From an uncultured Paenibacillaceae bacterium (GTDB taxonomy: Bacteria; Bacillota; Bacilli; Paenibacillales; K13): a stretch of DNA of 64,000 nucleotides. The stretch spans positions 62,001 through 126,000 of the forward strand of contig CAJXLT010000001.1 in the NCBI GenBank assembly GCA_913056365.1, given 5' to 3'. Under the pieces are notes generated by a model. The model was given only the letters and a program-made list of their open reading frames with translations, was not told the origin of the DNA and searched no databases. Each line of letters begins with the position of its first letter. Position 1 is the first letter of the stretch. The translations under genes and the position numbers were made by a program. Positions 1 to 64,000 of this stretch are shown one piece after another.

Positions 1-848
1 TTCACATTAGCCAGCTCATTGACATAACGGGCTACATTCGTCAACGAAGCGAGCTGCTCCTCAGAGACACACGTGTAATCCAGCTTAAGCTGGAGATTCG
101 GAATAACCGAACACAGGTTGGCATTGCCGCATCTTTCGCCGAATCCATTAATCGTGCCCTGCACTTGTCGAGCACCGGCTTGTACGGCAGCAATGCTGTT
201 AGCTACGCCGAGCTCGCAGTCATTGTGCGCGTGGATGCCGATCTGCACCTTCACGCGAGATTTGACTTCCTTCACGATCTCCGTAATTTCATGTGGCAAA
301 GTACCGCCGTTCGTATCACACAGAATAATCCAGTTCGCTCCAGCTTCCTCTGCTTTCTGTATCGTGGACAGCGCGTAGTCTGGATTGTGCTTGTATCCGT
401 CGAAGAAGTGCTCGCCATCGTAGATGACCTCGAGTCCGTTGTCCTTCAGATAGCGGACAGAATCGAAGATCATGGCGAGATTTTCTTCCAGTGTCGTCTG
501 CAAGGCCTTATCAACATGGAAATCCCAAGACTTGCCGAAGATGGTGGCGCACGAGACTCCGGCATCGAGAATGGCCTTCAAGTTGGCATCCTGTTCAGGC
601 GGGGTGAACTTGCGCCTAGTACTGCCGAACGCAGTAATAGTGGCGTGCTTCAGCTTCAATTCCTTCACACGGTGGAAGAACTCGATGTCCTTGTTGTTGC
701 TGCCTGGCCATCCGCCTTCAATATAATGGACACCCATTTCGTCTAATCTGAGGGTGATTTTCAGTTTGTCCTCAACCGACAGGCTGATTCCTTCTCCTTG
801 CGTACCGTCGCGCAAAGTAGTATCGAATATAGTAACTGCCTTGCTCAT
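1..848 (-). CDS. cimA: (R)-citramalate synthase, CimA type, N-terminal part (runs off the window)
   Basis: The first 282 codons are visible. Translation begins [20 protein letters not shown], the DTTLRDG metal/substrate loop of the DRE-TIM metallolyase family. [16 protein letters not shown] segment supplies the His-x-His metal ligands and is followed by [12 protein letters not shown]. The family condenses acetyl-CoA with a 2-oxoacid. The [12 protein letters not shown] and [17 protein letters not shown] segments are typical of the CimA/long isopropylmalate-synthase-like group, which makes citramalate from pyruvate for isoleucine synthesis. The ATG at 848 follows the strong site AAGGAGGG by five bases. 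The C-terminal regulatory domain lies outside the window, so citramalate versus isopropylmalate specificity rests on N-terminal resemblance only. Confidence 0.88.
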
Positions 849-1030
849 AGTGCCCTCCTTCAATGTCATCGGAAATCGGAACATGGTGCATGTTAATTTC
901 TAATTATAGCATGATTTCTGCGTGCGTGGACAATGAATGCTGTTTTTTTCTTGCGAAAAATGGGCTCATGACGGAGTCTGTTATAAAATGGATATCACAT
1001 CGAAGTGTGAAGTACTATGCGAAGGTTAGG

Positions 1031-1059
1031 TTGACCTTCCACTTGAGCGGAGCTATGAT
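1031..1059 (+). promoter_or_regulatory. Sigma-A-type promoter for dinB
   Basis: TTGACC (1031-1036), a 17-bp spacer, then TATGAT (1054-1059). Transcription would start about 40 bases before the dinB ATG. I found no LexA-type CGAAC-N4-GTTCG box here, so damage induction is not evident. Confidence 0.55.
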
Positions 1060-1106
1060 CAATCGTAGGGGAAGGATCGGACAGAAAGGTTGGTGAGAAG
1101 CGGTAT

Positions 1107-2417
1107 ATGAAGGAAGTGAATGCTTATTATCCTGTTAATGGACGGATTGTTCTTCATATTGATATGAACGCCTTTTACTGTTCGGTTCATGAAGCGGAGG
1201 AACCAGAAACCTATAAAGGCAAGCCAAGTGCTGTCGCCGGCAGTGTCGAGCAGCGGCGCGGCATTCTTGTTACAGCTTCCTATGCAGCCAGAGCGAGCGG
1301 AATTCGGACTGGCATGCAAGTAAGAGAAGCGCTGAAGCTCTGTCCAGAGCTGCTGCTCATCCAACCTGACTTCGCGTTATATCGAGAATATTCCAGGCGA
1401 TTTATTCGGATCGTCGAAAGCTACACCCCGCTCGTGCAAGTGATGTCGATCGACGAATGCTATGCTGATATTACCGGCTCGAAGCAGTTCGGCACACCGA
1501 TCGATATCGCCAAGATGATGCAGCGCCGTATTATGGAAGAGCTGTCCTTGCCGTGCTCAATCGGACTCGCTCCGAATAAGCTGCTGGCGAAGGTAGCCTC
1601 GGACATGCTTAAGCCGAACGGCTTGACAGTGCTTCGCAGGCGGGACGTTCCCCGTATGCTGTGGGACAAGCCGTGCGGGTACATGTACGGGATTGGCAGC
1701 AAAACCGCAGCCAAGCTGAACAAGCTTGGCATCCATACGCTCGGTCAGCTGGCTAAGGCGGACGAACGATTGCTCAGCGATCGCTTCGGAATTATGGGCG
1801 CTGCATTGATTCGAGCGGCGAACGGTATGGACGATTCGCCTGTGAATCCGGCGCGCGAGCCGAGCAAATCGATCGGTCATACTACGACGCTTCCTGCGAA
1901 TATCTCATCCTTCGAGGAATCGAGCCGCATATTCTTGAATATCGCGGATCAAGTGTGCCGCAGACTGCGTAAGCAAGAGATGGTTGCCAGTACGATTCAA
2001 ATTACGATCCGTGATCCTGGTATGAAGACGATCACACGATCTCAAACACTGGATACACCCACGGATGATGTGCGAGAAGTGTACAAGTCGGCTTGCAAGC
2101 TGTTCCAGACACATTGGAAGGAAGGCAGTGAGATTCGCTTGCTCGGTATTACGCTGCAAGGCTTGGAGCGGAAGGCAAGCGCAGCGCAGCAGCTTGACTT
2201 GTTCAGCTATGAGGAGGCACCGAAGCGAGATAAGCTATTGGCAACGATGGACCGTCTGCGTGACAAATTCGGAGAGAGTTCACTGTTGACAGCAGGGATG
2301 TTAGGGGATGATCCATCCGCGCTCATCCGCGATCACAAGCGGAGGGGGACGAGCTTGCAGAAGGACCTTCTATGGACGGAGAAGCCTGCTTCGGACGAGG
2401 AAGAGCTGGATTCGTAG
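1107..2417 (+). CDS. dinB: DNA polymerase IV (Y-family translesion polymerase)
   Basis: 436 residues, slightly longer than typical Pol IV. Catalytic carboxylates are D19 in HIDMNAFYCSVH and D116/E117 in SIDECYAD. The palm, finger and little-finger domains follow, with a helix-hairpin-helix stretch (GIGSKTAAKLNKLGIHTLGQL) near residues 195-215. A QLDLF sequence near residue 362 fits the consensus beta-clamp binding peptide that tethers Y-family polymerases to the sliding clamp. The role is error-prone bypass of damaged template. GTTGGTGAGAAG lies upstream of the ATG. The first ~11 residues precede the conserved core, so a slightly later start is possible. It is transcribed divergently from the citramalate synthase gene. 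Confidence 0.93.
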   Translation: MKEVNAYYPVNGRIVLHIDMNAFYCSVHEAEEPETYKGKPSAVAGSVEQRRGILVTASYAARASGIRTGMQVREALKLCPELLLIQPDFALYREYSRRFIRIVESYTPLVQVMSIDECYADITGSKQFGTPIDIAKMMQRRIMEELSLPCSIGLAPNKLLAKVASDMLKPNGLTVLRRRDVPRMLWDKPCGYMYGIGSKTAAKLNKLGIHTLGQLAKADERLLSDRFGIMGAALIRAANGMDDSPVNPAREPSKSIGHTTTLPANISSFEESSRIFLNIADQVCRRLRKQEMVASTIQITIRDPGMKTITRSQTLDTPTDDVREVYKSACKLFQTHWKEGSEIRLLGITLQGLERKASAAQQLDLFSYEEAPKRDKLLATMDRLRDKFGESSLLTAGMLGDDPSALIRDHKRRGTSLQKDLLWTEKPASDEEELDS

Positions 2418-2456
2418 AATCGCAACGCATGGAGGGCAGGATTATCGTGAAATGGT

Positions 2457-2485
2457 TTGAACTTTAATTTGAATTGTATTATAGT
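2457..2485 (+). promoter_or_regulatory. Probable promoter of the ferredoxin gene
   Basis: TTGAAC (2457-2462), 17 bp, TATAGT (2480-2485), about 50 bases before the start codon. The match is moderate and other AT-rich -10 choices overlap it. Confidence 0.4.
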
Positions 2486-2514
2486 GTATAGAGGAATAAT
2501 AAAAGTGGTAATAG

Positions 2515-2775
<261 letters not shown>

Positions 2776-2792
2776 GCTGCATCGACACAAGG

Positions 2793-2828
2793 AACTGCTT
2801 GGTCTCTAGGAGGCCGGCAGTTTTTTTG
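2793..2828 (+). terminator. Rho-independent terminator after fer
   Basis: AACTGC...GCAGTT arms around a partly paired GGTCTC/GAGGCC centre, followed by seven T residues. Confidence 0.7.
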
Positions 2829-2970
2829 TGTGTTCAGACATACGCAGCTGTTTCGCACATACATGTCAATGAGACTGGTTCTCTTGGATTATGTATACGG
2901 CACATGGTTGTCGAATCGTTCATATTCTAGTTGAATATTGGATTTTATAGTGCTTCTTGCTAGGGTTGCA

Positions 2971-2979
2971 TGCTATAAT
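2971..2979 (+). promoter_or_regulatory. Extended -10 element for the cyclase gene
   Basis: TGCTATAAT is a perfect extended -10 (TGnTATAAT). The start site near 2986 excludes an earlier start at 2957 and supports the ATG at 3044. Confidence 0.5.
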
Positions 2980-3043
2980 TATGAAAGAAGTAGGCAAAAA
3001 GTTATATATGGCACACACAATGTGTGACATTGGGAGCGATGCA

Positions 3044-4846
3044 ATGAAGAAGAATATTCGTAAATATATTGTATATGGCAATTCCCTCGTCGTCTTGCTC
3101 TGTTTCTTCATGTTCATCTTCCAAGTGTTCCTCACCTTGGAGCGATCCTTATATGAATATGATCTGAAACAGACCGCAACGCATGCGCCGCACGAGGATA
3201 TTGTTGTGATCGGAATCGACGAGCATTCGCTGCAAGCGTTGGGCAGCTACCCTTGGGACAGGCAAATCTACATGCCGTTGCTGGATATGCTGAACGCGGA
3301 AGAAGCACGGCCAACTGCAATTGCGTTCGATATTCTGTTCACTTCAGCAAGTAACCCCGAGAGTGATGCGGCATTGGCATCTACGATGGCAGCATATGAC
3401 AACATTATTATGCCGTCCTATGCGAATATCGAAGATGAATTTAGCCGGGAAGCGGTATCGTTCGGTGAAGACGGGGCGCTGCAAGCGGACAATTGGACGC
3501 ATCCGATTCAACCTTTCGCAGAAGTTACGGAACGGGCTCACATTAATGCCAGAATGGATTCGGACGGTGTCATTCGCCGCAATTGGCTACAAATTAACAC
3601 AAGTGACGGCACACCGATATATTCGATGGCTTACAAGATGGCACAGATGGGCGGCGTTCCGGTCGCAAGCTATCTGGATCGCAATGCTCACAAGGAAATT
3701 CTGATTGATTTCCAAGCCACCTCGAACGATTTCCTGCATGTGCCGTTCGTGTCTGTTCTGAACGGTGAAGTACCTCTGGACATATTCAAGGACCGCTATG
3801 TGTTCATCGGTTTCACTGCTGTCGGGTATGATACGGGGCAAACTGCGATAGAGCAGGAGATGAAGCTCGTCTATGCCCATGCCAACATCTTAAATCAACT
3901 CTTATCACAGACGTACATAAGTGAAGCGCCGAACTTGTATGCAACCGTTTCGATTGTTGCAATGATTTTGCTGGCGCTGTGGTTTACATGGCGATTCAAG
4001 ACTTTGCAGAGTGTACTCATCTTCGTCAGTGTGGCTGCTGCCATACTGATCGGCCAATATTATATTTTCAAGCACGGCGGTATTTATATAGATTCGGTGA
4101 ATCCGCTGGCTGCGCTGAGCTTCACTTATCTATACAATGTGTCAATCAAAGCCTACTTTGAAGCACGTCAGCGAAGCTTTATTACGAAACAATTCGGGCG
4201 CTATATCTCGCCTGATCTCGTTAAGGAAATTGCGCGAAGTGATCAGGAGATTCAATTGGGCGGCATTAACAAGGAATTGTCTGTACTATTTCTAGACGTC
4301 CGAGGATTCACGACGCTGTCTGAACGAATGAAGCCTGAAGAGGTCGTCGGATTTCTGAATATGATGTTCGACTTGATTACGAGCCAAGCACTAGATAATC
4401 ATGGAACGATAGATAAATTTATTGGTGATGCTGCGATGATTCTATACAATGCTCCGTTGGATGTGCCGCATCATGAGTACTATGCAGTCAAGACAGCGTA
4501 TGACATACAGGAAGGCATGAAGCGGGTGCGCGATGAAATCGAGGAGAGATTCGGCGCGACAATCAGTGTGGGCATAGGTATCAATACCGGTGAAGTCGTC
4601 GTAGGCAACATCGGTTCCTTCTTGCGTGTGGACTATACGGCTATCGGCGACAATGTCAACGTTGCCGCGAGAATTGAGTCGAATACGACAGCGAATCAGG
4701 TGCTTGTCTCAGAAGAGACCTATGAGCGTACGAAGGACTATTTCACGTATGAATGTGTCGGCGAGCGTATGATGAAGGGCAAGACAGTCGCTGTTAAGCT
4801 GTATGAGGTGACGGGGATTAAGAAGATATTGGAATTGTCGGACTGA
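3044..4846 (+). CDS. Membrane class III nucleotide cyclase with extracytoplasmic CHASE2 sensor
   Basis: About 600 residues from this start. A membrane segment near residues 11-30 (YIVYGNSLVVLLCFFMFIF) is followed by a CHASE2 sensor of roughly 260 residues (IVVIGIDEHSLQALGSYPWDR, AIAFDILF, FKDRYVFIGFTAVG). Two or three membrane helices come next, then a class III cyclase domain near 400-590. Both metal aspartates are present (LFLDVRGFT and FIGDAAM), and so are the substrate-selecting Lys and Asp (IDKFIGD, YTAIGDNVNVAAR) and the transition-state Arg/Asn region. These residues favour ATP over GTP, so the likely product is cAMP. The start chosen is the ATG behind GGGAGCG; an earlier in-frame start would lie upstream of the inferred transcription start. 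The FecR-domain gene follows 95 bases later, and CHASE2 proteins and FecR-domain proteins are known neighbours in other phyla. Confidence 0.88.
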   Translation: MKKNIRKYIVYGNSLVVLLCFFMFIFQVFLTLERSLYEYDLKQTATHAPHEDIVVIGIDEHSLQALGSYPWDRQIYMPLLDMLNAEEARPTAIAFDILFTSASNPESDAALASTMAAYDNIIMPSYANIEDEFSREAVSFGEDGALQADNWTHPIQPFAEVTERAHINARMDSDGVIRRNWLQINTSDGTPIYSMAYKMAQMGGVPVASYLDRNAHKEILIDFQATSNDFLHVPFVSVLNGEVPLDIFKDRYVFIGFTAVGYDTGQTAIEQEMKLVYAHANILNQLLSQTYISEAPNLYATVSIVAMILLALWFTWRFKTLQSVLIFVSVAAAILIGQYYIFKHGGIYIDSVNPLAALSFTYLYNVSIKAYFEARQRSFITKQFGRYISPDLVKEIARSDQEIQLGGINKELSVLFLDVRGFTTLSERMKPEEVVGFLNMMFDLITSQALDNHGTIDKFIGDAAMILYNAPLDVPHHEYYAVKTAYDIQEGMKRVRDEIEERFGATISVGIGINTGEVVVGNIGSFLRVDYTAIGDNVNVAARIESNTTANQVLVSEETYERTKDYFTYECVGERMMKGKTVAVKLYEVTGIKKILELSD

Positions 4847-4941
4847 ACAACTTCATAGTTGGATACAGTGCGTGACCAATAATTGAGGAACAATATTCGA
4901 ATGGGCAAGTAATAATTCTACATGAAGGAGTTTGAGGCAGA

Positions 4942-7900
4942 ATGACCGGAATCAAGATGAAACGCTGGATGTCGGCACTAGTTAGTGTCGTTATGCTGTA
5001 CGGCTTGATCGCAGGCGCGTTCGCTCCGCAAGCGGAAGCGGCGACGGCGCGGATTGCCAAGATCATCAGTGTCACGGGTGATGTGCAAATTACGAAATCC
5101 GGCGGTACCAAACCGTACAAGGCTTTCAAGGGCTTGTACTTGAACCAAGGGGATCACATCTCCACTGGGTCTGACAGTAGTATCATCCTAGAGGTTGAGG
5201 ACCGCAAGGATGAGGTAACGGTAGGATCGAATTCAGAGATGTATGTGTCCCAGTTGAAGGAAGACAACGGAAGCAAGAACACTAGCTTCAAAGTGTGGTC
5301 CGGTTCCGTATGGACCAAGGCTTCCACACTAGTAGATACAGAGGATACATTCGAGGTAGAGACACCGACAGCGGTCATGGGTGTTCGCGGTACGAACTTC
5401 GCTATTACAGTCCAACCGACATATGGAGATACTAGCATATTCGTAGCTTCTGGTATCGTCCAGGCTAATCATCCTAACACGCTTATTCCCCCCGGGGAGA
5501 ATAGTTCGAATGGGAATAATGTGACGCCAATTTCGGATCCCCCAGTTGTCGTATATCCGACGATGCAGGGCAATCTGTATCCGAATGCGAACATGGACAA
5601 CACAGATTCGAATACGGGCTTTATCAATTTCGATCAGTTCGCTGAGAATACAGATCCTTCGATCATTGAAGCATTGATTCGCAACAAAGCTGCCGCAGAT
5701 CAAGAGAATCAACAATATCTGGACGATCTTCCGCAGAACTCAGATCAAGCACCGCCGGATCTGAATATTAATAATGATGAACAATTGGAAGACTACAAGG
5801 ATAATGTGCAAAATTTGATTGGCAATATCGTAAAGAATTCTATCAATAATGGCAAAATAAACGAACAAGAAGTAGAGAAAATCATCAATAAGGTTGAGCG
5901 TGAGACGAATCGTGATGTAGATATTAATTATAAGAATCCGCCGGAACCGAAGTTGACCGACGAGCAACAGGTTAGACAAGATCGTATGTTGGAAGCAGAG
6001 CGCCTCCGCCGGCAGCAGCAGGAACAGCAGCAGCGGCAGCGCGAGCAGCAGCGTGAGCAGCACGCTGAGTTGCTCGATCGCATTAAACAGTCCGCGGAAG
6101 AGCAGAGACGGCAGAATGAACAACAGGCCAACCAAAAGCAACAAGAAGCGATAGATCGATACAAAAACCAGCTTACCGAGGAGCAAAGAAGACAGTTCGA
6201 AGAAAGACGTAATAATCTGCAAGAGAATGAACGTCGTTCCGAACAAACTCCGCCAACAGGGGGCTCCGGCGGCTCTGGAGGATCGGGCGGTTCGGACAAT
6301 GGATCGACTGGAACAGAGTTGAATGGAACAGGCACTTATGCGGGTTCTGTTACAGCTACAGTCCGTACTGGGAATGCGACCTTCGGTCCGGAATCGGGAA
6401 CTCGCACGATCGAAGGCAATGTCACCTTGACGGGCAGCACTTCCGGTGCAATCACCTTACGCAATGTGGTTGTTACGGGTGATGTGCAGGTGAATACGGG
6501 GAATGCCACTGTCGCCTTACAAGATTCTGTAACGGTGGAAGGGTCTACGGTTATTCAAGATGTCAGCACCCAAACATTCGACAGTCAGGCGATGCACGGT
6601 GATAAGATAGTCGTGAGTGACAACAACGGTGTCAGCTTGCGATTGAGCGGATCGGCCAGCCATGCGAAGGTGGAAGTAACAGGTGACGGTGAAGTGACGT
6701 TATATGGGGATTACCACCACATGGTGCTTGTTCAGGCAGCAGCCAAGCTCATCGTTGGTGCTGATGCGCATATCAAGAAGCTAGACATTCGCCATAGCGA
6801 TGCTCAGTTGGTGAATGAAGGCTGGATTGGGAAAATTGTAGGCGCTTCTGAGCTAGAATTGCATGAATCTGTCGTGTTGGAGATCGAGAAGATCATCCAA
6901 CGCCATGTAGACGCTGTGAATGCAGCGGAATCACCGGAACAGATGGTTGAAGCGCTGTATCAGATAGGATATTCGCAGTTATCGAATGATGTTGTTGCCT
7001 ATCTATTCGAGCTTCGTCCTGTAGCAGGATTCGATACGATCGGACAAATTACAGCAGCTGTTGATCAAGCTATCGCACATACGAATGCAGATCCTTACGT
7101 CTTTTATAAAGGTCCGTCCCCTTTGGTAGATGTCTCTTCGATTGAAGTTGAGGTAAGCGGAGCGGATGAACTGTATGTATTGAATATGTCAGCTTTACTA
7201 GAAGGACCGTCTCCGGTCATGTACCCGTCAGCTGATCAGTTTGAACAGCTCGTAGCTGCAGGTCATGCGTTGAAATTTCCTGTGTCCATAGCAGAACCGA
7301 CTATGGAGTTGGATTTGACGCCAATCACGGAACTAATGCCGTATTCAGAGAAATCCTTACTGTTATACGCTATCCGAGATGATCAAGTATCCCAACCTAC
7401 ACGGCCGATTATTGCGCCAGGCTTGGAAACGACGTATGAAACGATTAGCGGCACTGTTACATTAGCAGAACCAGCGCCTGAAGACGGGCTTAACATTATG
7501 GTGTTCGGCCAGTATTTGAATGTGGAACTCGTATTGCCAGAACCTCCTATTATGGATGCGGTGCACGCGCCTTTTATTGAGAAATATACATTCGTGCATA
7601 TTGCACCAGGGGAAACAACAGCATCCTATGAGATGCAAGTGAGTCATAATGATACTTATGCTGTCGGTTACGCGATCATCTCGGAATTGCCGAGCGAGCA
7701 TACATGGCTTAGACAAGCTTTCGCAGGATACCAAGGAGAGATGGTGTCTTATCCATCCGATGCGCGTGAGATAGAGATTGTCGTAGAAGTTGGCGGGCAG
7801 GCAGACCTGACGATCGAGCATGGAACGCTTGTTACCGGTACTGTACAAGTAGATCCGAGCAAGCTTGACGGTAATGAAACGGTGTATGTATTAGTGGAGA

Positions 7901-9297
7901 ATGAACAAGGACTTGCAGGATATACAACGGTGCCCGTATCGGGAACAGATCCAGAACCGTTCACGGCCATTGTTCCAGAGGGTGAGACTTATCTCGTTCA
8001 CTACTTCCTAGAGGATGAATATGTGTTCAAGAACACGTATTATTATGTGGAGAATGGCTTGTATACGCGAGCATTGGAAGACGCTTCATGGCTTACACTT
8101 GGGGATAGTATCGAATTGAATGTGCCGGCTGACGCTATCGGACAAGTGTCGGTATCTGACGCGCACACATTAGGATTCGCTGTCACGTGGGAGCCTGTAG
8201 CAAATGCTGTTAATTATGACTTTAGGTTCATGGATGATCAAGGCATGCCATATGTTTCATTGCCAGATTTCGTGAGTGCTGAACTAGCAGCAGCGAACAA
8301 TTATACGTACTATCCAGATATGGTATTCAGTTTAATGGGTTCACTCGGACTCGAACCGAACCGAACTTATACGTTGGCTGTCTCAGCATATCCAGAGGGA
8401 AGTTGGGAACCGATGGCTGTTGGAATAAGCAGCTTTACGACGGGTGATCAGCTGCATGACAGACCGTATGTTCTCGGTTCTACTCCGTCATCGCATGCCC
8501 ATGCTATTCAGACTGATGCTGGAATTACGCTTAAGTTCAATGAATCCGTGAACGTGGACAATGTGACGGATAGCGTCGTACTGCTTCGAGGCCAGAGTCG
8601 GGATATCTCGTACATGGAGCCGGTCGAAAATATAGGTATCACTGCAAATACGCAAGGTGATGGAGCGGTCACTGTTCACTTCGATCAAGAGCTGGATTCG
8701 AATTCGTATTACGCCCTGCAACTGAAACAAGGCTTCGTTCGGAACCAATACGGACTCCCGAATGAGGGGTATGAATTGTCATTCCATACAGCTGAAACGA
8801 ATGAATCAGTCCCGTCTGTTACCTCCGTTGTCTATGAAGACAGCATGTACGTAGATTGGGAAGAGGTAGAACTAGCGAGCCATTATGAGGTTTGGGTTAA
8901 CGGAGAGTTCCAAGATTCCGTTATCGAACAGACGAATGTGAATCTGCAAGGCATATATGCAACGCAAGAGCTTGCTGTTCTAGTTCGGGCAACGAATGGA
9001 CAGTCTGTCATTGCCGAGAGTGAGATCTATCCGGAATTCCAAGCAGTCCCGTATTCCAATGCTATTGCAGGCTATTATGATGGTTTCATTCTTTACTTTG
9101 ACTTCGAGCCTGTAGAAGGTGCCGCAAGCTACGTTGTATATAATGGCGATTACCTGTATGGTTCTGGATACGAACCAGGCAACGTTCAGGTGAACGGGGC
9201 AGGCGATGTCACGATCGTTGCTTTGGACGAGAATGGGCAAGTGATTGCTAGATCTTTGATCCGTTATGAACTTGACGGTCCCATATTCGGCTTTTGA
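4942..9297 (+). CDS. Giant secreted FecR-domain protein with coiled coil and Ig-like/SbsA-type domains
   Basis: 1451 residues. A signal peptide (about 1-33, ending AEA) precedes a FecR domain at about 40-165 (GDVQITKSGG, VWSGSVWTKAS, ETPTAVMGVRGTNF). An Asn/Asp-rich region and a Gln/Arg/Glu-rich probable coiled coil (about 335-430) follow, then a Gly-Gly-Ser linker (about 437-450) and beta-rich repeats (about 455-650, GNVTLTGSTSGAITLRNVVV). Long beta-sandwich-like regions come next, including an Ig-like SbsA/Big_5-type module at about 1173-1286. No LPxTG or hydrophobic C-terminal anchor is visible, so it is probably released or held by wall binding. FecR domains act outside the membrane in sensing. 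Its position between the CHASE2 cyclase and a second secreted protein suggests a ligand or scaffold for that sensor, which is inference. GAAGGAG precedes the ATG at 4942; the ATG at 4957 is an alternative. Confidence 0.82.
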   Translation: MTGIKMKRWMSALVSVVMLYGLIAGAFAPQAEAATARIAKIISVTGDVQITKSGGTKPYKAFKGLYLNQGDHISTGSDSSIILEVEDRKDEVTVGSNSEMYVSQLKEDNGSKNTSFKVWSGSVWTKASTLVDTEDTFEVETPTAVMGVRGTNFAITVQPTYGDTSIFVASGIVQANHPNTLIPPGENSSNGNNVTPISDPPVVVYPTMQGNLYPNANMDNTDSNTGFINFDQFAENTDPSIIEALIRNKAAADQENQQYLDDLPQNSDQAPPDLNINNDEQLEDYKDNVQNLIGNIVKNSINNGKINEQEVEKIINKVERETNRDVDINYKNPPEPKLTDEQQVRQDRMLEAERLRRQQQEQQQRQREQQREQHAELLDRIKQSAEEQRRQNEQQANQKQQEAIDRYKNQLTEEQRRQFEERRNNLQENERRSEQTPPTGGSGGSGGSGGSDNGSTGTELNGTGTYAGSVTATVRTGNATFGPESGTRTIEGNVTLTGSTSGAITLRNVVVTGDVQVNTGNATVALQDSVTVEGSTVIQDVSTQTFDSQAMHGDKIVVSDNNGVSLRLSGSASHAKVEVTGDGEVTLYGDYHHMVLVQAAAKLIVGADAHIKKLDIRHSDAQLVNEGWIGKIVGASELELHESVVLEIEKIIQRHVDAVNAAESPEQMVEALYQIGYSQLSNDVVAYLFELRPVAGFDTIGQITAAVDQAIAHTNADPYVFYKGPSPLVDVSSIEVEVSGADELYVLNMSALLEGPSPVMYPSADQFEQLVAAGHALKFPVSIAEPTMELDLTPITELMPYSEKSLLLYAIRDDQVSQPTRPIIAPGLETTYETISGTVTLAEPAPEDGLNIMVFGQYLNVELVLPEPPIMDAVHAPFIEKYTFVHIAPGETTASYEMQVSHNDTYAVGYAIISELPSEHTWLRQAFAGYQGEMVSYPSDAREIEIVVEVGGQADLTIEHGTLVTGTVQVDPSKLDGNETVYVLVENEQGLAGYTTVPVSGTDPEPFTAIVPEGETYLVHYFLEDEYVFKNTYYYVENGLYTRALEDASWLTLGDSIELNVPADAIGQVSVSDAHTLGFAVTWEPVANAVNYDFRFMDDQGMPYVSLPDFVSAELAAANNYTYYPDMVFSLMGSLGLEPNRTYTLAVSAYPEGSWEPMAVGISSFTTGDQLHDRPYVLGSTPSSHAHAIQTDAGITLKFNESVNVDNVTDSVVLLRGQSRDISYMEPVENIGITANTQGDGAVTVHFDQELDSNSYYALQLKQGFVRNQYGLPNEGYELSFHTAETNESVPSVTSVVYEDSMYVDWEEVELASHYEVWVNGEFQDSVIEQTNVNLQGIYATQELAVLVRATNGQSVIAESEIYPEFQAVPYSNAIAGYYDGFILYFDFEPVEGAASYVVYNGDYLYGSGYEPGNVQVNGAGDVTIVALDENGQVIARSLIRYELDGPIFGF

Positions 9298-9348
9298 TCT
9301 AATTCTTCAGGCAACAGCTTAATTACTGAATAATAAAGGAGCTATTCC

Positions 9349-10941
9349 ATGCGAAAGATGCAATCGAAGATTATTGTGAGTATGCTGTCATTATCCTTAT
9401 GCTTCCCCTCAGTCCTGCTTGCTGCTTCCCCGTCAGAAGGAGTACGCGGGAACAGTGGCGACTTATTGTCGCAAGTAGACATCGTTGCTGGAACGAGCGA
9501 ATTCGGGGGAGAGGACGGAGCGGCTTCAGCTGCTTCGTTCCGCAACCCGGCGAGTGTAGCGGTCTCACCGGACGGGACGATCTACATCGCGGATACGGAC
9601 AACCAGCTTATTCGCGAGCTGGAGGATGGTACGGTAGACACCCTGGCGGGCAATACATTGCTAGTGGATGAGAAGGGCTTCCCCGTCGGGGCGCTTGTGG
9701 ATGGAATCGGTTCGGATTCATCCTTCTCCACCCCTACTGGGTTAGATGTAGATGGGCAAGGGAACATCTATGTTGCGGATACAGACAATCATGCGATTCG
9801 TAAAATTACACCGAGCGGAACCGTCACGACATTGGCAGGCAACGGTCTGTTAGGCGAGGAAGACGGCGAAGGCGAATCAGCTACATTCTATTCGCCGACT
9901 GATGTAGCGGTTACGGCTGAAGGTGTTGTCTATGTAGCGGACACTCTGAATCATACGATTCGCCGAATTGCGCCAGACGGTGGAGTGACGACGCTTAATG
10001 CGCAAGCAGAGCGTGCGATAGAATGGGCGGAAGGCTATGTGGAATCTGCGGGGAATTATAAAGATGGGAAGCTCACAGAGGCGCAGTTCAACGAACCTTC
10101 CGGATTGGCATTAGATGAGAAGGGCAACCTGTACGTCAGCGATACAGGCAATCACTTGATTCGCTACATTGATCTGCAAGCACAAACAGTCACTACCGTA
10201 GCAGGTATGGTGAAGGATTCCATGTACGAAGACGGTGAGCCGTATGCGGCAGGCGGATATGTGAATGGTGATGCGCAGCAGGCGCAATTTAATTCTCCGC
10301 AAGGGATCGCCGTGACGAGTGACGGAGGACTTGTCATTGCCGATACACTTAATCATGCCGTGCGTTATCTGAATGAGGGTCAAGTCATGACACTCGCTGG
10401 TGCAGCAGAGGAACAGTATGGCGATCAGGTTGGCTTGAACGGTATGAATCGCCTGCATGCGCCAAGTGATGTTGCTGTCCGTCAAGATGGAGGTATTCTA
10501 ATTGCAGACAGCTACAATAACAGGATCAAGCTATGGACTGTGTACACGCATCCAGCAGGCGTACAAGCAGACGGCAGCATTCATGTAGTTGTGAACGGAC
10601 AGTTGGTAAGCTTCGACGCACAGCCGGAGATCGCCAATGCGCGCACGATGGTGCCTGTTCGCTTCATCGCCGAAGCACTCGGCTATGATGTGGCATTCGA
10701 CAACGCAACTGTGAAGATAAGCGAGAATGAGCATTCTGTCGCTATGCAACTGGATGAGACGATTCTCACTATCGAGGCGTCAGGTGAAGAGCCTGTAAGT
10801 CGCTTCATGGATACCGCACCTTATGTGAAGGAAGGCCGAGCTTACGTGCCGCTGCGCTTCTTCAGCGAACAATTCGGCAAGGACGTGCAGTGGGATGCAT
10901 CGACGCGAACGGTCATCTTGCGGGATCAAACTATGAACTAA
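9349..10941 (+). CDS. Secreted NHL-repeat protein with C-terminal stalk (copper amine oxidase N-like) domain
   Basis: 530 residues. A signal peptide (about 1-25) is followed by at least five NHL beta-propeller repeats (about 45-395). These show the recurring pattern 'FxxPxGVAVxxDGxIYIADTxNHxIRxI', as in ATFYSPTDVAVTAEGVVYVAD and FNSPQGIAVTSDGGLVIAD. A two-part stalk domain of the Cu_amine_oxidN1 type occupies about 405-525 (MVPVRFIAEALGYDVAFD, YVPLRFFSEQFGKDVQWD), a surface module very common in Paenibacillaceae. Propeller plus stalk suggests a surface binding protein, not an enzyme. It begins 51 bases after the FecR-domain gene behind AAAGGAGC, and a strong hairpin follows, so it probably closes the operon begun by the cyclase. 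Confidence 0.85.
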   Translation: MRKMQSKIIVSMLSLSLCFPSVLLAASPSEGVRGNSGDLLSQVDIVAGTSEFGGEDGAASAASFRNPASVAVSPDGTIYIADTDNQLIRELEDGTVDTLAGNTLLVDEKGFPVGALVDGIGSDSSFSTPTGLDVDGQGNIYVADTDNHAIRKITPSGTVTTLAGNGLLGEEDGEGESATFYSPTDVAVTAEGVVYVADTLNHTIRRIAPDGGVTTLNAQAERAIEWAEGYVESAGNYKDGKLTEAQFNEPSGLALDEKGNLYVSDTGNHLIRYIDLQAQTVTTVAGMVKDSMYEDGEPYAAGGYVNGDAQQAQFNSPQGIAVTSDGGLVIADTLNHAVRYLNEGQVMTLAGAAEEQYGDQVGLNGMNRLHAPSDVAVRQDGGILIADSYNNRIKLWTVYTHPAGVQADGSIHVVVNGQLVSFDAQPEIANARTMVPVRFIAEALGYDVAFDNATVKISENEHSVAMQLDETILTIEASGEEPVSRFMDTAPYVKEGRAYVPLRFFSEQFGKDVQWDASTRTVILRDQTMN

Positions 10942-10958
10942 TTGCTCGCACTACGAAT

Positions 10959-11000
10959 AGGAGCTGCTCGAAGTCACTTGTGACTTCAAGCAGCTCCTTT
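10959..11000 (+). terminator. Strong hairpin ending the cyclase-FecR-NHL unit
   Basis: GGAGCTGCTCGAAGTCA and TGACTTCAAGCAGCTCC form a 17-bp stem with a four-base loop. The T-run is short (TTTGGTTATT). It may serve both strands, since the small minus-strand gene at 11030 ends nearby. Confidence 0.65.
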
Positions 11001-11029
11001 GGTTATTGTCGCATCCAATAAGCACGATG

Positions 11030-11164
11030 TTAGTCTAGAATGAGCAACACAGATAACGCTATGACAACAACTGCGAAGATCGAAGCAATCCACACGATGG
11101 CTCTCGTATGCACTTGTTCCTGCTGCTGTCTGCGTTCGAAGTAGGTTGGTTTACGCTTGGCCAT
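11030..11164 (-). CDS. Small single-pass membrane protein, 44 residues
   Basis: ATG at 11164 behind AAAGGGA. The product opens with a basic, Gln-rich stretch (MAKRKPTYFERRQQQEQ) and continues into one hydrophobic helix (AIVWIASIFAVVVIALSVLLIL) ending with Asp. The positive-inside rule predicts a cytoplasmic N terminus. No family is recognised and the function is unknown. The clean start signal, the basic-then-hydrophobic layout and the otherwise empty 400-bp gap argue that it is real. Confidence 0.65.
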   Translation of the reverse strand: MAKRKPTYFERRQQQEQVHTRAIVWIASIFAVVVIALSVLLILD

Positions 11165-11355
11165 AGCTATCTTCCCTTTCGTAACAGAATAACTTTACCA
11201 TAATGGAAACGCCTTCATTCTGTCAATGTCTATTCATCTGAGTTGAATATCACTTCCTTTTTCCATGCGTTTCCGATAAACTGACAGGTAGGGGTATGCA
11301 TGAAGAGCGGAACAAGTGAAGTTGTTGTACGCATGAGAAAGAGAGGAATACCAAT

Positions 11356-12459
11356 ATGATCTACCGTCACGTGGCCAAGCCGCTACTATTCAAGCTGCAG
11401 CCAGAAACTGCGCATCATCTTGTGATTAGAAGCTTGAAGACAGTCAGTCAGGTGCCCGGCATTGTGCCCATGCTGGCTCAGACGTTTCGTACGAAGAATG
11501 AACCAAGTCTGACCGTTGAGCAATTCGGATTGACGTTCGACTGTCCGATAGGCTTGGCAGCTGGTTTGGACAAAAATGCAGAAGCAGTACGTGGATTTTC
11601 CGCGCTTGGCTTCGGCTTCATGGAAGTCGGGACTGTAACGCCTAAGGCACAACCAGGCAATGAGAAGCCGCGAAGCTTCCGCCTGCCGTCGGATGAAGCA
11701 TTAATTAATCGTATGGGCTTCAACAATGAAGGGGCGGAAGCGATGGCCGGACGATTAAGCCGGCTTGGCAAGCGCAGTATTCCGATTGCGGTCAATATAG
11801 GCAAGAACAAGGTTACACCGAACGAACAGGCGCCTGAAGACTATCGCGCATGTATTCGTGCGCTATATCCATACGGGGATTTCTTCGTCGTGAATATTAG
11901 CTCGCCGAATACGCCGGGATTGCGCAGCTTGCAGCACGGGGAAGAGTTGTTGCATCTGCTTGAGGCCGTACAGGATGAGATGCGGAAGCAGCATCTTGCA
12001 CTTGGCTATACGACTGACGTCAAGCCGGTATTAGTGAAGATTGCGCCGGACCTGGAGCTTGATGAGCTCGGCTCTATTCTGGAGACGATTATGTCAAGCG
12101 GTGTTGCAGGACTCATTGCAACGAATACAACCTTATCCAGAGAGGGCTTGCAGCACAGCAATAGGCAAGAAGCAGGCGGATTAAGCGGCAAGCCGTTGAA
12201 GGACAAGTCAACTTCAATTATTCGCGAAGCTTGGCGGTTGACAGATGGAAGGCTTCCGATTATAGGTTCGGGCGGTATTTTTACAGCGGCAGACGCATAT
12301 GAGAAAATACGAGCAGGCGCTTCGTTGATAGAAGTCTATACAGCATTCGTCTATCATGGCCCCGGCTTGATCAAGCAGTTGAATCGGGAGCTCGCGACGC
12401 TGTTGAAGCAGGACGGACTGTCATCGATCCATGAAGCGATCGGTGCAGACCATCGTTAA
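11356..12459 (+). CDS. pyrD: Dihydroorotate dehydrogenase, quinone-linked (class 2)
   Basis: 367 residues. An amphipathic N-terminal membrane-association segment (YRHVAKPLLFKLQPETAHHL) is followed by the FMN-binding barrel: GLAAGLDKNAEAV, EVGTVTPKAQPGN and NRMGFNNEG. VVNISSPNTPGLRSL carries the catalytic Ser of class 2 enzymes, where class 1 enzymes use Cys, and LIATNTT and GSGGIFTAADAYEKI complete the phosphate site. It oxidises dihydroorotate to orotate at the membrane with quinone as acceptor, in pyrimidine synthesis. It stands apart from any pyr operon here. AGAGAGGAA precedes the ATG. Bacillus itself uses the class 1B enzyme, so the class 2 form is a useful lineage marker. Confidence 0.95.
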   Translation: MIYRHVAKPLLFKLQPETAHHLVIRSLKTVSQVPGIVPMLAQTFRTKNEPSLTVEQFGLTFDCPIGLAAGLDKNAEAVRGFSALGFGFMEVGTVTPKAQPGNEKPRSFRLPSDEALINRMGFNNEGAEAMAGRLSRLGKRSIPIAVNIGKNKVTPNEQAPEDYRACIRALYPYGDFFVVNISSPNTPGLRSLQHGEELLHLLEAVQDEMRKQHLALGYTTDVKPVLVKIAPDLELDELGSILETIMSSGVAGLIATNTTLSREGLQHSNRQEAGGLSGKPLKDKSTSIIREAWRLTDGRLPIIGSGGIFTAADAYEKIRAGASLIEVYTAFVYHGPGLIKQLNRELATLLKQDGLSSIHEAIGADHR

Positions 12460-12587
12460 GCAGGTGCTGCAGACAAGGTATGCTGCATCATCTGGACAGG
12501 GCATATCAGCAGATACGCTATGTCAGGTAACGGTAGGACAGGACGCACCTTCACCCTGCTGGAGAAGGACGAATGGAGGCAAAGCGT

Positions 12588-13388
12588 ATGGATGGCAGAG
12601 ACTGGGGGAAATTTCTGCTCCCCTATGAACAAACGGTGGAAGAACTGAAGGTGAAATTCAAGACACTGCGGGCAGAATTGAAGAAGCGCGAAGAATTCTC
12701 TCCGATAGAATTTGTGACCGGACGAGTGAAGCGCATCTCCAGCATATTGGAGAAGGCGAAGCGCTTGCATGTTCCGATGGATAAATTGGAAAGCGGGATT
12801 GAGGATATTGCTGGCATTCGCATCATGTGTCAATTCGTGGAGGATATAGAACGTGTAGCCTCGATTATTCGCGAGCGGGAGGACATGCTGCTCGTCTATG
12901 AGAAGGACTACATTTCGAATACGAAGGAAAGCGGCTACCGCAGCTACCATATGATTGTCGAATATCCGGTTCAGACTGCGCTCGGTATGAAGCGGGTGCT
13001 TGCCGAAATTCAAATTCGCACCTTGGCTATGAACTTCTGGGCGACGATCGAGCATTCGCTTAATTATAAGTATCGGGAAAGTCTCCCGAAGGAGCTGCGT
13101 ATTCGGCTGAAGAAAGCAGCAGAAGCGGCATTCAAGCTAGATGAGGAAATGTCGAGCATTCGCGAAGAAATTATCCGCTCTCAGCAGCTGTTCGAGGACC
13201 GTTCTAATCTGGTGTCTACGATTCTGTCCGACATCCAAGAGCTGTACTTCTATCACCGTATCCGCGAAGCGGTTACGTTCCAGCTGCAATTCAACGAGCT
13301 GTGGGACAACGGCGATGTATGGGGCTTGAAGACGCTGTCTGAGCAAATTCGCGCTTCATTGTCGCGTGCGCAGAAGGAGCAGACATGA
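12588..13388 (+). CDS. yjbM: Small alarmone synthetase, YjbM/RelQ type
   Basis: 266 residues from this start. It consists of a stand-alone (p)ppGpp synthetase domain without the hydrolase domain of Rel: RVKRISSILEKA, DIAGIRIMCQFVEDI, YISNTKESGYRSYHMIVEY, and EIQIRTLAMNFWATIEHSLNYK. It transfers pyrophosphate from ATP to GDP or GTP in the stringent response. The start at 12588 gives MDGRDWGKFLLPYEQTVEELKVK, which matches the usual N terminus of YjbM and is preceded by TGGAGG at good spacing; the ATG at 12573 is an alternative. The C-terminal ~60 residues (DIQELYFYHRIREAVTFQLQ) extend past the usual length. The next gene overlaps its stop by four bases. Confidence 0.93.
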   Translation: MDGRDWGKFLLPYEQTVEELKVKFKTLRAELKKREEFSPIEFVTGRVKRISSILEKAKRLHVPMDKLESGIEDIAGIRIMCQFVEDIERVASIIREREDMLLVYEKDYISNTKESGYRSYHMIVEYPVQTALGMKRVLAEIQIRTLAMNFWATIEHSLNYKYRESLPKELRIRLKKAAEAAFKLDEEMSSIREEIIRSQQLFEDRSNLVSTILSDIQELYFYHRIREAVTFQLQFNELWDNGDVWGLKTLSEQIRASLSRAQKEQT

Positions 13389-13777
13389 GCAGATATGACA
13401 AATTGTATGTAGCGTTTCTTCGTTACTTTAATGTGGAACGGGATTACTTCGAATGTCACGAAGTGATGGAGGAGCTCTGGCTCGAAGAGGGAAGGAAGCC
13501 GTTCTATCAAGGACTGCTGCAAGTAGCCGTAGGCTTGTACCATTTTGACAATGGCAATATAAGTGGTTCAATCAAGTTGTTCGAGGCAGGTATCGACAAG
13601 CTGCGCGGAAGCTTGGATGAACAAGCCGGCATCGACATAGCCGCTATTCTGCAAGATGCGGAACAAGTAGTCGAGAAGCTGTATCGGTATGAAGAAGCGC
13701 CATTCGCGTTCTACGACTTAGACATTCGCATTACCGATCCAGACTTGGAGCATGCTGTGCGGCAGCTGGAACTGTGA
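13385..13777 (+). CDS. DUF309 family protein (YpuF-like)
   Basis: 130 residues with the DUF309 signature: YFECHEVMEELWLEE, then YQGLLQVAVGLYHFDNGN, an all-helical fold with a conserved His-x3-Glu-x3-Trp motif. Its biochemical role is not established. The ATG overlaps the stop of the alarmone synthetase (ATGA), which implies translational coupling. Confidence 0.88.
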   Translation: MSRYDKLYVAFLRYFNVERDYFECHEVMEELWLEEGRKPFYQGLLQVAVGLYHFDNGNISGSIKLFEAGIDKLRGSLDEQAGIDIAAILQDAEQVVEKLYRYEEAPFAFYDLDIRITDPDLEHAVRQLEL

Positions 13778-13787
13778 TGTCGGAACG

Positions 13788-13824
13788 AGAAGCCTTGCGG
13801 GAACAACAGACCTGCAAGGCTTCT
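13788..13824 (+). terminator. Hairpin terminator after the DUF309 gene
   Basis: AGAAGCCTTGC and GCAAGGCTTCT form an 11-bp perfect stem around a 15-base loop, followed by ATTGGG. Confidence 0.6.
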
Positions 13825-13844
13825 ATTGGGTATAAGGCAACAAA

Positions 13845-13882
13845 GAGCTGTCCTCCAACCATTGTAGACTGTTGGACAGCTC
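13845..13882 (-). terminator. Hairpin terminator, probably for the thioredoxin-like gene
   Basis: GAGCTGTCC-TCCAAC and GTTGGACAGCTC pair. Read on the minus strand it lies just after the stop at 13900 and is followed by TTTGTTG. Confidence 0.55.
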
Positions 13883-13899
13883 CTTATCGTGTTGCGGTC

Positions 13900-14403
13900 T
13901 TATTCACCTAGATGGCTTTCGAACCAAGCCTTCGCCTGTTCGGGCGAGATCGTGTGTGCAGCATCTGAAATTTCACCGTCTAACGTATCGACACGCTCAC
14001 CGTTTTCGTAATAGACGATAGTTGGTGTGGCTGTCACGCCGTACTTCTCCCAACCGAATGTATATTCACTCAAGTTGTATTGATGAATATAGACACCCAG
14101 TTCATCCATAATCGGCATCAAGATCGGTGTTGTTACCTGACAATGCGGGCATGTTGGCTGGAAGTAGTAAACGAAGAACGTTTCCTTGTCCGCCAGCTTT
14201 TGGCTAAGGGCATCTTCTGTGATAATATTTTGATAGTTGGGATCGTCCAGCTGCTCCAGAGTAGGCTGAGACAGTTCGTCAGGACTTACGCCGTACAAGC
14301 GCTCCGCATCACTGGCATAAGTGTTCTTCGAGGCTTGATTAATGTAGAATAGCGCACCGAACAGTACGGCAACAATAGCGAGATAAATCCAAAGCTTCTT
14401 CAA
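13900..14403 (-). CDS. Membrane-anchored thioredoxin-fold protein
   Basis: 167 residues. A single N-terminal anchor (LWIYLAIVAVLFGALFYI) holds an extracytoplasmic thioredoxin domain. The active site is C85-P-H-C88 (YYFQPTCPHCQV) and a cis-Pro loop appears as TATPT. CPHC sites are typical of oxidising or isomerising DsbA/BdbA-like and bacteriocin-transport thioredoxins more than of reducing ones. It probably makes or repairs disulfides outside the membrane; the substrate is unknown. Upstream reads GAAAGGGGGAGAACTTTG before the ATG. Confidence 0.82.
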   Translation of the reverse strand: MKKLWIYLAIVAVLFGALFYINQASKNTYASDAERLYGVSPDELSQPTLEQLDDPNYQNIITEDALSQKLADKETFFVYYFQPTCPHCQVTTPILMPIMDELGVYIHQYNLSEYTFGWEKYGVTATPTIVYYENGERVDTLDGEISDAAHTISPEQAKAWFESHLGE

Positions 14404-14496
14404 AGTTCTCCCCCTTTCTCTATTTGATCATACCTGAATCTATTATAAACGATCCGTGGATTGGAAGAAAGCATGCCTGTCTGGAGGTGGATAAAA

Positions 14497-15231
14497 GTGA
14501 GTAATACGATGCGACTAGACAAGCTTCTTGCACATATGGGAGTCGGTACGCGCAGCGACATTCGCAAGCTCGCCCGGCAAGGACGCATCGCACATAACGG
14601 GATGACAGTCAAGGATTCTGGCAAGCATGTCGATCCCGAGGCTGATCTTATCACGGTAGATGATGAAGCCATCGTGTACAGAGCCTTTATTTATGTGATG
14701 CTGAACAAGCCTGGCGGTGTCGTGTCAGCAACAGAGGACAGGCGCGAACGAACTGTAGTGGATCTGCTCGATGAGCGAATGCGTGTATTCTCGCCGTTCC
14801 CCGTTGGGCGGTTAGACAAGGATACAGAGGGGCTGCTGTTATTGACGAATGACGGTCAGCTTGCTCACGATTTGCTGTCCCCGCGCAAGCACGTAGATAA
14901 GACGTATTATGCAGACATAGACGGTCCTGTCGGCTCGGACATTCAGGAACAGTTCTGTCAGGGGGTGAAGCTGGACGACGGCTATAAGACAATGCCTGCA
15001 ACGCTCAACGTCCTGGCCAATGACGAGAGTGGCGCGAGTATTGAATTGACGATTCAGGAAGGCAAGTTTCATCAAGTGAAGCGGATGTTTGAAGCCGTCG
15101 GTCGCAAGGTGCGCTATCTGAAGCGAATTCGAATGGGCAGCTTGGTGCTGGACGAATCGCTGCCGTCTGGGGCATACCGGGAACTGACAGGTGAAGAGGT
15201 AGAATTGCTGAGACATTATAACCAAGACTAA
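14497..15231 (+). CDS. rRNA pseudouridine synthase, RsuA/RluB family
   Basis: 244 residues from the GTG at 14497, which sits nine bases after GGAGG; the in-frame TTG at 14461 lacks a ribosome site. An S4 RNA-binding domain (MRLDKLLAHMGVGTRSDIRKLARQGRI) is followed by the catalytic core FPVGRLDKDTEGLLLLTND, whose Asp is the nucleophile, and by KTYYADIDG and GKFHQVKRMFEAVG. The enzyme isomerises one uridine of 16S or 23S rRNA; the RsuA-like C terminus suggests 16S but the exact site is not readable from sequence. The HAD phosphatase gene follows 21 bases later. Confidence 0.9.
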   Translation: MSNTMRLDKLLAHMGVGTRSDIRKLARQGRIAHNGMTVKDSGKHVDPEADLITVDDEAIVYRAFIYVMLNKPGGVVSATEDRRERTVVDLLDERMRVFSPFPVGRLDKDTEGLLLLTNDGQLAHDLLSPRKHVDKTYYADIDGPVGSDIQEQFCQGVKLDDGYKTMPATLNVLANDESGASIELTIQEGKFHQVKRMFEAVGRKVRYLKRIRMGSLVLDESLPSGAYRELTGEEVELLRHYNQD

Positions 15232-15252
15232 AACAAAGAGGTGCAGCCAACT

Positions 15253-16068
15253 GTGAGTAACGAACAATTGCCTTATCAGCTTATTGCGCTAGATGTGGAT
15301 GGAACACTGCTGCGGGATGACCACAGCTTATCTGAATGTAACCGCAGTACAATTCGTGAGGCAGCGCAACGAGGTGCCGAAATCGTGCTGTGTACAGGTA
15401 GAGGGACAGACAGTGCGCTGCCGGTGCTGGAGGAGTTAGGTCTTGAAGGGACACTTATTACACATAACGGAGCGGTCATTGTCGAGTCCCATACGCGAGA
15501 AGTAATCGCAGAGGAAGGGTTCGAAGCAGAGGAGATTCAACCGCTTATTCAGCATGCGCGTGACAACGGCATTCATTTCGATGTATGTACGGCATTCGAG
15601 CTTAGGGTAGAAGCATTGAACGCCGAAGTTAACGCCATGTATGAGAAGTACTTAGTGAGCCCGCGAGAGGTGGCAGACGTATTAGCAGTGAGCGGCCGGC
15701 TCGTCAAGCTGACAGCGTTCGGAACGATTGCGCAGATGGATCAGGTGGAGCAGGAGTGGCAGGCGTTCTTGCCAGAGGCGATCACCTTGATCCGAAGCGG
15801 GGATTTCTTCGTCGATGTGATGCGTCGAGGTGTATCGAAAGGGGCGGCATTGCGCAAGCTGTCGGCTATCAAAGGTATTCCGCGAGAGCGAATGATGGCG
15901 ATTGGCAACTACTTCAACGATGTCGCCATGCTCGAAGAAGCGGGCTTGGGCATAGCAGTCGATAATTCTCCAGATGGTGTTAAGAAGGCTGCAGATCAGG
16001 TTACTGCTTCCAATAATGATGACGGCGTGCATCATGCGATTCAGCAATACATATTTCAACAAGCTTAG
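15253..16068 (+). CDS. HAD-superfamily phosphatase, Cof type
   Basis: About 271 residues. Motif I is LIALDVDGTLL (nucleophile and acid/base aspartates), motif II is VLCTGR, a Lys occurs in RRGVSKGAAL, and motif IV is IGNYFNDVAMLEEAG. A C2-type cap lies between motifs II and III. Relatives dephosphorylate sugar phosphates or flavin/PLP-type metabolites, and the substrate here cannot be assigned. The start used is the GTG at 15253 behind AAAGAGG; the GTG at 15241 is in frame but overlaps the ribosome site. Confidence 0.88.
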   Translation: MSNEQLPYQLIALDVDGTLLRDDHSLSECNRSTIREAAQRGAEIVLCTGRGTDSALPVLEELGLEGTLITHNGAVIVESHTREVIAEEGFEAEEIQPLIQHARDNGIHFDVCTAFELRVEALNAEVNAMYEKYLVSPREVADVLAVSGRLVKLTAFGTIAQMDQVEQEWQAFLPEAITLIRSGDFFVDVMRRGVSKGAALRKLSAIKGIPRERMMAIGNYFNDVAMLEEAGLGIAVDNSPDGVKKAADQVTASNNDDGVHHAIQQYIFQQA

Positions 16069-16120
16069 GAGATGCTAATCCTTGTTCCAACCATCCTGCA
16101 CTGAAGGGGAGGACAAGGCG

Positions 16121-16846
16121 ATGGCAACGATTAGAATTAGACCTGACTTGCGTACCGCATGCGGGGAAATCTGTGATATTGTAGTTAACGGCAAATATGC
16201 GGGCACGTGTGTGTTGGTATATCGGGAGAAGGAGCGCTTGTCCGGTTCGATCCAGCTGGATCGCGATTCATTGTCCCCTAGAACGAAGCATCAAGTTGTC
16301 CGGCATATGAATGAATATGTGCAATCGTTGGTAGATGCGTTGCAGACACCTGAATGCGATGTGATCGTCACTTACAGCCGCTACGATCATGTCATTGCAT
16401 CCGAGCACAACGTTGGCGTCATCGAGTCATTCAGTGATGAGCCTGAATTCGAGGTCGATGTCGATCTGGACACGCGTTATGATGATGGCGATCCGGCCGA
16501 GCGCGAATGGTTGGAGATGCAAGATGATGACGTGTACGACAGCGATGATGAGGCATTCGACATCGTGTTGACCCGTGATGATGGTGATACGTTGACTTAT
16601 GATATTTATGATCATTCACACGGTGATGTATCAGTTGGTACGGCCACGGTAGACATTAGCGGAAGTGACATAAGCGGTTTTATCGAATTTCGTGATGTCG
16701 GGAATGAAGAGGAACGCGAAGCGATTGCTTCGATCTTGATGCAGGAAATTGACAAGCAACGCGAGTTCGATACATGCAGCCTCACGATGCTGTATCAGAA
16801 CGAACCGTTCGAGGAAGTGCTGTTCGAGAACGAAGCTCTACATTGA
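16121..16846 (+). CDS. Acidic protein of unknown function with an internal duplication
   Basis: 241 residues, start ATG behind GGGAGGACAAGGCG. I recognise no family. Two similar halves are visible: SGSIQLDRDSL...HMNEYVQSL...CDVIVTYSRYDHVI in the first and SGFIEFRDVGN...LMQEIDKQR...DTCSLTMLYQNEPFEEVL in the second. They are separated by a very acidic linker (DVDLDTRYDDGDPAERE and DDDVYDSDDE). There is no signal peptide or membrane segment, so it is cytoplasmic. It lies 52 bases after the HAD gene and is followed by a terminator. Confidence 0.75.
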   Translation: MATIRIRPDLRTACGEICDIVVNGKYAGTCVLVYREKERLSGSIQLDRDSLSPRTKHQVVRHMNEYVQSLVDALQTPECDVIVTYSRYDHVIASEHNVGVIESFSDEPEFEVDVDLDTRYDDGDPAEREWLEMQDDDVYDSDDEAFDIVLTRDDGDTLTYDIYDHSHGDVSVGTATVDISGSDISGFIEFRDVGNEEEREAIASILMQEIDKQREFDTCSLTMLYQNEPFEEVLFENEALH

Positions 16847-16868
16847 CAATCAAAGTAGCAGTGGACAG

Positions 16869-16893
16869 ACCCGTTCCAAGGTGGAGCGGGTTG
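16869..16893 (+). terminator. Terminator after the acidic protein
   Basis: ACCCGTTCC / GGAGCGGGT stem (one G-U pair) with loop AAGGT, followed by TGTTTATT. Confidence 0.65.
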
Positions 16894-16919
16894 TTTATTG
16901 GCAAAGGGGAAACAATGGT

Positions 16920-16949
16920 TTGTGACATAGATACGAGAGATGGTATACT
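16920..16949 (+). promoter_or_regulatory. Promoter of queD
   Basis: TTGTGA (16920-16925), 18 bp, TATACT (16944-16949). The leader is only about 25 bases, too short for a preQ1 riboswitch. Confidence 0.5.
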
Positions 16950-16982
16950 AGGAACGATGGATGTGAGAGGAGGCAATCATAA

Positions 16983-17453
16983 ATGAATTTTGAGATTCCG
17001 AAGAACGTGCAACAATTCGGCAAAGATATTCAAGAGGAACAGCTTCGTTATCATACCAAGCGGGTGAAGGTGTCCAAGGAATTTACGTTCGACAGTGCGC
17101 ATCACTTGCACTGCTATGAAGGAAAGTGCAAGAGCTTGCACGGCCACACGTATAAGCTGCAGATTATTATGGTAGGTTCGCCGGATCATCGCGGACTGGT
17201 GATTGATTTCTCCGACATGAAGCGGATGGCGAAGGAACGCGTCATTGATGTGCTGGATCATAAATATTTGAACGAAGTGCTGCCGCCGATGAATACGACA
17301 GCAGAGAATATGATCGTATGGATCTATGAACAGCTGAAGGAAGGGCTTGAGCAAGAAGGCTGGTCGCCGCGTGTATTGCTTGACGAAGTGCGCTTGTGGG
17401 AGACACCTACAAGCTACGCGATTGCGACTCGTGAACTGATGGAAGAGCAGTAA
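16983..17453 (+). CDS. queD: 6-carboxy-5,6,7,8-tetrahydropterin synthase, QueD family
   Basis: 156 residues. Zinc ligands are His40 or His41 (FDSAHHLHC) and H53/H55 in C49-KSLHGH, with C49 the catalytic cysteine. VIDFSDMK and LDHKYLNE provide the catalytic Asp/His dyad, and TAENMIVWIYEQL with EVRLWETPTSYA close the fold. The reaction is conversion of dihydroneopterin triphosphate to 6-carboxytetrahydropterin in queuosine/7-deazaguanine synthesis. About 27 extra residues precede the conserved core. It stands alone without queC, queE or queF here. GAGAGGAGG precedes the ATG. Confidence 0.92.
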   Translation: MNFEIPKNVQQFGKDIQEEQLRYHTKRVKVSKEFTFDSAHHLHCYEGKCKSLHGHTYKLQIIMVGSPDHRGLVIDFSDMKRMAKERVIDVLDHKYLNEVLPPMNTTAENMIVWIYEQLKEGLEQEGWSPRVLLDEVRLWETPTSYAIATRELMEEQ

Positions 17454-17492
17454 GCAGATCAATGCGAGATCAGCTTCCATACACGGACTACC

Positions 17493-17543
17493 AAGACTGT
17501 ATGACAGCGGGGGCAGAACCAACCCGATTGCATACAGTCTTTG
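17493..17543. terminator. Bidirectional hairpin between queD and the diguanylate cyclase gene
   Basis: AAGACTGTATG and CATACAGTCTT arms with a 27-base loop, followed by TTG on the plus strand. It sits between convergent genes. Confidence 0.55.
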
Positions 17544-17556
17544 TTCATAGCCACCT

Positions 17557-18735
17557 CTATTGCCGCTTTTGTGCCTGAGAAGAGGTTCGCTTCGTAGAGA
17601 AAGCAGTTACTTTGTTCTTACCGGTTGTCTTGGATTGATACATCGCTTCGTCCGCTTCCTTAAGCAGCTGCTCTGCTGTAATCCCTTCCCGCTGCATGCT
17701 GTAACCGACGCTAACCGTCACCGGTGTATGCACTTCGATCGTGCGCCGCACTTGCTCCGCCAGCTTCTTGACGCTTGCCGCAGATTGCTGTGTCACCATC
17801 AATACGAGCTCCTCGCCGCCGTAACGGCCGGCAATGCCGTAATCGTCAGCGAGCTCCTTCAACACGTTGGCAACCGATTTGAGTGCTTCATCGCCTTTTT
17901 GATGCCCTTGGGTATCGTTCAGCTTCTTGAAGTTGTCAATATCGGTGAAGATGATCGCTGCTTTCTTCTTGCGCTTGATCGCTTCCTTGAGCTTCTGGAT
18001 GAAGAACGTTCGGTTGTATACACCCGTCAGCCCGTCGCGTATCGAGGAAAAATACGTCGCTTGCAACAATTCCACAATTCGGTCAATCAGAAACAGCAGC
18101 AAGACGGAGAAGAAAGCGATCGGCAGCACATTGGCAAGCAGATCGAATACGCTGTTCGAACCGGCGAATACGTAGCGCTTGATGACCTGGGCAAGATGTG
18201 CGCCGAAGAAGAAGCCGAGACAGAGATTATACTTGAGTGACTGTCCCACATTGGGCGAAATTAGAAAGAATGCCAAGAAAATTAACACAAATTGAAAAAT
18301 ATCGATGCCCAGCCAGTTGAACAACAGCTCCCGTTCGGTTGGCTCGACCATATTTTGCAGGAATACATAATGCAACAGAGCAATGCCTGCTGTCATCAAC
18401 AGAAATGATAGGAAAGTGAAATACACCCGCATCGCAGACCGATTGTACATCTGGAATACCGCCATATTGATGAATATGAACGATACGACCTGCAGCAGCT
18501 GTACGACATAAGCGATCACATCTCCAGGCATGCGAATGCGGGAAGACAACGTCGCGATTAAGCCGTATTGAATGAGTACGACGCTGAGCGACACGATGAG
18601 CGAGATATATGCTTTCTTGCGGCGCTCCCGGTACAAGCGCAAAGACATAATTAGCATGATGGACAGAAGTGTGATGACAGTGATGGCTGAATAAATCATG
18701 CCGCTTGAGCCTGTGAACAGTTGAGGGTTGTACAT
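17557..18735 (-). CDS. Membrane diguanylate cyclase (GGDEF)
   Basis: 392 residues from the ATG at 18735, which follows AAAGGAGT; upstream in-frame codons lack a ribosome site. Six or seven hydrophobic helices fill about residues 10-210. A GGDEF domain follows: DGLTGVYNRTFFIQKL, FTDIDNFKKLNDTQGH, and the active site RYGGEELVLMV (GGEEL). It makes cyclic di-GMP from two GTP. The usual RxxD inhibitory site upstream of GGEEL reads LADD, so product inhibition is probably absent. The membrane region resembles a sensor of unknown ligand. It diverges from the glycosyltransferase gene. Confidence 0.9.
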   Translation of the reverse strand: MYNPQLFTGSSGMIYSAITVITLLSIMLIMSLRLYRERRKKAYISLIVSLSVVLIQYGLIATLSSRIRMPGDVIAYVVQLLQVVSFIFINMAVFQMYNRSAMRVYFTFLSFLLMTAGIALLHYVFLQNMVEPTERELLFNWLGIDIFQFVLIFLAFFLISPNVGQSLKYNLCLGFFFGAHLAQVIKRYVFAGSNSVFDLLANVLPIAFFSVLLLFLIDRIVELLQATYFSSIRDGLTGVYNRTFFIQKLKEAIKRKKKAAIIFTDIDNFKKLNDTQGHQKGDEALKSVANVLKELADDYGIAGRYGGEELVLMVTQQSAASVKKLAEQVRRTIEVHTPVTVSVGYSMQREGITAEQLLKEADEAMYQSKTTGKNKVTAFSTKRTSSQAQKRQ

Positions 18736-18830
18736 AGATGTACTCCTTTTGTCAGGATGCGATATTCCTATTATAGCTTTTCTTTTTCCTTGGCTACAAG
18801 GTACAATGATAGGGAGAGGAGGTTCGGGTA

Positions 18831-19961
18831 TTGAAAATCTTGCAAGCGCTGTTTTTCCCGCCGGAGCAGCCGGGCGGCGTATCCTCAATGGTACCGTACA
18901 TTCAGGAGAGGTTCAATCGGATGGCCGGTTGGCAGATGGAGTTGTTCTTCCTGCCGAAGCGAGTGCGGGGCAAAGGAACAGAGGACGTGCCACTTCGAAC
19001 GTTCGATCCCGAACAATATACAGGGAATCCCATTGTAGATCGTTATAGACAGACGATTCGTGATTATTTGTGGTGGACCAAGCTGCGCCTGAAGGAAGAA
19101 CGCTATGATCTGATCCATGCGCATCATCCGATTGCGGCGTTGGTTCTCAAGTATGTATATCCAGACGTACCTGTGCTGGTGACGATTCATTCCAGTTATG
19201 AACGTGAGCTCATCTTGAACGGGAAGATTGAGGCGAACAGCCCGGTGCAGGCTTACTTGGTATCGCTGTATAGAGAGATGGAAGCAAGCTGTGACAGAAT
19301 GATTACAGTGTCGGATGCGTTCAAGCAATATATGACACCGTATTTGGCTCAGCCGGACAACGTGCAGGTCATTCGTAACGGCTTCGATCAGAAGCGGTTC
19401 CGGCCGATGAATCACGACACGCCAGTCCCGCAGCTTGTAACGTTGTGCCGATTAGTTCCGGCTAAGGGATTAGATGTGCTGCTTCAAGCGTGTGCACGCT
19501 TGAAGCATGCCGGCAAGAGCTTCGTGCTGCATATTATTGGCGACGGGGATATTCGGGAAGAGCTGGAAGAGCTGGCAGAGAAACTGGACATTTATGAAGA
19601 GACGATCTTCTATGGCTATATGCTGCATCCTGAGCAATTTATACCTTTCTTCGATATCTTCGTATTACCATCACGAGCGGAGGCGTTCGGCAGTGTATTC
19701 GCCGAAGCGGCATTGTGCTGGCTGGCGCTCGTCGGCACGGATGTAGGCGGCATCAGCGAGCAGATTGAGGATGGTAAGAACGGACTGCTCGTTCCGGTCG
19801 ATGATGTGGATGCGCTCGCTGCAGCACTCGAGCGCTTGATAGACAATCAGGACTATCGGAATGAGCTCGCGCAGGCAGCCAATGAACGGGCGAATAAGAC
19901 ATATTCGATAGCCAGGGTCATTCGTGAGCTGAAGGACGTATATGGGGCGTATGTGCAATGA
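18831..19961 (+). CDS. Glycosyltransferase family 4
   Basis: 376 residues, TTG start eight bases after GAGAGGAGG. The N-terminal half has a glycine-rich acceptor loop (QPGGVSSMV) and DLIHAHHPIAALV. The C-terminal half carries the GT4 donor site: VTLCRLVPAKGLDVLLQA, IIGDGDIREEL and the E-x7-E motif in SRAEAFGSVFAEA. These enzymes move a sugar from a nucleotide-sugar to an acceptor with retention. The acceptor is unknown; surface glycan or glycolipid is usual. Its stop overlaps the start of the YhaO gene. Confidence 0.9.
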   Translation: MKILQALFFPPEQPGGVSSMVPYIQERFNRMAGWQMELFFLPKRVRGKGTEDVPLRTFDPEQYTGNPIVDRYRQTIRDYLWWTKLRLKEERYDLIHAHHPIAALVLKYVYPDVPVLVTIHSSYERELILNGKIEANSPVQAYLVSLYREMEASCDRMITVSDAFKQYMTPYLAQPDNVQVIRNGFDQKRFRPMNHDTPVPQLVTLCRLVPAKGLDVLLQACARLKHAGKSFVLHIIGDGDIREELEELAEKLDIYEETIFYGYMLHPEQFIPFFDIFVLPSRAEAFGSVFAEAALCWLALVGTDVGGISEQIEDGKNGLLVPVDDVDALAAALERLIDNQDYRNELAQAANERANKTYSIARVIRELKDVYGAYVQ

Positions 19962-21292
19962 GACCGTTTCGCTTTATTCATGCGGCGGACTTGCACTTGG
20001 GCAGTCCATTCGCGGGGGTCGGCGCGCAGTCTTCGCTATTGCGCGAACGACTGCGTGAAGCAGGCTATCGGGCGTTGGATCGACTGGTGGAGCTGGCGAT
20101 TGCCGAGCAGGTTGATTTCGTACTGGCTGCAGGCGATCTGTTCGACAGCGAAGACCGTTCGTTGAAGGCGCAGCTGCGCATGCAGAAGGCGGCAAGCCAG
20201 CTGGATGAAGCTGGGATTCGGCTGTACGCGGTGCATGGCAATCATGATCCGATCTCAGCCGGTTATCGTGCGAAGCTGGAGCTGCCAGAGACGATGCATG
20301 CGTATCCGGCGGGAGATGTATCAATGCAGGTTGCGTTGAATCGATCAGGAGAACGAATAGCCGAGATATATGGCATATCATACGCACAGCAGCATGAGCG
20401 CGCGAATTTGGCAGCACGCTTCCCTGCTTTGCCTATGCAGGAGACACATAGTCGGCTGTTCCGCATCGGCTTGCTGCATGCCAATGTGGATAACCAGCAA
20501 GGGTCCACGCCTTATGCGCCTTGCACGAAGCAAGACCTGTTGCGTGCGAACATGGATTACTGGGCGCTTGGCCATATCCATCTTCGGCAAGTGTTGCACC
20601 GGGCGCCTTGGATTGTCTACCCAGGCAACCTGCAGGGACGCAGTATGAAGGAAACAGGAGCAAAGGGTGTGTATGTCGTCGATGTATCCGAAGCGGGGGA
20701 AGCCTCGCTTCGTTTCTGTGCATTGGAGGAAGTACGCTGGGAGGTCAAGCGGCTGTCTATCTCGGAGCTGGAGGATGAGCAGCAGCTGCTGGAGAGCATG
20801 TCGGCACTACTGGATGAGACGCTTGCCGAATCATCGGACAATGGCGGACGCATGGGGGATTCGGCTATGCGTTCGGCAATCGTGCGAATCATCCTGGAGG
20901 GTCGCGGGTCGCTGCACGAAGCGCTCCAGTCCGACAGACTCGCTGATTGGCAGGCAGTATTGCGGGAGGAACATCCTGTCGCTGGAGAGACATTCGTCTG
21001 GCTGGAGAGCTTGCGATCCGAGACACTGCCAGCAGTAGATCTAGAGCAATTACGCCAATCGGACAGCTTCCTTGGCGAGCTGCTTCGAGCCTCCGCTCGT
21101 ATGAAGTCTGACCTTCCTTCGCTACGAGCTTGGCAGCCGACTGAGTTGCTGTGGGCGCATCCTCGAATCGGGAAGCTGTTGGAGGAAGCTGAACTGTCTG
21201 AGTTGAAGGCATGGGCAGAGGAAGCGGAAAGGCTGCTTATAGATTGGCTCGGAGATACGATTGCTGCAGGGAGGGAGTACGATGAGAATTGA
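19958..21292 (+). CDS. yhaO: DNA repair exonuclease subunit, SbcD/Mre11-like (YhaO)
   Basis: 444 residues of metallophosphoesterase type. Metal-binding motifs are FIHAADLHLGSPF, LAAGDLFDSEDRS, VHGNHDPI, and GLLHAN followed by WALGHIHLRQV. The C-terminal region (ELRPS-type capping segment after residue ~250) is specific to the YhaO group. It partners the ATPase encoded next, whose ATG overlaps its 3' end, as Mre11 partners Rad50, and probably processes DNA ends. The overlap with the glycosyltransferase is ATGA. Confidence 0.9.
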   Translation: MRPFRFIHAADLHLGSPFAGVGAQSSLLRERLREAGYRALDRLVELAIAEQVDFVLAAGDLFDSEDRSLKAQLRMQKAASQLDEAGIRLYAVHGNHDPISAGYRAKLELPETMHAYPAGDVSMQVALNRSGERIAEIYGISYAQQHERANLAARFPALPMQETHSRLFRIGLLHANVDNQQGSTPYAPCTKQDLLRANMDYWALGHIHLRQVLHRAPWIVYPGNLQGRSMKETGAKGVYVVDVSEAGEASLRFCALEEVRWEVKRLSISELEDEQQLLESMSALLDETLAESSDNGGRMGDSAMRSAIVRIILEGRGSLHEALQSDRLADWQAVLREEHPVAGETFVWLESLRSETLPAVDLEQLRQSDSFLGELLRASARMKSDLPSLRAWQPTELLWAHPRIGKLLEEAELSELKAWAEEAERLLIDWLGDTIAAGREYDEN

Positions 21293-24200
21293 GCGGCTCG
21301 CCATTGAAGGGTTTGGCAGATTGCATCAACAGGAGATAGATCTGCGTTCACCCGTGACTATGCTGCTCGGTCCGAACGAAGCTGGCAAGAGCACGACAGC
21401 CGCATTCATTCGAACGATGCTATACGGCTTCCCGCAGCGGCGCAGCGGTGCAGAACGATACGAACCGCTCGCAGGTGGCCGGCATGGCGGTCAGCTCGTC
21501 CTGTCGACCGATGACGGGGAGCGGCTGACCGTGGAGCGCTTCGATGGGCGTGACGGATTGCGCATCTGGGATGAAGCAGGCAATCGCTGGAGCGAGTCCG
21601 ACCTTCAGCGTGCTATCGGCGGCTACCCGGGAGATCTGTTCCAGCGTATGTTCGCATTCAGCCTGAAGGAGCTGCAAGAAATTCGGCTGTTAGAGTCTGA
21701 GGATGTGGGCCGCTATCTGTACACGGTCGGACTTGGACGCGGAGACGGCAAGTCGATTCTGGAAGCGGAGCGTAAGCTGACTGTCGAGATGGAACAGCTC
21801 TTCAAGTATCGAGGCTCTGTTCAGCCGATTCCGCAGAAAGCGCGTGAGGTTGAGGAGCTGGCGACACAGCTGCAAGCAGCCCGAGGTCAGAGTGAGGCGT
21901 ACAATGCATTGCTTGAACAGCTGGAACAATGCGGCGAGTCGATGCAAGCTGCTGCCAGCGATGCGGCGCGTATCCGTACTGAGCTGAATTGGCTGGCGGC
22001 TTGCATAGAAGCCAGAGAGGATTGGATCGCCCTTCGTGATATAGAGAAGCGGCTTGCTTCAATGCCGAAGCAGAAGGTCTCGCTACCAGAGAATGGGCTC
22101 GAACAGCTCAATCGTTGGCGTGAGCAGGAAGAACGCTTACGGGAAGACGAAGGACGTGTGCGGCAGCAACTAGAACGAAGACAGTCGGAGCATGCGGAGC
22201 TCGTAATGCTGGAAGGCAGGGACAAGCTGCGGCAACGGTTAGAACGTCTATTGGAGCAATTGATCTCTGTTTCAGAAGATCTGAATCGGCTTAAGGAAAT
22301 GGAGCTGGAGCTGCATGCACGGGAGGAAGAAGCGGCGCGTTGTGTGCGTGCTGTATCCCCCGATTGGACATCTGCTCAGCTCCGCGCTTATCCGATGTCG
22401 CAAGCTGAAGCGGAGCAAGTGCGCGCTTATCGAGATGCGCAAGCACGCTTGCAGGCAGCAGCCGACCGATTGGAGACAGAACGCAGAGAGCGGGAAGTCC
22501 GCTGCCATACAGAGAAGCGATCTTGGGATGATGCACGCATCGAAGCGGAACGACTGCTTGCAGCGCGTCGCCGCTATCCTGAACTGGCCGACATTCCTTA
22601 TGCCGAACGCGTCCAGCAGATTCGTCAGTACTTACGTGAGTCAGCCCGCTGGGCAGAGCTTGCGCGCGAGTACCGACATACAGAAGATCGGCTGACTGAA
22701 GCTCAGCATATTCAAGCAGGACGCGTGAGCATGCAGCATAGAAGTCCCCGTACGAGGCGCCGCTCTTCATCCTTGGCTGTAACCGTATGGACGATGGCAG
22801 GCTGGGGCGGGGCCGCTGCGGGGATTGCCGGGTTCGGTGCAGCTGGCGAGTGGACATGGGCGGCAGTGAGCGCCATCCTTGGCGGTGTGATGATTGCAGT
22901 AGCTAGGCTAGGGCCGTGGGCAAGACAGCAGCCGGATGCAGATGAGCGGACACAGCATGTGGCAGAGCAGGAGCCGATCGAACAGTGGCGGAAGCGGCTG
23001 CGAGACATTGAACAGCGTTGTGAACAGGCTGCTGCCGTATGCCAAGAGCTGCTTATTCGTCTTCTGCCTGCGGGTTCACATGCAGCTGCTGCGATCGAAT
23101 CGCATGATGCGGACTGGCAACGAGCCGATGGTTCGCACACTGAGACTAGCCTGTCTGCGCGTGCTTACGATACGCCATCAGCCCAGAGACAGCCGAGCGA
23201 TTGGGCGGATTGGCGTGAACAGCTGGAGGAGCTGCTTCCGCTAGAGGAGAAGCTGCAGCAGTGCGAAGAACGACTGGATGAACGCGAGCGTGCATGGCGG
23301 CGAGCAGAGGATGAATTCGCGCACACACAAGCTAGAGAAGCGGACAATAAGGCAGCAGCCGATGCTGAGCAAGTGCGGTGGGAACAGTGGCTGTCTGGAC
23401 GAGAATTCGCGCCAGACACATCGCCGGAAGCTGCCCTTGTCCTGCTGCAACTGATCGAGAAGGGTCAGCATACCGCGCGAGAGGCAGAACGATATGCCAA
23501 GCAAGCTGCTCTGCTGCGAGAGCGGATTTCGGCATTCGACGCTGCCGTTCGTTCGCTGTATACTGAATTCCCGCAGTGGATGAAGCACGCGCAAGCTGAA
23601 GGAAATTTCGCAGCTCGAGATAGTGACAGTGAGCCGTCTATCGCTGCGAGCGCTCATACAGACAATTCGCGTATGCGGCAGCTTGATGCTGTGCATTGGG
23701 CGAGCTGCTTGAAGGGATTGCAGCAGAAGCTGCAGGAGCAAGACGAGCTTGCTAGACATGCGGCTAGGCTGGAGGAGCAAATAGCCGAAGATCAAGCAGC
23801 ATTGGCTGTCTGCGAACAATCACAAGCTCGAATACATAGGGAGCGGGTTAAGCTGCTTCAGGAAGCGCATGTTGATACAGAGCATGAATGGCGGAAGCTT
23901 GCAGACGATATGGAGGAGAGGGAGCGTTGCCTGTCGAGCAAGGAGCATCTGCTTCATGTTCTTCAAGTTCGGCTCGGCGGTAAGCCGCTCGCACAATTGG
24001 AGCAAGTATGGCTAACCCACACATTGCCTGAAGTGCGGACGAAACTGGAGGAATGGGAGCGGGAACTTCAGCTTCTGTCCGATGAGCAGCAGGAGCTGAT
24101 GGACAATAAGGCGAAGCTGCAGGCTGAGCTGGATCGGTTGATGCGGGATGAGGAATATGCGGCATTGCTGCAAGCGCACAAGGAAGCGAAGACGGAGCTG

Positions 24201-24677
24201 AAGGAGCTGGCAGCGAAGTGGACGGTGCGTGCGATGGCGCAAGCCTGGTTCCGTCAGGCGAGGGAGACGTATGAACAGGAACGTCAGCCTGCTGTCATGC
24301 AGAAGGCATCTGCACGCTTCTCGCAACTGACTGGCGGCGTGTACAGCCGTGTATATACGACGATTGGTGAAGGTAAGCTTGAGGTCGAGCACGCGAGCGG
24401 AACGCGCTTGGAACCAGGCCAATTAAGCCGCGGCACGTGTGAACAGCTGCTGCTTGCCATACGCTTCGCATTAGCGGAGAGCACGGCGGATCGGATGGCT
24501 ATGCCGCTGTTGATGGACGATGTATTCGTCAACTTCGATCCGGCGCGATTGGAGAAATGCTGGGATATTGTCAATGACATGAGTGATCGTCATCAATTCG
24601 TGTATTTCACCTGTCATCCGCACATTGCGGAAGCCGCGCAACGTCGGAGTCCAGCTGTGAAGCTGCTCCATATCTAG
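21282..24677 (+). CDS. yhaN: SbcC/Rad50-like ATPase, YhaN type, membrane-associated
   Basis: 1131 residues. Walker A is LGPNEAGKSTTAAF near residue 30. The ABC signature region LSRGTCEQLLLAIRFAL and Walker B PLLMDDVFVNFDPARLEKC are near the C terminus, separated by very long coiled coils rich in Glu, Arg and Gln. Two adjacent hydrophobic stretches (VWTMAGWGGAAAGIAGFGAAG and AAVSAILGGVMIAVARL) near residues 500-545 form a probable membrane hairpin in the coiled-coil apex, as in YhaN and unlike classical SbcC, whose apex holds a zinc hook. The start at 21282 follows GGGAGGG. With YhaO it would form a membrane-tethered nuclease-ATPase. Confidence 0.9.
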   Translation: MRIERLAIEGFGRLHQQEIDLRSPVTMLLGPNEAGKSTTAAFIRTMLYGFPQRRSGAERYEPLAGGRHGGQLVLSTDDGERLTVERFDGRDGLRIWDEAGNRWSESDLQRAIGGYPGDLFQRMFAFSLKELQEIRLLESEDVGRYLYTVGLGRGDGKSILEAERKLTVEMEQLFKYRGSVQPIPQKAREVEELATQLQAARGQSEAYNALLEQLEQCGESMQAAASDAARIRTELNWLAACIEAREDWIALRDIEKRLASMPKQKVSLPENGLEQLNRWREQEERLREDEGRVRQQLERRQSEHAELVMLEGRDKLRQRLERLLEQLISVSEDLNRLKEMELELHAREEEAARCVRAVSPDWTSAQLRAYPMSQAEAEQVRAYRDAQARLQAAADRLETERREREVRCHTEKRSWDDARIEAERLLAARRRYPELADIPYAERVQQIRQYLRESARWAELAREYRHTEDRLTEAQHIQAGRVSMQHRSPRTRRRSSSLAVTVWTMAGWGGAAAGIAGFGAAGEWTWAAVSAILGGVMIAVARLGPWARQQPDADERTQHVAEQEPIEQWRKRLRDIEQRCEQAAAVCQELLIRLLPAGSHAAAAIESHDADWQRADGSHTETSLSARAYDTPSAQRQPSDWADWREQLEELLPLEEKLQQCEERLDERERAWRRAEDEFAHTQAREADNKAAADAEQVRWEQWLSGREFAPDTSPEAALVLLQLIEKGQHTAREAERYAKQAALLRERISAFDAAVRSLYTEFPQWMKHAQAEGNFAARDSDSEPSIAASAHTDNSRMRQLDAVHWASCLKGLQQKLQEQDELARHAARLEEQIAEDQAALAVCEQSQARIHRERVKLLQEAHVDTEHEWRKLADDMEERERCLSSKEHLLHVLQVRLGGKPLAQLEQVWLTHTLPEVRTKLEEWERELQLLSDEQQELMDNKAKLQAELDRLMRDEEYAALLQAHKEAKTELKELAAKWTVRAMAQAWFRQARETYEQERQPAVMQKASARFSQLTGGVYSRVYTTIGEGKLEVEHASGTRLEPGQLSRGTCEQLLLAIRFALAESTADRMAMPLLMDDVFVNFDPARLEKCWDIVNDMSDRHQFVYFTCHPHIAEAAQRRSPAVKLLHI

Positions 24678-24701
24678 CATGCAGCTGAACAAGGGAGATG
24701 A

Positions 24702-25469
24702 TCATTCATAGATCATCTTCACCGTCATGCCTCCGTCGATGACTAGATTCTGACCAGTTATGAATGACGCATCGCTGCTTGCTAAGTATAAGCATGCTTG
24801 GGCAATATCCTCCGGTCGTCCGACACGCCCTACCGGATGCTGCAGCCGATCACGCTCGCTATGCTGCGGCTTGCCGGCTTGTCCCAATCCGCGCCATTCC
24901 GAGGTTTCGATCCAACCAGGACTGATTGCGTTCACACGTATACCGTAGGAACCTAGACTGACTGCCATAGCATGGGTTAAGGCTAGAATGCCTCCCTTGG
25001 ACGCTGAATAGGCCTCTGTATCTGATTCGGACATAAGCGCCCGCGTGGAGGCGATATTGATAATCGCGCCGCCTTTGCCTAGGGCAGTCATATGTCTGGC
25101 TGCCTGCTGCGAACAGAGGAATGTGCCGCGCAGGTTGACGCCGATAACCCGATCGAAATCTTCGGCGCGCAGGTTAAGGAATGGCGTATTCCGACCGATC
25201 CCCGCATTATTGATTAATACGTCTGGCACACCGAGTTCTTCGGCAGTTATACGCAACCATCGCTCTGTCTGTGTGCTGTCCGCGACGTCTGCTTGGATGA
25301 AGAGCGCATTGCCTCCAAGCTCCCGAATTCGCTTAATGACTTCAAAGCCCGCTTCCTTATTCGTATCGCAGATCGATACGGTGAAGCCCTTCTCAGCGAA
25401 GGCGATGGCCGTTGCGCGGCCGATCCCTTCCGCGGCTCCAGTAATCGCGACTACTGCTGTCTTGGCCAT
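24702..25469 (-). CDS. Short-chain dehydrogenase/reductase (SDR)
   Basis: 255 residues, classical SDR. The cofactor loop is TGAAEGIGRA, followed by NNAG. The catalytic set is Ser in IASTRALMSES and YSASK (Tyr-x3-Lys), and PG appears in NAISPGWIETSEW. Asp at the end of beta-2 (SICDTNKE) favours NAD(H). Close relatives include glucose-1-dehydrogenase and 3-oxoacyl-ACP-reductase-like enzymes, and the substrate is not assignable. GAAGGAGGGG precedes the ATG at 25469. Confidence 0.87.
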   Translation of the reverse strand: MAKTAVVAITGAAEGIGRATAIAFAEKGFTVSICDTNKEAGFEVIKRIRELGGNALFIQADVADSTQTERWLRITAEELGVPDVLINNAGIGRNTPFLNLRAEDFDRVIGVNLRGTFLCSQQAARHMTALGKGGAIINIASTRALMSESDTEAYSASKGGILALTHAMAVSLGSYGIRVNAISPGWIETSEWRGLGQAGKPQHSERDRLQHPVGRVGRPEDIAQACLYLASSDASFITGQNLVIDGGMTVKMIYE

Positions 25470-25594
25470 AATATACCCCTCCTTCGTTCTGTCTTAATGG
25501 GTTACTACTTAAGCCCAAGCTTGACGATTGGCTACTGCTGATCGAGCTTGCCGATGATCACGCTTCTACCGACTAACGCCGATTGGAGATAACC

Positions 25595-25781
25595 GTAACG
25601 GACACCGGTGACCGTTACAGGGCGTATGGAGCGTGTTTGGACAATGTAACGGTCACGGATGACCGTAAGCGCTGAATCGGACGGTCAAAACGGCGGTTAT
25701 TGGCTGCTAATGGACATCGGCGACCGTTACAAACCAAACATGCGTATTTTTTCGCTCTATCGGACATGCGTGTCCGTTACA
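25595..25781. repeat. Cluster of four REP-like palindromes
   Basis: Related hairpins occur at 25595-25618 (GTAACGG...CCGTTAC), 25646-25668 (opposite orientation), 25712-25731 and 25761-25781. They share GGACA/GGTCA, a CG-rich turn, then GACCGTTACA or TGTCCGTTACA. Confidence 0.65.
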
Positions 25782-25845
25782 GTTCCTACTCGCTGGTCCA
25801 GACATGCCATCCACTCATCAACGCTACTCTTTCCGCCCCGAATAC

Positions 25846-25961
25846 TAGCTTGCTCGCATCCATTTCATCAAGCGTGAAGTGGAAGATTTCGGCAGCTAAG
25901 CAGTAGCTTGCTCGTATCTATTTCATCATACGTGAAGTAGCAGGTTCGAGCAGCTAAGCAG
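25846..25961. repeat. Tandem repeat, two 58-bp units
   Basis: Units start TAGCTTGCTCG at 25846 and 25904 and end GCAGCTAAGCAG. They share TTTCATCA-CGTGAAGT and differ at scattered positions; a few bases of a third unit begin at 25962. Confidence 0.7.
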
Positions 25962-26109
25962 TAACCTTAATGGAAACAATTCTCTATAGTATAACATGAA
26001 AGGTGTGCGTCCATTAACATATGCATCCGTGGTATGTGATCGGCCAGCTGCTATGACCAGCGGGATAGCTGTGCTCGTTGTGCTTGGGCAGGTCAATCGA
26101 CAGGGTATT

Positions 26110-27147
26110 TCATGTTGGCTGTCTGCGTACGATAAGGACAGCAAGCCAGCCCATGCTCACGACGCCGAATAACGGATACAGTGTGCCGAGCAGCATACTG
26201 AAGCCAAGCTGACTGATCACGAAGCATCCGAGCAGGACAAGCATATGCAGAGAGATCACATTCATCTGTGTGCGGCTGCTTAATTGCCGTGTGAGTCCGT
26301 ATACATTGGCGATGAATGTGGTGAAGATTTCACAAAAGATGAGCAGCACATAGGAGAGCTGCAGCCATTGACCGAGCGGGTGGACGAGCATGCCCATCGG
26401 AATTTCATATTGCTCGACGCCGGGCATTTGGGCAGATAAGGCAAAGTGTCCAGCAAGAAGCATGCAGCCGATACCGATGCCGCCAAGCATCCCGCCGCGT
26501 TCAATCGCTTTCCGATCTTGTATCTCTGCCCCGATTGGAACGAGCACTGCTTGGGCTAATGCTAGATTGAATGCGGTGTAGATGAAGGGGGACACGTACA
26601 CGCGCCACAGTGGCGCATTGCTCGATAGATCCAGCCACTGTCCTACGCCGGGGGAATATACGGTCATACCGACAATAATGAGTGTGAAGAGAATCATCAT
26701 CGGAACGACAATCGAATTGACGGCGAGGATAGCATCCATACCCCGACGTAAGATGATGAAGGTCAGCAATAGTGTGATGAGCAACCCTGCTTGGTAGTGC
26801 AGCCCCAGATGCTCCATGAAGACCGAACCGGCTCCGGCAAGCATGACCGATGTGACGCCGAACAGCACGACCATGAGGAACCAGCTAATAAGCGTGCCTG
26901 CCCGTTCACCGAACAAGTATCCGTTCAGTTGTTCGAACGAAGCCGTCTGGCGATCATGAGCAAGCAGCATCAGCTTCGTGCCCAACTTAACGAACAAAAA
27001 GGATGCGACGGCGATCGTGACAGCAGCAGGGGTTCCATAGCGAGTGAAAAACTGCAAAATCTCCTGGCCTGTTGCAAATCCGGCTCCCACGATTGTGCCC
27101 ATATATGTGAAAGCGATTTGTAAGGAAGCGATCCACGATCGTCTCAT
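26110..27147 (-). CDS. YkvI-type polytopic membrane protein
   Basis: 345 residues with about ten hydrophobic helices. The N-terminal ASLQIAFTYMGTIVGAGFATGQEILQFF has the broken first helix (GxxVGAGFASGQE) typical of the YkvI family, which resembles amino-acid/APC-type transporters such as the GerAB and BCCT-like folds. A transport role is likely but the substrate is unknown. GAAAGGAGT precedes the ATG region at 27147. There is no obvious operon partner. Confidence 0.8.
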   Translation of the reverse strand: MRRSWIASLQIAFTYMGTIVGAGFATGQEILQFFTRYGTPAAVTIAVASFLFVKLGTKLMLLAHDRQTASFEQLNGYLFGERAGTLISWFLMVVLFGVTSVMLAGAGSVFMEHLGLHYQAGLLITLLLTFIILRRGMDAILAVNSIVVPMMILFTLIIVGMTVYSPGVGQWLDLSSNAPLWRVYVSPFIYTAFNLALAQAVLVPIGAEIQDRKAIERGGMLGGIGIGCMLLAGHFALSAQMPGVEQYEIPMGMLVHPLGQWLQLSYVLLIFCEIFTTFIANVYGLTRQLSSRTQMNVISLHMLVLLGCFVISQLGFSMLLGTLYPLFGVVSMGWLAVLIVRRQPT

Positions 27148-27215
27148 GTCCAGTCAACACTCCTTTCCTACACATTCCCCGTCCTAGTACAAGGTATGTG
27201 AGAAGAAAGGAGGCC

Positions 27216-27317
27216 ATGCCTTGCGATTCGCTCAAGTCTCCACTTCAGCATCCATACACAGCAAACAGCGAACCTCTGTGGAAGTACAGAAGGTCCGCTG
27301 ATTATGAATATGCTTAG
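27216..27317 (+). CDS. Possible 33-residue ORF
   Basis: ATG at 27216 follows AGAAAGGAGGCC, but the ribosome site is only two bases from the start codon, which is unusually close. The product starts MPCDSLKSPLQHPYTANSEP and ends in an aromatic/charged tail. No family is recognised. A stem-loop lies inside it. Confidence 0.3.
   Translation: MPCDSLKSPLQHPYTANSEPLWKYRRSADYEYA
27267..27299 (-). terminator. Possible terminator of the lipoprotein gene
   Basis: AGCG-ACCTTCTGT and ACAG-AGGTTCGCT pair imperfectly on the minus strand, followed by GTTTGCTG, 45 bases after the stop at 27344. Confidence 0.4.
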
Positions 27318-27343
27318 AACGTATCCTATATAGATGTGAAGAA

Positions 27344-28060
27344 CTATTGTTCTGCTGGAAATAATCTAGCCGTAATGACTTCATTCGTGGCAGGATCAAC
27401 GTCCAGCTTGAGCAATGCAACTTCATTCTGATATGCGAGCACATAATCATTCTCTGTGGACGGCTCTCCAAGAGAATGGATCGCATCTTCTACGGTTCCG
27501 CCAATATGGAAGCCATTCAGTCCCGATTCTACATGACTGGACATGACCGTAATAAATTCAACGACTTGCTGCACATTCATACCTATCATAAATCCGTCAT
27601 AATGATACACGGTAAGCTTCTGCTCGCCGTCTGACATTGTCGTCATTTCCTGTGGCAGTCCATGCATCTGGGTTACAAATTCTTGGCTGTCTCCGACGGT
27701 CATGCCCATCAGTCGGGGCTGAGCCAACGTGAATTGCTCCAGTGACTGCGGAACTACAGTTGATTCATCGGGTTGCGGTTGTTCCTCAACGGCATCTGAT
27801 TCCTCGATCGGCTTATCTGCTTCGGCAGCAGTAGGATCAGTCTCAGTCTGCTGTTGACTCGATGAGATTTCCAAGCCGTTCGTTTCCTTGGCTGAGGAAT
27901 CCGGTTTCCCGTTCTTGTGCGAGGGATCAACAGGCTGATCGGTAATCGGTATATTCTGCTTAGTGGAAAGCGAGTCGGGCTCCGTTGCTTGTGAGCAGCT
28001 GGTTATCAAGAGCGGCACCAAGACTAGGATGAACAGCGTACGAATGAAGATAACTTTCAA
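27344..28060 (-). CDS. Lipoprotein of unknown function
   Basis: 238 residues. Signal peptide with lipobox LLITSC, so Cys22 would be lipidated. A long low-complexity Ser/Thr/Glu/Pro spacer (about 25-105) leads to a C-terminal domain of about 120 residues. That domain carries two similar short modules: LMGMTVGDSQEFVTQMHGLPQEMT and GFHIGGTVEDAIHSLGEPSTEND. The pattern 'G-x-T/V-x2-V/A-x5-G-x-P' resembles small-protein-A/BamE or DUF4309-like folds, but I do not assign a family. The ATG at 28060 follows AAAGGAGCG. Confidence 0.75.
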   Translation of the reverse strand: MKVIFIRTLFILVLVPLLITSCSQATEPDSLSTKQNIPITDQPVDPSHKNGKPDSSAKETNGLEISSSQQQTETDPTAAEADKPIEESDAVEEQPQPDESTVVPQSLEQFTLAQPRLMGMTVGDSQEFVTQMHGLPQEMTTMSDGEQKLTVYHYDGFMIGMNVQQVVEFITVMSSHVESGLNGFHIGGTVEDAIHSLGEPSTENDYVLAYQNEVALLKLDVDPATNEVITARLFPAEQ

Positions 28061-28371
28061 GTGTTACACGCTCCTTTCCACGATTGATCAGGCGTAACAA
28101 AATCGGGCATGCGGTCATCGTGACCGTCTGCTCTCATCATACTTCCGCGAAGTAGGAATCTCAAAGCCGGAATTGAACGAAATAAGCGGGATTTGATTCC
28201 CTGTAAGCATTGGAAACGCTTAAACAACCGTATATCTTGTCGGCAATCAACATTTAGCAGTTTCTTGCATGTTCTTATCTATATAGACGTGTACAGGGAG
28301 GGTAAAGTTGCACCTTTTGAAAAAAGTGTGTTACGTTATTGCTATAAAATGATACGGCGGAGGTCGGGAGT
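28061..28371. other. Divergent intergenic region upstream of the lipoprotein gene and xpt
   Basis: No ORF is supported. A cre-like sequence (TTGGAAACGCTTAAA, one mismatch to consensus) lies near 28209-28223, and the xpt -10 lies near the right end. No purine riboswitch core is recognisable. Confidence 0.4.
28341..28348 (+). promoter_or_regulatory. Extended -10 of xpt
   Basis: GCTATAAA preceded by TT gives TGCTATAAA. The implied leader is under 20 bases, so there is no room for a riboswitch. Confidence 0.4.
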
Positions 28372-28941
28372 ATGGAATCATTGAAGCGGCGCATATTACA
28401 GGAAGGGATCGTATGCTCGGAGCAAGTGTTGAAATTGGATTCATTGTTGAATCATCAGGTTGATCCGGCTGTCATCTTGGAAGCGGGCAAAGCATTCGCC
28501 AATTTGTTCAAGGATGAGAACCTTACCAAGATTGTCACTATCGAATCATCCGGCATCTCTGTAGCGTTCGCCACTGCATGCGAGCTTGGTGTTCCATTAT
28601 TGTTCGCCCGGCGGAAGAAGACGCTGACAACGGATGATGACGTATACTGTGAGCGCGTACCTTCATTCACGAAAGGCATAGTCACTGATATTATGATATC
28701 CAGACAATTTCTTGGGCCTGACGACAGGGTAGCGGTGATTGACGACATTATTGCTAATGGTGATGCGGCACGCGGTGTGCTGCGGATCGTGGAACAGTCG
28801 GGTGCGACGTTAGCTGGGTTAGGCGTAGTAGTAGAGAAGTCCTTCCAGGCTGGAGGGAGAACTTTGCGTGAGCAAGGAATTCGCGTGGAATCCTTAGTTC
28901 GGATTCGCTCGCTTGCCGGCGGCAAGATCGAGTTGGAATAA
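28372..28941 (+). CDS. xpt: Xanthine phosphoribosyltransferase
   Basis: 189 residues. The PRPP-binding motif is VAVIDDIIANGDAARG. The N terminus MESLKRRILQEGIVCSEQVLKLDSLLNHQVDP and the FARRKKTLTTDDDVYCERVPSFTK segment are characteristic of Xpt. It converts xanthine plus PRPP to XMP in purine salvage. GGCGGAGG precedes the ATG. In Bacillus the gene is usually followed by pbuX and controlled by a guanine riboswitch; neither is visible here. Confidence 0.93.
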   Translation: MESLKRRILQEGIVCSEQVLKLDSLLNHQVDPAVILEAGKAFANLFKDENLTKIVTIESSGISVAFATACELGVPLLFARRKKTLTTDDDVYCERVPSFTKGIVTDIMISRQFLGPDDRVAVIDDIIANGDAARGVLRIVEQSGATLAGLGVVVEKSFQAGGRTLREQGIRVESLVRIRSLAGGKIELE

Positions 28942-29077
28942 TTTTTGCATCCTGATCGAAGGCCAGTCATACTAGCACATTTCGTCGAATGTTGGCAAAT
29001 CGGGAAAATCAGGTGCTTCTCACTGATTCTGAATTGATTTATACTGGTTATATAGAAATAGAGAGGAGGCATCACCT

Positions 29078-29392
29078 ATGGGGAACGAGAATATGTCACA
29101 GTTCATGACGGCGAAGCTGATGGAGGCGAAGGTGCATTTTGAACGTGCGCTCGATTGTAAGCATACAGAATTCGATGATTTGTATCCCTATATGATCGAA
29201 CATCCTCAATTTTTCTGGTACAAGCGTTATGTGGCATGGTCAGAATTATTGACGATCGTGAAGTTATGTGAGGAGCTCAGCATTGATTGGAAGTCGATTT
29301 TTACAGAGCACCAGATACAATATATGGATCAGCGCGTCATGTCAAGCAAGGTGCTGGATTGCTGGAACGATTCCAAGGAACACGTTAGCTAA
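29078..29392 (+). CDS. Small cytoplasmic protein of unknown function
   Basis: 104 residues starting behind GAGAGGAGG. It is rich in aromatic residues and helix formers (HFERALDCKHTEFDDLYPYM, PQFFWYKRYVAWSELLTI) with no signal peptide. I recognise no family. The next small gene starts 33 bases after its stop, so the two are likely co-transcribed. Confidence 0.7.
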   Translation: MGNENMSQFMTAKLMEAKVHFERALDCKHTEFDDLYPYMIEHPQFFWYKRYVAWSELLTIVKLCEELSIDWKSIFTEHQIQYMDQRVMSSKVLDCWNDSKEHVS

Positions 29393-29425
29393 CAGCATAC
29401 GTACACAAAGTCAGGTGAGAAGCGC

Positions 29426-29641
29426 ATGGTTTCAGATGAACAGTTGAACACGTACCGTGTAGAAGGTGTGAAGGTAAGAGTGATTCGCGATGCTGAACCG
29501 AAGAACGATGTGTTGGGCATTGTAGTAGCATGGAACGAACAGGAAGTGCTGATTCGCAAGCAAAACCGCAAGGTGCTGCAGCTGCCGCGCAAGTATCGGA
29601 TACAACCGGCTGATCAGCCGAGAGAATCGTCGTCATCCTGA
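29426..29641 (+). CDS. Small basic protein, possibly SH3-like fold
   Basis: 71 residues starting ATGGTTTCAGATGAA; the upstream ribosome site is modest (GTGAGAAG). Beta-strand pattern VEGVKVRVIRDAEPKNDVLGIVVAWNEQEVLIRKQNRKVLQLPRKY suggests a compact SH3-like barrel, which is inference from the pattern only. The last 28 bases overlap the convergent small membrane-protein gene. Confidence 0.65.
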   Translation: MVSDEQLNTYRVEGVKVRVIRDAEPKNDVLGIVVAWNEQEVLIRKQNRKVLQLPRKYRIQPADQPRESSSS

Positions 29642-29739
29642 TCCCAGCGCTTGGAATAGGCTTTGTTGATATACCAGACACAGATGGCGATGAAGCTAAG
29701 CCCGAATAAGATTGTCAACACAATAGCAGTTGTCAACAT
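29614..29739 (-). CDS. Small single-pass membrane protein, 41 residues
   Basis: ATG at 29739 seven bases after AAAGGAGG. It has an N-terminal helix (MLTTAIVLTILFGLSFIAIC) followed by VWYINKAYSKRWD and an acidic tail of four Asp. It is similar in layout to other tiny membrane proteins but no family is recognised. It overlaps the 3' end of the convergent upstream gene. Its ribosome site is one arm of the hairpin at 29744-29791. Confidence 0.65.
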   Translation of the reverse strand: MLTTAIVLTILFGLSFIAICVWYINKAYSKRWDQDDDDSLG

Positions 29740-30233
29740 ACAACCTCCTTTGGCGGATATAGGCAATAGCCTTATCTTACACCAAGGGAGGTTTGTTTGT
29801 CATGTCAGTCGTCGGGACAACGTGACATATGCGGCGCGATCAGTTCGAGCCATAACGGGAAATCGTGACTTTATTTGGTGGCAAACATTCAGCGAAACAT
29901 GTTTGAAGGAAATTTATGGACTTATTCGCTCGTTGGCGTGTTTGATTCTAGTGTTTCAGTCCAATAAAGCCAATTTTGCCCGCAATTATTCTTAACCTTA
30001 GATCGCGGCTATAAGTAAGATCCATTATTCCCGTAATTTATTGTTCTGTGACGGTAATCGGGCGCGATGACAGGGGTATTCCAATGAAGGATACGCTCGT
30101 AAGATTATAAGAAGGGGAAGAAGCGGACGAGTGAACTGCTGAATGGCACAAGACTGTGTGTATGCAGGTATAAGGGCAGTGGGAGATGGAAATGTTTCTG
30201 AGTAGAGTGTGTGAACATGAAGGAGGGGCCGTG
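29740..30233. other. Non-coding region upstream of the yqzE-like gene
   Basis: Apart from the hairpin at 29744-29791 I see no supported gene, and the longest open frames lack ribosome sites. The AT-rich stretch near 29870-30060 contains no repeat shared with the rest of this window. Confidence 0.5.
29744..29797 (+). terminator. Hairpin: plus-strand terminator overlapping a minus-strand ribosome site
   Basis: CCTCCTTTGG and CCAAGGGAGG form a 10-bp stem with one G-U pair, followed by TTTGTTTGT. On the minus strand the same stem buries the AAAGGAGG of the 41-residue gene. Confidence 0.55.
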
Positions 30234-30458
30234 ATGGCACGCGATCTAATCAAATATGCGACAGAACGAATTGTGCGTTATTGGGGAACGCCTAAGGATG
30301 AACGGCTCCAGCGCAAAGTCACGCGTAAGGCGATGCGTGAGCCGTGGCTGAGCCGCTGGTTCGGCATGATGCCAATGAGTATCCGTGTATGGAAAGCGAG
30401 AACGAAAGCATCGACAGACGAACGCAATCATTCAAGCGAGAAGGAGCAATCGTCTTAG
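30234..30458 (+). CDS. yqzE: YqzE family protein
   Basis: 74 residues, ATG six bases after AAGGAGGGG. MARDLIKYATERIVRYWGTP, KDERLQRKVTRKA, WLSRWFGMMPMSIRVW follow the short basic YqzE layout (YxKYxTQ..V.Y..TPK.ER...........P...RWFG..P). Its function is unknown; in Bacillus it lies beside the comG operon. It is strongly basic and cytoplasmic with an aromatic C-terminal patch. Confidence 0.8.
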   Translation: MARDLIKYATERIVRYWGTPKDERLQRKVTRKAMREPWLSRWFGMMPMSIRVWKARTKASTDERNHSSEKEQSS

Positions 30459-30474
30459 CGGCATACGTGCAATA

Positions 30475-31533
30475 TTAACTAGGATGCACTGTCGGTTCTG
30501 TGTAGAATTTCATCGTCGCAGCATCGAACGGGATGAAGCGTTCGCCATTGTCGCGGACAAGCAGATAAGGGGTTTCACCGTTCCACAGTTGATAGCCTGT
30601 CACTGGCCAAGTTATCAGAATTTCGCCGAATGCTTCTGTAACAGCGATGATTCGGTCACCGTGGTCCAGCCTCTTCGCCAACGTGTCGAAGCTATCGGGT
30701 TCGACCTCTTCTCCGTCTAGCCACAAGGTTTGAGCGAAGGCATCGAAAGGCGGCAGACGATAGCTTTCGATACGAGCTTGGCGCATCGATTCATGGTCGT
30801 ATACGTGCTGGACCTTGGCGTTGATTCGTTCGTGATAAGCTCGCTTATCCTCAAGCTGTAAGGGCGGATCCAACTGATACCACTCCCCATTCTTGGCGTT
30901 GACGGGATAGGCAGCATCGTCTGACGCCACCATATAAAGCGCCTCCGCAGGAGACACGTACAGTAGCTTCACCTGTCCGTCTGTCCCCGCTTCCGCAAGG
31001 GAGTATTCCTGCTCGGTTAACCCGTTCCACTTCGCATGCTGTTGCAGTGCCTTCATGCTGAACAAGACATGCGGACCGCTTCCGTACTCACTGAGCAGCA
31101 GGCGGCCTTGCTCGTCTGCATGAACGATCACGTAACCGATCTCCTGCTGTTCGTGTGACAAGATGACGACCCATCCGTGCGTACCGGGACCGAGGGGACT
31201 GATGGTTCGTTCGGCACTGTTCCAGCTTCGGAACTGCGGATCAGCAGACAATGCCTCCAGCCAAATATCAAGTGCCTCAGTCAACTTGCCTGTATGAACG
31301 CCAACCACATCGTGTACGGGCTTATCTGCCTGCTGAGGCATCTGCGCTGCAGCAGCAGATCGCATTGATGCAGAAGCTTGCGTCAGACTTGCGCTTGCGG
31401 GTTGACTGCTCGTATGTTCCAGTAAGAGCTGCTCCGGTGCCGGAGTCTCTGCATTCATCATGTTCGATATACTGCTTGTCCATAGGAGGCTGCCCAAGCA
31501 TGCAGCTGCGATCAGAACTTTGCTTCCTCTCAT
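30475..31533 (-). CDS. Secreted or membrane-anchored protein of unknown function
   Basis: 352 residues from the ATG at 31533, chosen over 31539, which abuts the ribosome site. An N-terminal hydrophobic signal (VLIAAACLGSLLWTSSI) precedes an Ala/Ser/Gln-rich spacer (about 30-75) and a globular region with short motifs such as GTHGWVVILSHEQQEIGYVIVHADEQG and GERFIPFDAATMKFY. These recall YcdB/PepSY-like secreted proteins only loosely. I do not assign a family. It follows the convergent yqzE-like gene and lies downstream of yqhG in the same orientation. Confidence 0.65.
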   Translation of the reverse strand: MRGSKVLIAAACLGSLLWTSSISNMMNAETPAPEQLLLEHTSSQPASASLTQASASMRSAAAAQMPQQADKPVHDVVGVHTGKLTEALDIWLEALSADPQFRSWNSAERTISPLGPGTHGWVVILSHEQQEIGYVIVHADEQGRLLLSEYGSGPHVLFSMKALQQHAKWNGLTEQEYSLAEAGTDGQVKLLYVSPAEALYMVASDDAAYPVNAKNGEWYQLDPPLQLEDKRAYHERINAKVQHVYDHESMRQARIESYRLPPFDAFAQTLWLDGEEVEPDSFDTLAKRLDHGDRIIAVTEAFGEILITWPVTGYQLWNGETPYLLVRDNGERFIPFDAATMKFYTEPTVHPS

Positions 31534-31665
31534 CTTCATCCCGCCTTTAGAATATTCGATTCGGTTCTCTCATTGTAGCGGACAAGCTGTGCAAAGGCTG
31601 TTACAATGTGTCAGTGCCGCGTCCGGTTAGCAGGTTCTTATTTTGCCGGACGATAGCGAGGCTCG

Positions 31666-32703
31666 TCAAACAGTGACTTGGCTGTCCGTCAATAGATGAA
31701 ACAAACCGCAGTTTGTGACACATACGCGCACTTTTGGCTCGTACTGCCAGCGAAGCTCCGCCTTGCGCCTGTCCAACTGCTGTTCCGTCTTGACACGTAG
31801 TTCCAGATCATCAGTCTTCAGCAAATCAACGTAGTAGCTCTCCACACAAGCAATCTCCTCTTCCAGCCGTGACCATGCTTCGTCGGCCCAGGAATGATCA
31901 TAGCCTGCAAGCTTGTGTTCCACATAGCGTTCGAGCTCTGCAACTGCACGCGGCAGGGAGATTACTTCGCGTGTATGGGTGCGAGCAGGCAGTCTGGAAA
32001 CTAGCGAGAGCGGTTCCAAGTAATCATGGAATTGCTCAACAATCTCCCCTGTTGACAGATTGAGTCCAAGCGAATGCAGCTCGCTTCGCTTGCGATCACA
32101 AGCAAGCTCCACCAGTGCGTTCACTCCGAGCCAGGAAGTATATTCGGCTGAGCCTGTCTTGCCGACAGCGTCTGGCGGGATATCTTCATACAGATTCACA
32201 CAACGTCCGCGATTCTTGGCTGCTTGGAACATCTGCTCCAGCTTGGGACTGCCGTACGTAATTGTTTCCTTCAGCGTCCTGGTGCCGATACTGGGGACGG
32301 AGATGCCAAAGTATCGTCCGAGAATCGTGTCTCCGGGTTGATTTGCAGCGCCGCCTTGCATAGCTCCCGCCAAACTGTTGTCTTGGGGAACAGCGTTTGG
32401 CCTGGTATGTGTGGTGCTGCGTAGGGATGTACTGCCGCGCTGTGCGCTTGTATCGGCTCGTTGCTTTCGTTCGGCCTCAAGTTGTTCATAAGCATCCGGA
32501 TCGAAGATGTATGTGAAGGTCATCGTCTCCGGCTCCGCTCCTGTTCGTTCGACGAAGCTCCAGTAATAGGGACGGTTCGTTAATTCCTTGTCCGCCTCTG
32601 GCGAAAGCTTCACTGTGACATAAGCCGGATGCTTCTCTAGTACTTCACAGTGTGTGGCGTGCAAGTAGTGCATGACGAATTGGCGAATGTGCTCCTGATT
32701 CAT
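31666..32703 (-). CDS. yqhG: YqhG family protein
   Basis: 345 residues. The N terminus MNQEHIRQFVMHYLHATHCEVLEKHPAYVTVKLS and ELTNRPYYWSFVERTGAEPETMTFTYIFD match the YqhG layout, always paired with the YqhH helicase. A low-complexity Ser/Thr/Gln insert lies at about 80-125. The function is unknown; the pairing suggests an accessory to the helicase. The ATG overlaps the yqhH stop by one base (ATGA-type coupling). Confidence 0.82.
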   Translation of the reverse strand: MNQEHIRQFVMHYLHATHCEVLEKHPAYVTVKLSPEADKELTNRPYYWSFVERTGAEPETMTFTYIFDPDAYEQLEAERKQRADTSAQRGSTSLRSTTHTRPNAVPQDNSLAGAMQGGAANQPGDTILGRYFGISVPSIGTRTLKETITYGSPKLEQMFQAAKNRGRCVNLYEDIPPDAVGKTGSAEYTSWLGVNALVELACDRKRSELHSLGLNLSTGEIVEQFHDYLEPLSLVSRLPARTHTREVISLPRAVAELERYVEHKLAGYDHSWADEAWSRLEEEIACVESYYVDLLKTDDLELRVKTEQQLDRRKAELRWQYEPKVRVCVTNCGLFHLLTDSQVTV

Positions 32704-34712
32704 CAGGGATGCACCTCCGCCTCTGGCGAGACCACGGTGCCTAATTGCTGAAGCATGCCGCCCATTTCGGCATGGCGAAGCTCCTTATCTCGCTTGGTTG
32801 CAGCAGCTTGACTAGCTACATCTTGCTCAGCCTTACGCCAGCGGTCGCCCAGCTCCGCTAGATTTTGCTTCACTTGTACGTCGCTCTCCGCGTCCAGCAT
32901 AATCCGGTACAGGTGCTTCTCTAAGGAGCCGCCTTGCTCCATACGTTCTAGAATGAGATCGAGCTGACCGATGACAAGCTCGAACATGTTGATTTTTTCA
33001 TGCAGCAGATGCAGAATATGCTCCTCGATCGTACCGCGTGTCGACAAATTGTAGATCTGCACATCGTCCTTCTGACCGAGTCTGTGTATGCGTCCGATGC
33101 GCTGCTCGACGCGCATCGGATTCCAAGGAAGGTCGAAGTTGATAATGCGTTTGCAAAATTGCAGATTAATCCCTTCACCGCCTGCTTCGGTCGCCACCAT
33201 CACCTGCGCGCGGCTTCGGAACAAGTCCATCATCCAATCCTTCTTGCCGCGATTCATGCCGCCGCGGTACGGGACAGAGATAATGTTCTCCTGCTTGAGA
33301 TATTGCAGCAGGTATTCTTGGGTAGCCCGATATTCCGTGAATACGATTACCTTGTCCGCAGACTCACGAATGAGCCCCATCGCTGTCTCAGCCTTGGAAT
33401 TCGCTTGAATTTGCTTGATTTTGTCCACAAGCTCCCAAATTTGCGCACGCAGCGGAGAATCCTCCGGCGTCTTCTTGAATAGATTGACGAGTGTGAGGAA
33501 GACTGCATCGCGGCTTGAGCACACCTCTCGCTGCAGCGTTACGAGAGAGAGCACACTGCTTAGATCGCCGCCTGCTTCCTGGTAGCGTCCTTTCACGAAT
33601 GACGTAACACCCTGATACAGCTCGTATTCTTCATCGGAAAGGTCGATCAATATATTTCGGACATGCCGCTTCGTGAAGTTCACATCGGCTTCGCCGCGCC
33701 GGTTGCGGATCATGACCTTGGCAAGTTCCTCCTGAAGCTTCTCCTTGTTCTTAGGCATGCGCTTAGCCATGACGAATTGTGATTGGAAGTGATGGTGACC
33801 GCCAAGTTGACCCGGCTTCAGCAATGAGATTAAGTTGAACAGCTCCTTCATGTCGTTCTGTACTGGTGTGGCGGTTAGCAGCAGACAGTACTTTTTACGA
33901 ATGTCGCTGATCACTTGGTAATTGGTCGTTTTCTTGTTTTTCAGTTTGTGCGCTTCGTCAATAATGAGCATGTCGTATTCCTGCTCCAGCACGATTTCGC
34001 GGTGTGGATCGCGCTTGGCCGTATCCATCGAAGCGACGACAATATCGCATTGTGTCCACATGTAAGCCTTCTTCTGCGCAACGGCAGGTATGCCGAACTT
34101 CTGGTTCAGCTCTCGCACCCACTGGAGCACCAGCGAGGCCGGGACCAAGATGAGCACTTTGCGTACAAGCCCGCGAATGATATATTCTTTTAATATAAGT
34201 CCGGCTTCGATTGTTTTGCCGAGCCCGACCTCATCAGCCAGAATAGCGCGGCCGCGCATCTCGTTCAGCACTTTACTCGCTGTATCGAGCTGATGCGGCA
34301 GCGGCTCTAGCTGCGTAAGATGGCGCAAGCATTGGAGCTCGTCGAAGCGCTCGACTAGCGCGGAACGTTCAGCCTGCACAGCAAGCCGATAGAGGGGCCA
34401 GCTGTCCCACGGTCCGTTGTGCTCCATTCGAGAGGCAAGTGTGTCCGCCCATGAGCGATCAAGCTCCAGGGTCAGCCTGCTTCCCAGCTGCTTCTTGATC
34501 CTATTGCCGTTCGCTATTATTGGGGGTGCCGCTTGTTCTTCTATGTCCGTGCGAATGGAAGCAGTTGCATGATCCTGCGATGTTCGCGCTGCCGTGCGAA
34601 TGGAAGCAGTTGCATGATCCTGCGATGTTCGCGCTGCGTCAGTCTTCTGCTCGTTAATCGCAGGTTGGGTATGTGCCTGCATGGCAGGGGGATGCGTTTT
34701 TCTTCTAGGCAT
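32703..34712 (-). CDS. yqhH: SNF2-family helicase/ATPase, YqhH
   Basis: 669 residues from the ATG at 34712 behind AAAGGAG. SNF2 motifs in order: Q-type LEPLPHQLDTA, Walker A ILADEVGLGKTIEAGL, LVPASLVLQW, DEAH box MLIIDEAHKLKN, LLLTATPVQND, then VIVFTEYRATQEYL, VATEAGGEGINLQ and RIGRIHRLGQ. It is an ATP-driven translocase on DNA or nucleoprotein. The N-terminal ~80 residues are variable and contain an exact duplication of 15 residues. Close linkage of yqhG, yqhH and lipM resembles Bacillus subtilis gene order. Confidence 0.92.
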   Translation of the reverse strand: MPRRKTHPPAMQAHTQPAINEQKTDAARTSQDHATASIRTAARTSQDHATASIRTDIEEQAAPPIIANGNRIKKQLGSRLTLELDRSWADTLASRMEHNGPWDSWPLYRLAVQAERSALVERFDELQCLRHLTQLEPLPHQLDTASKVLNEMRGRAILADEVGLGKTIEAGLILKEYIIRGLVRKVLILVPASLVLQWVRELNQKFGIPAVAQKKAYMWTQCDIVVASMDTAKRDPHREIVLEQEYDMLIIDEAHKLKNKKTTNYQVISDIRKKYCLLLTATPVQNDMKELFNLISLLKPGQLGGHHHFQSQFVMAKRMPKNKEKLQEELAKVMIRNRRGEADVNFTKRHVRNILIDLSDEEYELYQGVTSFVKGRYQEAGGDLSSVLSLVTLQREVCSSRDAVFLTLVNLFKKTPEDSPLRAQIWELVDKIKQIQANSKAETAMGLIRESADKVIVFTEYRATQEYLLQYLKQENIISVPYRGGMNRGKKDWMMDLFRSRAQVMVATEAGGEGINLQFCKRIINFDLPWNPMRVEQRIGRIHRLGQKDDVQIYNLSTRGTIEEHILHLLHEKINMFELVIGQLDLILERMEQGGSLEKHLYRIMLDAESDVQVKQNLAELGDRWRKAEQDVASQAAATKRDKELRHAEMGGMLQQLGTVVSPEAEVHP
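34547..34636. repeat. Exact 45-bp tandem duplication inside yqhH
   Basis: Two identical 45-bp units (34547-34591, 34592-34636) encode the repeated RTSQDHATASIRT block. The length is a multiple of three, so the frame is kept. Confidence 0.85.
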
Positions 34713-34810
34713 AAGCAGGCTCCTTTCAATCTGAAGCGAGCATTCGAAAGTTGTTCTATTAGTATGAACCAGACCTGTAGGTTTCATAACTGCGATTAGA
34801 AGGGCAGGGA

Positions 34811-35680
34811 ATGATGAACATGACAAATACACAACGTATACAATGGCGGTATGTACAGAGCGGATCGATGGATCCGGCCATGAATATGGCGGTCGATGAA
34901 GCCATTATGACTGCACACAGCGAAGGGAAGGTCCCGCCTACCTTGCGCTTCTATGCATGGGAGCCAGCTTCGTTGTCGATTGGCTACTTCCAGAAGGCGG
35001 AAGAGGAAGTCGCGTTCGAGGAATTGCGCAAGCGAGGTTTCGGCTTCGTGCGCCGTCCGACTGGCGGCCGCGCGGTGCTTCATGATCAGGAATTGACGTA
35101 CAGCTTGATTGTGTCGGAGGACTATCCTAACATGCCCAAGGGCGTTACAGAAGCGTATCGCGTATTAAGCGAGGGGCTGTTGCTAGGCTTCCGCGCATTG
35201 GGCTTGCAGGCGGAAATGGTCAATCTTGCGAGCGAATCCGAAAAAGCAAAGTATGCTGCTGCGGCAGGCTCTGCTGTCTGCTTCGACTCACCTTCGTGGT
35301 ACGAGCTGGTCGTCGAAGGGAAGAAGGTGGCAGGAAGTGCGCAGACGAGGCAGAAGGGCGTCGTACTCCAGCATGGCTCGATCCTGCTGGATCTGGACAT
35401 TGATGCGTTGTTCGACGTGCTGCGCTTCCCAAGTGAACGGGTGAAGGAACGTATGAAGCGATCCTTCCCGGACAAAGCCGTCGCGATTAATGAGCTGCTG
35501 CGTGCCGCGAGCAGACAGGAAGTGAAGCTTCCAGAAGTGGAATCCGCGTTCCGCCAAGGGTTCGCAGAGGCGATGCAGGTGGAGCTGGTGCCGGGCGTAA
35601 TAACGGAGGAGGAGCAGCAGTTGGCTGCGCAGCTCGCGAAGGAGAAGTATAGTAGCGAAGCGTATTTGTTCAGGCGCTGA
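34811..35680 (+). CDS. lipM: Octanoyl-[GcvH]:protein transferase / lipoate ligase family (LipM)
   Basis: 289 residues of the biotin/lipoyl transferase fold: RRPTGGRAVLHDQELTYSL, and AVCFDSPSWYELVVEGKKVAGSAQTRQKGVVLQHGSILLDLD. Cys157 in SAVCFDSPS marks LipM, which moves octanoate from acyl carrier protein to GcvH as the first step of lipoate assembly. Neighbouring yqhG/yqhH support the YqhM/LipM assignment over LplA. Three ATG codons lie close together (34811, 34814, 34820) behind AAGGGCAGGGA; the third has the most usual spacing. Confidence 0.9.
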   Translation: MMNMTNTQRIQWRYVQSGSMDPAMNMAVDEAIMTAHSEGKVPPTLRFYAWEPASLSIGYFQKAEEEVAFEELRKRGFGFVRRPTGGRAVLHDQELTYSLIVSEDYPNMPKGVTEAYRVLSEGLLLGFRALGLQAEMVNLASESEKAKYAAAAGSAVCFDSPSWYELVVEGKKVAGSAQTRQKGVVLQHGSILLDLDIDALFDVLRFPSERVKERMKRSFPDKAVAINELLRAASRQEVKLPEVESAFRQGFAEAMQVELVPGVITEEEQQLAAQLAKEKYSSEAYLFRR

Positions 35681-35687
35681 CAGTCAC

Positions 35688-35726
35688 AACAGGCGGTGTA
35701 TTCCTGAATCGGGAACGCTGCCTGTT
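35688..35726 (+). terminator. Hairpin after lipM
   Basis: AACAGGC...GCCTGTT outer stem with further pairing inside. The T-run is absent, so termination is uncertain. Confidence 0.45.
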
Positions 35727-35880
35727 CATGTGGTGCAGTGTCCAGTTCATAATGACTCGCTGAGCTACTTTTTTTCGGACGTTGATTTCTGCCCGTATGT
35801 CAGAAAATGTTTCGCTGTGCAGCGGACGTATGTAACGGATATGAGTCGAATCGCAAGCGGGACAAGGGTTCATAGGTATG

Positions 35881-35918
35881 TGTCGAAATTTGTCGAAAAG
35901 TACATGCTATTTTATTAA
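35881..35918 (+). promoter_or_regulatory. Tandem Spo0A (0A) boxes overlapping a possible promoter
   Basis: TGTCGAA at 35881-35887 and again at 35891-35897, a 7-3-7 arrangement like that known at abrB. TTGTCG (35890-35895), 17 bp, TATTAA (35913-35918) forms a possible promoter whose -35 overlaps the second box. Confidence 0.5.
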
Positions 35919-36002
35919 AATAAGGAGATATCGAGAGATATTCCGAGCAATGAGGAAGGAACTTTTCATTTGCTCGCTGATTTGAAGCTCCGTTTAATAG
36001 AT

Positions 36003-36051
36003 GCACTAGATATAGTGTTGTATAATGTTCAAGGAATACAATATATAGTGA
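36003..36051. promoter_or_regulatory. Two NrdR boxes flanking a -10 element
   Basis: GCACTAGATATAGTGT (36003-36018) and ATACAATATATAGTGA (36036-36051) both fit the NrdR consensus acaCwAtATaTwGtgt closely. Their starts are 33 bp apart, about three helical turns, and TATAAT (36021-36026) lies between them. Confidence 0.75.
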
Positions 36052-36217
36052 TTTGCAGGGGCAGGTCTAGCGATACTTTGGTGATTATGACTGAGCTCCT
36101 TTGATGTTAATGATGGCTGGAATTCCGCGAATTTCGGAAATTTGGGCTGCAAGTGACCGTTTGAGGCCAACACGAAGATTGGATTGGCAGCTTATTTCAA
36201 GTGGGAGGGTGTTGTGG

Positions 36218-38863
36218 TTGAAGACTATGGAAACGAAGCGATTGGAAGGACTTAGCGAGAAGATCTTCTTGGACCGTTATGCCATGAAAGATGCCGATAC
36301 GAAAAACACGAAGGTCGGCGATTATGTGCTAGTTCTTACGAAGGATGATCCGAAGTTTCCTGCGAAGGAAGTCGGGGAAGTCATTGAACGCGAGGGCAAG
36401 CAAGTAAAGGTGAAGCTGCGCAGCGGGCAAATTGTCGATTCCAACGTAGATAAGCTGACACTGACAATAGAGAAGACACCGGACCAAATGTGGGAGCGTC
36501 TAGCATCCGCAATGGCTTCGGTTGAAGCACCGGAGAAGCAACAGGAGTGGACGGAGAAATTTCGTTACATATTGGATGATTGGAAGCTCGTTCCGGGCGG
36601 ACGAATCGCCGCTGGCGCCGGAGCAAGCGATGAATTAACGTTGTTCAATTGCTATGTGATTCCATCGCCGAAGGATAGCCGCGGCGGGATTATGGACACG
36701 CTTACAGAAATGACCGAAATTATGTCCCGCGGCGGCGGTGTCGGCATTAATCTGTCCAGCTTGCGTCCGCGCAGAGCGATCGTTCGCGGTGTGAACGGTT
36801 CCTCAAGCGGTGCTGTATCTTGGGGCGGACTGTTCAGCTACACGACAGGCTTGATCGAGCAAGGCGGCAGTCGTCGCGGGGCGCTGATGCTGATGATCAA
36901 TGACTGGCATCCGGACTTGGTTCGCTTCATTACGGTGAAGCAGCAGGCGGGTGAAATTACGAACGCTAACCTGTCCGTATGTCTCAGCAACGGATTCATG
37001 AAAGCTGTGAAGGAAGATCTCGACTGGGAGCTGTACTTCCCAGATACGACTGACCCAGACTATGATGAGCTGTGGGACGGCGATATGAACAAGTGGAAGG
37101 ATGCGGGTAAAGCAGTCATCCACTACGATACCGTACGCGCTCGCGACGTGTGGCATATGATTATCGAATCTGCATGGAAGTCTGCAGAGCCTGGTGTCGT
37201 GTTCATGGAATATTATAACGATATGTCGAACAGCTGGTACTTCAATCCGATTATTTGTACGAATCCATGCGGAGAGCAAGGCTTGCCTGCATGGGGGGTC
37301 TGCAACTTGTCGGCAGTCAACTTGTCGAAGTTCTATGATGAAGAGAAGCATGATGTTGCGTGGGAGGAGCTCGCCAAGACGGTGCGCTATTCCGTGCGCT
37401 TCCTCGACAATGTGATTGACAAGACGCCTTACCACTTTGAAGAAAATCAAGAGAATCAGCAAAACGAGCGACGTGTAGGACTTGGCTCGATGGGCTTGGC
37501 TGAGCTGATGATCCGCTTGAAGATTCGTTATGGCAGCGCGGAATCGATGGAATTCCTGGACAAGCTGTACGGATTCATGGCGAAGGAAGCGTATCTTGCA
37601 TCTTCGGAGATCGCAGCAGAGAAGGGCGCCTTCCCGAAATTCGAGAAGGATCCATTCCTGCAGAGCGGCTTCATGAAGAATATAGTGAGTGAATTTCCAG
37701 AGGTTGGTGCAGCAGTCAAGAAGAACGGCATCCGCAATGTTACGGTCATTACTCAGGCGCCGACAGGCAGCACCGGTACGATGGTCGGCACCTCGACAGG
37801 GATAGAACCGTACTTCGCCTTCGAATACTATCGTCAGAGCCGCCTCGGCTTCGACAAGCAGCTCGTGCCGATTGCGCAGGAATGGAAGGACGACAATCCG
37901 GAAGCGCCGCTGCCAGACTATTATGTTACGGCAATGGACCTGAAGGCGGAGGATCATATTCGGGCGCAAGCGGCTATCCAGCGCTGGGTAGACAGCTCGA
38001 TCTCGAAGACGGCCAATTGTCCGGCAGACTTCTCGATCGAGGATACGAAGCAACTGTATGAGCTGGCCTTCGACCTTGGCTGCAAGGGCGTGACGATCTA
38101 CCGCGACGGCAGCCGTGATCAGCAAGTGCTGCATACGGACAAGAAGGATGAAGAGAAGAAGGAAGAGACTGCACCAGCAGCGAAAGTCGAAGAAGCCCCT
38201 GCAGCGCAAGGTGAATCACTGAAAGTGGAAGCGAAGGCATTCAATGAGATTACCGATTCGCTGAAGGTGGATATCGACAGCAAGACAGAGCAAATATTCG
38301 ACCGCCAGTACAAGCGCCGCCCGCAAGTGCTGTCCGGTTCGACTTACAAGTATAATACGCCGCTTGGTGTCGCGTACATTACGATCAACGATCTAGACGG
38401 CATTCCGTCTGAAATCTTCCTGAACGTGGGCAAGGCAGGCTCCGATGTATTCGCGATGTCCGAGGCGCTAGGCAGAGTGTGCTCACTCTTCCTTCGTTAT
38501 GGCGACCACGGGCAGAAGGAGCGCTTGCTTGTCAAGCATCTGAAGGGAATCGGCGGCTCCGGCGCGATCGGCTTCGGCCCGAACCGCGTAGAATCAATCG
38601 CCGATGCACTCGCCAAGTCGCTGGAAGTACACCTGGAGCGCTTGGAATCAGGCAATGTGCAAGCTGGCTATGCGAATTATGAGGGTCGTGCGGATGAGGG
38701 AGCGCCTATCGTGGAGACGGCAGCGCCAGCCCATGAAGGCAGCGAAGACGCAGCAACGATCCGTCAATCGCTGGATCTGTGCCCCTCCTGCGGCGGTGCC
38801 ACGCTTGTGAACAGCGAAGGCTGCAAGAACTGCACGAACTGTGGGTATAGTCGTTGTAGTTAA
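36218..38863 (+). CDS. nrdJ: Adenosylcobalamin-dependent (class II) ribonucleotide reductase
   Basis: 881 residues from the TTG at 36218, nine bases after GGGAGG; ATG at 36227 is the alternative. The N-terminal third carries FNCYVIPSPKDSRGG and RGGGVGINLSSLRPR. The radical-site loop is CTNPCGEQGLPAWGVCNLSAVNL, with the thiyl Cys in NPCGE. QAPTGSTGTMVGTSTGIEPYF supplies the phosphate-binding loop, and a zinc-ribbon-like tail (CPSCGG...CKNCTNCGYSRC) holds the redox cysteines that reset the active site. It reduces ribonucleotides using a cobalamin radical, with or without oxygen. The region after residue ~670 is a Lys/Glu/Ala-rich linker. NrdR boxes upstream indicate repression by NrdR. Confidence 0.94.
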   Translation: MKTMETKRLEGLSEKIFLDRYAMKDADTKNTKVGDYVLVLTKDDPKFPAKEVGEVIEREGKQVKVKLRSGQIVDSNVDKLTLTIEKTPDQMWERLASAMASVEAPEKQQEWTEKFRYILDDWKLVPGGRIAAGAGASDELTLFNCYVIPSPKDSRGGIMDTLTEMTEIMSRGGGVGINLSSLRPRRAIVRGVNGSSSGAVSWGGLFSYTTGLIEQGGSRRGALMLMINDWHPDLVRFITVKQQAGEITNANLSVCLSNGFMKAVKEDLDWELYFPDTTDPDYDELWDGDMNKWKDAGKAVIHYDTVRARDVWHMIIESAWKSAEPGVVFMEYYNDMSNSWYFNPIICTNPCGEQGLPAWGVCNLSAVNLSKFYDEEKHDVAWEELAKTVRYSVRFLDNVIDKTPYHFEENQENQQNERRVGLGSMGLAELMIRLKIRYGSAESMEFLDKLYGFMAKEAYLASSEIAAEKGAFPKFEKDPFLQSGFMKNIVSEFPEVGAAVKKNGIRNVTVITQAPTGSTGTMVGTSTGIEPYFAFEYYRQSRLGFDKQLVPIAQEWKDDNPEAPLPDYYVTAMDLKAEDHIRAQAAIQRWVDSSISKTANCPADFSIEDTKQLYELAFDLGCKGVTIYRDGSRDQQVLHTDKKDEEKKEETAPAAKVEEAPAAQGESLKVEAKAFNEITDSLKVDIDSKTEQIFDRQYKRRPQVLSGSTYKYNTPLGVAYITINDLDGIPSEIFLNVGKAGSDVFAMSEALGRVCSLFLRYGDHGQKERLLVKHLKGIGGSGAIGFGPNRVESIADALAKSLEVHLERLESGNVQAGYANYEGRADEGAPIVETAAPAHEGSEDAATIRQSLDLCPSCGGATLVNSEGCKNCTNCGYSRCS

Positions 38864-38888
38864 GGGAGATAATGCAATATATAGAACG

Positions 38889-38931
38889 GACAAAGCCGAT
38901 TTTCCCAGTCCAAGGGAAAATCGGCTTTGTC
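38889..38931. terminator. Bidirectional terminator between nrdJ and the GH30 gene
   Basis: GACAAAGCCGATTTTCCC and GGGAAAATCGGCTTTGTC make an 18-bp perfect stem with a short loop between convergent genes; neither side has a long T-run. Confidence 0.65.
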
Positions 38932-38945
38932 GCTATTCTGCCAAC

Positions 38946-41129
38946 CTAGGGTTCAATCCCCCACACAAGTGTACCGTTCTGATACAGTGTCACCTGATCC
39001 CAGCTGGCGAATGCCGTCTTCGTTGGGTCGAACGAGTGATCATCGGATTCATTGTATGGGGTCCAGTTGTTCTTGTGAATTCTTGTCTGGATCTCACCGG
39101 AATCACTGCCGGAAGCGATACTGCCGGCTCCAGCATCGAACGATAGTTCCATGTAGTAGTCTGCTCCTGATCTTGCTGCAGACAGCTGCGTGAACTGCCC
39201 GTTCACGTTCGTACAGCCTAGCGTTGCATAGTCGCAGTTGAATGTCTGCGGTTGGTCGCCATCGACCGTGTACCAGTAGCGGAGCGTCAGGTCGCTGAGG
39301 TTCACCGCACTGCTTCCGTTATTGACAATTCGGAAGTGAGGCGTGATCTGACCGTCTGAAATGCTGGTATTGGCTGCTTTATATTGCAGCTCCAGGTCAC
39401 CGCTTGGAGTTGGATCAGGATCAGGGTCTGGGTCAGGATCAGGCACTGGCGTTGAACTGGCTGTCACATGGATCGAATCGATATTCGGTCCTTCTGTACC
39501 GGTTGTGACGAATTGAAGCGTATTGATTCCGCTATTCATTGGCACTTGAACGGTCTGTTCGGCCCAAGCGGTCCAGCTTCCCGTCGCTGCGAAGGCCACG
39601 TTGCTGCTGACCCTGGTCCCATTCACATAAATATCTAAGGCCCTTGTGCCTGATTCCAGCGCATACCGGAGCTTCACATCTTTCGTTCCAGATGTCGCGC
39701 AGTATATGTTGCTCCATTCCACAGCAGCATCGGACAGTGCATTGAAATTGACATATCCGCTGCCGCTATAGCCCGAATGGATCGATTCAGTAGTGGAGTT
39801 GGTCAAGCTTGTGCCTGTTTCCGCTTCATACGTCGTTCCTTCGCCAGTTTCATTACCGCCGTCAAGCTCGGTTACGAATGTAGTCACACTGTGGGCAGGA
39901 AGCTGGGCAGTGAAGGTACTGCCGGAAGCACCAATCGATCCGGATGCCATATTCCGATTGCTGTCCGTCACCCAAGTAGATACGTTCGACACGGACCCAT
40001 TCTGCACGACAAAATTTTGGTTTGCTGCAGAAGCGCTTCTGTTCACGGCAACGATGACAAGCTTGTTGTCTCCTTTGTAGGCAGAAGTATAAATGTCAGT
40101 GCCTGGATTGTCAGTTGCTTCTAGCCTTACATATCCCGGACGAATAAACTTGGCGTAATGGGCCATAGAATAGCCGCGCTTGCTAATCGTTCCATCTTCT
40201 TTCATAGGACCGTACTGCCTGCGGATGTACCACCATATATATGCTTGGAACTCTGCATCAACCATGTTGTGGTGAATATGGTAGGCTACATCTAGTGCCT
40301 CCGGCCAGCGGTCCGCTGAATTGTTATCACTATTTGGGTAATACACTTCTGTCATCCAGAGTTCTTTGCCCGCACCTTTTTGCTTGAACAGCGGATAAGG
40401 CAAGTCGCTAAATCGCGTACCGTATGTGTGCGCACCTAGAATGTCCATATTCGCTAGAGCCTGTGCATCGTTCAAGATGGGATCTGACAGCTCTTTGCGA
40501 TATTGGAACGATTCGGGTGCAATGACCTTCGTATTGATGGAGCCAGCATAATCTCTCATGAAGCGGAGCATCTCTTGGGGTGTCCACCAGGTCCAATCAT
40601 GGGCGTAATCCGGCTCATTCTGAACGGAGATGGCGTACAAATCGACCCCGTTATTCGCCATGAATGTATCGAATTCGTTCAGATATTGCGCGTAATCCGC
40701 ATACCTGTCATAGCGAAGCCGCTTCGCGTTGGCATCCCCATTCCGATTGAAGGTCTCGATCATGTCGCTCGGCGGATTCCATGGTGAAGCGATGACGAGT
40801 GCACCGAGTTCACTTGCGCGTCTTGCTGTAGCTACTTCACTTGACCAGTTGTTACGGTTCTGATCAATGGGGATTCTTAAGATCGTGAAGCCGAGTTGAT
40901 TCGGCCCATTGCCGAAGGCAGTTTCCCGCTGTGCCGCTGTCAAGTCTCCGATCCAGGGGACATAATTCATGCCGCCGAAGCCGCGAATCTCTTGCCTCTC
41001 CGCGGATACATTCACGAATACATCACTTGCCGCTGCAACCTCACTGGTTGTCGGCAGAGCGAATAGGAGCGGCAACGCTATAAGCGATGCCAACCAAAGC
41101 AGTACTGCTTTTCTCAATTGTGAAGCCAT
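38946..41129 (-). CDS. Secreted GH30 glucuronoxylanase with CBM6-like and CBM3 modules
   Basis: 727 residues. Signal peptide about 1-34. The GH30 subfamily 8-like catalytic domain (about 37-420) has acid/base E172 in ISVQNEPDY and nucleophile E261 in LWMTEVYY, plus AYIWWYIRRQYGPMKEDG, which recalls the glucuronate-recognising loop of XynC enzymes. A CBM6/35-like module (about 435-565, TYEAETGTSLTNST), a Pro-Asp repeat linker (PDPDPDPDPDPTP) and a C-terminal CBM3 (about 580-727, LELQYKAANTSISDGQITPHF) follow. It cleaves glucuronoxylan near methylglucuronate branches outside the cell, and the CBM3 suggests cellulose or plant-wall binding. AAAGGAGG precedes the ATG, and a perfect cre site upstream indicates CcpA repression. 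Confidence 0.92.
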   Translation of the reverse strand: MASQLRKAVLLWLASLIALPLLFALPTTSEVAAASDVFVNVSAERQEIRGFGGMNYVPWIGDLTAAQRETAFGNGPNQLGFTILRIPIDQNRNNWSSEVATARRASELGALVIASPWNPPSDMIETFNRNGDANAKRLRYDRYADYAQYLNEFDTFMANNGVDLYAISVQNEPDYAHDWTWWTPQEMLRFMRDYAGSINTKVIAPESFQYRKELSDPILNDAQALANMDILGAHTYGTRFSDLPYPLFKQKGAGKELWMTEVYYPNSDNNSADRWPEALDVAYHIHHNMVDAEFQAYIWWYIRRQYGPMKEDGTISKRGYSMAHYAKFIRPGYVRLEATDNPGTDIYTSAYKGDNKLVIVAVNRSASAANQNFVVQNGSVSNVSTWVTDSNRNMASGSIGASGSTFTAQLPAHSVTTFVTELDGGNETGEGTTYEAETGTSLTNSTTESIHSGYSGSGYVNFNALSDAAVEWSNIYCATSGTKDVKLRYALESGTRALDIYVNGTRVSSNVAFAATGSWTAWAEQTVQVPMNSGINTLQFVTTGTEGPNIDSIHVTASSTPVPDPDPDPDPDPTPSGDLELQYKAANTSISDGQITPHFRIVNNGSSAVNLSDLTLRYWYTVDGDQPQTFNCDYATLGCTNVNGQFTQLSAARSGADYYMELSFDAGAGSIASGSDSGEIQTRIHKNNWTPYNESDDHSFDPTKTAFASWDQVTLYQNGTLVWGIEP

Positions 41130-41545
41130 ACCATCATTCTCCTCCTTTTCATAATATTCGCCATAAGCCAGTGCTATGGCCGAATCCTTGCTGCTATCGG
41201 CTGATCCACAACCGAACGAGTCCCCTCCTTTCTGCGATCACAGATTGAACAGTTGAAAACGACATATACATTCCATCAGAATGAAAGCGGTTTCAATCTT
41301 GTTCAATCGGATCGTAACATATTTCAAATTCATATCGATTGGTTTTTTTATGTGTTTGTATGAGATTTTTATTTTTATATAAATAGATTTTAGATTCCGT
41401 TCAGAAGATCTGACTGTCGAACTACTGTCAAGACACAGAGATTGACCCCCGCAGTCACCTCTGCGTCTTGCTTGCTATGGTCGCCTGCAATCCCTTTCCC
41501 CAATGCCCCCATAAGGCACACAATGTCGAGTGGGGGAGGATTATT
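41130..41545. other. Upstream region of the GH30 gene
   Basis: Holds the cre site at 41282-41295, AT-rich sequence, and, at its right edge, a GC-rich hairpin (CCCCCAT at 41506-41512, GTGGGGG at 41530-41536) in front of a small plus-strand ORF. No other gene is supported. Confidence 0.5.
41282..41295. promoter_or_regulatory. Perfect cre site (CcpA operator) upstream of the GH30 xylanase
   Basis: TGAAAGCGGTTTCA is a near-palindromic exact match to the consensus WTGNAANCGNWNNCW, about 155 bp upstream of the xylanase start. Confidence 0.75.
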
Positions 41546-41641
41546 ATGAACAGTCAAGATGTAGCAGTCAACGAAGTTGCGTACCAGTACATTCACTTGC
41601 AGTGCGCTCTGAAATGCTTAGGAGTTGTCCCAGTGGCTTGA
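41546..41641 (+). CDS. Possible 31-residue peptide gene
   Basis: ATG at 41546 follows GGGGGAGGA at normal spacing. The product opens MNSQDVAVNEVAYQYIHLQ and ends CALKCLGVVPVA, with two Cys. Its 3' half is antisense to the end of the AraC-family gene. The ribosome site is partly buried in a GC-rich hairpin. No family is recognised. Confidence 0.35.
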   Translation: MNSQDVAVNEVAYQYIHLQCALKCLGVVPVA

Positions 41642-42387
41642 TGAAAAATTCTATAAAATTGACTTGTACTCGAAAATCCTAATTCGAAGCTGATATCAGT
41701 AACCGTTAAGCAGGTAGTTCGCAGTTTAGTCTTAGCTTCCTCAATACGAAGCTGCAGAAGATATTGATAGGGCGGTATCCCTATCGCCTCCTTAAATGTC
41801 CGGATAAAATGATACTTGCTCTGGCAGGCCATTTCAGCAAGTGTATTTAGATTGAGCTGATCTTTATAGTGATCATGCATGTATTCGATAACAATTGGGT
41901 TCATTCGATCCGACAAATTTGATCTTATCGCCTTCTTAGTTAAAGGAAGTTTGTCCATCAGATTAGACATTAGAAAAGAAAAAACATGCTGTTCCGTTTC
42001 TTGATTTTCTAGCTGATCTATATCCTGGCGTAACAGGGTCTCGGTCCACTTTCGAAAATGGTTATTCATCACCTCAGGCTTGAATCTATATTTGATTTGA
42101 TAATCCATCGATTCCATTCCAGTGATCTCAGTGAGTTTATAATAATTCGTCTGTATGACGATCACACTGGACTCATGGGGAATGTGTAATTCATGATGCT
42201 CTCCAGGATGGATGATTAAGCCTTCTCCATCAGCAAGATGAATAGTCTTGCTGTCTATGAGAATGTGACTAGTACCATAAACAGGAATAGTGATTTGACA
42301 ATCTTCTTCATGTTTATGCGGTGGACATTGATAGGCTTCATTTATTTTCCAAAGTGTAGTTTTCCCCGTATCCATTCTGATTTTCAA
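41593..42387 (-). CDS. AraC-family transcriptional regulator with N-terminal cupin
   Basis: 264 residues, TTG start behind GGAGGTGAGG; an ATG at 42375 is the alternative. The N-terminal cupin-like domain (PPHKHEEDCQITIPVYG, IIHPGEHHELHIPHE) suggests small-ligand binding. Two helix-turn-helix motifs follow (LNTLAEMACQSKYHFIRTFKEAIGIPPYQYLLQLRI and VTDISFELGFSSTSQFYRIFHQATG). It is transcribed divergently from a 2-isopropylmalate synthase gene with ~170 bp between, so it probably controls that gene or itself. The ligand is unknown. Codon use looks more AT-rich than in surrounding genes. Confidence 0.87.
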   Translation of the reverse strand: MKIRMDTGKTTLWKINEAYQCPPHKHEEDCQITIPVYGTSHILIDSKTIHLADGEGLIIHPGEHHELHIPHESSVIVIQTNYYKLTEITGMESMDYQIKYRFKPEVMNNHFRKWTETLLRQDIDQLENQETEQHVFSFLMSNLMDKLPLTKKAIRSNLSDRMNPIVIEYMHDHYKDQLNLNTLAEMACQSKYHFIRTFKEAIGIPPYQYLLQLRIEEAKTKLRTTCLTVTDISFELGFSSTSQFYRIFHQATGTTPKHFRAHCK

Positions 42388-42554
42388 GAAACCTCACCTC
42401 CAACTCATTACGTTAGTATAGCAAATATTGCTCCATGATTCCGCAGTTTTTGCAATGATGAGGATGACCATTTTTTTTATAATATATAGAAATTATAAAT
42501 TTGAGCGTGGCTCAAGCTTTCTATGAATGAGAAACTATGGGGAGGATTCTTAAT

Positions 42555-44087
42555 ATGACTCGCAATATTATCGTGCTGGATACCACCTTGCGTGACGGAG
42601 AACAGGTACCAGGTGCCAAAATGAACGGAGCTCAAAAAATTGAATTTGCAGAGCAATTGAAACGTCTTCGCGTGGATATTGTTGAGGTAGGATTTCCAGC
42701 TTCTTCTAAGGGTGACTTCAATGCGGTACAGGACGTCGTGCGAAGTATCGGGGACAGCGTTTCGGTTACTGCACTAGCCCGCGCTATAAAAAGCGATATC
42801 GATGCCGTTTACGAAAGTATTCAAGCAGCACATGATCCATTCATTCATATTGTACTCGGTACTTCTGACGTTCATGTGGAAAGGAAGTTCAAACGATCCA
42901 AGGATCAAATTCTCCAGATGGGTGTTGATGCGGTAGCCTATGCGGCGAAATTACTGCCTCAGGTTCAATATTCAACCGAAGACGCTTCGAGATCGGAATT
43001 TGAGTATTTATGGAAAACGATCGAAGCCGTTGTGAAGGCAGGTGCTACAATTATTAATGTACCCGACACGGTTGGCTTTGCAGAGCCTGAAGAGTTCGGA
43101 CATCTCATTTATAAAATTAAGGATCGATTAAACAATTTGAATAGCAACGTTATACTAAGCGTACATTGTCATAATGATTTAGGCCTAGCTACGGCGAATA
43201 CGCTAAGTGCTATTAAAAACGGCGCCGATAAAATTGAATGTACGATTAACGGTTTAGGCGAAAGGGCAGGTAACGCATCACTTGAGGAAGTTGTCATGGC
43301 ACTAAAGGTTCGGGAATCTCTTTTTGCATGCAATACCAATATTAATACGACTGAGTTAATCAGAACATCCAGACTACTGACATATTTGACAGGGATTGAA
43401 GTGCAGGCGAATAAGGCTATTACAGGTGAGAACGCATTCGCCCATTCTTCAGGAATTCATCAGGATGGTCTTCTTAAGGATAAGCAAGTTTACGAAATTA
43501 TGTCTCCAGAAGAAGTTGGTGTTGAGAACATGGAATTAATTTTAACCGCACGTTCTGGGAGACATGCTGTCAAGCATGCTGTTGAGAAAATGGGTTATGT
43601 AGCTAAGAACGCTGACGACTTTGAACAATTGTTCCATCGATTTCTTTCTCTGGCCGATCTAAAAAAAGAAGTATACGATCACGATTTGTTCTATTTGATC
43701 ACAGAGTTGCGGGAGCGGACAAACAAGATTAGCCCTTTATACGAATTAGAATCCTATCAGGTGGTTACCAATGAACTGTATCCGACCGCAACTGTCAAGC
43801 TGCAAAGGAACGGTGTTGAAATGAAGGGGAGTGCCGTTGGTGATGGTCCAGTGGACGCCTTGTATAGTGTTATCAAATCTTTGACCAAGCTAGACACGGA
43901 ATTGAAAAGTTATAAAATAAACAGTTTGTCGAGAGGAAAAGAAGCGGTTGGGCGGGTGAATATACAGCTCATCTATCAGGGCAAAACGTATTCCGGGCGC
44001 GCCATGGACACGGATATTATCAAAGCAAGCGCACTAGCTTTCTTGAATGCGACGAACGCCGCCTTGCTGGAGATGGTTAGAAAGTAA
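42555..44087 (+). CDS. leuA: 2-isopropylmalate synthase
   Basis: 510 residues from the ATG at 42555, nine bases after GGGGAGG. Catalytic barrel motifs are LDTTLRDGEQVPGAKM, VEVGFPASSKGDF, SVHCHNDLGLATANTL (metal ligands) and INGLGERAGNASLEEV. HSSGIHQDGLLKD and a C-terminal allosteric domain (YQVVTNELYPTATVKLQRNG...GDGPVDALYSVI) are of the LeuA type. It condenses acetyl-CoA with 2-oxoisovalerate, committing to leucine. No leuB, leuC or leuD is nearby; instead it sits beside an AraC regulator, so a specialised branched-chain or related acid pathway is possible. AT content looks higher than in its neighbours. Confidence 0.87.
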   Translation: MTRNIIVLDTTLRDGEQVPGAKMNGAQKIEFAEQLKRLRVDIVEVGFPASSKGDFNAVQDVVRSIGDSVSVTALARAIKSDIDAVYESIQAAHDPFIHIVLGTSDVHVERKFKRSKDQILQMGVDAVAYAAKLLPQVQYSTEDASRSEFEYLWKTIEAVVKAGATIINVPDTVGFAEPEEFGHLIYKIKDRLNNLNSNVILSVHCHNDLGLATANTLSAIKNGADKIECTINGLGERAGNASLEEVVMALKVRESLFACNTNINTTELIRTSRLLTYLTGIEVQANKAITGENAFAHSSGIHQDGLLKDKQVYEIMSPEEVGVENMELILTARSGRHAVKHAVEKMGYVAKNADDFEQLFHRFLSLADLKKEVYDHDLFYLITELRERTNKISPLYELESYQVVTNELYPTATVKLQRNGVEMKGSAVGDGPVDALYSVIKSLTKLDTELKSYKINSLSRGKEAVGRVNIQLIYQGKTYSGRAMDTDIIKASALAFLNATNAALLEMVRK

Positions 44088-44112
44088 AATAAAATGCGAG
44101 TTAAAAGAAGAA

Positions 44113-44148
44113 AAAATTGGGCATCTCCATGCTTGTCGAGGAGATGCC
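44113..44148 (-). terminator. Terminator of the thioredoxin-reductase-like gene
   Basis: GGCATCTCC and GGAGATGCC arms; read on the minus strand the stem is followed by CAATTTTTTC. It also sits just after leuA on the plus strand, where the T-run is weak. Confidence 0.65.
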
Positions 44149-44199
44149 TATTGTGCTCGTTAGCTATAGCTTATGTGACAATTCATTTTTCGCTACAAT

Positions 44200-45132
44200 T
44201 CAGTCTGTCTCGGGTTTAAGCAGCCACTCCTCCTCTGTCAGATCAGCCACAATGCCCATAGCGGCCTTGCTACCAGAGGCTGCTGCGAGTATTAGCTGAG
44301 CAGGCATGACATATGTGGCGTCACCAGCAGCGTAGACACCGGCAGCCGTTGTTCTGCCCATAGGATCGGTGTGAATGCCACCGCTCTCTTCCATGCGGTA
44401 TCCTAGCGTATCATCGAATCTGGCATGAGGAACGAACGTGGGCGAGACGAATCCGCCGCTGCGTTCCACATGGGTGCCATTGGTGAAATGCACCTGTTCT
44501 AGCATGCCGTCCCGTCCGGTTAGATGCGATATCGGGATGTCGATGACGCGAATATGTCTATCGGCCAGCTGCTGACGCTGTTCGCCTGTTACATTCGCTG
44601 GATGGCCGTTGGTACAGATGATGATATCCTGGCTCCAACGAAATAACGTTTTTACCTTGTGAAACACACTCGGCTGTTCCGAAATGACGACAAGCGGTTG
44701 ATCCCGCAGCTCCCAGCCGTCACAGAAGGGGCAGTTGAACAAGCTTTTTCCATAATAGTGATGCAGTCCTTCAATCTGCGGGAACATTTCCTTCAACCCG
44801 ACGGCTAGGATGACCTTGCGGGCTTGCACATGTTCTCCCGTTGAGGTGTGAAGGGCGAAGGTGTGACCTGTCCTATGAATACTGATAACGTCTGCTTGCC
44901 GATGTTCAACCGAAGGATAGCGCAATACTTCCTCATAACCAATCTGGCGAAAAGCTGCTGGCTCAATGCCATCTCGTGTAATAAATCCGTGTGAGGCGTG
45001 GGTGATTCGATTTCTTGGCTGGTTGTTGTCTAACAGTGCGACGTTCAATCTGGCGCGGCCTAGAACTAGAGCGGCGTTCAACCCTGCGGGTCCTCCTCCG
45101 ACAATGGCACAATCGTATTGCATGATCTTCAT
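44200..45132 (-). CDS. Thioredoxin-reductase-like FAD/NAD(P) oxidoreductase
   Basis: 310 residues. FAD-binding CAIVGGGPAGLNAALVLGRA, redox motif C-P-F-C in LFNCPFCDGWELR, and GVYAAGDATY near the C terminus. The usual GxGxxA NAD(P) motif after the CPFC (VVISEQPSVFHKVKTL) is degenerate, as in low-Mr thioredoxin-reductase relatives that use other electron donors. It may reduce a disulfide partner, which is not identified. It lies downstream of an Rrf2 regulator in the same orientation, and both share an upstream motif. Confidence 0.85.
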   Translation of the reverse strand: MKIMQYDCAIVGGGPAGLNAALVLGRARLNVALLDNNQPRNRITHASHGFITRDGIEPAAFRQIGYEEVLRYPSVEHRQADVISIHRTGHTFALHTSTGEHVQARKVILAVGLKEMFPQIEGLHHYYGKSLFNCPFCDGWELRDQPLVVISEQPSVFHKVKTLFRWSQDIIICTNGHPANVTGEQRQQLADRHIRVIDIPISHLTGRDGMLEQVHFTNGTHVERSGGFVSPTFVPHARFDDTLGYRMEESGGIHTDPMGRTTAAGVYAAGDATYVMPAQLILAAASGSKAAMGIVADLTEEEWLLKPETD

Positions 45133-45157
45133 TCCTCTCGATTTAATTGATATTACA

Positions 45158-45177
45158 GATACTTAATATCTATGATA
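45158..45177 (-). promoter_or_regulatory. Motif shared with the Rrf2 gene: candidate operator
   Basis: On the minus strand TATCATAGATATTAAGTATC, about 25-45 bases before the start codon. It matches TATTATAGATACATAAAGTC upstream of the Rrf2 gene at about two thirds of positions and may include a -10 element. Confidence 0.4.
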
Positions 45178-45208
45178 AGCTGTGAAAAATGATGCATCAC
45201 CCGTACCG

Positions 45209-45607
45209 TTATTTCCTGGGCAATGCATCGGCAAGCTCGATCATCTTGGTGTCCCTCAGCTTCTGCTCCATCGCTTCCTCTGATGCCAGCATCACTCGAT
45301 GGATGGCGCACTGGGAATGTGTGTTGCCGCAACAGTCGAATAACGAAGCTGTACCTTCTACCGCATGAATAATTTCAAGGAAGGAAACATCTTCTCTCCT
45401 GCCCTTCAGCCGATATCCGCCACCCGCACCGGAAGCTGATTCGATCAGACCGGCTTTGACTAACTTTGTAAGAATTTTGGATAGATACGTAGGGGATACG
45501 TCTTGCTTGTCGGCAAGTTGTTGCACGCCTACCGGCTTGTTGGTTTCGCTGGCAACCAAGTACATCATCGTATGGAGTGCGTAGTTCGTCGCTTTTGAGT
45601 ATTTCAT
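45209..45607 (-). CDS. Rrf2-family transcriptional regulator
   Basis: 132 residues from the ATG at 45607 behind GAGAGGAG. Winged-helix motif MKYSKATNYALHTMMYLVAS...VGVQQLADKQDVSPTYLSKILTKLVKAGLIESASGAGGGYRL, the classic Rrf2 opening. C92, C93 and C100 (LFDCCGNTHSQCAIH) occupy the region of cluster-ligating cysteines in IscR/NsrR, but only two positions match that three-Cys pattern, so cluster binding is uncertain. The oxidoreductase gene lies 76 bases downstream, so redox or nitrosative sensing is plausible. Confidence 0.88.
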   Translation of the reverse strand: MKYSKATNYALHTMMYLVASETNKPVGVQQLADKQDVSPTYLSKILTKLVKAGLIESASGAGGGYRLKGRREDVSFLEIIHAVEGTASLFDCCGNTHSQCAIHRVMLASEEAMEQKLRDTKMIELADALPRK

Positions 45608-45627
45608 AGTATCTCCTCTCAATCGCG

Positions 45628-45647
45628 GACTTTATGTATCTATAATA
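45628..45647 (-). promoter_or_regulatory. Candidate Rrf2 operator/-10 region
   Basis: Minus strand TATTATAGATACATAAAGTC, 21-40 bases before the Rrf2 start codon, similar to the motif upstream of the downstream oxidoreductase gene. Confidence 0.4.
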
Positions 45648-45746
45648 GTCGTAATGATGCTGGGTTGTCAAGGGGCAGTATGCGCTGCATCTAGTATAGG
45701 TGTATGAGGTTCCGTTCAATTGTGAGTGCGTTCGTTCGATTAGTGA

Positions 45747-45951
45747 TACTCCTTCCCTAATTTTATAGTAGCAACTTCCACTAATTTGCCCCATGAACCG
45801 ATCATATGAGCGAATTAGTTACCCAACTACCTATAATCGGGAAGCTGACTTCCACTATTAATGGAAGAAGGGTAAGTAATACGCGAATTTCGTCCGAAAT
45901 CCGCACAATTATTGGACTTGCTACCCTTAATGAAGGGTAGTGGGTAAGTAA
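45747..45951. repeat. Dispersed ~205-bp non-coding repeat, copy A
   Basis: Begins TACTCCTTCCCT and ends GTGGGTAAGTAA. Near-identical to copies at 47458 and 52506. Internal hairpins include CTACCCTTAATGAAGGGTAG. Confidence 0.9.
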
Positions 45952-46120
45952 GAGTAGCTGCCTTCACCTTGTCGGATACGGAAGTTCAGGTTATAGTAAT
46001 GACATCTTGAATGGAAAGGGGACGTTGCTGTATGGATACGAATCGAACAGCTTCGAATGCAGTACAGATTGCAGGCAGCGGGGAGGGTTGTGCAGCGTAA
46101 CAATCTACTGTCCGCATAAT

Positions 46121-46158
46121 CCTCCCAAAAGGTTTGTATGTGACAAACTTTAGGAGGG
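46121..46158 (+). promoter_or_regulatory. Leader hairpin burying the rsgA ribosome site
   Basis: CCTCC-CAAA..GTTTGT pairs with ACAAACTTT-AGGAGG around the loop ATGTG. The right arm is the ribosome site of the ATG at 46167. Confidence 0.6.
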
Positions 46159-46166
46159 CTGCGAAG

Positions 46167-47252
46167 ATGGAAAATAATATGATGATGAACATTGGACTAA
46201 CAGACGAACTCCTGCGGGAGTCTGCACGATATCCAGAATGGCTTGTTGGCAGAATCGCCTCACAATCAAAGGGTTCCTACACGGTGATGACGGAGCAAGG
46301 AGAAGGGGCTGCTGAAATTTCAGGCAAGCTTCGCTATGCTGCCTCATCTATGGCCGATTATCCTGTCGTTGGGGATTTCGTCATGGTGGATCGGCCGAAC
46401 AACGCCGCAGACACAGCAATTATACACCGTGTATTGCCAAGAAGAACTGTTCTTGAGCGGAAGGCGGCTGGCACATCTCAGGATGTGCAAGTCGTCGCGA
46501 CTCATATGGACATCGTCTTTCTATGCATGGCGCTGAACCGGGATTTCAACCTGCGTCGGCTGGAACGGTACCTCGCTGTAGCTTGGAGCAGCGGTGCAAC
46601 GCCGGTAGTTGTGCTGACGAAATCTGACTTGTGTGAGGATCTTCAGTCGATGGTAGATGCTGTAGCAGATGTGGCGATCGGGGTAGACCTTATCATCACT
46701 TCTAGCGTGACGGAGGAAGGGGTACAGGCTGTCCAACGGTATACGGGAGCTGGAATCACCTGTGTGTTCATCGGTTCGTCTGGCGTCGGCAAGTCGACCT
46801 TGATCAACCGCCTCATAGGTACGACTGTGATGGAGACGAACGCGACTAGACAGGATGACAAGGGCAGGCATACGACGACAAGGCGGGAGATGCTGTTGCT
46901 GCCTGACGGTGGCGTCATTATAGATACGCCCGGAATGCGAGAGCTGGGGTTAGAAGGAGCAGACTTGTCGAGAAGCTTCGCCGATATTGACAGCTTGGCC
47001 GGCGCATGCAAGTTCTCAGATTGCCAGCACGAGAATGAACCGAAGTGCGCTGTACGTGAAGCTCTCCAAGTAGGAACGCTGACGGCTGAGCGCTTGGCGA
47101 GTTATCGGAAGTTGAAGCGCGAAGCGAGGTACGAGGGCATGAATGCCAAGCAGATCGAGACAGCGAAGCTGGACGAGATGTTCGGTGGTGTTGGCGGCAT
47201 GAAGCAGGCTAAGAAATTTATCAAAGCTAAGCAGGCGAAGAAGTATAGGTAA
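46167..47252 (+). CDS. rsgA: Ribosome small-subunit-dependent GTPase A (RsgA/YloQ-type), possible paralogue
   Basis: 361 residues from the ATG at 46167 behind TAGGAGGG. The N-terminal OB fold (PEWLVGRIASQSKGSYTVM, VVGDFVMVDRP) is followed by a circularly permuted GTPase with G4 first (VLTKSD, about residue 151), then G1 (GSSGVGKSTLINRL, about 202) and G3 (DTPGMRELG). A zinc-knuckle tail, CKFSDCQHENEPKC, closes it. RsgA checks maturation of the 30S subunit. The primary rsgA usually sits in the prp-rpe-thiN region; this copy stands alone between two repeats, so I infer a paralogue. Confidence 0.9.
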   Translation: MENNMMMNIGLTDELLRESARYPEWLVGRIASQSKGSYTVMTEQGEGAAEISGKLRYAASSMADYPVVGDFVMVDRPNNAADTAIIHRVLPRRTVLERKAAGTSQDVQVVATHMDIVFLCMALNRDFNLRRLERYLAVAWSSGATPVVVLTKSDLCEDLQSMVDAVADVAIGVDLIITSSVTEEGVQAVQRYTGAGITCVFIGSSGVGKSTLINRLIGTTVMETNATRQDDKGRHTTTRREMLLLPDGGVIIDTPGMRELGLEGADLSRSFADIDSLAGACKFSDCQHENEPKCAVREALQVGTLTAERLASYRKLKREARYEGMNAKQIETAKLDEMFGGVGGMKQAKKFIKAKQAKKYR

Positions 47253-47269
47253 GCTGTGTTCCTTCCATA

Positions 47270-47300
47270 GGTCAGACATATCAGGTTGATGTGTCTGGCC
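47270..47300 (+). terminator. Terminator after rsgA
   Basis: GGTCAGACAT...TGTCTGGCC arms followed by TATTGT. Confidence 0.5.
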
Positions 47301-47328
47301 TATTGTGCGTAGAAGTGATCGAGAATGA

Positions 47329-47391
47329 GCTTGCTGCGGTACGCGTCGTCGTTCGCGGAACGAAATGACATGCCTACGCGGTCGCACTTCC
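47329..47391. repeat. Second dispersed repeat, ~63 bp, copy 1
   Basis: GCTTGCTGCGGT...GTCGCACTTCC, containing the perfect hairpin TCGTTC-GCG-GAACGA. A similar copy lies at 52422-52484, each about 50-130 bp before a 205-bp repeat copy. Confidence 0.7.
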
Positions 47392-47457
47392 AAGCCTACA
47401 TAGTCGCACTTCCAAGCCTTAGCGGTCGCTTTCCCAGTGTCATTTGGCGGTTAGAGG

Positions 47458-47663
47458 TACTCCTTCCCTTATTTAATAGTAGCAACTTCCACTAATTTGC
47501 CCCATGAACCGATCATATGAGCGAATTAGTTACCCAACTACCTATAATCGGGAAGCTGACTTCCACTAATAATGGAAGCAGGGTAAGTAACACGCGAATT
47601 TCGCCCGAAATCCGCACAATTATTGGACTTGCTACCCCTTAATGAAGGGTAGTGGGTAAGTAA
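47458..47663. repeat. Dispersed ~205-bp non-coding repeat, copy B
   Basis: Same boundaries (TACTCCTTCCCT to GTGGGTAAGTAA) and same orientation as copy A, with a few substitutions and one inserted C. Confidence 0.9.
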
Positions 47664-47737
47664 ATGAAGGGGCTTTCGGTTGGTAAGAAACACAAGAAAC
47701 TGCTCCCGCATAGAAATGGAAAGCTAGAAAGCTGCTA

Positions 47738-47794
47738 TTGACTTACGCATCAACCGATAGATATAATCTAAGTGCACTATACAAATAGTGCACT
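47738..47794 (+). promoter_or_regulatory. Promoter and palindromic operator of the GntR operon
   Basis: TTGACT (47738-47743), 18 bp, TATAAT (47762-47767). AGTGCACTAT-ACAA-ATAGTGCACT (47771-47794), a perfect 10-bp inverted repeat, covers the expected transcription start, which fits autorepression. Confidence 0.75.
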
Positions 47795-47813
47795 AGTGCA
47801 GGGGGTCGTGAAG

Positions 47814-48194
47814 ATGTATATCGATTTTCATAAACCGCAGCCCATCTATTTGCAGATGATCGATGAAATCAAGCGCTCGTTAGCGCGCGGGGAATTGCAG
47901 CCTGGGGAGAAAATCCCTTCGCAGCGAGAGCGGGCCCAAGTGTCCCGAATTAATCCCAATACGGTGCAGCGGGCTTACCGGGAGATGGAAGCGATTGGGC
48001 TGACGGTTACGGTTCGCGGACAAGGCACGTTCATCACAACCGATATGTCTGTCTTGAACAAGGTGCGGGATGAAATGACGAATCAGGCCATCCATACGTT
48101 CATCGAAGAAATGTCGGCGCTGGGGTATTGTTCAGAGGAGATTCAAGCTGCCGTGCAAGATTATATGACAAATGTCGGTACAAAGGAGGACTGA
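47814..48194 (+). CDS. GntR-family regulator, YtrA type
   Basis: 126 residues from the ATG at 47814 behind AGGGGG. The winged helix IYLQMIDEIKRSLARGELQPGEKIPSQRERAQVSRINPNTVQRAYREMEAIGL fills the N-terminal 75 residues, with only a short helical C terminus, as in YtrA-like regulators of ABC transporter operons. Its first in-frame upstream codons lie within the operator, so 47814 is the preferred start. It probably represses its own operon through the palindrome at 47771-47794 until an inducer, often a cell-wall-active agent, relieves it. Confidence 0.88.
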   Translation: MYIDFHKPQPIYLQMIDEIKRSLARGELQPGEKIPSQRERAQVSRINPNTVQRAYREMEAIGLTVTVRGQGTFITTDMSVLNKVRDEMTNQAIHTFIEEMSALGYCSEEIQAAVQDYMTNVGTKED

Positions 48195-48198
48195 TTAT

Positions 48199-48906
48199 AT
48201 GAGGAACGAGCCACTGCTGCTCGAACTGCAACAGGTTCGCAAGCAATATGGCACTACGCAAGCGTTGAACGGTGTAAGTGTCAAGATCAGCTCAGGAGTG
48301 ATTGTCGGCTTCTTGGGACAGAACGGCTGTGGGAAAACAACCTTATTCGATGTGATCGCAGGGATTAGTCGCCCGACATCAGGAGAAGTGCGCATTCAAG
48401 GCAGGAAGCCTTCACATCGCACGAAGGCCATGATTGCGTACATGGCTGATCGGGATTTCCTGTACGGGTGGATGACAGTCGGGCAAATTGTCGACTTTTA
48501 TGCCAGTTTCTGCTCAGACTGGGATGAGGACAGAGCAGATGCATTCATGCACAGTTTGGCATTAGATCCATCTGATCACATATCCAGTTTGTCGAAAGGA
48601 TTCAGAGCACGAATTAAGATGTTGCTGGCACTATCCAGGAAGGCGCCGCTTGTGCTGTTAGATGAACCTTTCACCGGTGTCGATCCTATCTCCAAGGATC
48701 TCATAGTCTCTTCTATGATGCATACGTTTCAGTTCGGTGAGCAGACCATCTTGTTATCTACGCATGGAACTGCGGGAATTGATTTGCTGATGGATGAGAT
48801 CGTGTTGATGAAGAAGGGGGCGATTGCGCTGCATGATACGACGGAACGACTACGTACCGAGCTCGGAGGCGCGATATCGAATATTTGGAGGGAGGCCGCA
48901 CTATGA
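48199..48906 (+). CDS. ABC transporter ATP-binding protein
   Basis: 235 residues from the ATG at 48199, eight bases after AAAGGAGG. Walker A is GQNGCGKTT, signature LSKGFRARIKM (a variant of LSGGQ), Walker B PLVLLDEPF, and H-loop LLSTHG. It powers the adjacent permease. Such ATPases of the YtrB/BcrA kind usually export or pump out peptides. It lies between the GntR gene and the permease; its stop overlaps the permease start. Confidence 0.9.
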   Translation: MRNEPLLLELQQVRKQYGTTQALNGVSVKISSGVIVGFLGQNGCGKTTLFDVIAGISRPTSGEVRIQGRKPSHRTKAMIAYMADRDFLYGWMTVGQIVDFYASFCSDWDEDRADAFMHSLALDPSDHISSLSKGFRARIKMLLALSRKAPLVLLDEPFTGVDPISKDLIVSSMMHTFQFGEQTILLSTHGTAGIDLLMDEIVLMKKGAIALHDTTERLRTELGGAISNIWREAAL

Positions 48907-49628
48907 ATGTATACAGTCTTGCTCGCAAGGAGATCAGAAGCAGCCTGCCCTCGGCGCTTGTATTCCTTGTTGTTATCTTCGGCTGTCAAATATATGTGCA
49001 TGGTAAACAAGACAATTGGGATGCATTAGGCGTGTTATTGCCGGCAGTCATTGTACCGATGCTGCTGCTCCCGATATGGGCTATGATCGTCATGTACCGA
49101 CTCTTCTCTATGGAGTGGAGAAGCAACGCCATCTATCTATTATTGCCGTTACCGATTCGCGGTTGGCAATTCATCACGGCCAAGTTAGTAGGGATGCTTA
49201 GCGGCTGGTTGCTGGTAGTTGTTGCAGGTGGAATCAGTGCGCTGTTCTTGGTCCGAGAGACGATCGATCGAATAACCGCATCCATAAATTCACTCTCCAT
49301 GATTGTTGTGTTCAGCTTGCTTGGCTTGTTGGTCTTGACCTTGCTGCTGTCGATCATCGTTGTGTTTGCTTATTTATCGAGCCGCTTGGTTCGGCGGTTT
49401 CGGTTTGCTTGTTACTTCCTGCTACTTATCTTAACCTTATGGGGGTTGCTTGAACTATCGACAGCAATTGCTTCAGCAACGCAGTGGCTTCCAAGCTTGC
49501 AGATAGATGCGCCTGAGGCTGGAGTGATTTCCCTACGTTCTTCAGTCTTCCTTGCACAGATGTTCTTCGCTGCAGGATTGTTTTATCTATGTGCCTGGAT
49601 ATATGATGCGAAGCTGGAGGTGAAGTGA
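48903..49628 (+). CDS. ABC-2-type permease
   Basis: 241 residues, six hydrophobic helices (ALVFLVVIFGCQIYV, LLPAVIVPMLLLPIWAMIVM, FITAKLVGMLSGWLLVVVAGG and later ones). The first residues MNVYSLARKEIRSSLPSA form the amphipathic start typical of ABC-2 permeases. The ATG at 48903 overlaps the ATPase stop (ATGA). It forms the membrane half of the exporter; the substrate is unknown. Confidence 0.82.
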   Translation: MNVYSLARKEIRSSLPSALVFLVVIFGCQIYVHGKQDNWDALGVLLPAVIVPMLLLPIWAMIVMYRLFSMEWRSNAIYLLLPLPIRGWQFITAKLVGMLSGWLLVVVAGGISALFLVRETIDRITASINSLSMIVVFSLLGLLVLTLLLSIIVVFAYLSSRLVRRFRFACYFLLLILTLWGLLELSTAIASATQWLPSLQIDAPEAGVISLRSSVFLAQMFFAAGLFYLCAWIYDAKLEVK

Positions 49629-50348
49629 ATGAACATACAGCCAAGTGAAGCACAAGGCTCTCGTGTCAAAGGACTACTGATATACTGGCTTGCGGTTATT
49701 GTTGTCGGCTTCATCGGCTTCGTCTTGCCGCAGATTCCGTTCCAAATCGGATTATTCGGGGAATATGCAGGGATTAATCTTACGATTATTGCAGTATTGC
49801 AAGCACTTCTGGTCATTCCATTGCTGTACTGGGGCTTGCGCCGCCTGAACCTGAGCTTTGCCAGCATCGGATGGACCAAGCGGGCATGGTTGCGGGACAG
49901 CTGGCTCGGCGTTCTGGTGGCCGGTTGCTGGGCGATCGTTCAGTTTGTGTGGCTGATTCCCAATACCGGCGGAGCTGAACGGGCAGATATTGTTGCAATT
50001 GTGTCTATGCTGGAGGGGCATTGGTCCCATGTGCTCTGGTACTTGCCCCTGGGCATCATTGGCGGAGGGTTGACGGAGGAATTGTATAATCGGGGATTCA
50101 TCATCGGCGTCATTGCCTGCCTGTTCCATCGTTCGAAATGGGCCACGGGAATTGCCGCGGTGATCGCCATCGTCTTCTTCGCTGCGGGCCATCTCCCGAC
50201 GAATGCCGTTGAATGGATCGATCTGCTTGTTCCGAGTACAGCATATACGTTGCTCTATGTGGCTACCGGGCGATTGACAGCACCCATTATTGCACACGGA
50301 CTGTGGAATTCGTTCGCGGCTATCGGTATATACCTGCTCTATGTCTAA
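49629..50348 (+). CDS. CPBP-family intramembrane metalloprotease
   Basis: 239 residues, about eight helices. The CPBP/Abi motifs are present: TEELYNRGFI (EExxxR) near residue 155, FFAAGHL (FxxxH) near 183, and APIIAHGLWNS (HxxxN) near 220. These membrane proteases process prenylated proteins in eukaryotes and often give bacteriocin self-immunity in Firmicutes. It starts directly after the permease stop behind GAGGTGAAG, so it belongs to the same GntR-controlled operon. The link suggests peptide resistance or immunity, which is inference. Confidence 0.88.
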   Translation: MNIQPSEAQGSRVKGLLIYWLAVIVVGFIGFVLPQIPFQIGLFGEYAGINLTIIAVLQALLVIPLLYWGLRRLNLSFASIGWTKRAWLRDSWLGVLVAGCWAIVQFVWLIPNTGGAERADIVAIVSMLEGHWSHVLWYLPLGIIGGGLTEELYNRGFIIGVIACLFHRSKWATGIAAVIAIVFFAAGHLPTNAVEWIDLLVPSTAYTLLYVATGRLTAPIIAHGLWNSFAAIGIYLLYV

Positions 50349-50374
50349 TGAGAGGTGCCAAGTGCTAGGTAAGG

Positions 50375-51256
50375 TTAGCCTGAGGCTCTTGTTGATACGT
50401 TCTCACGAGGGTTTCTCTCCCAGTTGACGAGGTAAATCCCGACGCAAGTGAGCAGACCGCCGACGCCCAAATACCAATGTAGCTGCTCTCCTAGCAGCAG
50501 CCAGCTGAAGCCTACGCCGAACACAGGCACAAGGAACAGGAAGGCGCTGGTCTTGGCAGGGTCACTGTTTTGCAACAAATAAAACCAAAGCGTAAATTGG
50601 ACAATCGAGCTCATGATGGCGAGCCACAGAATCACGGTAACAGATGTGGCGGTCACGATGAAATAAGGCTGCTCCACAATGGCGCTGAACAGAAGCAGCA
50701 GGATGCCCCCGGCCAGCATTTGATAGGCGGTCAGCACCATGAGGTCGAAGGCGTGACTCCACCGCTTGATCAGCAGGGTAGCGATCGCAAAGCTGACCGC
50801 GCCTGCAAAGCCGATCACCGTTCCCAGATGCAAGCCGACATGTGCGCCGAAGGAGAAGAAGATGCCGGCAAAACCGATGATCACGCCTAGCCATTGATGG
50901 AACCGGTAACGAGTCCCTATCAGCAGCGACCCCAGTACGATGACAATAAGCGGACTTGTGCTGGTCATGATCGTCGACTCGCTGGAGGTGAGCCAGCGCA
51001 TGCTGTAATAGCAGCAGCCCATAACCCCCGCCGATTGAAACAAGCCGAGCAAGATCGTCTGCCTCCACTGCGTCCATCCCTTGGGCAGCGGTCTTCCGGC
51101 AACAATCAGTGCCAGCAGTGCACCGGCCAACACGAAGCGTATGCCTGTCATGAGGAAAGGCGGGGCGTAGGATAGTCCGATCTTGCCTACAGGGAACGAT
51201 ACAGCCATTAAAATCGTAGTGATGACGACAAGACTAGCATATTTGTATGGTTTCAT
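50375..51256 (-). CDS. EamA/DMT-family exporter
   Basis: 293 residues with ten helices in two EamA repeats (LVVITTILMAVSFPVGKIGL and LGTVIGFAGAVSFAIATLL begin each half). RWLTSSESTIMTSTSPLIVIVLGSL is the conserved end of the first repeat. Members export amino acids, nucleobases or drugs; the substrate is unknown. It diverges from a LysR gene, which is its likely regulator. The ATG at 51256 follows AAGAGGAGTAAAGAG. Confidence 0.86.
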   Translation of the reverse strand: MKPYKYASLVVITTILMAVSFPVGKIGLSYAPPFLMTGIRFVLAGALLALIVAGRPLPKGWTQWRQTILLGLFQSAGVMGCCYYSMRWLTSSESTIMTSTSPLIVIVLGSLLIGTRYRFHQWLGVIIGFAGIFFSFGAHVGLHLGTVIGFAGAVSFAIATLLIKRWSHAFDLMVLTAYQMLAGGILLLLFSAIVEQPYFIVTATSVTVILWLAIMSSIVQFTLWFYLLQNSDPAKTSAFLFLVPVFGVGFSWLLLGEQLHWYLGVGGLLTCVGIYLVNWERNPRENVSTRASG

Positions 51257-51294
51257 CTCTTTACTCCTCTTTTCTCTCTATTTGCTTTTCTCTA

Positions 51295-51348
51295 TTGTAG
51301 AGAGTTCTTGTCATTGTGTATAATGATTGTTAGTGATACTGGATATCA
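51295..51348 (+). promoter_or_regulatory. LysR gene promoter and adjacent inverted repeat
   Basis: TTGTAG (51295-51300), 18 bp, TATAAT (51319-51324). TGATA-CTGGA-TATCA (51334-51348) is a perfect inverted repeat just downstream, a candidate LysR operator. Confidence 0.5.
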
Positions 51349-51470
51349 GATTAAGTGATGACTAAGGGAAGGGTGCGGCGGTAGCCCAACACGGTCTTTG
51401 CTGCATGCATCGACATGTGGTAACAGAAGGGCAGGTCGCTAAGAGAAGTGTGCTGAGGAGGATGAGAGAG

Positions 51471-52355
51471 ATGGAAAGCTCAGATTTGCGCGTATTTCGG
51501 ATGGTGGCACGGGAAGGATCGATCACGAAAGCTGCGCAGCGGCTTGGCTATGTGCAGTCGAACGTCACTGCGCGTGTACGTCAGCTGGAGGCAGAGCTAG
51601 GGAGCCCGTTGTTTATTCGCAACAATCGGGGAGTGATGCTGTCCGCGAGCGGGAAGCTGTTGCTCGAATATGCGGACAAAATCATAGGACTGCTGGACGA
51701 AGCAGCGAAGGCGATGTCTGCTTCGCACGATCCGAGCGGACCGCTTCATATCGGGGCGACCCAGACGACTGCCGCTGTGCGGATGCCTGCGCTACTGGCG
51801 CAATTCAACCGCCAGTACCCGAGCGTTCAGCTGTCGCTGATGACAGGCAATTCAACGGATTTGATCGAAAAGGTGCTGCAGTATGAGCTGGACGGGGCGT
51901 TCGTCGGCTATACGGCTGTACCTTCCGAGTTGCATGCTGTGCCGGCGTTCGAGGAAGAGATGGTCCTGATTTCCGCGCCATCTGTACATTCGATAGAAGA
52001 GGCGATTACGAAGCCGCTGCTTGTGTACAACAAGGGCTGTACGTACCGGGAGGTGCTGGAAGGCTGGCTGCGTTCGCGAAGCTGGTCCCATCCAGTCATT
52101 ATGGAGTTCGGCATGCTGGAAGCGATCATTGGCGGCGTGTCTGCGGGTCTGGGTATTTCTTATATGCCTCGACTAGTTGTGCGCAGGCAGGAAGAGGAAG
52201 GAACGATTCGCACGCATATGGTTCCCGAAGATATTCGCAGGATGAAGGTGGACTTCGTAACGCGCAAGCATGCATTTACGAGCCGTGCGTTAGATGCATT
52301 CACGGCAGCGTTCCGCGATGGAGAGAAGGAACGACCAAGCGGTTTGCCTAAGTGA
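51471..52355 (+). CDS. LysR-family transcriptional regulator
   Basis: 294 residues from the ATG at 51471, ten bases after GAGGAGG; upstream starts lack this spacing. The N-terminal helix-turn-helix is DLRVFRMVAREGSITKAAQRLGYVQSNVTARVRQLEAELGSPLFIRN. The C-terminal periplasmic-binding-fold effector domain (PLHIGATQTTAAVRMP, GAFVGYTAVP, GISYMPRLVV) follows. It probably controls the divergent DMT exporter gene in response to an unknown ligand. Confidence 0.9.
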   Translation: MESSDLRVFRMVAREGSITKAAQRLGYVQSNVTARVRQLEAELGSPLFIRNNRGVMLSASGKLLLEYADKIIGLLDEAAKAMSASHDPSGPLHIGATQTTAAVRMPALLAQFNRQYPSVQLSLMTGNSTDLIEKVLQYELDGAFVGYTAVPSELHAVPAFEEEMVLISAPSVHSIEEAITKPLLVYNKGCTYREVLEGWLRSRSWSHPVIMEFGMLEAIIGGVSAGLGISYMPRLVVRRQEEEGTIRTHMVPEDIRRMKVDFVTRKHAFTSRALDAFTAAFRDGEKERPSGLPK

Positions 52356-52421
52356 CTGAAGAGCAAAGTTCGTGCGGTCCGGTGTTTGTATACAGATGCG
52401 AATAAGCTTATTCTGGTTCAC

Positions 52422-52484
52422 GCTTGCTGCGGTATGTGTCGTCGTTCGCAGAACGATACGGCAAGCCTACGTAGTCGCACTTCC
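52422..52484. repeat. Second dispersed repeat, ~63 bp, copy 2
   Basis: GCTTGCTGCGGT...GTCGCACTTCC with conserved hairpin TCGTTC-GCA-GAACGA; compare 47329-47391. Confidence 0.7.
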
Positions 52485-52505
52485 CCCGCTTCTGACGGTT
52501 AATGG

Positions 52506-52710
52506 TACTCCTTCCCTTATTTTATAGTAGCAACTTCCACTAATTTGCCCCATAAACCGATCATTCGAGCGAATTAGTTACCCAACTACCCATAATCGGG
52601 AAGCTGACTTCCACTATTAATGGAAGAAGGGTAAGTAACACGCGAATTTCGCCTGAAATCCGTAGAATTAATGGACTTGCTACCCTTAATGAAGGGTAGT
52701 GGGTAAGTAA
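52506..52710. repeat. Dispersed ~205-bp non-coding repeat, copy C
   Basis: Same boundaries and orientation as copies A and B, about ten substitutions relative to A. Confidence 0.9.
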
Positions 52711-53111
52711 TTCCTTCGATACAGAGTTAGAACCGACTCGACTCAGTATTGAGGTTTCACTAATAGCGAAGTCTGGTATATAATAGTACATACAGCCTCT
52801 CATCGGATGCGTGCGGCGATAGCAACGTTGCGTAAGCGTATACGAGCGTGGAGCGGCGATCGTTCGAGATAATGAATATCTGGGACGTGCCAGACAGGGA
52901 GAAGTGAATCAGTGGAAGAAGTTCTGTCCAAGAGACGACATTTCGGAGCTTCCTTCTTTTTTTGACGAGGAGTTGTCTGACCCTATATAATGAAGTTGAA
53001 TTGGATTAGAACGGCACATCGACACACTTGTATCAGCATGAGATGCACGGATGTCAGATTGGAATTACGCTATTCGTATTATTCGAACAAGCTCATACAT
53101 AAAGGAGAACT

Positions 53112-54848
53112 ATGGAAAATCAAAAGCTAGACACTACAAGACCTAAGAAGCCGAAGAAGCGCTATTATCGTAAGCCAACTGTGAAGATCTTTGCCTTAGG
53201 CGGGCTTGATGAGATTGGCAAGAACATGTACGGCATTCAATACGGCAAAGAAATCATCGTCATTGACGCAGGTATCAAATTCCCCGATGCAGACATGCCA
53301 GGTGTTGACTACATCATCCCGAATTTTCAATATTTGAAGGACAATCAGCATATGTTGAAGGGAATCTTCCTGACCCATGGTCACGAGGATCACATCGGTG
53401 GATTGCCTTATGTGCTGAGAGATGTATCCGCTCCCATATACGGGGCTGCGCTAACGATCGGATTCGTGAAGACGAAGCTCGAGGAGCATGGCTTGCTCGG
53501 CAACACAGAGATGCATATCATCAATGAAACGAGTGTTGTTCAACTTCGTCAGCTGAAGGTGAGCTTCTTCAGGACGCATCACAGCATCCCGGATTCACTT
53601 GCTGTCGTAGTGGAGACACCGCTTGGCACTGTTGTGCACACAGGTGATTTCAAGTTTGACTTCACTCCTACGGAGCAGGCGACGGACTGGGGACAGATGG
53701 CTGCCATAGGGAAGTCCGGTGTGCTAGCTCTGCTCGCGGACAGTACGAACAGTGAGAAGCCTGGCTTCACCCCATCGGAGAAAGCAGTTGGGCAAGCAAT
53801 CCGTGAAACCTTCCGCAAGTGCGATGGGCGTATTCTATTCGCTACATTCGCTTCTAATGTGCATCGACTTCAGCAAGTAGTGGAGGCAGCTGCTGAATGC
53901 GGCAGGAAGATTGCTGTAATCGGACGCAGTATGGAGCGTGCCTTCAAGATTGGTCAGGAATTGAATTATATACGACCAGAGAAGCATCAGCTCATTGATG
54001 TACGGCAATTGGATCGTTATCCCGATCATGAAGTGGTTGTAGTGTGTACAGGCAGCCAGGGAGAGACGAACGCAGCGCTAACTCGTATCGCGACAGGGGC
54101 GCATAAGCACGTCGCTATCTATCAAGGTGATACGGTTATCTATTCGTCCTCTCCGATACCGGGCAACACCAAGAATGTGAACCGCAGTATTGACTTGCTG
54201 TTGCGATCCGGTGCTGAGGTGATTTCGGGTTCGATCTTCGACATACATGCTTCGGGTCATGGGTGCGAGGAAGATCTGAAGCTGATGCATCGATTTATTC
54301 GACCGAAGTTTTTCATCCCAATACATGGCGAGTATAGGATGCTGCGCAAGCATGCACAGCTGGCAGAAGAGACAGGTACGGATAAGGACAATATCTTCAT
54401 TTTGCAGAATGGTCAGCCATTGCAGCTTACGCGCAACAAGGCGCGCATCGGGAAATCATTGCCTAGCGGACAAGTATTAGTGAAGGGGACGACGACCAAT
54501 GAATGGGAAGAGTCCATCATGGAAGAACGCAGGGCTCTCGGTACGAATGGCGTCTTGTTAGTAGTGCTCACTGTAGATCCAGCGCAGAATAAGATGATCG
54601 GACGCCCGGAGCTAATCACACGAGGCTTCGTCTATGTACGAGAATCCGCAGAAATTATTTCGGCAGGAACGAAGGTAGTGAGAACGGTCGTCCGCGCCTT
54701 GCAACGCAGGAAGAGATTCGTGGCGAAGCAATGGGAGCAGAAGATCATCGAGCGCATGACCGAATATTACGAAACAAGTATGGATCGCACACCAGTCGTG
54801 CTGCCGATTTTCTCCTATGTAGATAAATCTGGAAGCCAACAAGGGTAA
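53112..54848 (+). CDS. rnj: Ribonuclease J
   Basis: 578 residues. The metallo-beta-lactamase/beta-CASP core has THGHEDHIGGLPY (metal ligands), HTGDFKFDFTP, LLADSTN, and HASGHGCEEDLKLM with PIHGEYRML. The basic N-terminal tail (RPKKPKKRYYRKPTVKIFALGG) and the C-terminal domain (RELITRGFVYVRESAEI-type segment) complete the RNase J architecture. It has 5'-to-3' exonuclease and endonuclease activity in mRNA decay and rRNA maturation. RNase J1 versus J2 cannot be told from sequence alone, but both active-site motifs are intact, which favours an active enzyme. AAAGGAGA precedes the ATG. Confidence 0.92.
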   Translation: MENQKLDTTRPKKPKKRYYRKPTVKIFALGGLDEIGKNMYGIQYGKEIIVIDAGIKFPDADMPGVDYIIPNFQYLKDNQHMLKGIFLTHGHEDHIGGLPYVLRDVSAPIYGAALTIGFVKTKLEEHGLLGNTEMHIINETSVVQLRQLKVSFFRTHHSIPDSLAVVVETPLGTVVHTGDFKFDFTPTEQATDWGQMAAIGKSGVLALLADSTNSEKPGFTPSEKAVGQAIRETFRKCDGRILFATFASNVHRLQQVVEAAAECGRKIAVIGRSMERAFKIGQELNYIRPEKHQLIDVRQLDRYPDHEVVVVCTGSQGETNAALTRIATGAHKHVAIYQGDTVIYSSSPIPGNTKNVNRSIDLLLRSGAEVISGSIFDIHASGHGCEEDLKLMHRFIRPKFFIPIHGEYRMLRKHAQLAEETGTDKDNIFILQNGQPLQLTRNKARIGKSLPSGQVLVKGTTTNEWEESIMEERRALGTNGVLLVVLTVDPAQNKMIGRPELITRGFVYVRESAEIISAGTKVVRTVVRALQRRKRFVAKQWEQKIIERMTEYYETSMDRTPVVLPIFSYVDKSGSQQG

Positions 54849-54867
54849 TTAAGGAAGGGATGGAACC

Positions 54868-55290
54868 ATGTATACCACAATAGTTCTTGCTGCTGATGGT
54901 TCAGAGCATTCACTCAGAGCAACGGATGAGGTCATACATATTGCAACAAGCGGCAATAACGATGTGTCGATCTATGTGCTCTATGTGATTGATGAGGATG
55001 ATGCCAAGTCTGATGTGTTGCATAATTGGAATGAGCTTGATTTCAGTTACAAGCGGAAAGCACAGATCAAGCCAATCGAAGATAAATTAAGCGGTGCTTC
55101 ACTATCTTATGAAACGGTCATTCTTCGTGGGGATCCAGGTCCGACGGTTGTCGATTATGTCAATGAGCACGAAGTAGATTTGGTCGTGATTGGCAGCCGC
55201 GGGTTAAACCCATTGCAGGAGTTCGTATTGGGAAGCGTCAGTCATAAGGTAGCGAAAAGAGCGAACAGCTCTGTATTAATTGTGAAATAA
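54868..55290 (+). CDS. Universal stress protein (UspA fold)
   Basis: 140 residues. The ATP-binding loop G-x2-G-x9-G-S appears as GSRGLNPLQEFVLGSVS, with an N-terminal TIVLAADGSEHS strand-turn. UspA proteins bind ATP and support survival under stress, often as dimers. It starts 19 bases after the RNase J stop behind AAGGAAGG, and a strong terminator follows, so the two genes form one unit. Confidence 0.9.
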   Translation: MYTTIVLAADGSEHSLRATDEVIHIATSGNNDVSIYVLYVIDEDDAKSDVLHNWNELDFSYKRKAQIKPIEDKLSGASLSYETVILRGDPGPTVVDYVNEHEVDLVVIGSRGLNPLQEFVLGSVSHKVAKRANSSVLIVK

Positions 55291-55312
55291 AATACAAATC
55301 ATGGTACGAAGG

Positions 55313-55356
55313 AAACAACCAAGACGTGGCAGTACTCTGTCTAGTCTTGGTTGTTT
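55313..55356 (+). terminator. Terminator after the universal stress protein gene
   Basis: AAACAACCAAGAC and GTCTTGGTTGTTT form a 13-bp perfect stem ending in TTT. Confidence 0.7.
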
Positions 55357-55415
55357 GCATGTATCTACCATGCTATGTGATAAATAAAATTTTGTGCAGC
55401 TATAAAAAAGGGTTA

Positions 55416-55542
55416 TGTGAAACTTTGCACATTGTTCTTTAGGAAGTTGACAAGCTGCGTTATAATTACAAACGTTGGATTAAATCAGAGGCATGCGGAA
55501 CAAGAGCAAGCTTAACTGATTCGATATGTGAACAGTTTCACA
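55416..55542. promoter_or_regulatory. Two Rex-type operators upstream of the DUF1641-ndh operon
   Basis: TGTGAACAGTTTCACA (55527-55542) is a perfect inverted repeat matching the Rex box. TGTGAAACTTTGCACA (55416-55431) matches with one mismatch. A TATAAT-like sequence lies between them at about 55460. Confidence 0.65.
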
Positions 55543-55583
55543 TTACATCTATGTGCGAGAGACGGATGGAGGAGGAATACAGC

Positions 55584-56012
55584 ATGGTAGAAGCAACATT
55601 GGAAGCAGAGAAGGCGAAGGAAGAAGCCGTCGGCCATACGAAGGTGAACGAGCAATTGCTGCAGCCGGAAGCGCAAGAAGCATTGGTCGCGTTGGTCGAT
55701 CAATTGCCGAAGATCGTGGAGATGATGGCGACGCTGACACAGGTGCATGATGTCGCGAAGAAGGTGGCAACGGACCGTGTGTTAATCGAGGATACGATTA
55801 CTGGACTGCAAGAGGTTATCAAACCATTAGAAGAGAAGGCCAAGTTCGTCGCGGCGGCAGCGATCGAAGCGAATGAACGTGCAGACAATGACAACACCAC
55901 GATTGGTATCTTCGGCTTGATGAAGATGCTGAAGGATCCGGAAATTCAACGACTGCTGCGCTTTGGCCAGGCATACTTGGATGTATTAGGTGAGAAGAAG
56001 AAGCAAGATTAA
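55584..56012 (+). CDS. DUF1641 protein, YjlC-like
   Basis: 142 residues from the ATG at 55584 behind GGAGGAGGA; the earlier ATG at 55551 lacks one. Helical and Lys/Glu/Ala-rich with the C-terminal DUF1641 block NTTIGIFGLMKMLKDPEIQRLLRFGQAYLDVLG. In Bacillus, YjlC precedes ndh in the same order, and DUF1641 proteins also accompany formate dehydrogenase genes. Its role is unknown but a link to respiratory NADH oxidation is likely. The NADH dehydrogenase gene follows 33 bases later. Confidence 0.85.
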   Translation: MVEATLEAEKAKEEAVGHTKVNEQLLQPEAQEALVALVDQLPKIVEMMATLTQVHDVAKKVATDRVLIEDTITGLQEVIKPLEEKAKFVAAAAIEANERADNDNTTIGIFGLMKMLKDPEIQRLLRFGQAYLDVLGEKKKQD

Positions 56013-56045
56013 TGGAATTCGGAAGGGTAGAAATGGAGGAGCATC

Positions 56046-57224
56046 ATGTCTAAGCATATTTTAATATTAGGATCGGGTTACGGCGGGCTGCTAAGCGCAC
56101 TGTCAGCACGTGAGCATTTCTCAGAAGAGGAAGCGGTCATCACCGTTGTTAATAAGGAATCATCGCATCAAATTATGACCGAATTGCACCGGCTTGCAGC
56201 GGGCAATGTGGCAGAGAAGGCTGTAGCCTTGCCGCTGGACAAGCTGTTTAAGGGAAGAGGCATTCAAGTTAAGGTCGGCACAGTGCAAGAGATTGCCGTA
56301 GGGAACAAGAAGGTGACCTTGCATGACGGCTCAGCCCTGACCTATGACATATTGGTGCTCGCACTGGGCAGCGAAACGAATTACTTCGGCATCCCAGGCT
56401 TGAAGGAGCACAGCCTGACGCTCAAATCAGTCGATGAAGCGCACCGTGTATATGCGCATGTGCGTCAGCGTATTCAGGCGTACAGTGAATCGAAGAATCC
56501 AGCGGATGCAACAATTGTGATTGGCGGAGGTGGATTGACAGGCGTGGAGCTTGTAGGAGAGCTTGCGGATGAGCTTCCTGGCATATGCCGGGAATACGGT
56601 GTAAGCTACTCAGAGATTTCACTTAAGTTGATCGAGGCCATGCCGACGATACTGCCGATGTTCTCACCTGAGCTGATAGCCCGGGCAATGGAAAGCTTGG
56701 AGAAGCGTGGAGTGCAATTCTTGACGAATGTGCCGATAACAGAAGCGACGGCCACAACTGTTAGTCTGAAGGATGGCAGCACGATCGCAACGAACACGAT
56801 CGTATGGACTGGAGGTGTGCAAGGGAATACACGGGTGGCCGAGTGCGGCATCGAAGTGAACCGCGGACGAGCTACTGTGAATGAGTTCTTGCAATCGACT
56901 TCTCATCCAGAAGTGTTCCTTGCAGGTGACTGTGCCGTAGTATTCGGTCCAGAAGGTCGTCCTTATCCGCCGACTGCTCAGCTTGCTTGGCAGATGGGTG
57001 AGTTAGTCGGAGCGAATGCCGCTGCTTACTTGAACGGATCGCCAATGACAGCATTCAGCCCTGTATTCTCCGGTACTTTGGCCAGCCTCGGGCGCAAGGA
57101 CGGTATCGGCAGTGTTGGGGAGAATGGTATTGAGTTGAAAGGCTTGCCGGCATCGTTAATGAAGAAAGCGAGCAATGCCCGTTACTTGTCGCATATTGAG
57201 GGCTTGTTCGCCTTGGCTTATTAG
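56046..57224 (+). CDS. ndh: Type II NADH:quinone dehydrogenase
   Basis: 392 residues with two Rossmann folds. FAD binding is ILILGSGYGGLLSALSARE, NADH binding TIVIGGGGLTGVELVGELAD, and FAD motif VFLAGDCAVVF near residue 300. PPTAQLAWQMGELVGANA is the quinone-site region, and a hydrophobic C-terminal stretch helps membrane attachment. It passes electrons from NADH to menaquinone without pumping protons. Rex boxes upstream would tie its transcription to the NADH/NAD ratio, as for Bacillus ndh. Confidence 0.92.
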   Translation: MSKHILILGSGYGGLLSALSAREHFSEEEAVITVVNKESSHQIMTELHRLAAGNVAEKAVALPLDKLFKGRGIQVKVGTVQEIAVGNKKVTLHDGSALTYDILVLALGSETNYFGIPGLKEHSLTLKSVDEAHRVYAHVRQRIQAYSESKNPADATIVIGGGGLTGVELVGELADELPGICREYGVSYSEISLKLIEAMPTILPMFSPELIARAMESLEKRGVQFLTNVPITEATATTVSLKDGSTIATNTIVWTGGVQGNTRVAECGIEVNRGRATVNEFLQSTSHPEVFLAGDCAVVFGPEGRPYPPTAQLAWQMGELVGANAAAYLNGSPMTAFSPVFSGTLASLGRKDGIGSVGENGIELKGLPASLMKKASNARYLSHIEGLFALAY

Positions 57225-57240
57225 GTTGTAGAATTCGCTA

Positions 57241-57297
57241 ACACACACAAACCGCTGGAAAGAACGTCACCTGCGTTCCTCCAGCGGTTTGTTGTGT
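57241..57297. terminator. Bidirectional terminator between ndh and the solute-binding protein gene
   Basis: ACACAAACCGCTGGA-AAGAACG pairs with CGTTC-CTCCAGCGGTTTGT, followed by TGTGTTCG. Convergent genes on both sides. Confidence 0.7.
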
Positions 57298-57322
57298 TCG
57301 ATTTTATGCGGCGCTGAACGAA

Positions 57323-58780
57323 CTAGGAACTAGCCTCGTCGTCCCCTTGATCTGCTGGTTCTGTCGATACAGCAGGCTCTGCTTCACCTTGCTCCGCTTC
57401 TGCCTTCTCTTGTTCCTGTTGTGCTTGAATGAGCGCTTCTTGTGCTTTCACCTGCAAATTATCCAATGCATTGTCCATCATTTCATTCCCATCCATAACA
57501 GCTTGCATCTCCTGCTCGATCAAGCTTTGAAACTGACCGAAGAAGGAACGAGGCACTTCGCTATAGTCCTCGTATATCGGATTCTGGCTCGGCTTCAGCT
57601 TGTAGAATGCTTGCATGTTATACCCTTCGGCCGAATCAATATATTGCGTGCGCACCGGCAATCCGCTGCCCTGATGTGATTTGGACGTGACCCTCGCATA
57701 TTCGTCGCTGTGCAGATAGCGAATGAACTGTTCCCCTGCCTCAATATTGGCTGAATTCGCATTGATGGCGAATATATTGTTGACATTCATGTTGACACTG
57801 ACATCAGGATTGTTCGGATCGATCGGCATCGTTACCATATCCCAGTTCTGAATTCCCTCGTCTTCTAAGTAATCTTGGGCGGATTCCAGCTCATTGATGA
57901 AATAATGCCCATCAATATTCATGGCCAGCTTGCCGGATAGGAACGGGTTCTGCATCAAATACTCCTCGTAGCTCCCTCCGCCGAAATTGTTCGGATCTTG
58001 TATATATAACGTTCCTGATTGTACGACATCAAGCGCTGTCTGGAAGGCTGACTTCCAAGCATCGGTATTGATGAGCACCTGCATCTGACCAGGATCAATA
58101 ATGCTAAGACCTTGTGTGCCGCCGATCATAGTCGCAAGTTCAGAGACATTCCCTTGATAACTTGCTTTGAGTCCATAGATGCGTTCATCCCCGCCGTCTG
58201 TCGGGAAGCGCATCGCCAGCTCTAGAAGCTCGTCCCAGCTCATCTGATCAGTCGGCATCGGGACACCATACTCATCGAAGAGATCCTTGTTGTAATAGAC
58301 GACCTGGCTGTAGAAGCTAGGCGATAGCCCATAGAGCTTGCCGTCACTCAGCTCAGTCAAGTACTCGACCATTCCTGGCAGCAGACCTTCGATATCGAAC
58401 GACTCGTCACTGGTCAGCTTACTGAGATCGTAGAGTCGGCCATCCTTGGCCAGATCAGCATACTGTTCAGGCTGCAGCATAACGATATCCGGTTGTTCGT
58501 CATCAATGAAATCAAGCATAGCTTGGTTGTAGTCTTCCACACCGCCGCCACGGAACATGCTCTCTGTCTCTACGACTTCAACTTCTACGTTCGGATGTGT
58601 CGCTGCGAAGAGCATGCCGTATTGCTGGTAAAAAGATCGTTCATCATAAAACATCACCTTGAGCGTACTCGGCTCATTCTCCACATTGCTCGCCGTACCT
58701 GAGCCGAAGCTGCAAGCGCTAGCCAACAGCATGATAGCCAATACTGGCAACAAGCTTGTCAGCCATCGATTCCCCTTCAT
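57323..58780 (-). CDS. Extracellular solute-binding lipoprotein of an ABC importer (orphan)
   Basis: 485 residues from the ATG at 58780 behind GGAGAGTGAG. Lipobox LLASAC. The family 1 sugar-binding fold has VVYYNKDLFDEYGVPMPTDQMSWDELLELAMRF, and GTQGLSIIDPGQMQVLINTDAWKSAFQTALD. The C-terminal ~55 residues form a Gln/Glu/Ala-rich helical tail, not part of the usual fold. No permease or ATPase gene is adjacent, so it may lend substrate to a transporter encoded elsewhere or act as a sensor. The ligand is unknown; oligosaccharides are usual. It is convergent with ndh. Confidence 0.87.
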   Translation of the reverse strand: MKGNRWLTSLLPVLAIMLLASACSFGSGTASNVENEPSTLKVMFYDERSFYQQYGMLFAATHPNVEVEVVETESMFRGGGVEDYNQAMLDFIDDEQPDIVMLQPEQYADLAKDGRLYDLSKLTSDESFDIEGLLPGMVEYLTELSDGKLYGLSPSFYSQVVYYNKDLFDEYGVPMPTDQMSWDELLELAMRFPTDGGDERIYGLKASYQGNVSELATMIGGTQGLSIIDPGQMQVLINTDAWKSAFQTALDVVQSGTLYIQDPNNFGGGSYEEYLMQNPFLSGKLAMNIDGHYFINELESAQDYLEDEGIQNWDMVTMPIDPNNPDVSVNMNVNNIFAINANSANIEAGEQFIRYLHSDEYARVTSKSHQGSGLPVRTQYIDSAEGYNMQAFYKLKPSQNPIYEDYSEVPRSFFGQFQSLIEQEMQAVMDGNEMMDNALDNLQVKAQEALIQAQQEQEKAEAEQGEAEPAVSTEPADQGDDEASS

Positions 58781-58971
58781 GTTCTCACTCTCCAATTTTT
58801 ATTATTCATTGGGCAGTCCTTTATGACATATGTACAAGCTATCCCCAACAATAAGTAGACGAAAGGAAGAGTAAAATAGTTCCATAATACTATAAAATTT
58901 TCACATACATTCATACTGCATACAGAGAGTTCTGTGTAATGTGTGAGAAGGGGGCAGTAGAGAAGAATATG

Positions 58972-59018
58972 TTTACAGAAGGGGATAATCTGGGTATACT
59001 ACAAGTAAGCGTTTCCAT
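58972..59018 (+). promoter_or_regulatory. Promoter with overlapping cre site
   Basis: TTTACA (58972-58977), 17 bp, TATACT (58995-59000), then AGTAAGCGTTTCCAT (59004-59018), an exact match to the reverse complement of the cre consensus, covering the start site. Strong repression by CcpA is predicted. Confidence 0.75.
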
Positions 59019-59043
59019 TCCATCTGTACAGGGGGTTGTGAAT

Positions 59044-59217
59044 ATGCTATTCGAATCCGACTACAGAAGAAGAGCTTATCAGATCTGGGAAGAGGAAAGA
59101 ACGGAAGCTGCACAGGAAATGACGGAATCAGCCCGTCGTACTGTCGGAACCATTCGTACACGCTTGATGAAATTGACACCAATGACGAAGCTTTACAAAT
59201 TGATTACCCACAAATAA
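59044..59217 (+). CDS. 57-residue protein under predicted CcpA control
   Basis: ATG at 59044 behind AGGGGG; the frame is open upstream but a start there would precede the transcription start. The product is charged and helical (RRRAYQIWEEERTEAAQEMTESARRTV, then a basic RTRLMKLTPMTKLYKLITHK tail), with no signal peptide. I recognise no family. A strong terminator follows, so it is a single-gene unit. Confidence 0.65.
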   Translation: MLFESDYRRRAYQIWEEERTEAAQEMTESARRTVGTIRTRLMKLTPMTKLYKLITHK

Positions 59218-59224
59218 ACTTAGG

Positions 59225-59261
59225 AAGAGACGAACCGCTTAGAGCAGTTCGTCTCTTTTTG
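59225..59261 (+). terminator. Terminator after the 57-residue gene
   Basis: AGAGACGAAC-GCTT...GTTCGTCTCT stem followed by TTTTTG. Confidence 0.75.
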
Positions 59262-59267
59262 TCTCGC

Positions 59268-60125
59268 CTATTCGTTGCGTGCTAGACGAAATCCTTGGTC
59301 GGGACCATAGCCGTTCGCTTCGAACTTACCTCGGAATGCAACCTCTGTACTATTGACGCCGCCGATCCAACCGCCACCCCTCACGACTCGGAACGCACCG
59401 CTGTCCGTTTCTGCGTCTTCGTACCAGTCCCAGCACCATTCCCGCACATTGCCTGACATATCGTATAAGCCTAATTCATTCGGCTTCATTAGTCCGACTG
59501 GCTTCGTTTGATTTTTATTATTCTCAATCATCGGCCAGTTCCAGTCACCTGACAAATACTCCTCGCCTGCGTTGCGCCAATTCCAAGCGACCTCATCAGC
59601 GTCATTGCTACCACTGTACGTATAACTGTTGCTTGACTGCCCCCCGCCTGCAGCATATTCCCATTCTGCTTCGGTAGGCAAGCGGTAACCGTTGGCTTCC
59701 TCATTGATTGTGACCGTCCATTGTACAGAATCATATTCACTGATGTTATCGGGGTCTTGCTTGTTCTTGTCAATGTTGTAATACGGCTGCAAGCCTTCTT
59801 GGATACTCCTTAGATTAGAGTACTCGACAGCGTCGTACCAGCTTACCATATCTACAGGCAGGTCCTCGCCTTGGAATGAGGAGGGATTGCTTCCCATAAT
59901 CGCCACCCATTCTTGCTGCGTGACCTCATACTTACTCATGTAGAAGCTCGATACAGTTTCATTGGTCTCGTTATAATTGGACTTCGTGTTCGTGAATGTC
60001 CCGCCTTGGACGAAGACGAAGCGATCTTGAGAATCCGACTTATCATTCGTTACAGGCTGTACTTGTGAGCAAGCGCTGACTACAACGGCTTGGGCTAGTA
60101 ACAAGACAATGAATAGCTTCCTCAT
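59268..60125 (-). CDS. SUMF1/FGE-sulfatase-domain lipoprotein
   Basis: 285 residues. Lipobox VVSAC gives a lipidated Cys19. The SUMF1 (formylglycine-generating-enzyme-like) domain spans about 35-283: FVFVQGGTF, SSFYMSKYEVTQQEWVAIMGSNPSSF, PVDMVSWYDAVEYSN, YRLPTEAEWEYAAGG, GLYDMSGNVREWCWDWY and VVRGGGW. The paired active-site cysteines of true FGE are not evident, so a structural or binding role on the surface is more likely than sulfatase activation. It begins 62 bases after the xylanase stop in the same orientation with AAGGAGAG before the ATG, so it may be co-transcribed with it. Confidence 0.87.
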   Translation of the reverse strand: MRKLFIVLLLAQAVVVSACSQVQPVTNDKSDSQDRFVFVQGGTFTNTKSNYNETNETVSSFYMSKYEVTQQEWVAIMGSNPSSFQGEDLPVDMVSWYDAVEYSNLRSIQEGLQPYYNIDKNKQDPDNISEYDSVQWTVTINEEANGYRLPTEAEWEYAAGGGQSSNSYTYSGSNDADEVAWNWRNAGEEYLSGDWNWPMIENNKNQTKPVGLMKPNELGLYDMSGNVREWCWDWYEDAETDSGAFRVVRGGGWIGGVNSTEVAFRGKFEANGYGPDQGFRLARNE

Positions 60126-60186
60126 GAATCGCTCTCCTTGCAGGGGATTTCTTAAACTAGCAATAGACAGTGATCGTTCACGATCA

Positions 60187-60819
60187 TTACCATACGGTTA
60201 CGTTAGAACTACCGCTGCTCTGATATCCTTCTGTAGCCATCACCTGATAAGACCAATTGTAGCCTAGATGCATGCCAGCGTTGCTCCATGCATTGACATG
60301 GTTGTTGAATGTGATGCTGACATTGTTCCCCGTCGGTCTCTTCGACTGCCGGACACTCCAATACTGTTGGAAGGTTTGGGTGCCATCGATAGAAGGTGAA
60401 TTGTATCGAGTTGTTTGATACAGGTCATACATGCCGCCATCGCTGTATACAGAGCCTTTGTACGTACCAGTTGGTCTGTAGGTGCCCCAGCTGTCCACGA
60501 CGTAATATTCAATCAGCGCGTTCCTTGTCCATCCATACAGTGTCAAATATCCGTTGCCGGACGGCTGCCAGACGCCCGCATTGTAGTTAATCGTTCTGTA
60601 CGGTGATCCAGTAGCCCAGCCTTTGCCAATGACGAAATTCCCGGTGTTGTACCAATTCACACTGTAATTACCGCCAGCGCCATTCGTAGCATTGACAGTT
60701 CCGCCGCCATCCGTCCAATATTGCCAATGCGTATTCGCACTTGCCGTTGTTGCAACCATACTAATCGTCATCGCTGCGGTTAACACCGCCGTTAACAGCT
60801 TCTTCTTGTACTTCAACAT
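60187..60819 (-). CDS. xynA: Secreted endo-1,4-beta-xylanase, GH11
   Basis: 210 residues from the ATG at 60819, which has better spacing from GAAGGAGG than the ATG at 60822. Signal peptide about 1-28 (ending ASA). The jelly-roll GH11 fold is complete: [25 protein letters not shown], nucleophile Glu in [13 protein letters not shown] (about residue 104) and acid/base Glu in [12 protein letters not shown] (about 197), with [15 protein letters not shown] between. No carbohydrate-binding module is attached, the common single-domain form. It cuts xylan internally outside the cell. The leader holds a promoter with cre and a short leader ORF. Confidence 0.95.
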
Positions 60820-60880
60820 CATTCTCCTCCTTCAAAATTGTGAATTTGTACCGCCTGAGAGTCACTTTTCTGATCGATCT

Positions 60881-60918
60881 GTTCTTGACTAGTATGAAGT
60901 GCGACTTGAGTCAAGAAC
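60881..60918 (-). promoter_or_regulatory. Inverted repeat in the xynA leader
   Basis: GTTCTTGACT (60881-60890) and AGTCAAGAAC (60909-60918) make a perfect 10-bp stem with an 18-base loop. One arm lies inside the leader ORF. Confidence 0.55.
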
Positions 60919-60927
60919 CGCGAACAT
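60889..60927 (-). CDS. Leader peptide ORF upstream of xynA, 12 residues
   Basis: ATG at 60927 ten bases after GGAGG in GAGGAGGTGA, nearly complementary to the end of 16S rRNA. It encodes MFAVLDSSRTSY and stops within the inverted repeat at 60881-60918, about 70 bases before the xylanase start. The layout suggests translational control of the xynA leader; there is no direct evidence of expression. Confidence 0.45.
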   Translation of the reverse strand: MFAVLDSSRTSY

Positions 60928-60954
60928 ATGCTTGTCACCTCCTCACTTAGGCAA

Positions 60955-60983
60955 ATTATAAAATGAAAGCGCATACACTACAA
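60955..60983 (-). promoter_or_regulatory. xynA promoter with cre site in its spacer
   Basis: On the minus strand TTGTAG (60983-60978), 17 bp, TATAAT (60960-60955). The spacer is TGTATGCGCTTTCA plus three bases, an exact cre match (60964-60977), so bound CcpA would block RNA polymerase. Confidence 0.8.
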
Positions 60984-61284
60984 CTTAACAATTTATAGCT
61001 TTACCCCAAGATTTTAAACAATCTACTATCGAATGATGGAGGGAAATTATCTGAAGTACGCAGCGTCTAGATGTATTTCATGCACTTAGTTTGGTCGAGA
61101 ATGGGCATATTTCCTCTCGTACATGCAAAATATACACTTAGTTTTGTCAAAATCGATGATTCGCATCATATTTCTTCGAAATAAATGTATGTTATGCAGT
61201 TACAGCGGTCATATGGCGACTAGGACCATAGATTAGATGTACAAAATGCAGGTAGCATGTCCTCGTATCCATCCGCGCGCTCTA
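60984..61284. other. Non-coding region between xynA promoter and the sensor kinase gene
   Basis: AT-rich. CACTTAGTTTGGTC (61083-61096) and CACTTAGTTTTGTC (61135-61148) are repeated 52 bp apart. No gene is supported. Confidence 0.4.
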
Positions 61285-62649
61285 CTAAATCATAGGCAAG
61301 CGTACGATGAATCTAGTACCTTCATTCCGCTCGCTTTCCACATCGATCGTACCGCCATGTGCCAGCACCAGTTCTTTGGCAATGGCAAGTCCGAGCCCCA
61401 TGCCACCGGTATGACGCGAACGCGCTTCATCGGTCCGATAGAACCGGTTGAACAGAAACGGCAGCTGATCGGAAGCTATCCCTGCGCCGGTATCGGCAAT
61501 CGTCAAGCGGAGCATATCGGTCTTGTGCTCATCAGGCGAAGGAAGGCTCTCTTGCACGGCCGTTATAGTAACTGTACCTCCTTCCGGTGTGTAGCGGACC
61601 GCATTTTGCAACAGATTCAATAATACCTGTGTCATGCGATGCGGATCGACCGGAATCATGATTGGCTCCGCCGGGATTTGCAGCTGAATGTGCTGTTGTT
61701 TGTGCGCTGCATCAAGCGTCACATGTTCGACAACTTGTTCGACCAGATTGCCAATGTTCACCGCTCTGCGCTCGAGCGGGAGCTGTCTGGCCTCCGCTCG
61801 CGACAGCAGGTGCAGATCGTCGATTAACCGCGTTAATCGAATTAACTCGTCCTGTATGGGCAACAAGTCTTCGGGATTAACTGGCTTGACGCTGTGCTGG
61901 ACAAGCTCGAGCTTGCCCTGAATAATCGTCACCGGTGTCCGCAGCTCATGCGCGACATCGGCGACCAGATTGCGGCGAAGCTCTTCATAACGCCGAAGCT
62001 GTGCAGACATCTCATTGAACGCTTGCGCTAATCTTCCCAGTTCGTCGGAGCTGTTGACCTTCGTCTGCACGCCCCATTCACCCTGACTCAAGCGGTCTAT
62101 GGCGGGAACTAGCTGATTCAGCGGTGCTGTGAGCCGTTGAGCGAATACATAGACGATGATCATGGCAATCAAGCTGGTGATGATCGTGCTTGCCACCAGT
62201 AACGCTGAGATGGAGCTGGTCATTCCGTACCGCAGCTTGGCCTGATTGAGCACTTCTTGATCACCATAATACAGAATTGCCGCCGTTTCACCGTTCACCG
62301 TTACTTCATGTCGAATCCCAAGTCTGTTCAGCAGTTCCTTAGTGGCTCCATCGTAAGCATACAGTCGGGTGAGGTCGTCCGGCTCAAGCAGCAATAGGTG
62401 TGTCTCTGATCGAGGGTTGGCGATTGCCCAAGCGTCGGCCGCTTCCTCCACCTCGGCCCATGAATGGCCATGCGCATTGTAGGACTGTTCCAATACAGCA
62501 GAGATCGATTGGATCTCATCATCCCGCTCCGTTGCGAGGAACATGTGGAGAATGCCCCACACAGCGGGGAGCATGAGCAGAGCCAGAAGGACACCCATTC
62601 CGACAATGACGGAAGAAAACGTTAAGAACAGCTTGCGTCTGATGCTCAT
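61285..62649 (-). CDS. Two-component sensor histidine kinase
   Basis: 454 residues. Two membrane helices (about 9-33 and 145-168) frame a ~110-residue extracytoplasmic sensor domain. HAMP follows at about 168-222 (RLTAPLNQLVPAIDRLSQGEW). HisKA has the phosphorylated His in LVADVAHELRTPVTII (about 235-245). The ATPase domain has N box LNLLQNAVRYTPEGG, G1 IADTGAGIA and G2 GGMGLGLAIAKELV. It phosphorylates the response regulator encoded just upstream, whose stop overlaps its start (ATGA). The signal is unknown. Confidence 0.92.
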   Translation of the reverse strand: MSIRRKLFLTFSSVIVGMGVLLALLMLPAVWGILHMFLATERDDEIQSISAVLEQSYNAHGHSWAEVEEAADAWAIANPRSETHLLLLEPDDLTRLYAYDGATKELLNRLGIRHEVTVNGETAAILYYGDQEVLNQAKLRYGMTSSISALLVASTIITSLIAMIIVYVFAQRLTAPLNQLVPAIDRLSQGEWGVQTKVNSSDELGRLAQAFNEMSAQLRRYEELRRNLVADVAHELRTPVTIIQGKLELVQHSVKPVNPEDLLPIQDELIRLTRLIDDLHLLSRAEARQLPLERRAVNIGNLVEQVVEHVTLDAAHKQQHIQLQIPAEPIMIPVDPHRMTQVLLNLLQNAVRYTPEGGTVTITAVQESLPSPDEHKTDMLRLTIADTGAGIASDQLPFLFNRFYRTDEARSRHTGGMGLGLAIAKELVLAHGGTIDVESERNEGTRFIVRLPMI

Positions 62650-63332
62650 CCTTGGGCTCCGAACCGATATCCGAAACCGTAGGCAGTCTGAATATATGCC
62701 GGTGTAGAAGGATCATCCTCGATTTTTTTGCGAAGTCGGCTAATATGGGCATCCACGGTGCGCTCGTCATTCAGAAAGTCGTCTTCCAGCGCAAGCTGAA
62801 GAAGCTGCAGCCTGCTGTAGACGATGCCTGGTCTGGCAGCGAGTGCGAGCAGCAGCTTGAATTCCGTTGGGGTCAGTTGGATCTCTATACCTTGCTTCCA
62901 TACCTGACAATGCGCCTCCAAGATGTTGAGTTCGCCTCGTACGAGCTTCTGTGTCTCGGGTTCATGTACGTTGATTCTGCGAAGCACAGATCGTATTCTT
63001 GCCACCAGCTCCCGCAATGAGAACGGCTTCGTTATATAATCATCCGCCCCTACCTCCAGACCGATGATTTTATCCGTTTCCTCTGTCCGTGCTGTTACCA
63101 TGATGATGCCCATCCGGCCCATATGCTGGAGCTCCCTGCATACCTCGATGCCGTTCTTCTCCGGCAGCATCCAGTCTAGGATAACGAGAGACGGACGGAA
63201 CTCCTTCGCAATCGTAATCGCTTCTGTACCCGTTCGCGCAGTGCGGATGTCGAAGCCTTCTTGTTGCAAGAAGGGTGTCATAAATGCAAGCACCTTCTCC
63301 TCATCATCTACTATTAGTAGCTTATGCGCCAT
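62646..63332 (-). CDS. OmpR/PhoB-family response regulator
   Basis: 228 residues from the ATG at 63332 behind AAGAGGTG; longer upstream frames lack any signal. The receiver domain has acidic pair DDEE, phospho-acceptor Asp in LVILDWMLPEKNG (about residue 53), Thr in MVTARTEE and Lys in YITKPFSLRELV. A winged-helix DNA-binding domain follows (IQLTPTEFKLLLALAARPGIVYSRLQLL, RTVDAHISRLRKKIEDDPSTP, IQTAYGFGYRF). It forms an operon with the kinase. Target genes are unknown, but the next plus-strand gene diverges from it and may be a target. Confidence 0.93.
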   Translation of the reverse strand: MAHKLLIVDDEEKVLAFMTPFLQQEGFDIRTARTGTEAITIAKEFRPSLVILDWMLPEKNGIEVCRELQHMGRMGIIMVTARTEETDKIIGLEVGADDYITKPFSLRELVARIRSVLRRINVHEPETQKLVRGELNILEAHCQVWKQGIEIQLTPTEFKLLLALAARPGIVYSRLQLLQLALEDDFLNDERTVDAHISRLRKKIEDDPSTPAYIQTAYGFGYRFGAQG

Positions 63333-63594
63333 GTTCCACACCTCTTCCTTACTAGCTGGCTGCTCAATAAAGCTGCGAAGGCAGACGTTACTTTTGTGAT
63401 CTATGTTATTTATACCGTATTTACTAAGGCAAAGCCATGGCAGATGAACAATTTCACGGAATCCGCAATAGATCGTCATAAGTTCACAACATGTACGGTG
63501 TATGGTATTAAGCATAGTCTTGGAATCGCAAGAAGGCGCGATGCGAGTATGCATGGTGTTGTGCGCGTGTCATTACTGAGGAGGATGATAGGGA

Positions 63595-64000
63595 ATGAGT
63601 AACAAGGAATATTCAATAACAAAACGCAATCTGGTCTCGCGAGTATTGTACTTCAGCCTAGCATGTGTGCTGATTGCTTGCATTCTGGTCCAGACGTACT
63701 TGGCCGGAATGGCCTTGTTCACAGATCCGAGCCATTGGCGGATGCACACGTCATTTGTTCACATGTTCGAGGTGCTCCCGCTACTGATGCTGATTTTATC
63801 CTTTACCGGACGGTTGCCGATTTCTATGCGGATGGAATCGACTGGACTGCTGCTATTGGTTTTTGTTCAGTACTTCACCGCCAATGTAGCCGTGGCAGGT
63901 GCAGCGCATCCGGTGATTGCTTTGATCTTGATTGTGCTGGCGTTACGCACTGCACTGCGCGGCTGGAAGCTGCTGCGAGAAGAGAGAGGAGAGGGACGTC
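63595..64000 (+). CDS. Small polytopic membrane protein, DUF6220-like (truncated by the window end)
   Basis: 135 codons are visible, with the stop beyond the window. GAGGAGG precedes the ATG. Four hydrophobic helices are seen: VLYFSLACVLIACILVQTYLAG, MFEVLPLLMLILSFTG, STGLLLLVFVQYFTANV and VIALILIVLALRTALRGW. QTYLAGMALFTDPSHWRMHTSFVHMFEVLPLLML resembles the DUF6220 pattern (FLAG..LF....W..H...G......LPL). Its function is unknown. It diverges from the response-regulator gene. Confidence 0.72.
   Translation, partial: MSNKEYSITKRNLVSRVLYFSLACVLIACILVQTYLAGMALFTDPSHWRMHTSFVHMFEVLPLLMLILSFTGRLPISMRMESTGLLLLVFVQYFTANVAVAGAAHPVIALILIVLALRTALRGWKLLREERGEGR

Follow-up and report, generated by a model that had tools for sequence, protein, structure and literature searches.

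A CHASE2 cyclase, FecR-domain protein and NHL-stalk protein co-inherited with an unlinked CRP: a predicted cAMP signalling circuit in Paenibacillales

In Gram-positive Paenibacillales, the genes for a membrane-bound CHASE2 cyclase, a giant exported FecR-domain protein and an exported NHL propeller are found together and are co-inherited with an unlinked CRP-family regulator, which taken together points to a complete signalling circuit from the outside to the genes. We consider it likely that the FecR and NHL proteins tune the CHASE2 cyclase and that its cAMP acts via this dedicated CRP. The predicted circuit is compact, i.e., one cyclase, one FecR protein, one propeller and one CRP, and is supported by independent lines of evidence read from the sequences: domain content, export signals, catalytic residues, the cAMP pocket of the CRP, co-inheritance and a coordinated loss in one lineage (G011). 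To our knowledge, most ligands of the widespread CHASE2 domains are unknown, and little work has been done on cAMP signalling in Bacillota; the circuit provides a way to learn what CHASE2 senses.

The unit is located in a 64-kb window, i.e., the whole stretch of DNA that was analysed, and comprises the following features:

2971-2979, + strand: extended -10 promoter element TGCTATAAT (sequence; sister-species conservation)
3044-4846, + strand: gene 1, CHASE2-type class III adenylate cyclase, 600 aa (Pfam, hydropathy, PDB matches)
3092-3976, + strand: extracytoplasmic CHASE2 domain, aa 17-311 (Pfam)
4274-4789, + strand: cyclase catalytic domain (Pfam, PDB matches, alignment)
Codons at 4295, 4415, 4427, 4637, 4658 and 4670: catalytic residues D418, K458, D462, T532, N539 and R543, respectively
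4942-9297, + strand: gene 2, exported FecR-domain protein, 1451 aa (ORF, Pfam, signal segment)
5152-5460, + strand: FecR domain PF04773, aa 71-173 (Pfam, E 4e-10)
5959-6231, + strand: charged Q/E/R-rich helical stretch, about aa 340-430 (sequence; one long helix in a low-confidence model)
8461-8790, + strand: Big_5 bacterial Ig-like domain, aa 1174-1283 (Pfam, E 4e-10)
9349-10941, + strand: gene 3, exported NHL beta-propeller with C-terminal Cu_amine_oxidN1 ("stalk"), 530 aa (Pfam)
10959-10998, + strand: closing hairpin, probable terminator (fold -33.7 kcal/mol; T-tract weak)

The initial annotation had described a promoter-like element, three genes separated by gaps of 95 and 51 bases and a closing hairpin, where the genes encode a membrane cyclase with an external CHASE2 domain and complete catalytic residues, followed by two large secreted proteins. 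All of these elements were found in place: the layout is borne out by the open reading frames, domains and fold, the cyclase by Pfam, hydropathy and alignment, and the secreted proteins by their N-terminal signal segments. Neither gap (4847-4941 and 9298-9348) was found to contain a terminator-like site, and a single transcript spanning all three genes is therefore likely. The extended -10 element is kept in the sister species as GCATGCTATACTTA, and TGnTAAnAT-like elements are located upstream of most orthologues examined. An automatic consensus promoter scan does not list TGCTATAAT because the -35 region is poor. Beside the unit in the window, no phosphodiesterase or TPR gene of the Campylobacterota type was found. 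In several other genomes, a gene with a YkuD (L,D-transpeptidase) domain, not present in the window, follows the unit, and HD-domain genes adjoin it in some relatives only.

The start codon of gene 1 is most likely ATG 3044, with GGGAG 8-9 nt upstream; a longer reading frame from TTG 2957 was unsupported. The protein matches CHASE2 (PF05226, E 1.5e-42) and the class III cyclase family (PF00211, E 5.1e-28). Hydropathy places membrane segments at aa 14-32, 298-316 and 318-336, with another near 352-384, such that the CHASE2 domain is situated between membrane segments and the catalytic domain is C-terminal. Both metal-binding Asp residues are present, as are the adenine-specifying Lys and Thr and the transition-state Asn and Arg. 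None of the six varies among the 20 cyclases from the order, and they are nearly invariant among 48. The Lys/Thr purine pair (K458/T532) is typical of enzymes that use ATP, and the nearest solved relatives in the PDB are adenylate cyclases. In the only other PF00211 match of the genome, the metal Asp residues, the purine pair and the Asn/Arg are no longer present, and gene 1 is thus likely the sole active class III cyclase of the genome. An AlphaFold model of the cyclase, built from four sequences, reached a pLDDT of 51.5 and was unusable for a fold search.

Gene 2 begins with a single hydrophobic signal segment that predicts export, followed by the FecR domain, the charged helical stretch, a Gly/Ser linker and a long C-terminal part that harbors Big_5, preceded by an fn3-like stretch that scores under the Pfam cut-off. 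Over the first 150 codons, identity to a sister species of the genus is 87%, as compared to 38-60% for the remainder, and the FecR domain therefore appears to be the constrained part of the protein and the giant C-terminal extension its variable, fast-changing part. The substitution ratios between these species are to be read as relative only because synonymous sites are near saturation. Also here, the AlphaFold model (N-terminal 420 aa, pLDDT 53.9, four sequences) was unusable for a fold search. The product of gene 3, for which a single N-terminal hydrophobic signal segment likewise predicts export, consists of six NHL repeats (PF01436, E 2.6e-46) and Cu_amine_oxidN1 (PF07833, E 1.9e-31). Assignment to the ScyF or ScyE families of NCBIfam was rejected, with scores of 76.6 against a cut-off of 350 bits and 50.7 against a cut-off of 80 bits, respectively.

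Co-occurrence of the genes was determined in a sample of 61 genomes of the order. CHASE2 is found in 21 of these and FecR and NHL-stalk in 24 each; the FecR and NHL-stalk sets are the same 24 genomes and include all 21 with CHASE2 (Fisher p ~2e-13 for the association, kinship ignored). None of the 61 genomes harbors a CHASE2 cyclase without FecR. All three genes are neighbors in 17 of the 21 genomes with CHASE2, i.e., in the window and in 16 of 20 others, which is far above chance. The 16 include locus L024 (genome G043), where NHL is located ~1.6 kb past FecR, as well as L029, where NHL precedes FecR, and L030, which shares with L140 and L141 an arrangement with FecR-NHL divergent from the cyclase. 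A single-protein contig search identified three loci, all from Paenibacillus, two of which have the divergent order. In many genomes the unit is placed between dinB and pyrD; in G024, G031, G034 and G037, FecR-NHL occupies this site and the cyclase is found elsewhere, with all genes retained. Three genomes (G045, G048 and G060) contain FecR-NHL but no cyclase, from which it follows that the pair can function alone. In G045 and G060, FecR and NHL are still neighbors, and in G048 (locus L043) they are fused into one protein of 1145 aa. This fusion and the identical distribution argue that the FecR and NHL proteins act together.

Among 348 sampled Bacillota genomes, 45 contain CHASE2, 44 contain FecR and 38 contain both, i.e., FecR is present in 38 of 45 genomes with CHASE2 as compared to 6 of 303 without; about one in eight of the sampled species has a CHASE2 gene, usually together with FecR. 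Outside the order, 29 CHASE2 loci were read, and in 21 of these FecR comes next, in the same orientation; across the phylum it adjoins CHASE2 regardless of the size of the FecR protein. The phylum-wide core is the CHASE2 cyclase and FecR, to which NHL-stalk was largely added in Paenibacillales. Conserved adjacency in relatives, which the initial annotation had set as a check, is therefore strongly evident both within the order (16 of 20) and outside it (21 of 29). Its three-gene unit is real in the order, while the part that is shared across the phylum is the cyclase-FecR pair only.

In Clostridia-type relatives, a CRP-family gene follows cyclase-FecR in 17 of the 29 loci (Pfam checked on examples), which predicts an unlinked partner CRP in the present genome. 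There is no CRP gene beside the unit here, and the genome encodes several cNMP-binding proteins. The candidate partner (G000:C5:196631-197362), located on another contig, has a cNMP-binding domain with the cAMP-contact residues as well as a CRP helix-turn-helix, which would place it among cAMP-type CRPs. Its closest relatives in the PDB are GlxR and the Mycobacterium tuberculosis CRP. The signature GEM..RSAS, TN yields the contacts GE, R-S and T-N, which in GlxR are GE, R-T and T-N; most orthologues of the CRP have A-N in place of the T-N of the present genome. In a search of the 61 genomes, matches in 20 of these scored at least 189 bits, and the next match anywhere scored 136. Members of this CRP clade are found in 20 of the 21 CHASE2 genomes, the exception being G036, where none was found, and in none of the 40 others. 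When the CRP/CHASE2 table was collapsed to distinct patterns per genus, the counts were 8, 1, 0 and 21. In a tree of the CRP paralogues of the order the group forms one clade (support 97/87); its orthology with the CRPs of the Clostridia operons was not resolved in this tree. The CRP is unlinked to the unit in nearly all genomes; in G038 it adjoins the cyclase operon. This cAMP-type CRP is likely the output of the unit. The initial annotation, which had described an envelope-to-cyclic-nucleotide unit, is supported by the adjacency and the catalytic residues but had missed this output.

A scan for TGTGA-N6-TCACA gave no match in the regions preceding the window unit or its CRP, and nothing consistent upstream of 20 other cyclase and 21 CRP loci (which include the broken copy in G011, see below); one good site was found, in L024 only. 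HD-GYP genes adjoin the CRP in seven genomes and were weighed as further members of the circuit, but they occur in 52 of the 61 genomes and do not track CHASE2.

A coordinated loss was found in G011, which belongs to the same genus as G052, a genome with both the unit and the CRP. In G011, which consists of a single contig, the unit is replaced by a deletion scar. The sequences that flank the unit in G052 are 85% and 86% identical in G011 over ~5.4 and ~4.9 kb, respectively, and meet within ~180 bases; the cyclase and FecR are absent, as is NHL except for two short remnants of its end. The CRP of G011, >100 kb from the scar, is ~90% identical to that of G052 and is frameshifted by two one-base deletions, either of which could be a sequencing error, although it is less likely that both are. 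Deletion of the unit and disruption of an unlinked CRP in the same lineage is a single event, and it is what one pathway would predict.

Because of the conserved adjacency and the presence of every catalytic residue, assignment of the genes to a cAMP signalling unit is, as judged from sequence, well supported. In the mechanism that we favor, the cyclase would span the membrane with the sensor domain outside and the catalytic domain inside. The exported FecR protein and the NHL propeller would form one complex outside the membrane, in contact with CHASE2, which would set the activity of the cyclase. The cyclase would convert ATP to cAMP, which would bind the CRP at G000:C5:196631-197362 and thereby alter transcription. 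Here, the contacts of FecR with CHASE2 and NHL, the direction of control and the role of cAMP as product and ligand are what we infer.

The direction of control could also be the opposite, i.e., CHASE2 would sense directly and cAMP-CRP would control a wall or surface layer that includes FecR and NHL, which would then be outputs or targets of feedback. This arrangement finds a precedent in Sinorhizobium meliloti, where the targets of the cAMP regulator Clr include SMc02177, a FecR-domain protein (PMC5498481), and it would fit with the persistence of FecR and NHL in the three genomes that lack the cyclase and with the large, fast-changing C-terminal part of FecR, which resembles a surface protein. 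However, no cyclase without FecR is found among the 61 genomes, and FecR adjoins CHASE2 throughout the phylum as well as CHASE2 histidine kinases in Burkholderia (PMC5192318), as suits a dedicated sensor partner. An input role is ranked higher because this proximity persists across phyla and types of output; it is favored also by the S. meliloti CHASE2-cyclase/CRP pathway, where perception of a plant protein signal depends on an envelope protein (PMC13001267). We therefore regard the output role as unlikely.

The specificity of class III cyclases cannot always be read from their residues, such that the enzyme could in principle be a guanylate cyclase, or inactive, with a CRP that answers another ligand. 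This alternative is improbable considering the adenylyl pair K458/T532, the six catalytic residues, none of which varies among the 20 cyclases from Paenibacillales, and the cAMP-contact signature that the CRP shares with GlxR and M. tuberculosis CRP. Almost no weight can be given to a scenario where the genes remain neighbors by shared ancestry of the dinB-pyrD region alone, with no functional tie; the unit does occupy that site in many genomes, but synteny is contradicted as the sole explanation by reordered, inverted, relocated and split versions that still co-occur and by a CRP that is co-inherited although unlinked in nearly all genomes, while the HD-GYP control family that adjoins some of these CRPs does not track presence. 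Returning to the favored mechanism, a wall-spanning FecR protein and the NHL propeller may report the state of the wall or surface to CHASE2, with the unlinked CRP as responder, and such units may constitute an ancient and common undescribed class in Bacillota; we put this extension forward tentatively, at somewhat below even confidence.

The claim that the unit is undescribed holds for Paenibacillales in the literature searched, where no paper on it was found (subscription journals are mostly outside this coverage), but CHASE2-cyclase/FecR clusters have been published for Campylobacterota (PMC9239204). CHASE2-FecR clusters and CHASE2-cAMP-CRP pathways are known from Proteobacteria and Campylobacterota. 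New are the variant in Paenibacillales, where NHL-stalk is added and the FecR protein is giant, the operon in which CHASE2, FecR and CRP are combined in other Bacillota, and the partner CRP encoded apart from the unit, together with its co-loss. In Campylobacterota, a CHASE2 adenylate cyclase gene is clustered with that of an exported FecR-domain protein, as in the window, and the cluster was proposed to be one cAMP pathway; it further encodes a cAMP phosphodiesterase as well as a TPR protein and is found in cells with an outer membrane (PMC9239204). In contrast, the present unit has the NHL-stalk as third gene, a FecR protein of 1451 aa, no outer membrane and a co-inherited CRP. The Burkholderia BiofilmReg operon similarly combines a CHASE2 sensor with an exported FecR protein, there with LysM, but its output is a histidine kinase and a response regulator, the latter being the gene that was knocked out (PMC5192318), rather than the cyclase and CRP of Paenibacillales. 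The S. meliloti CyaD1/CyaD2/CyaK-Clr-NsrA pathway shares with the circuit CHASE2 cyclases, a CRP-family regulator and a required envelope protein; there, however, an outer-membrane beta-barrel serves as envelope partner, the FecR-domain gene is among the targets of Clr, which favors the output role discussed above, and no cyclase-FecR operon is described in these reports (PMC13001267, PMC5498481). Gene 2 has an extracytoplasmic FecR domain in common with FecR of the FecIRA iron-citrate system, where the anti-sigma type is defined by a cytoplasmic N-terminal domain and one membrane anchor. The N terminus of gene 2 is instead a signal peptide, no FecR_N match was found in Pfam and the protein is predicted to be exported whole, without a cytoplasmic anti-sigma part; the TonB receptor of FecIRA is not expected in a Gram-positive organism.

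In many genomes of the order, the unit, made up of the genes for the CHASE2 cyclase, the exported FecR-domain protein and the exported NHL-stalk protein, occupies a site between dinB and pyrD. A gene for a TPR and L,D-transpeptidase (YkuD) protein (L026:11449-12864, with orthologues in loci L025 and L028) has the trio on one side and pyrD on the other; it lies between them in several genomes and is missing from the window. In genome G006, one CHASE2 cyclase is found amid three FecR-domain genes (L035:4071-5252, 7782-12215 and 13993-14610), and the 1744-residue ORF that follows these genes has no Pfam match.

At L115 (7290-8489 and 11746-13605), a fusion of a cNMP-binding domain to a SpoIIE-type phosphatase is clustered with genes for a FecR-domain protein and a CHASE2 cyclase, and is possibly an alternative cAMP output. 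The partner CRP gene, which in G000 lies off the unit's contig, is adjoined in seven genomes by an HD-GYP-type (PF13487) protein gene (L123, L124, L125, L127, L128, L138 and L023), which suggests a possible link to c-di-GMP; the distribution of this family does not track that of CHASE2. At L142, the trio is followed by an HD domain gene.

The 396-residue CHASE2 protein that precedes FecR at L113:6049-8783 gives no match to the cyclase profile; it may have a different kind of output, or may simply be a short form of CHASE2 protein. In genome G048, which lacks the CHASE2 cyclase, NHL-stalk and FecR are fused in a single 1145-residue ORF (L043:8650-12087). Elsewhere in G000, a large HAMP-like membrane protein harbors a class III cyclase domain (L087, G000:C3:181435-181896) that has lost all catalytic residues.
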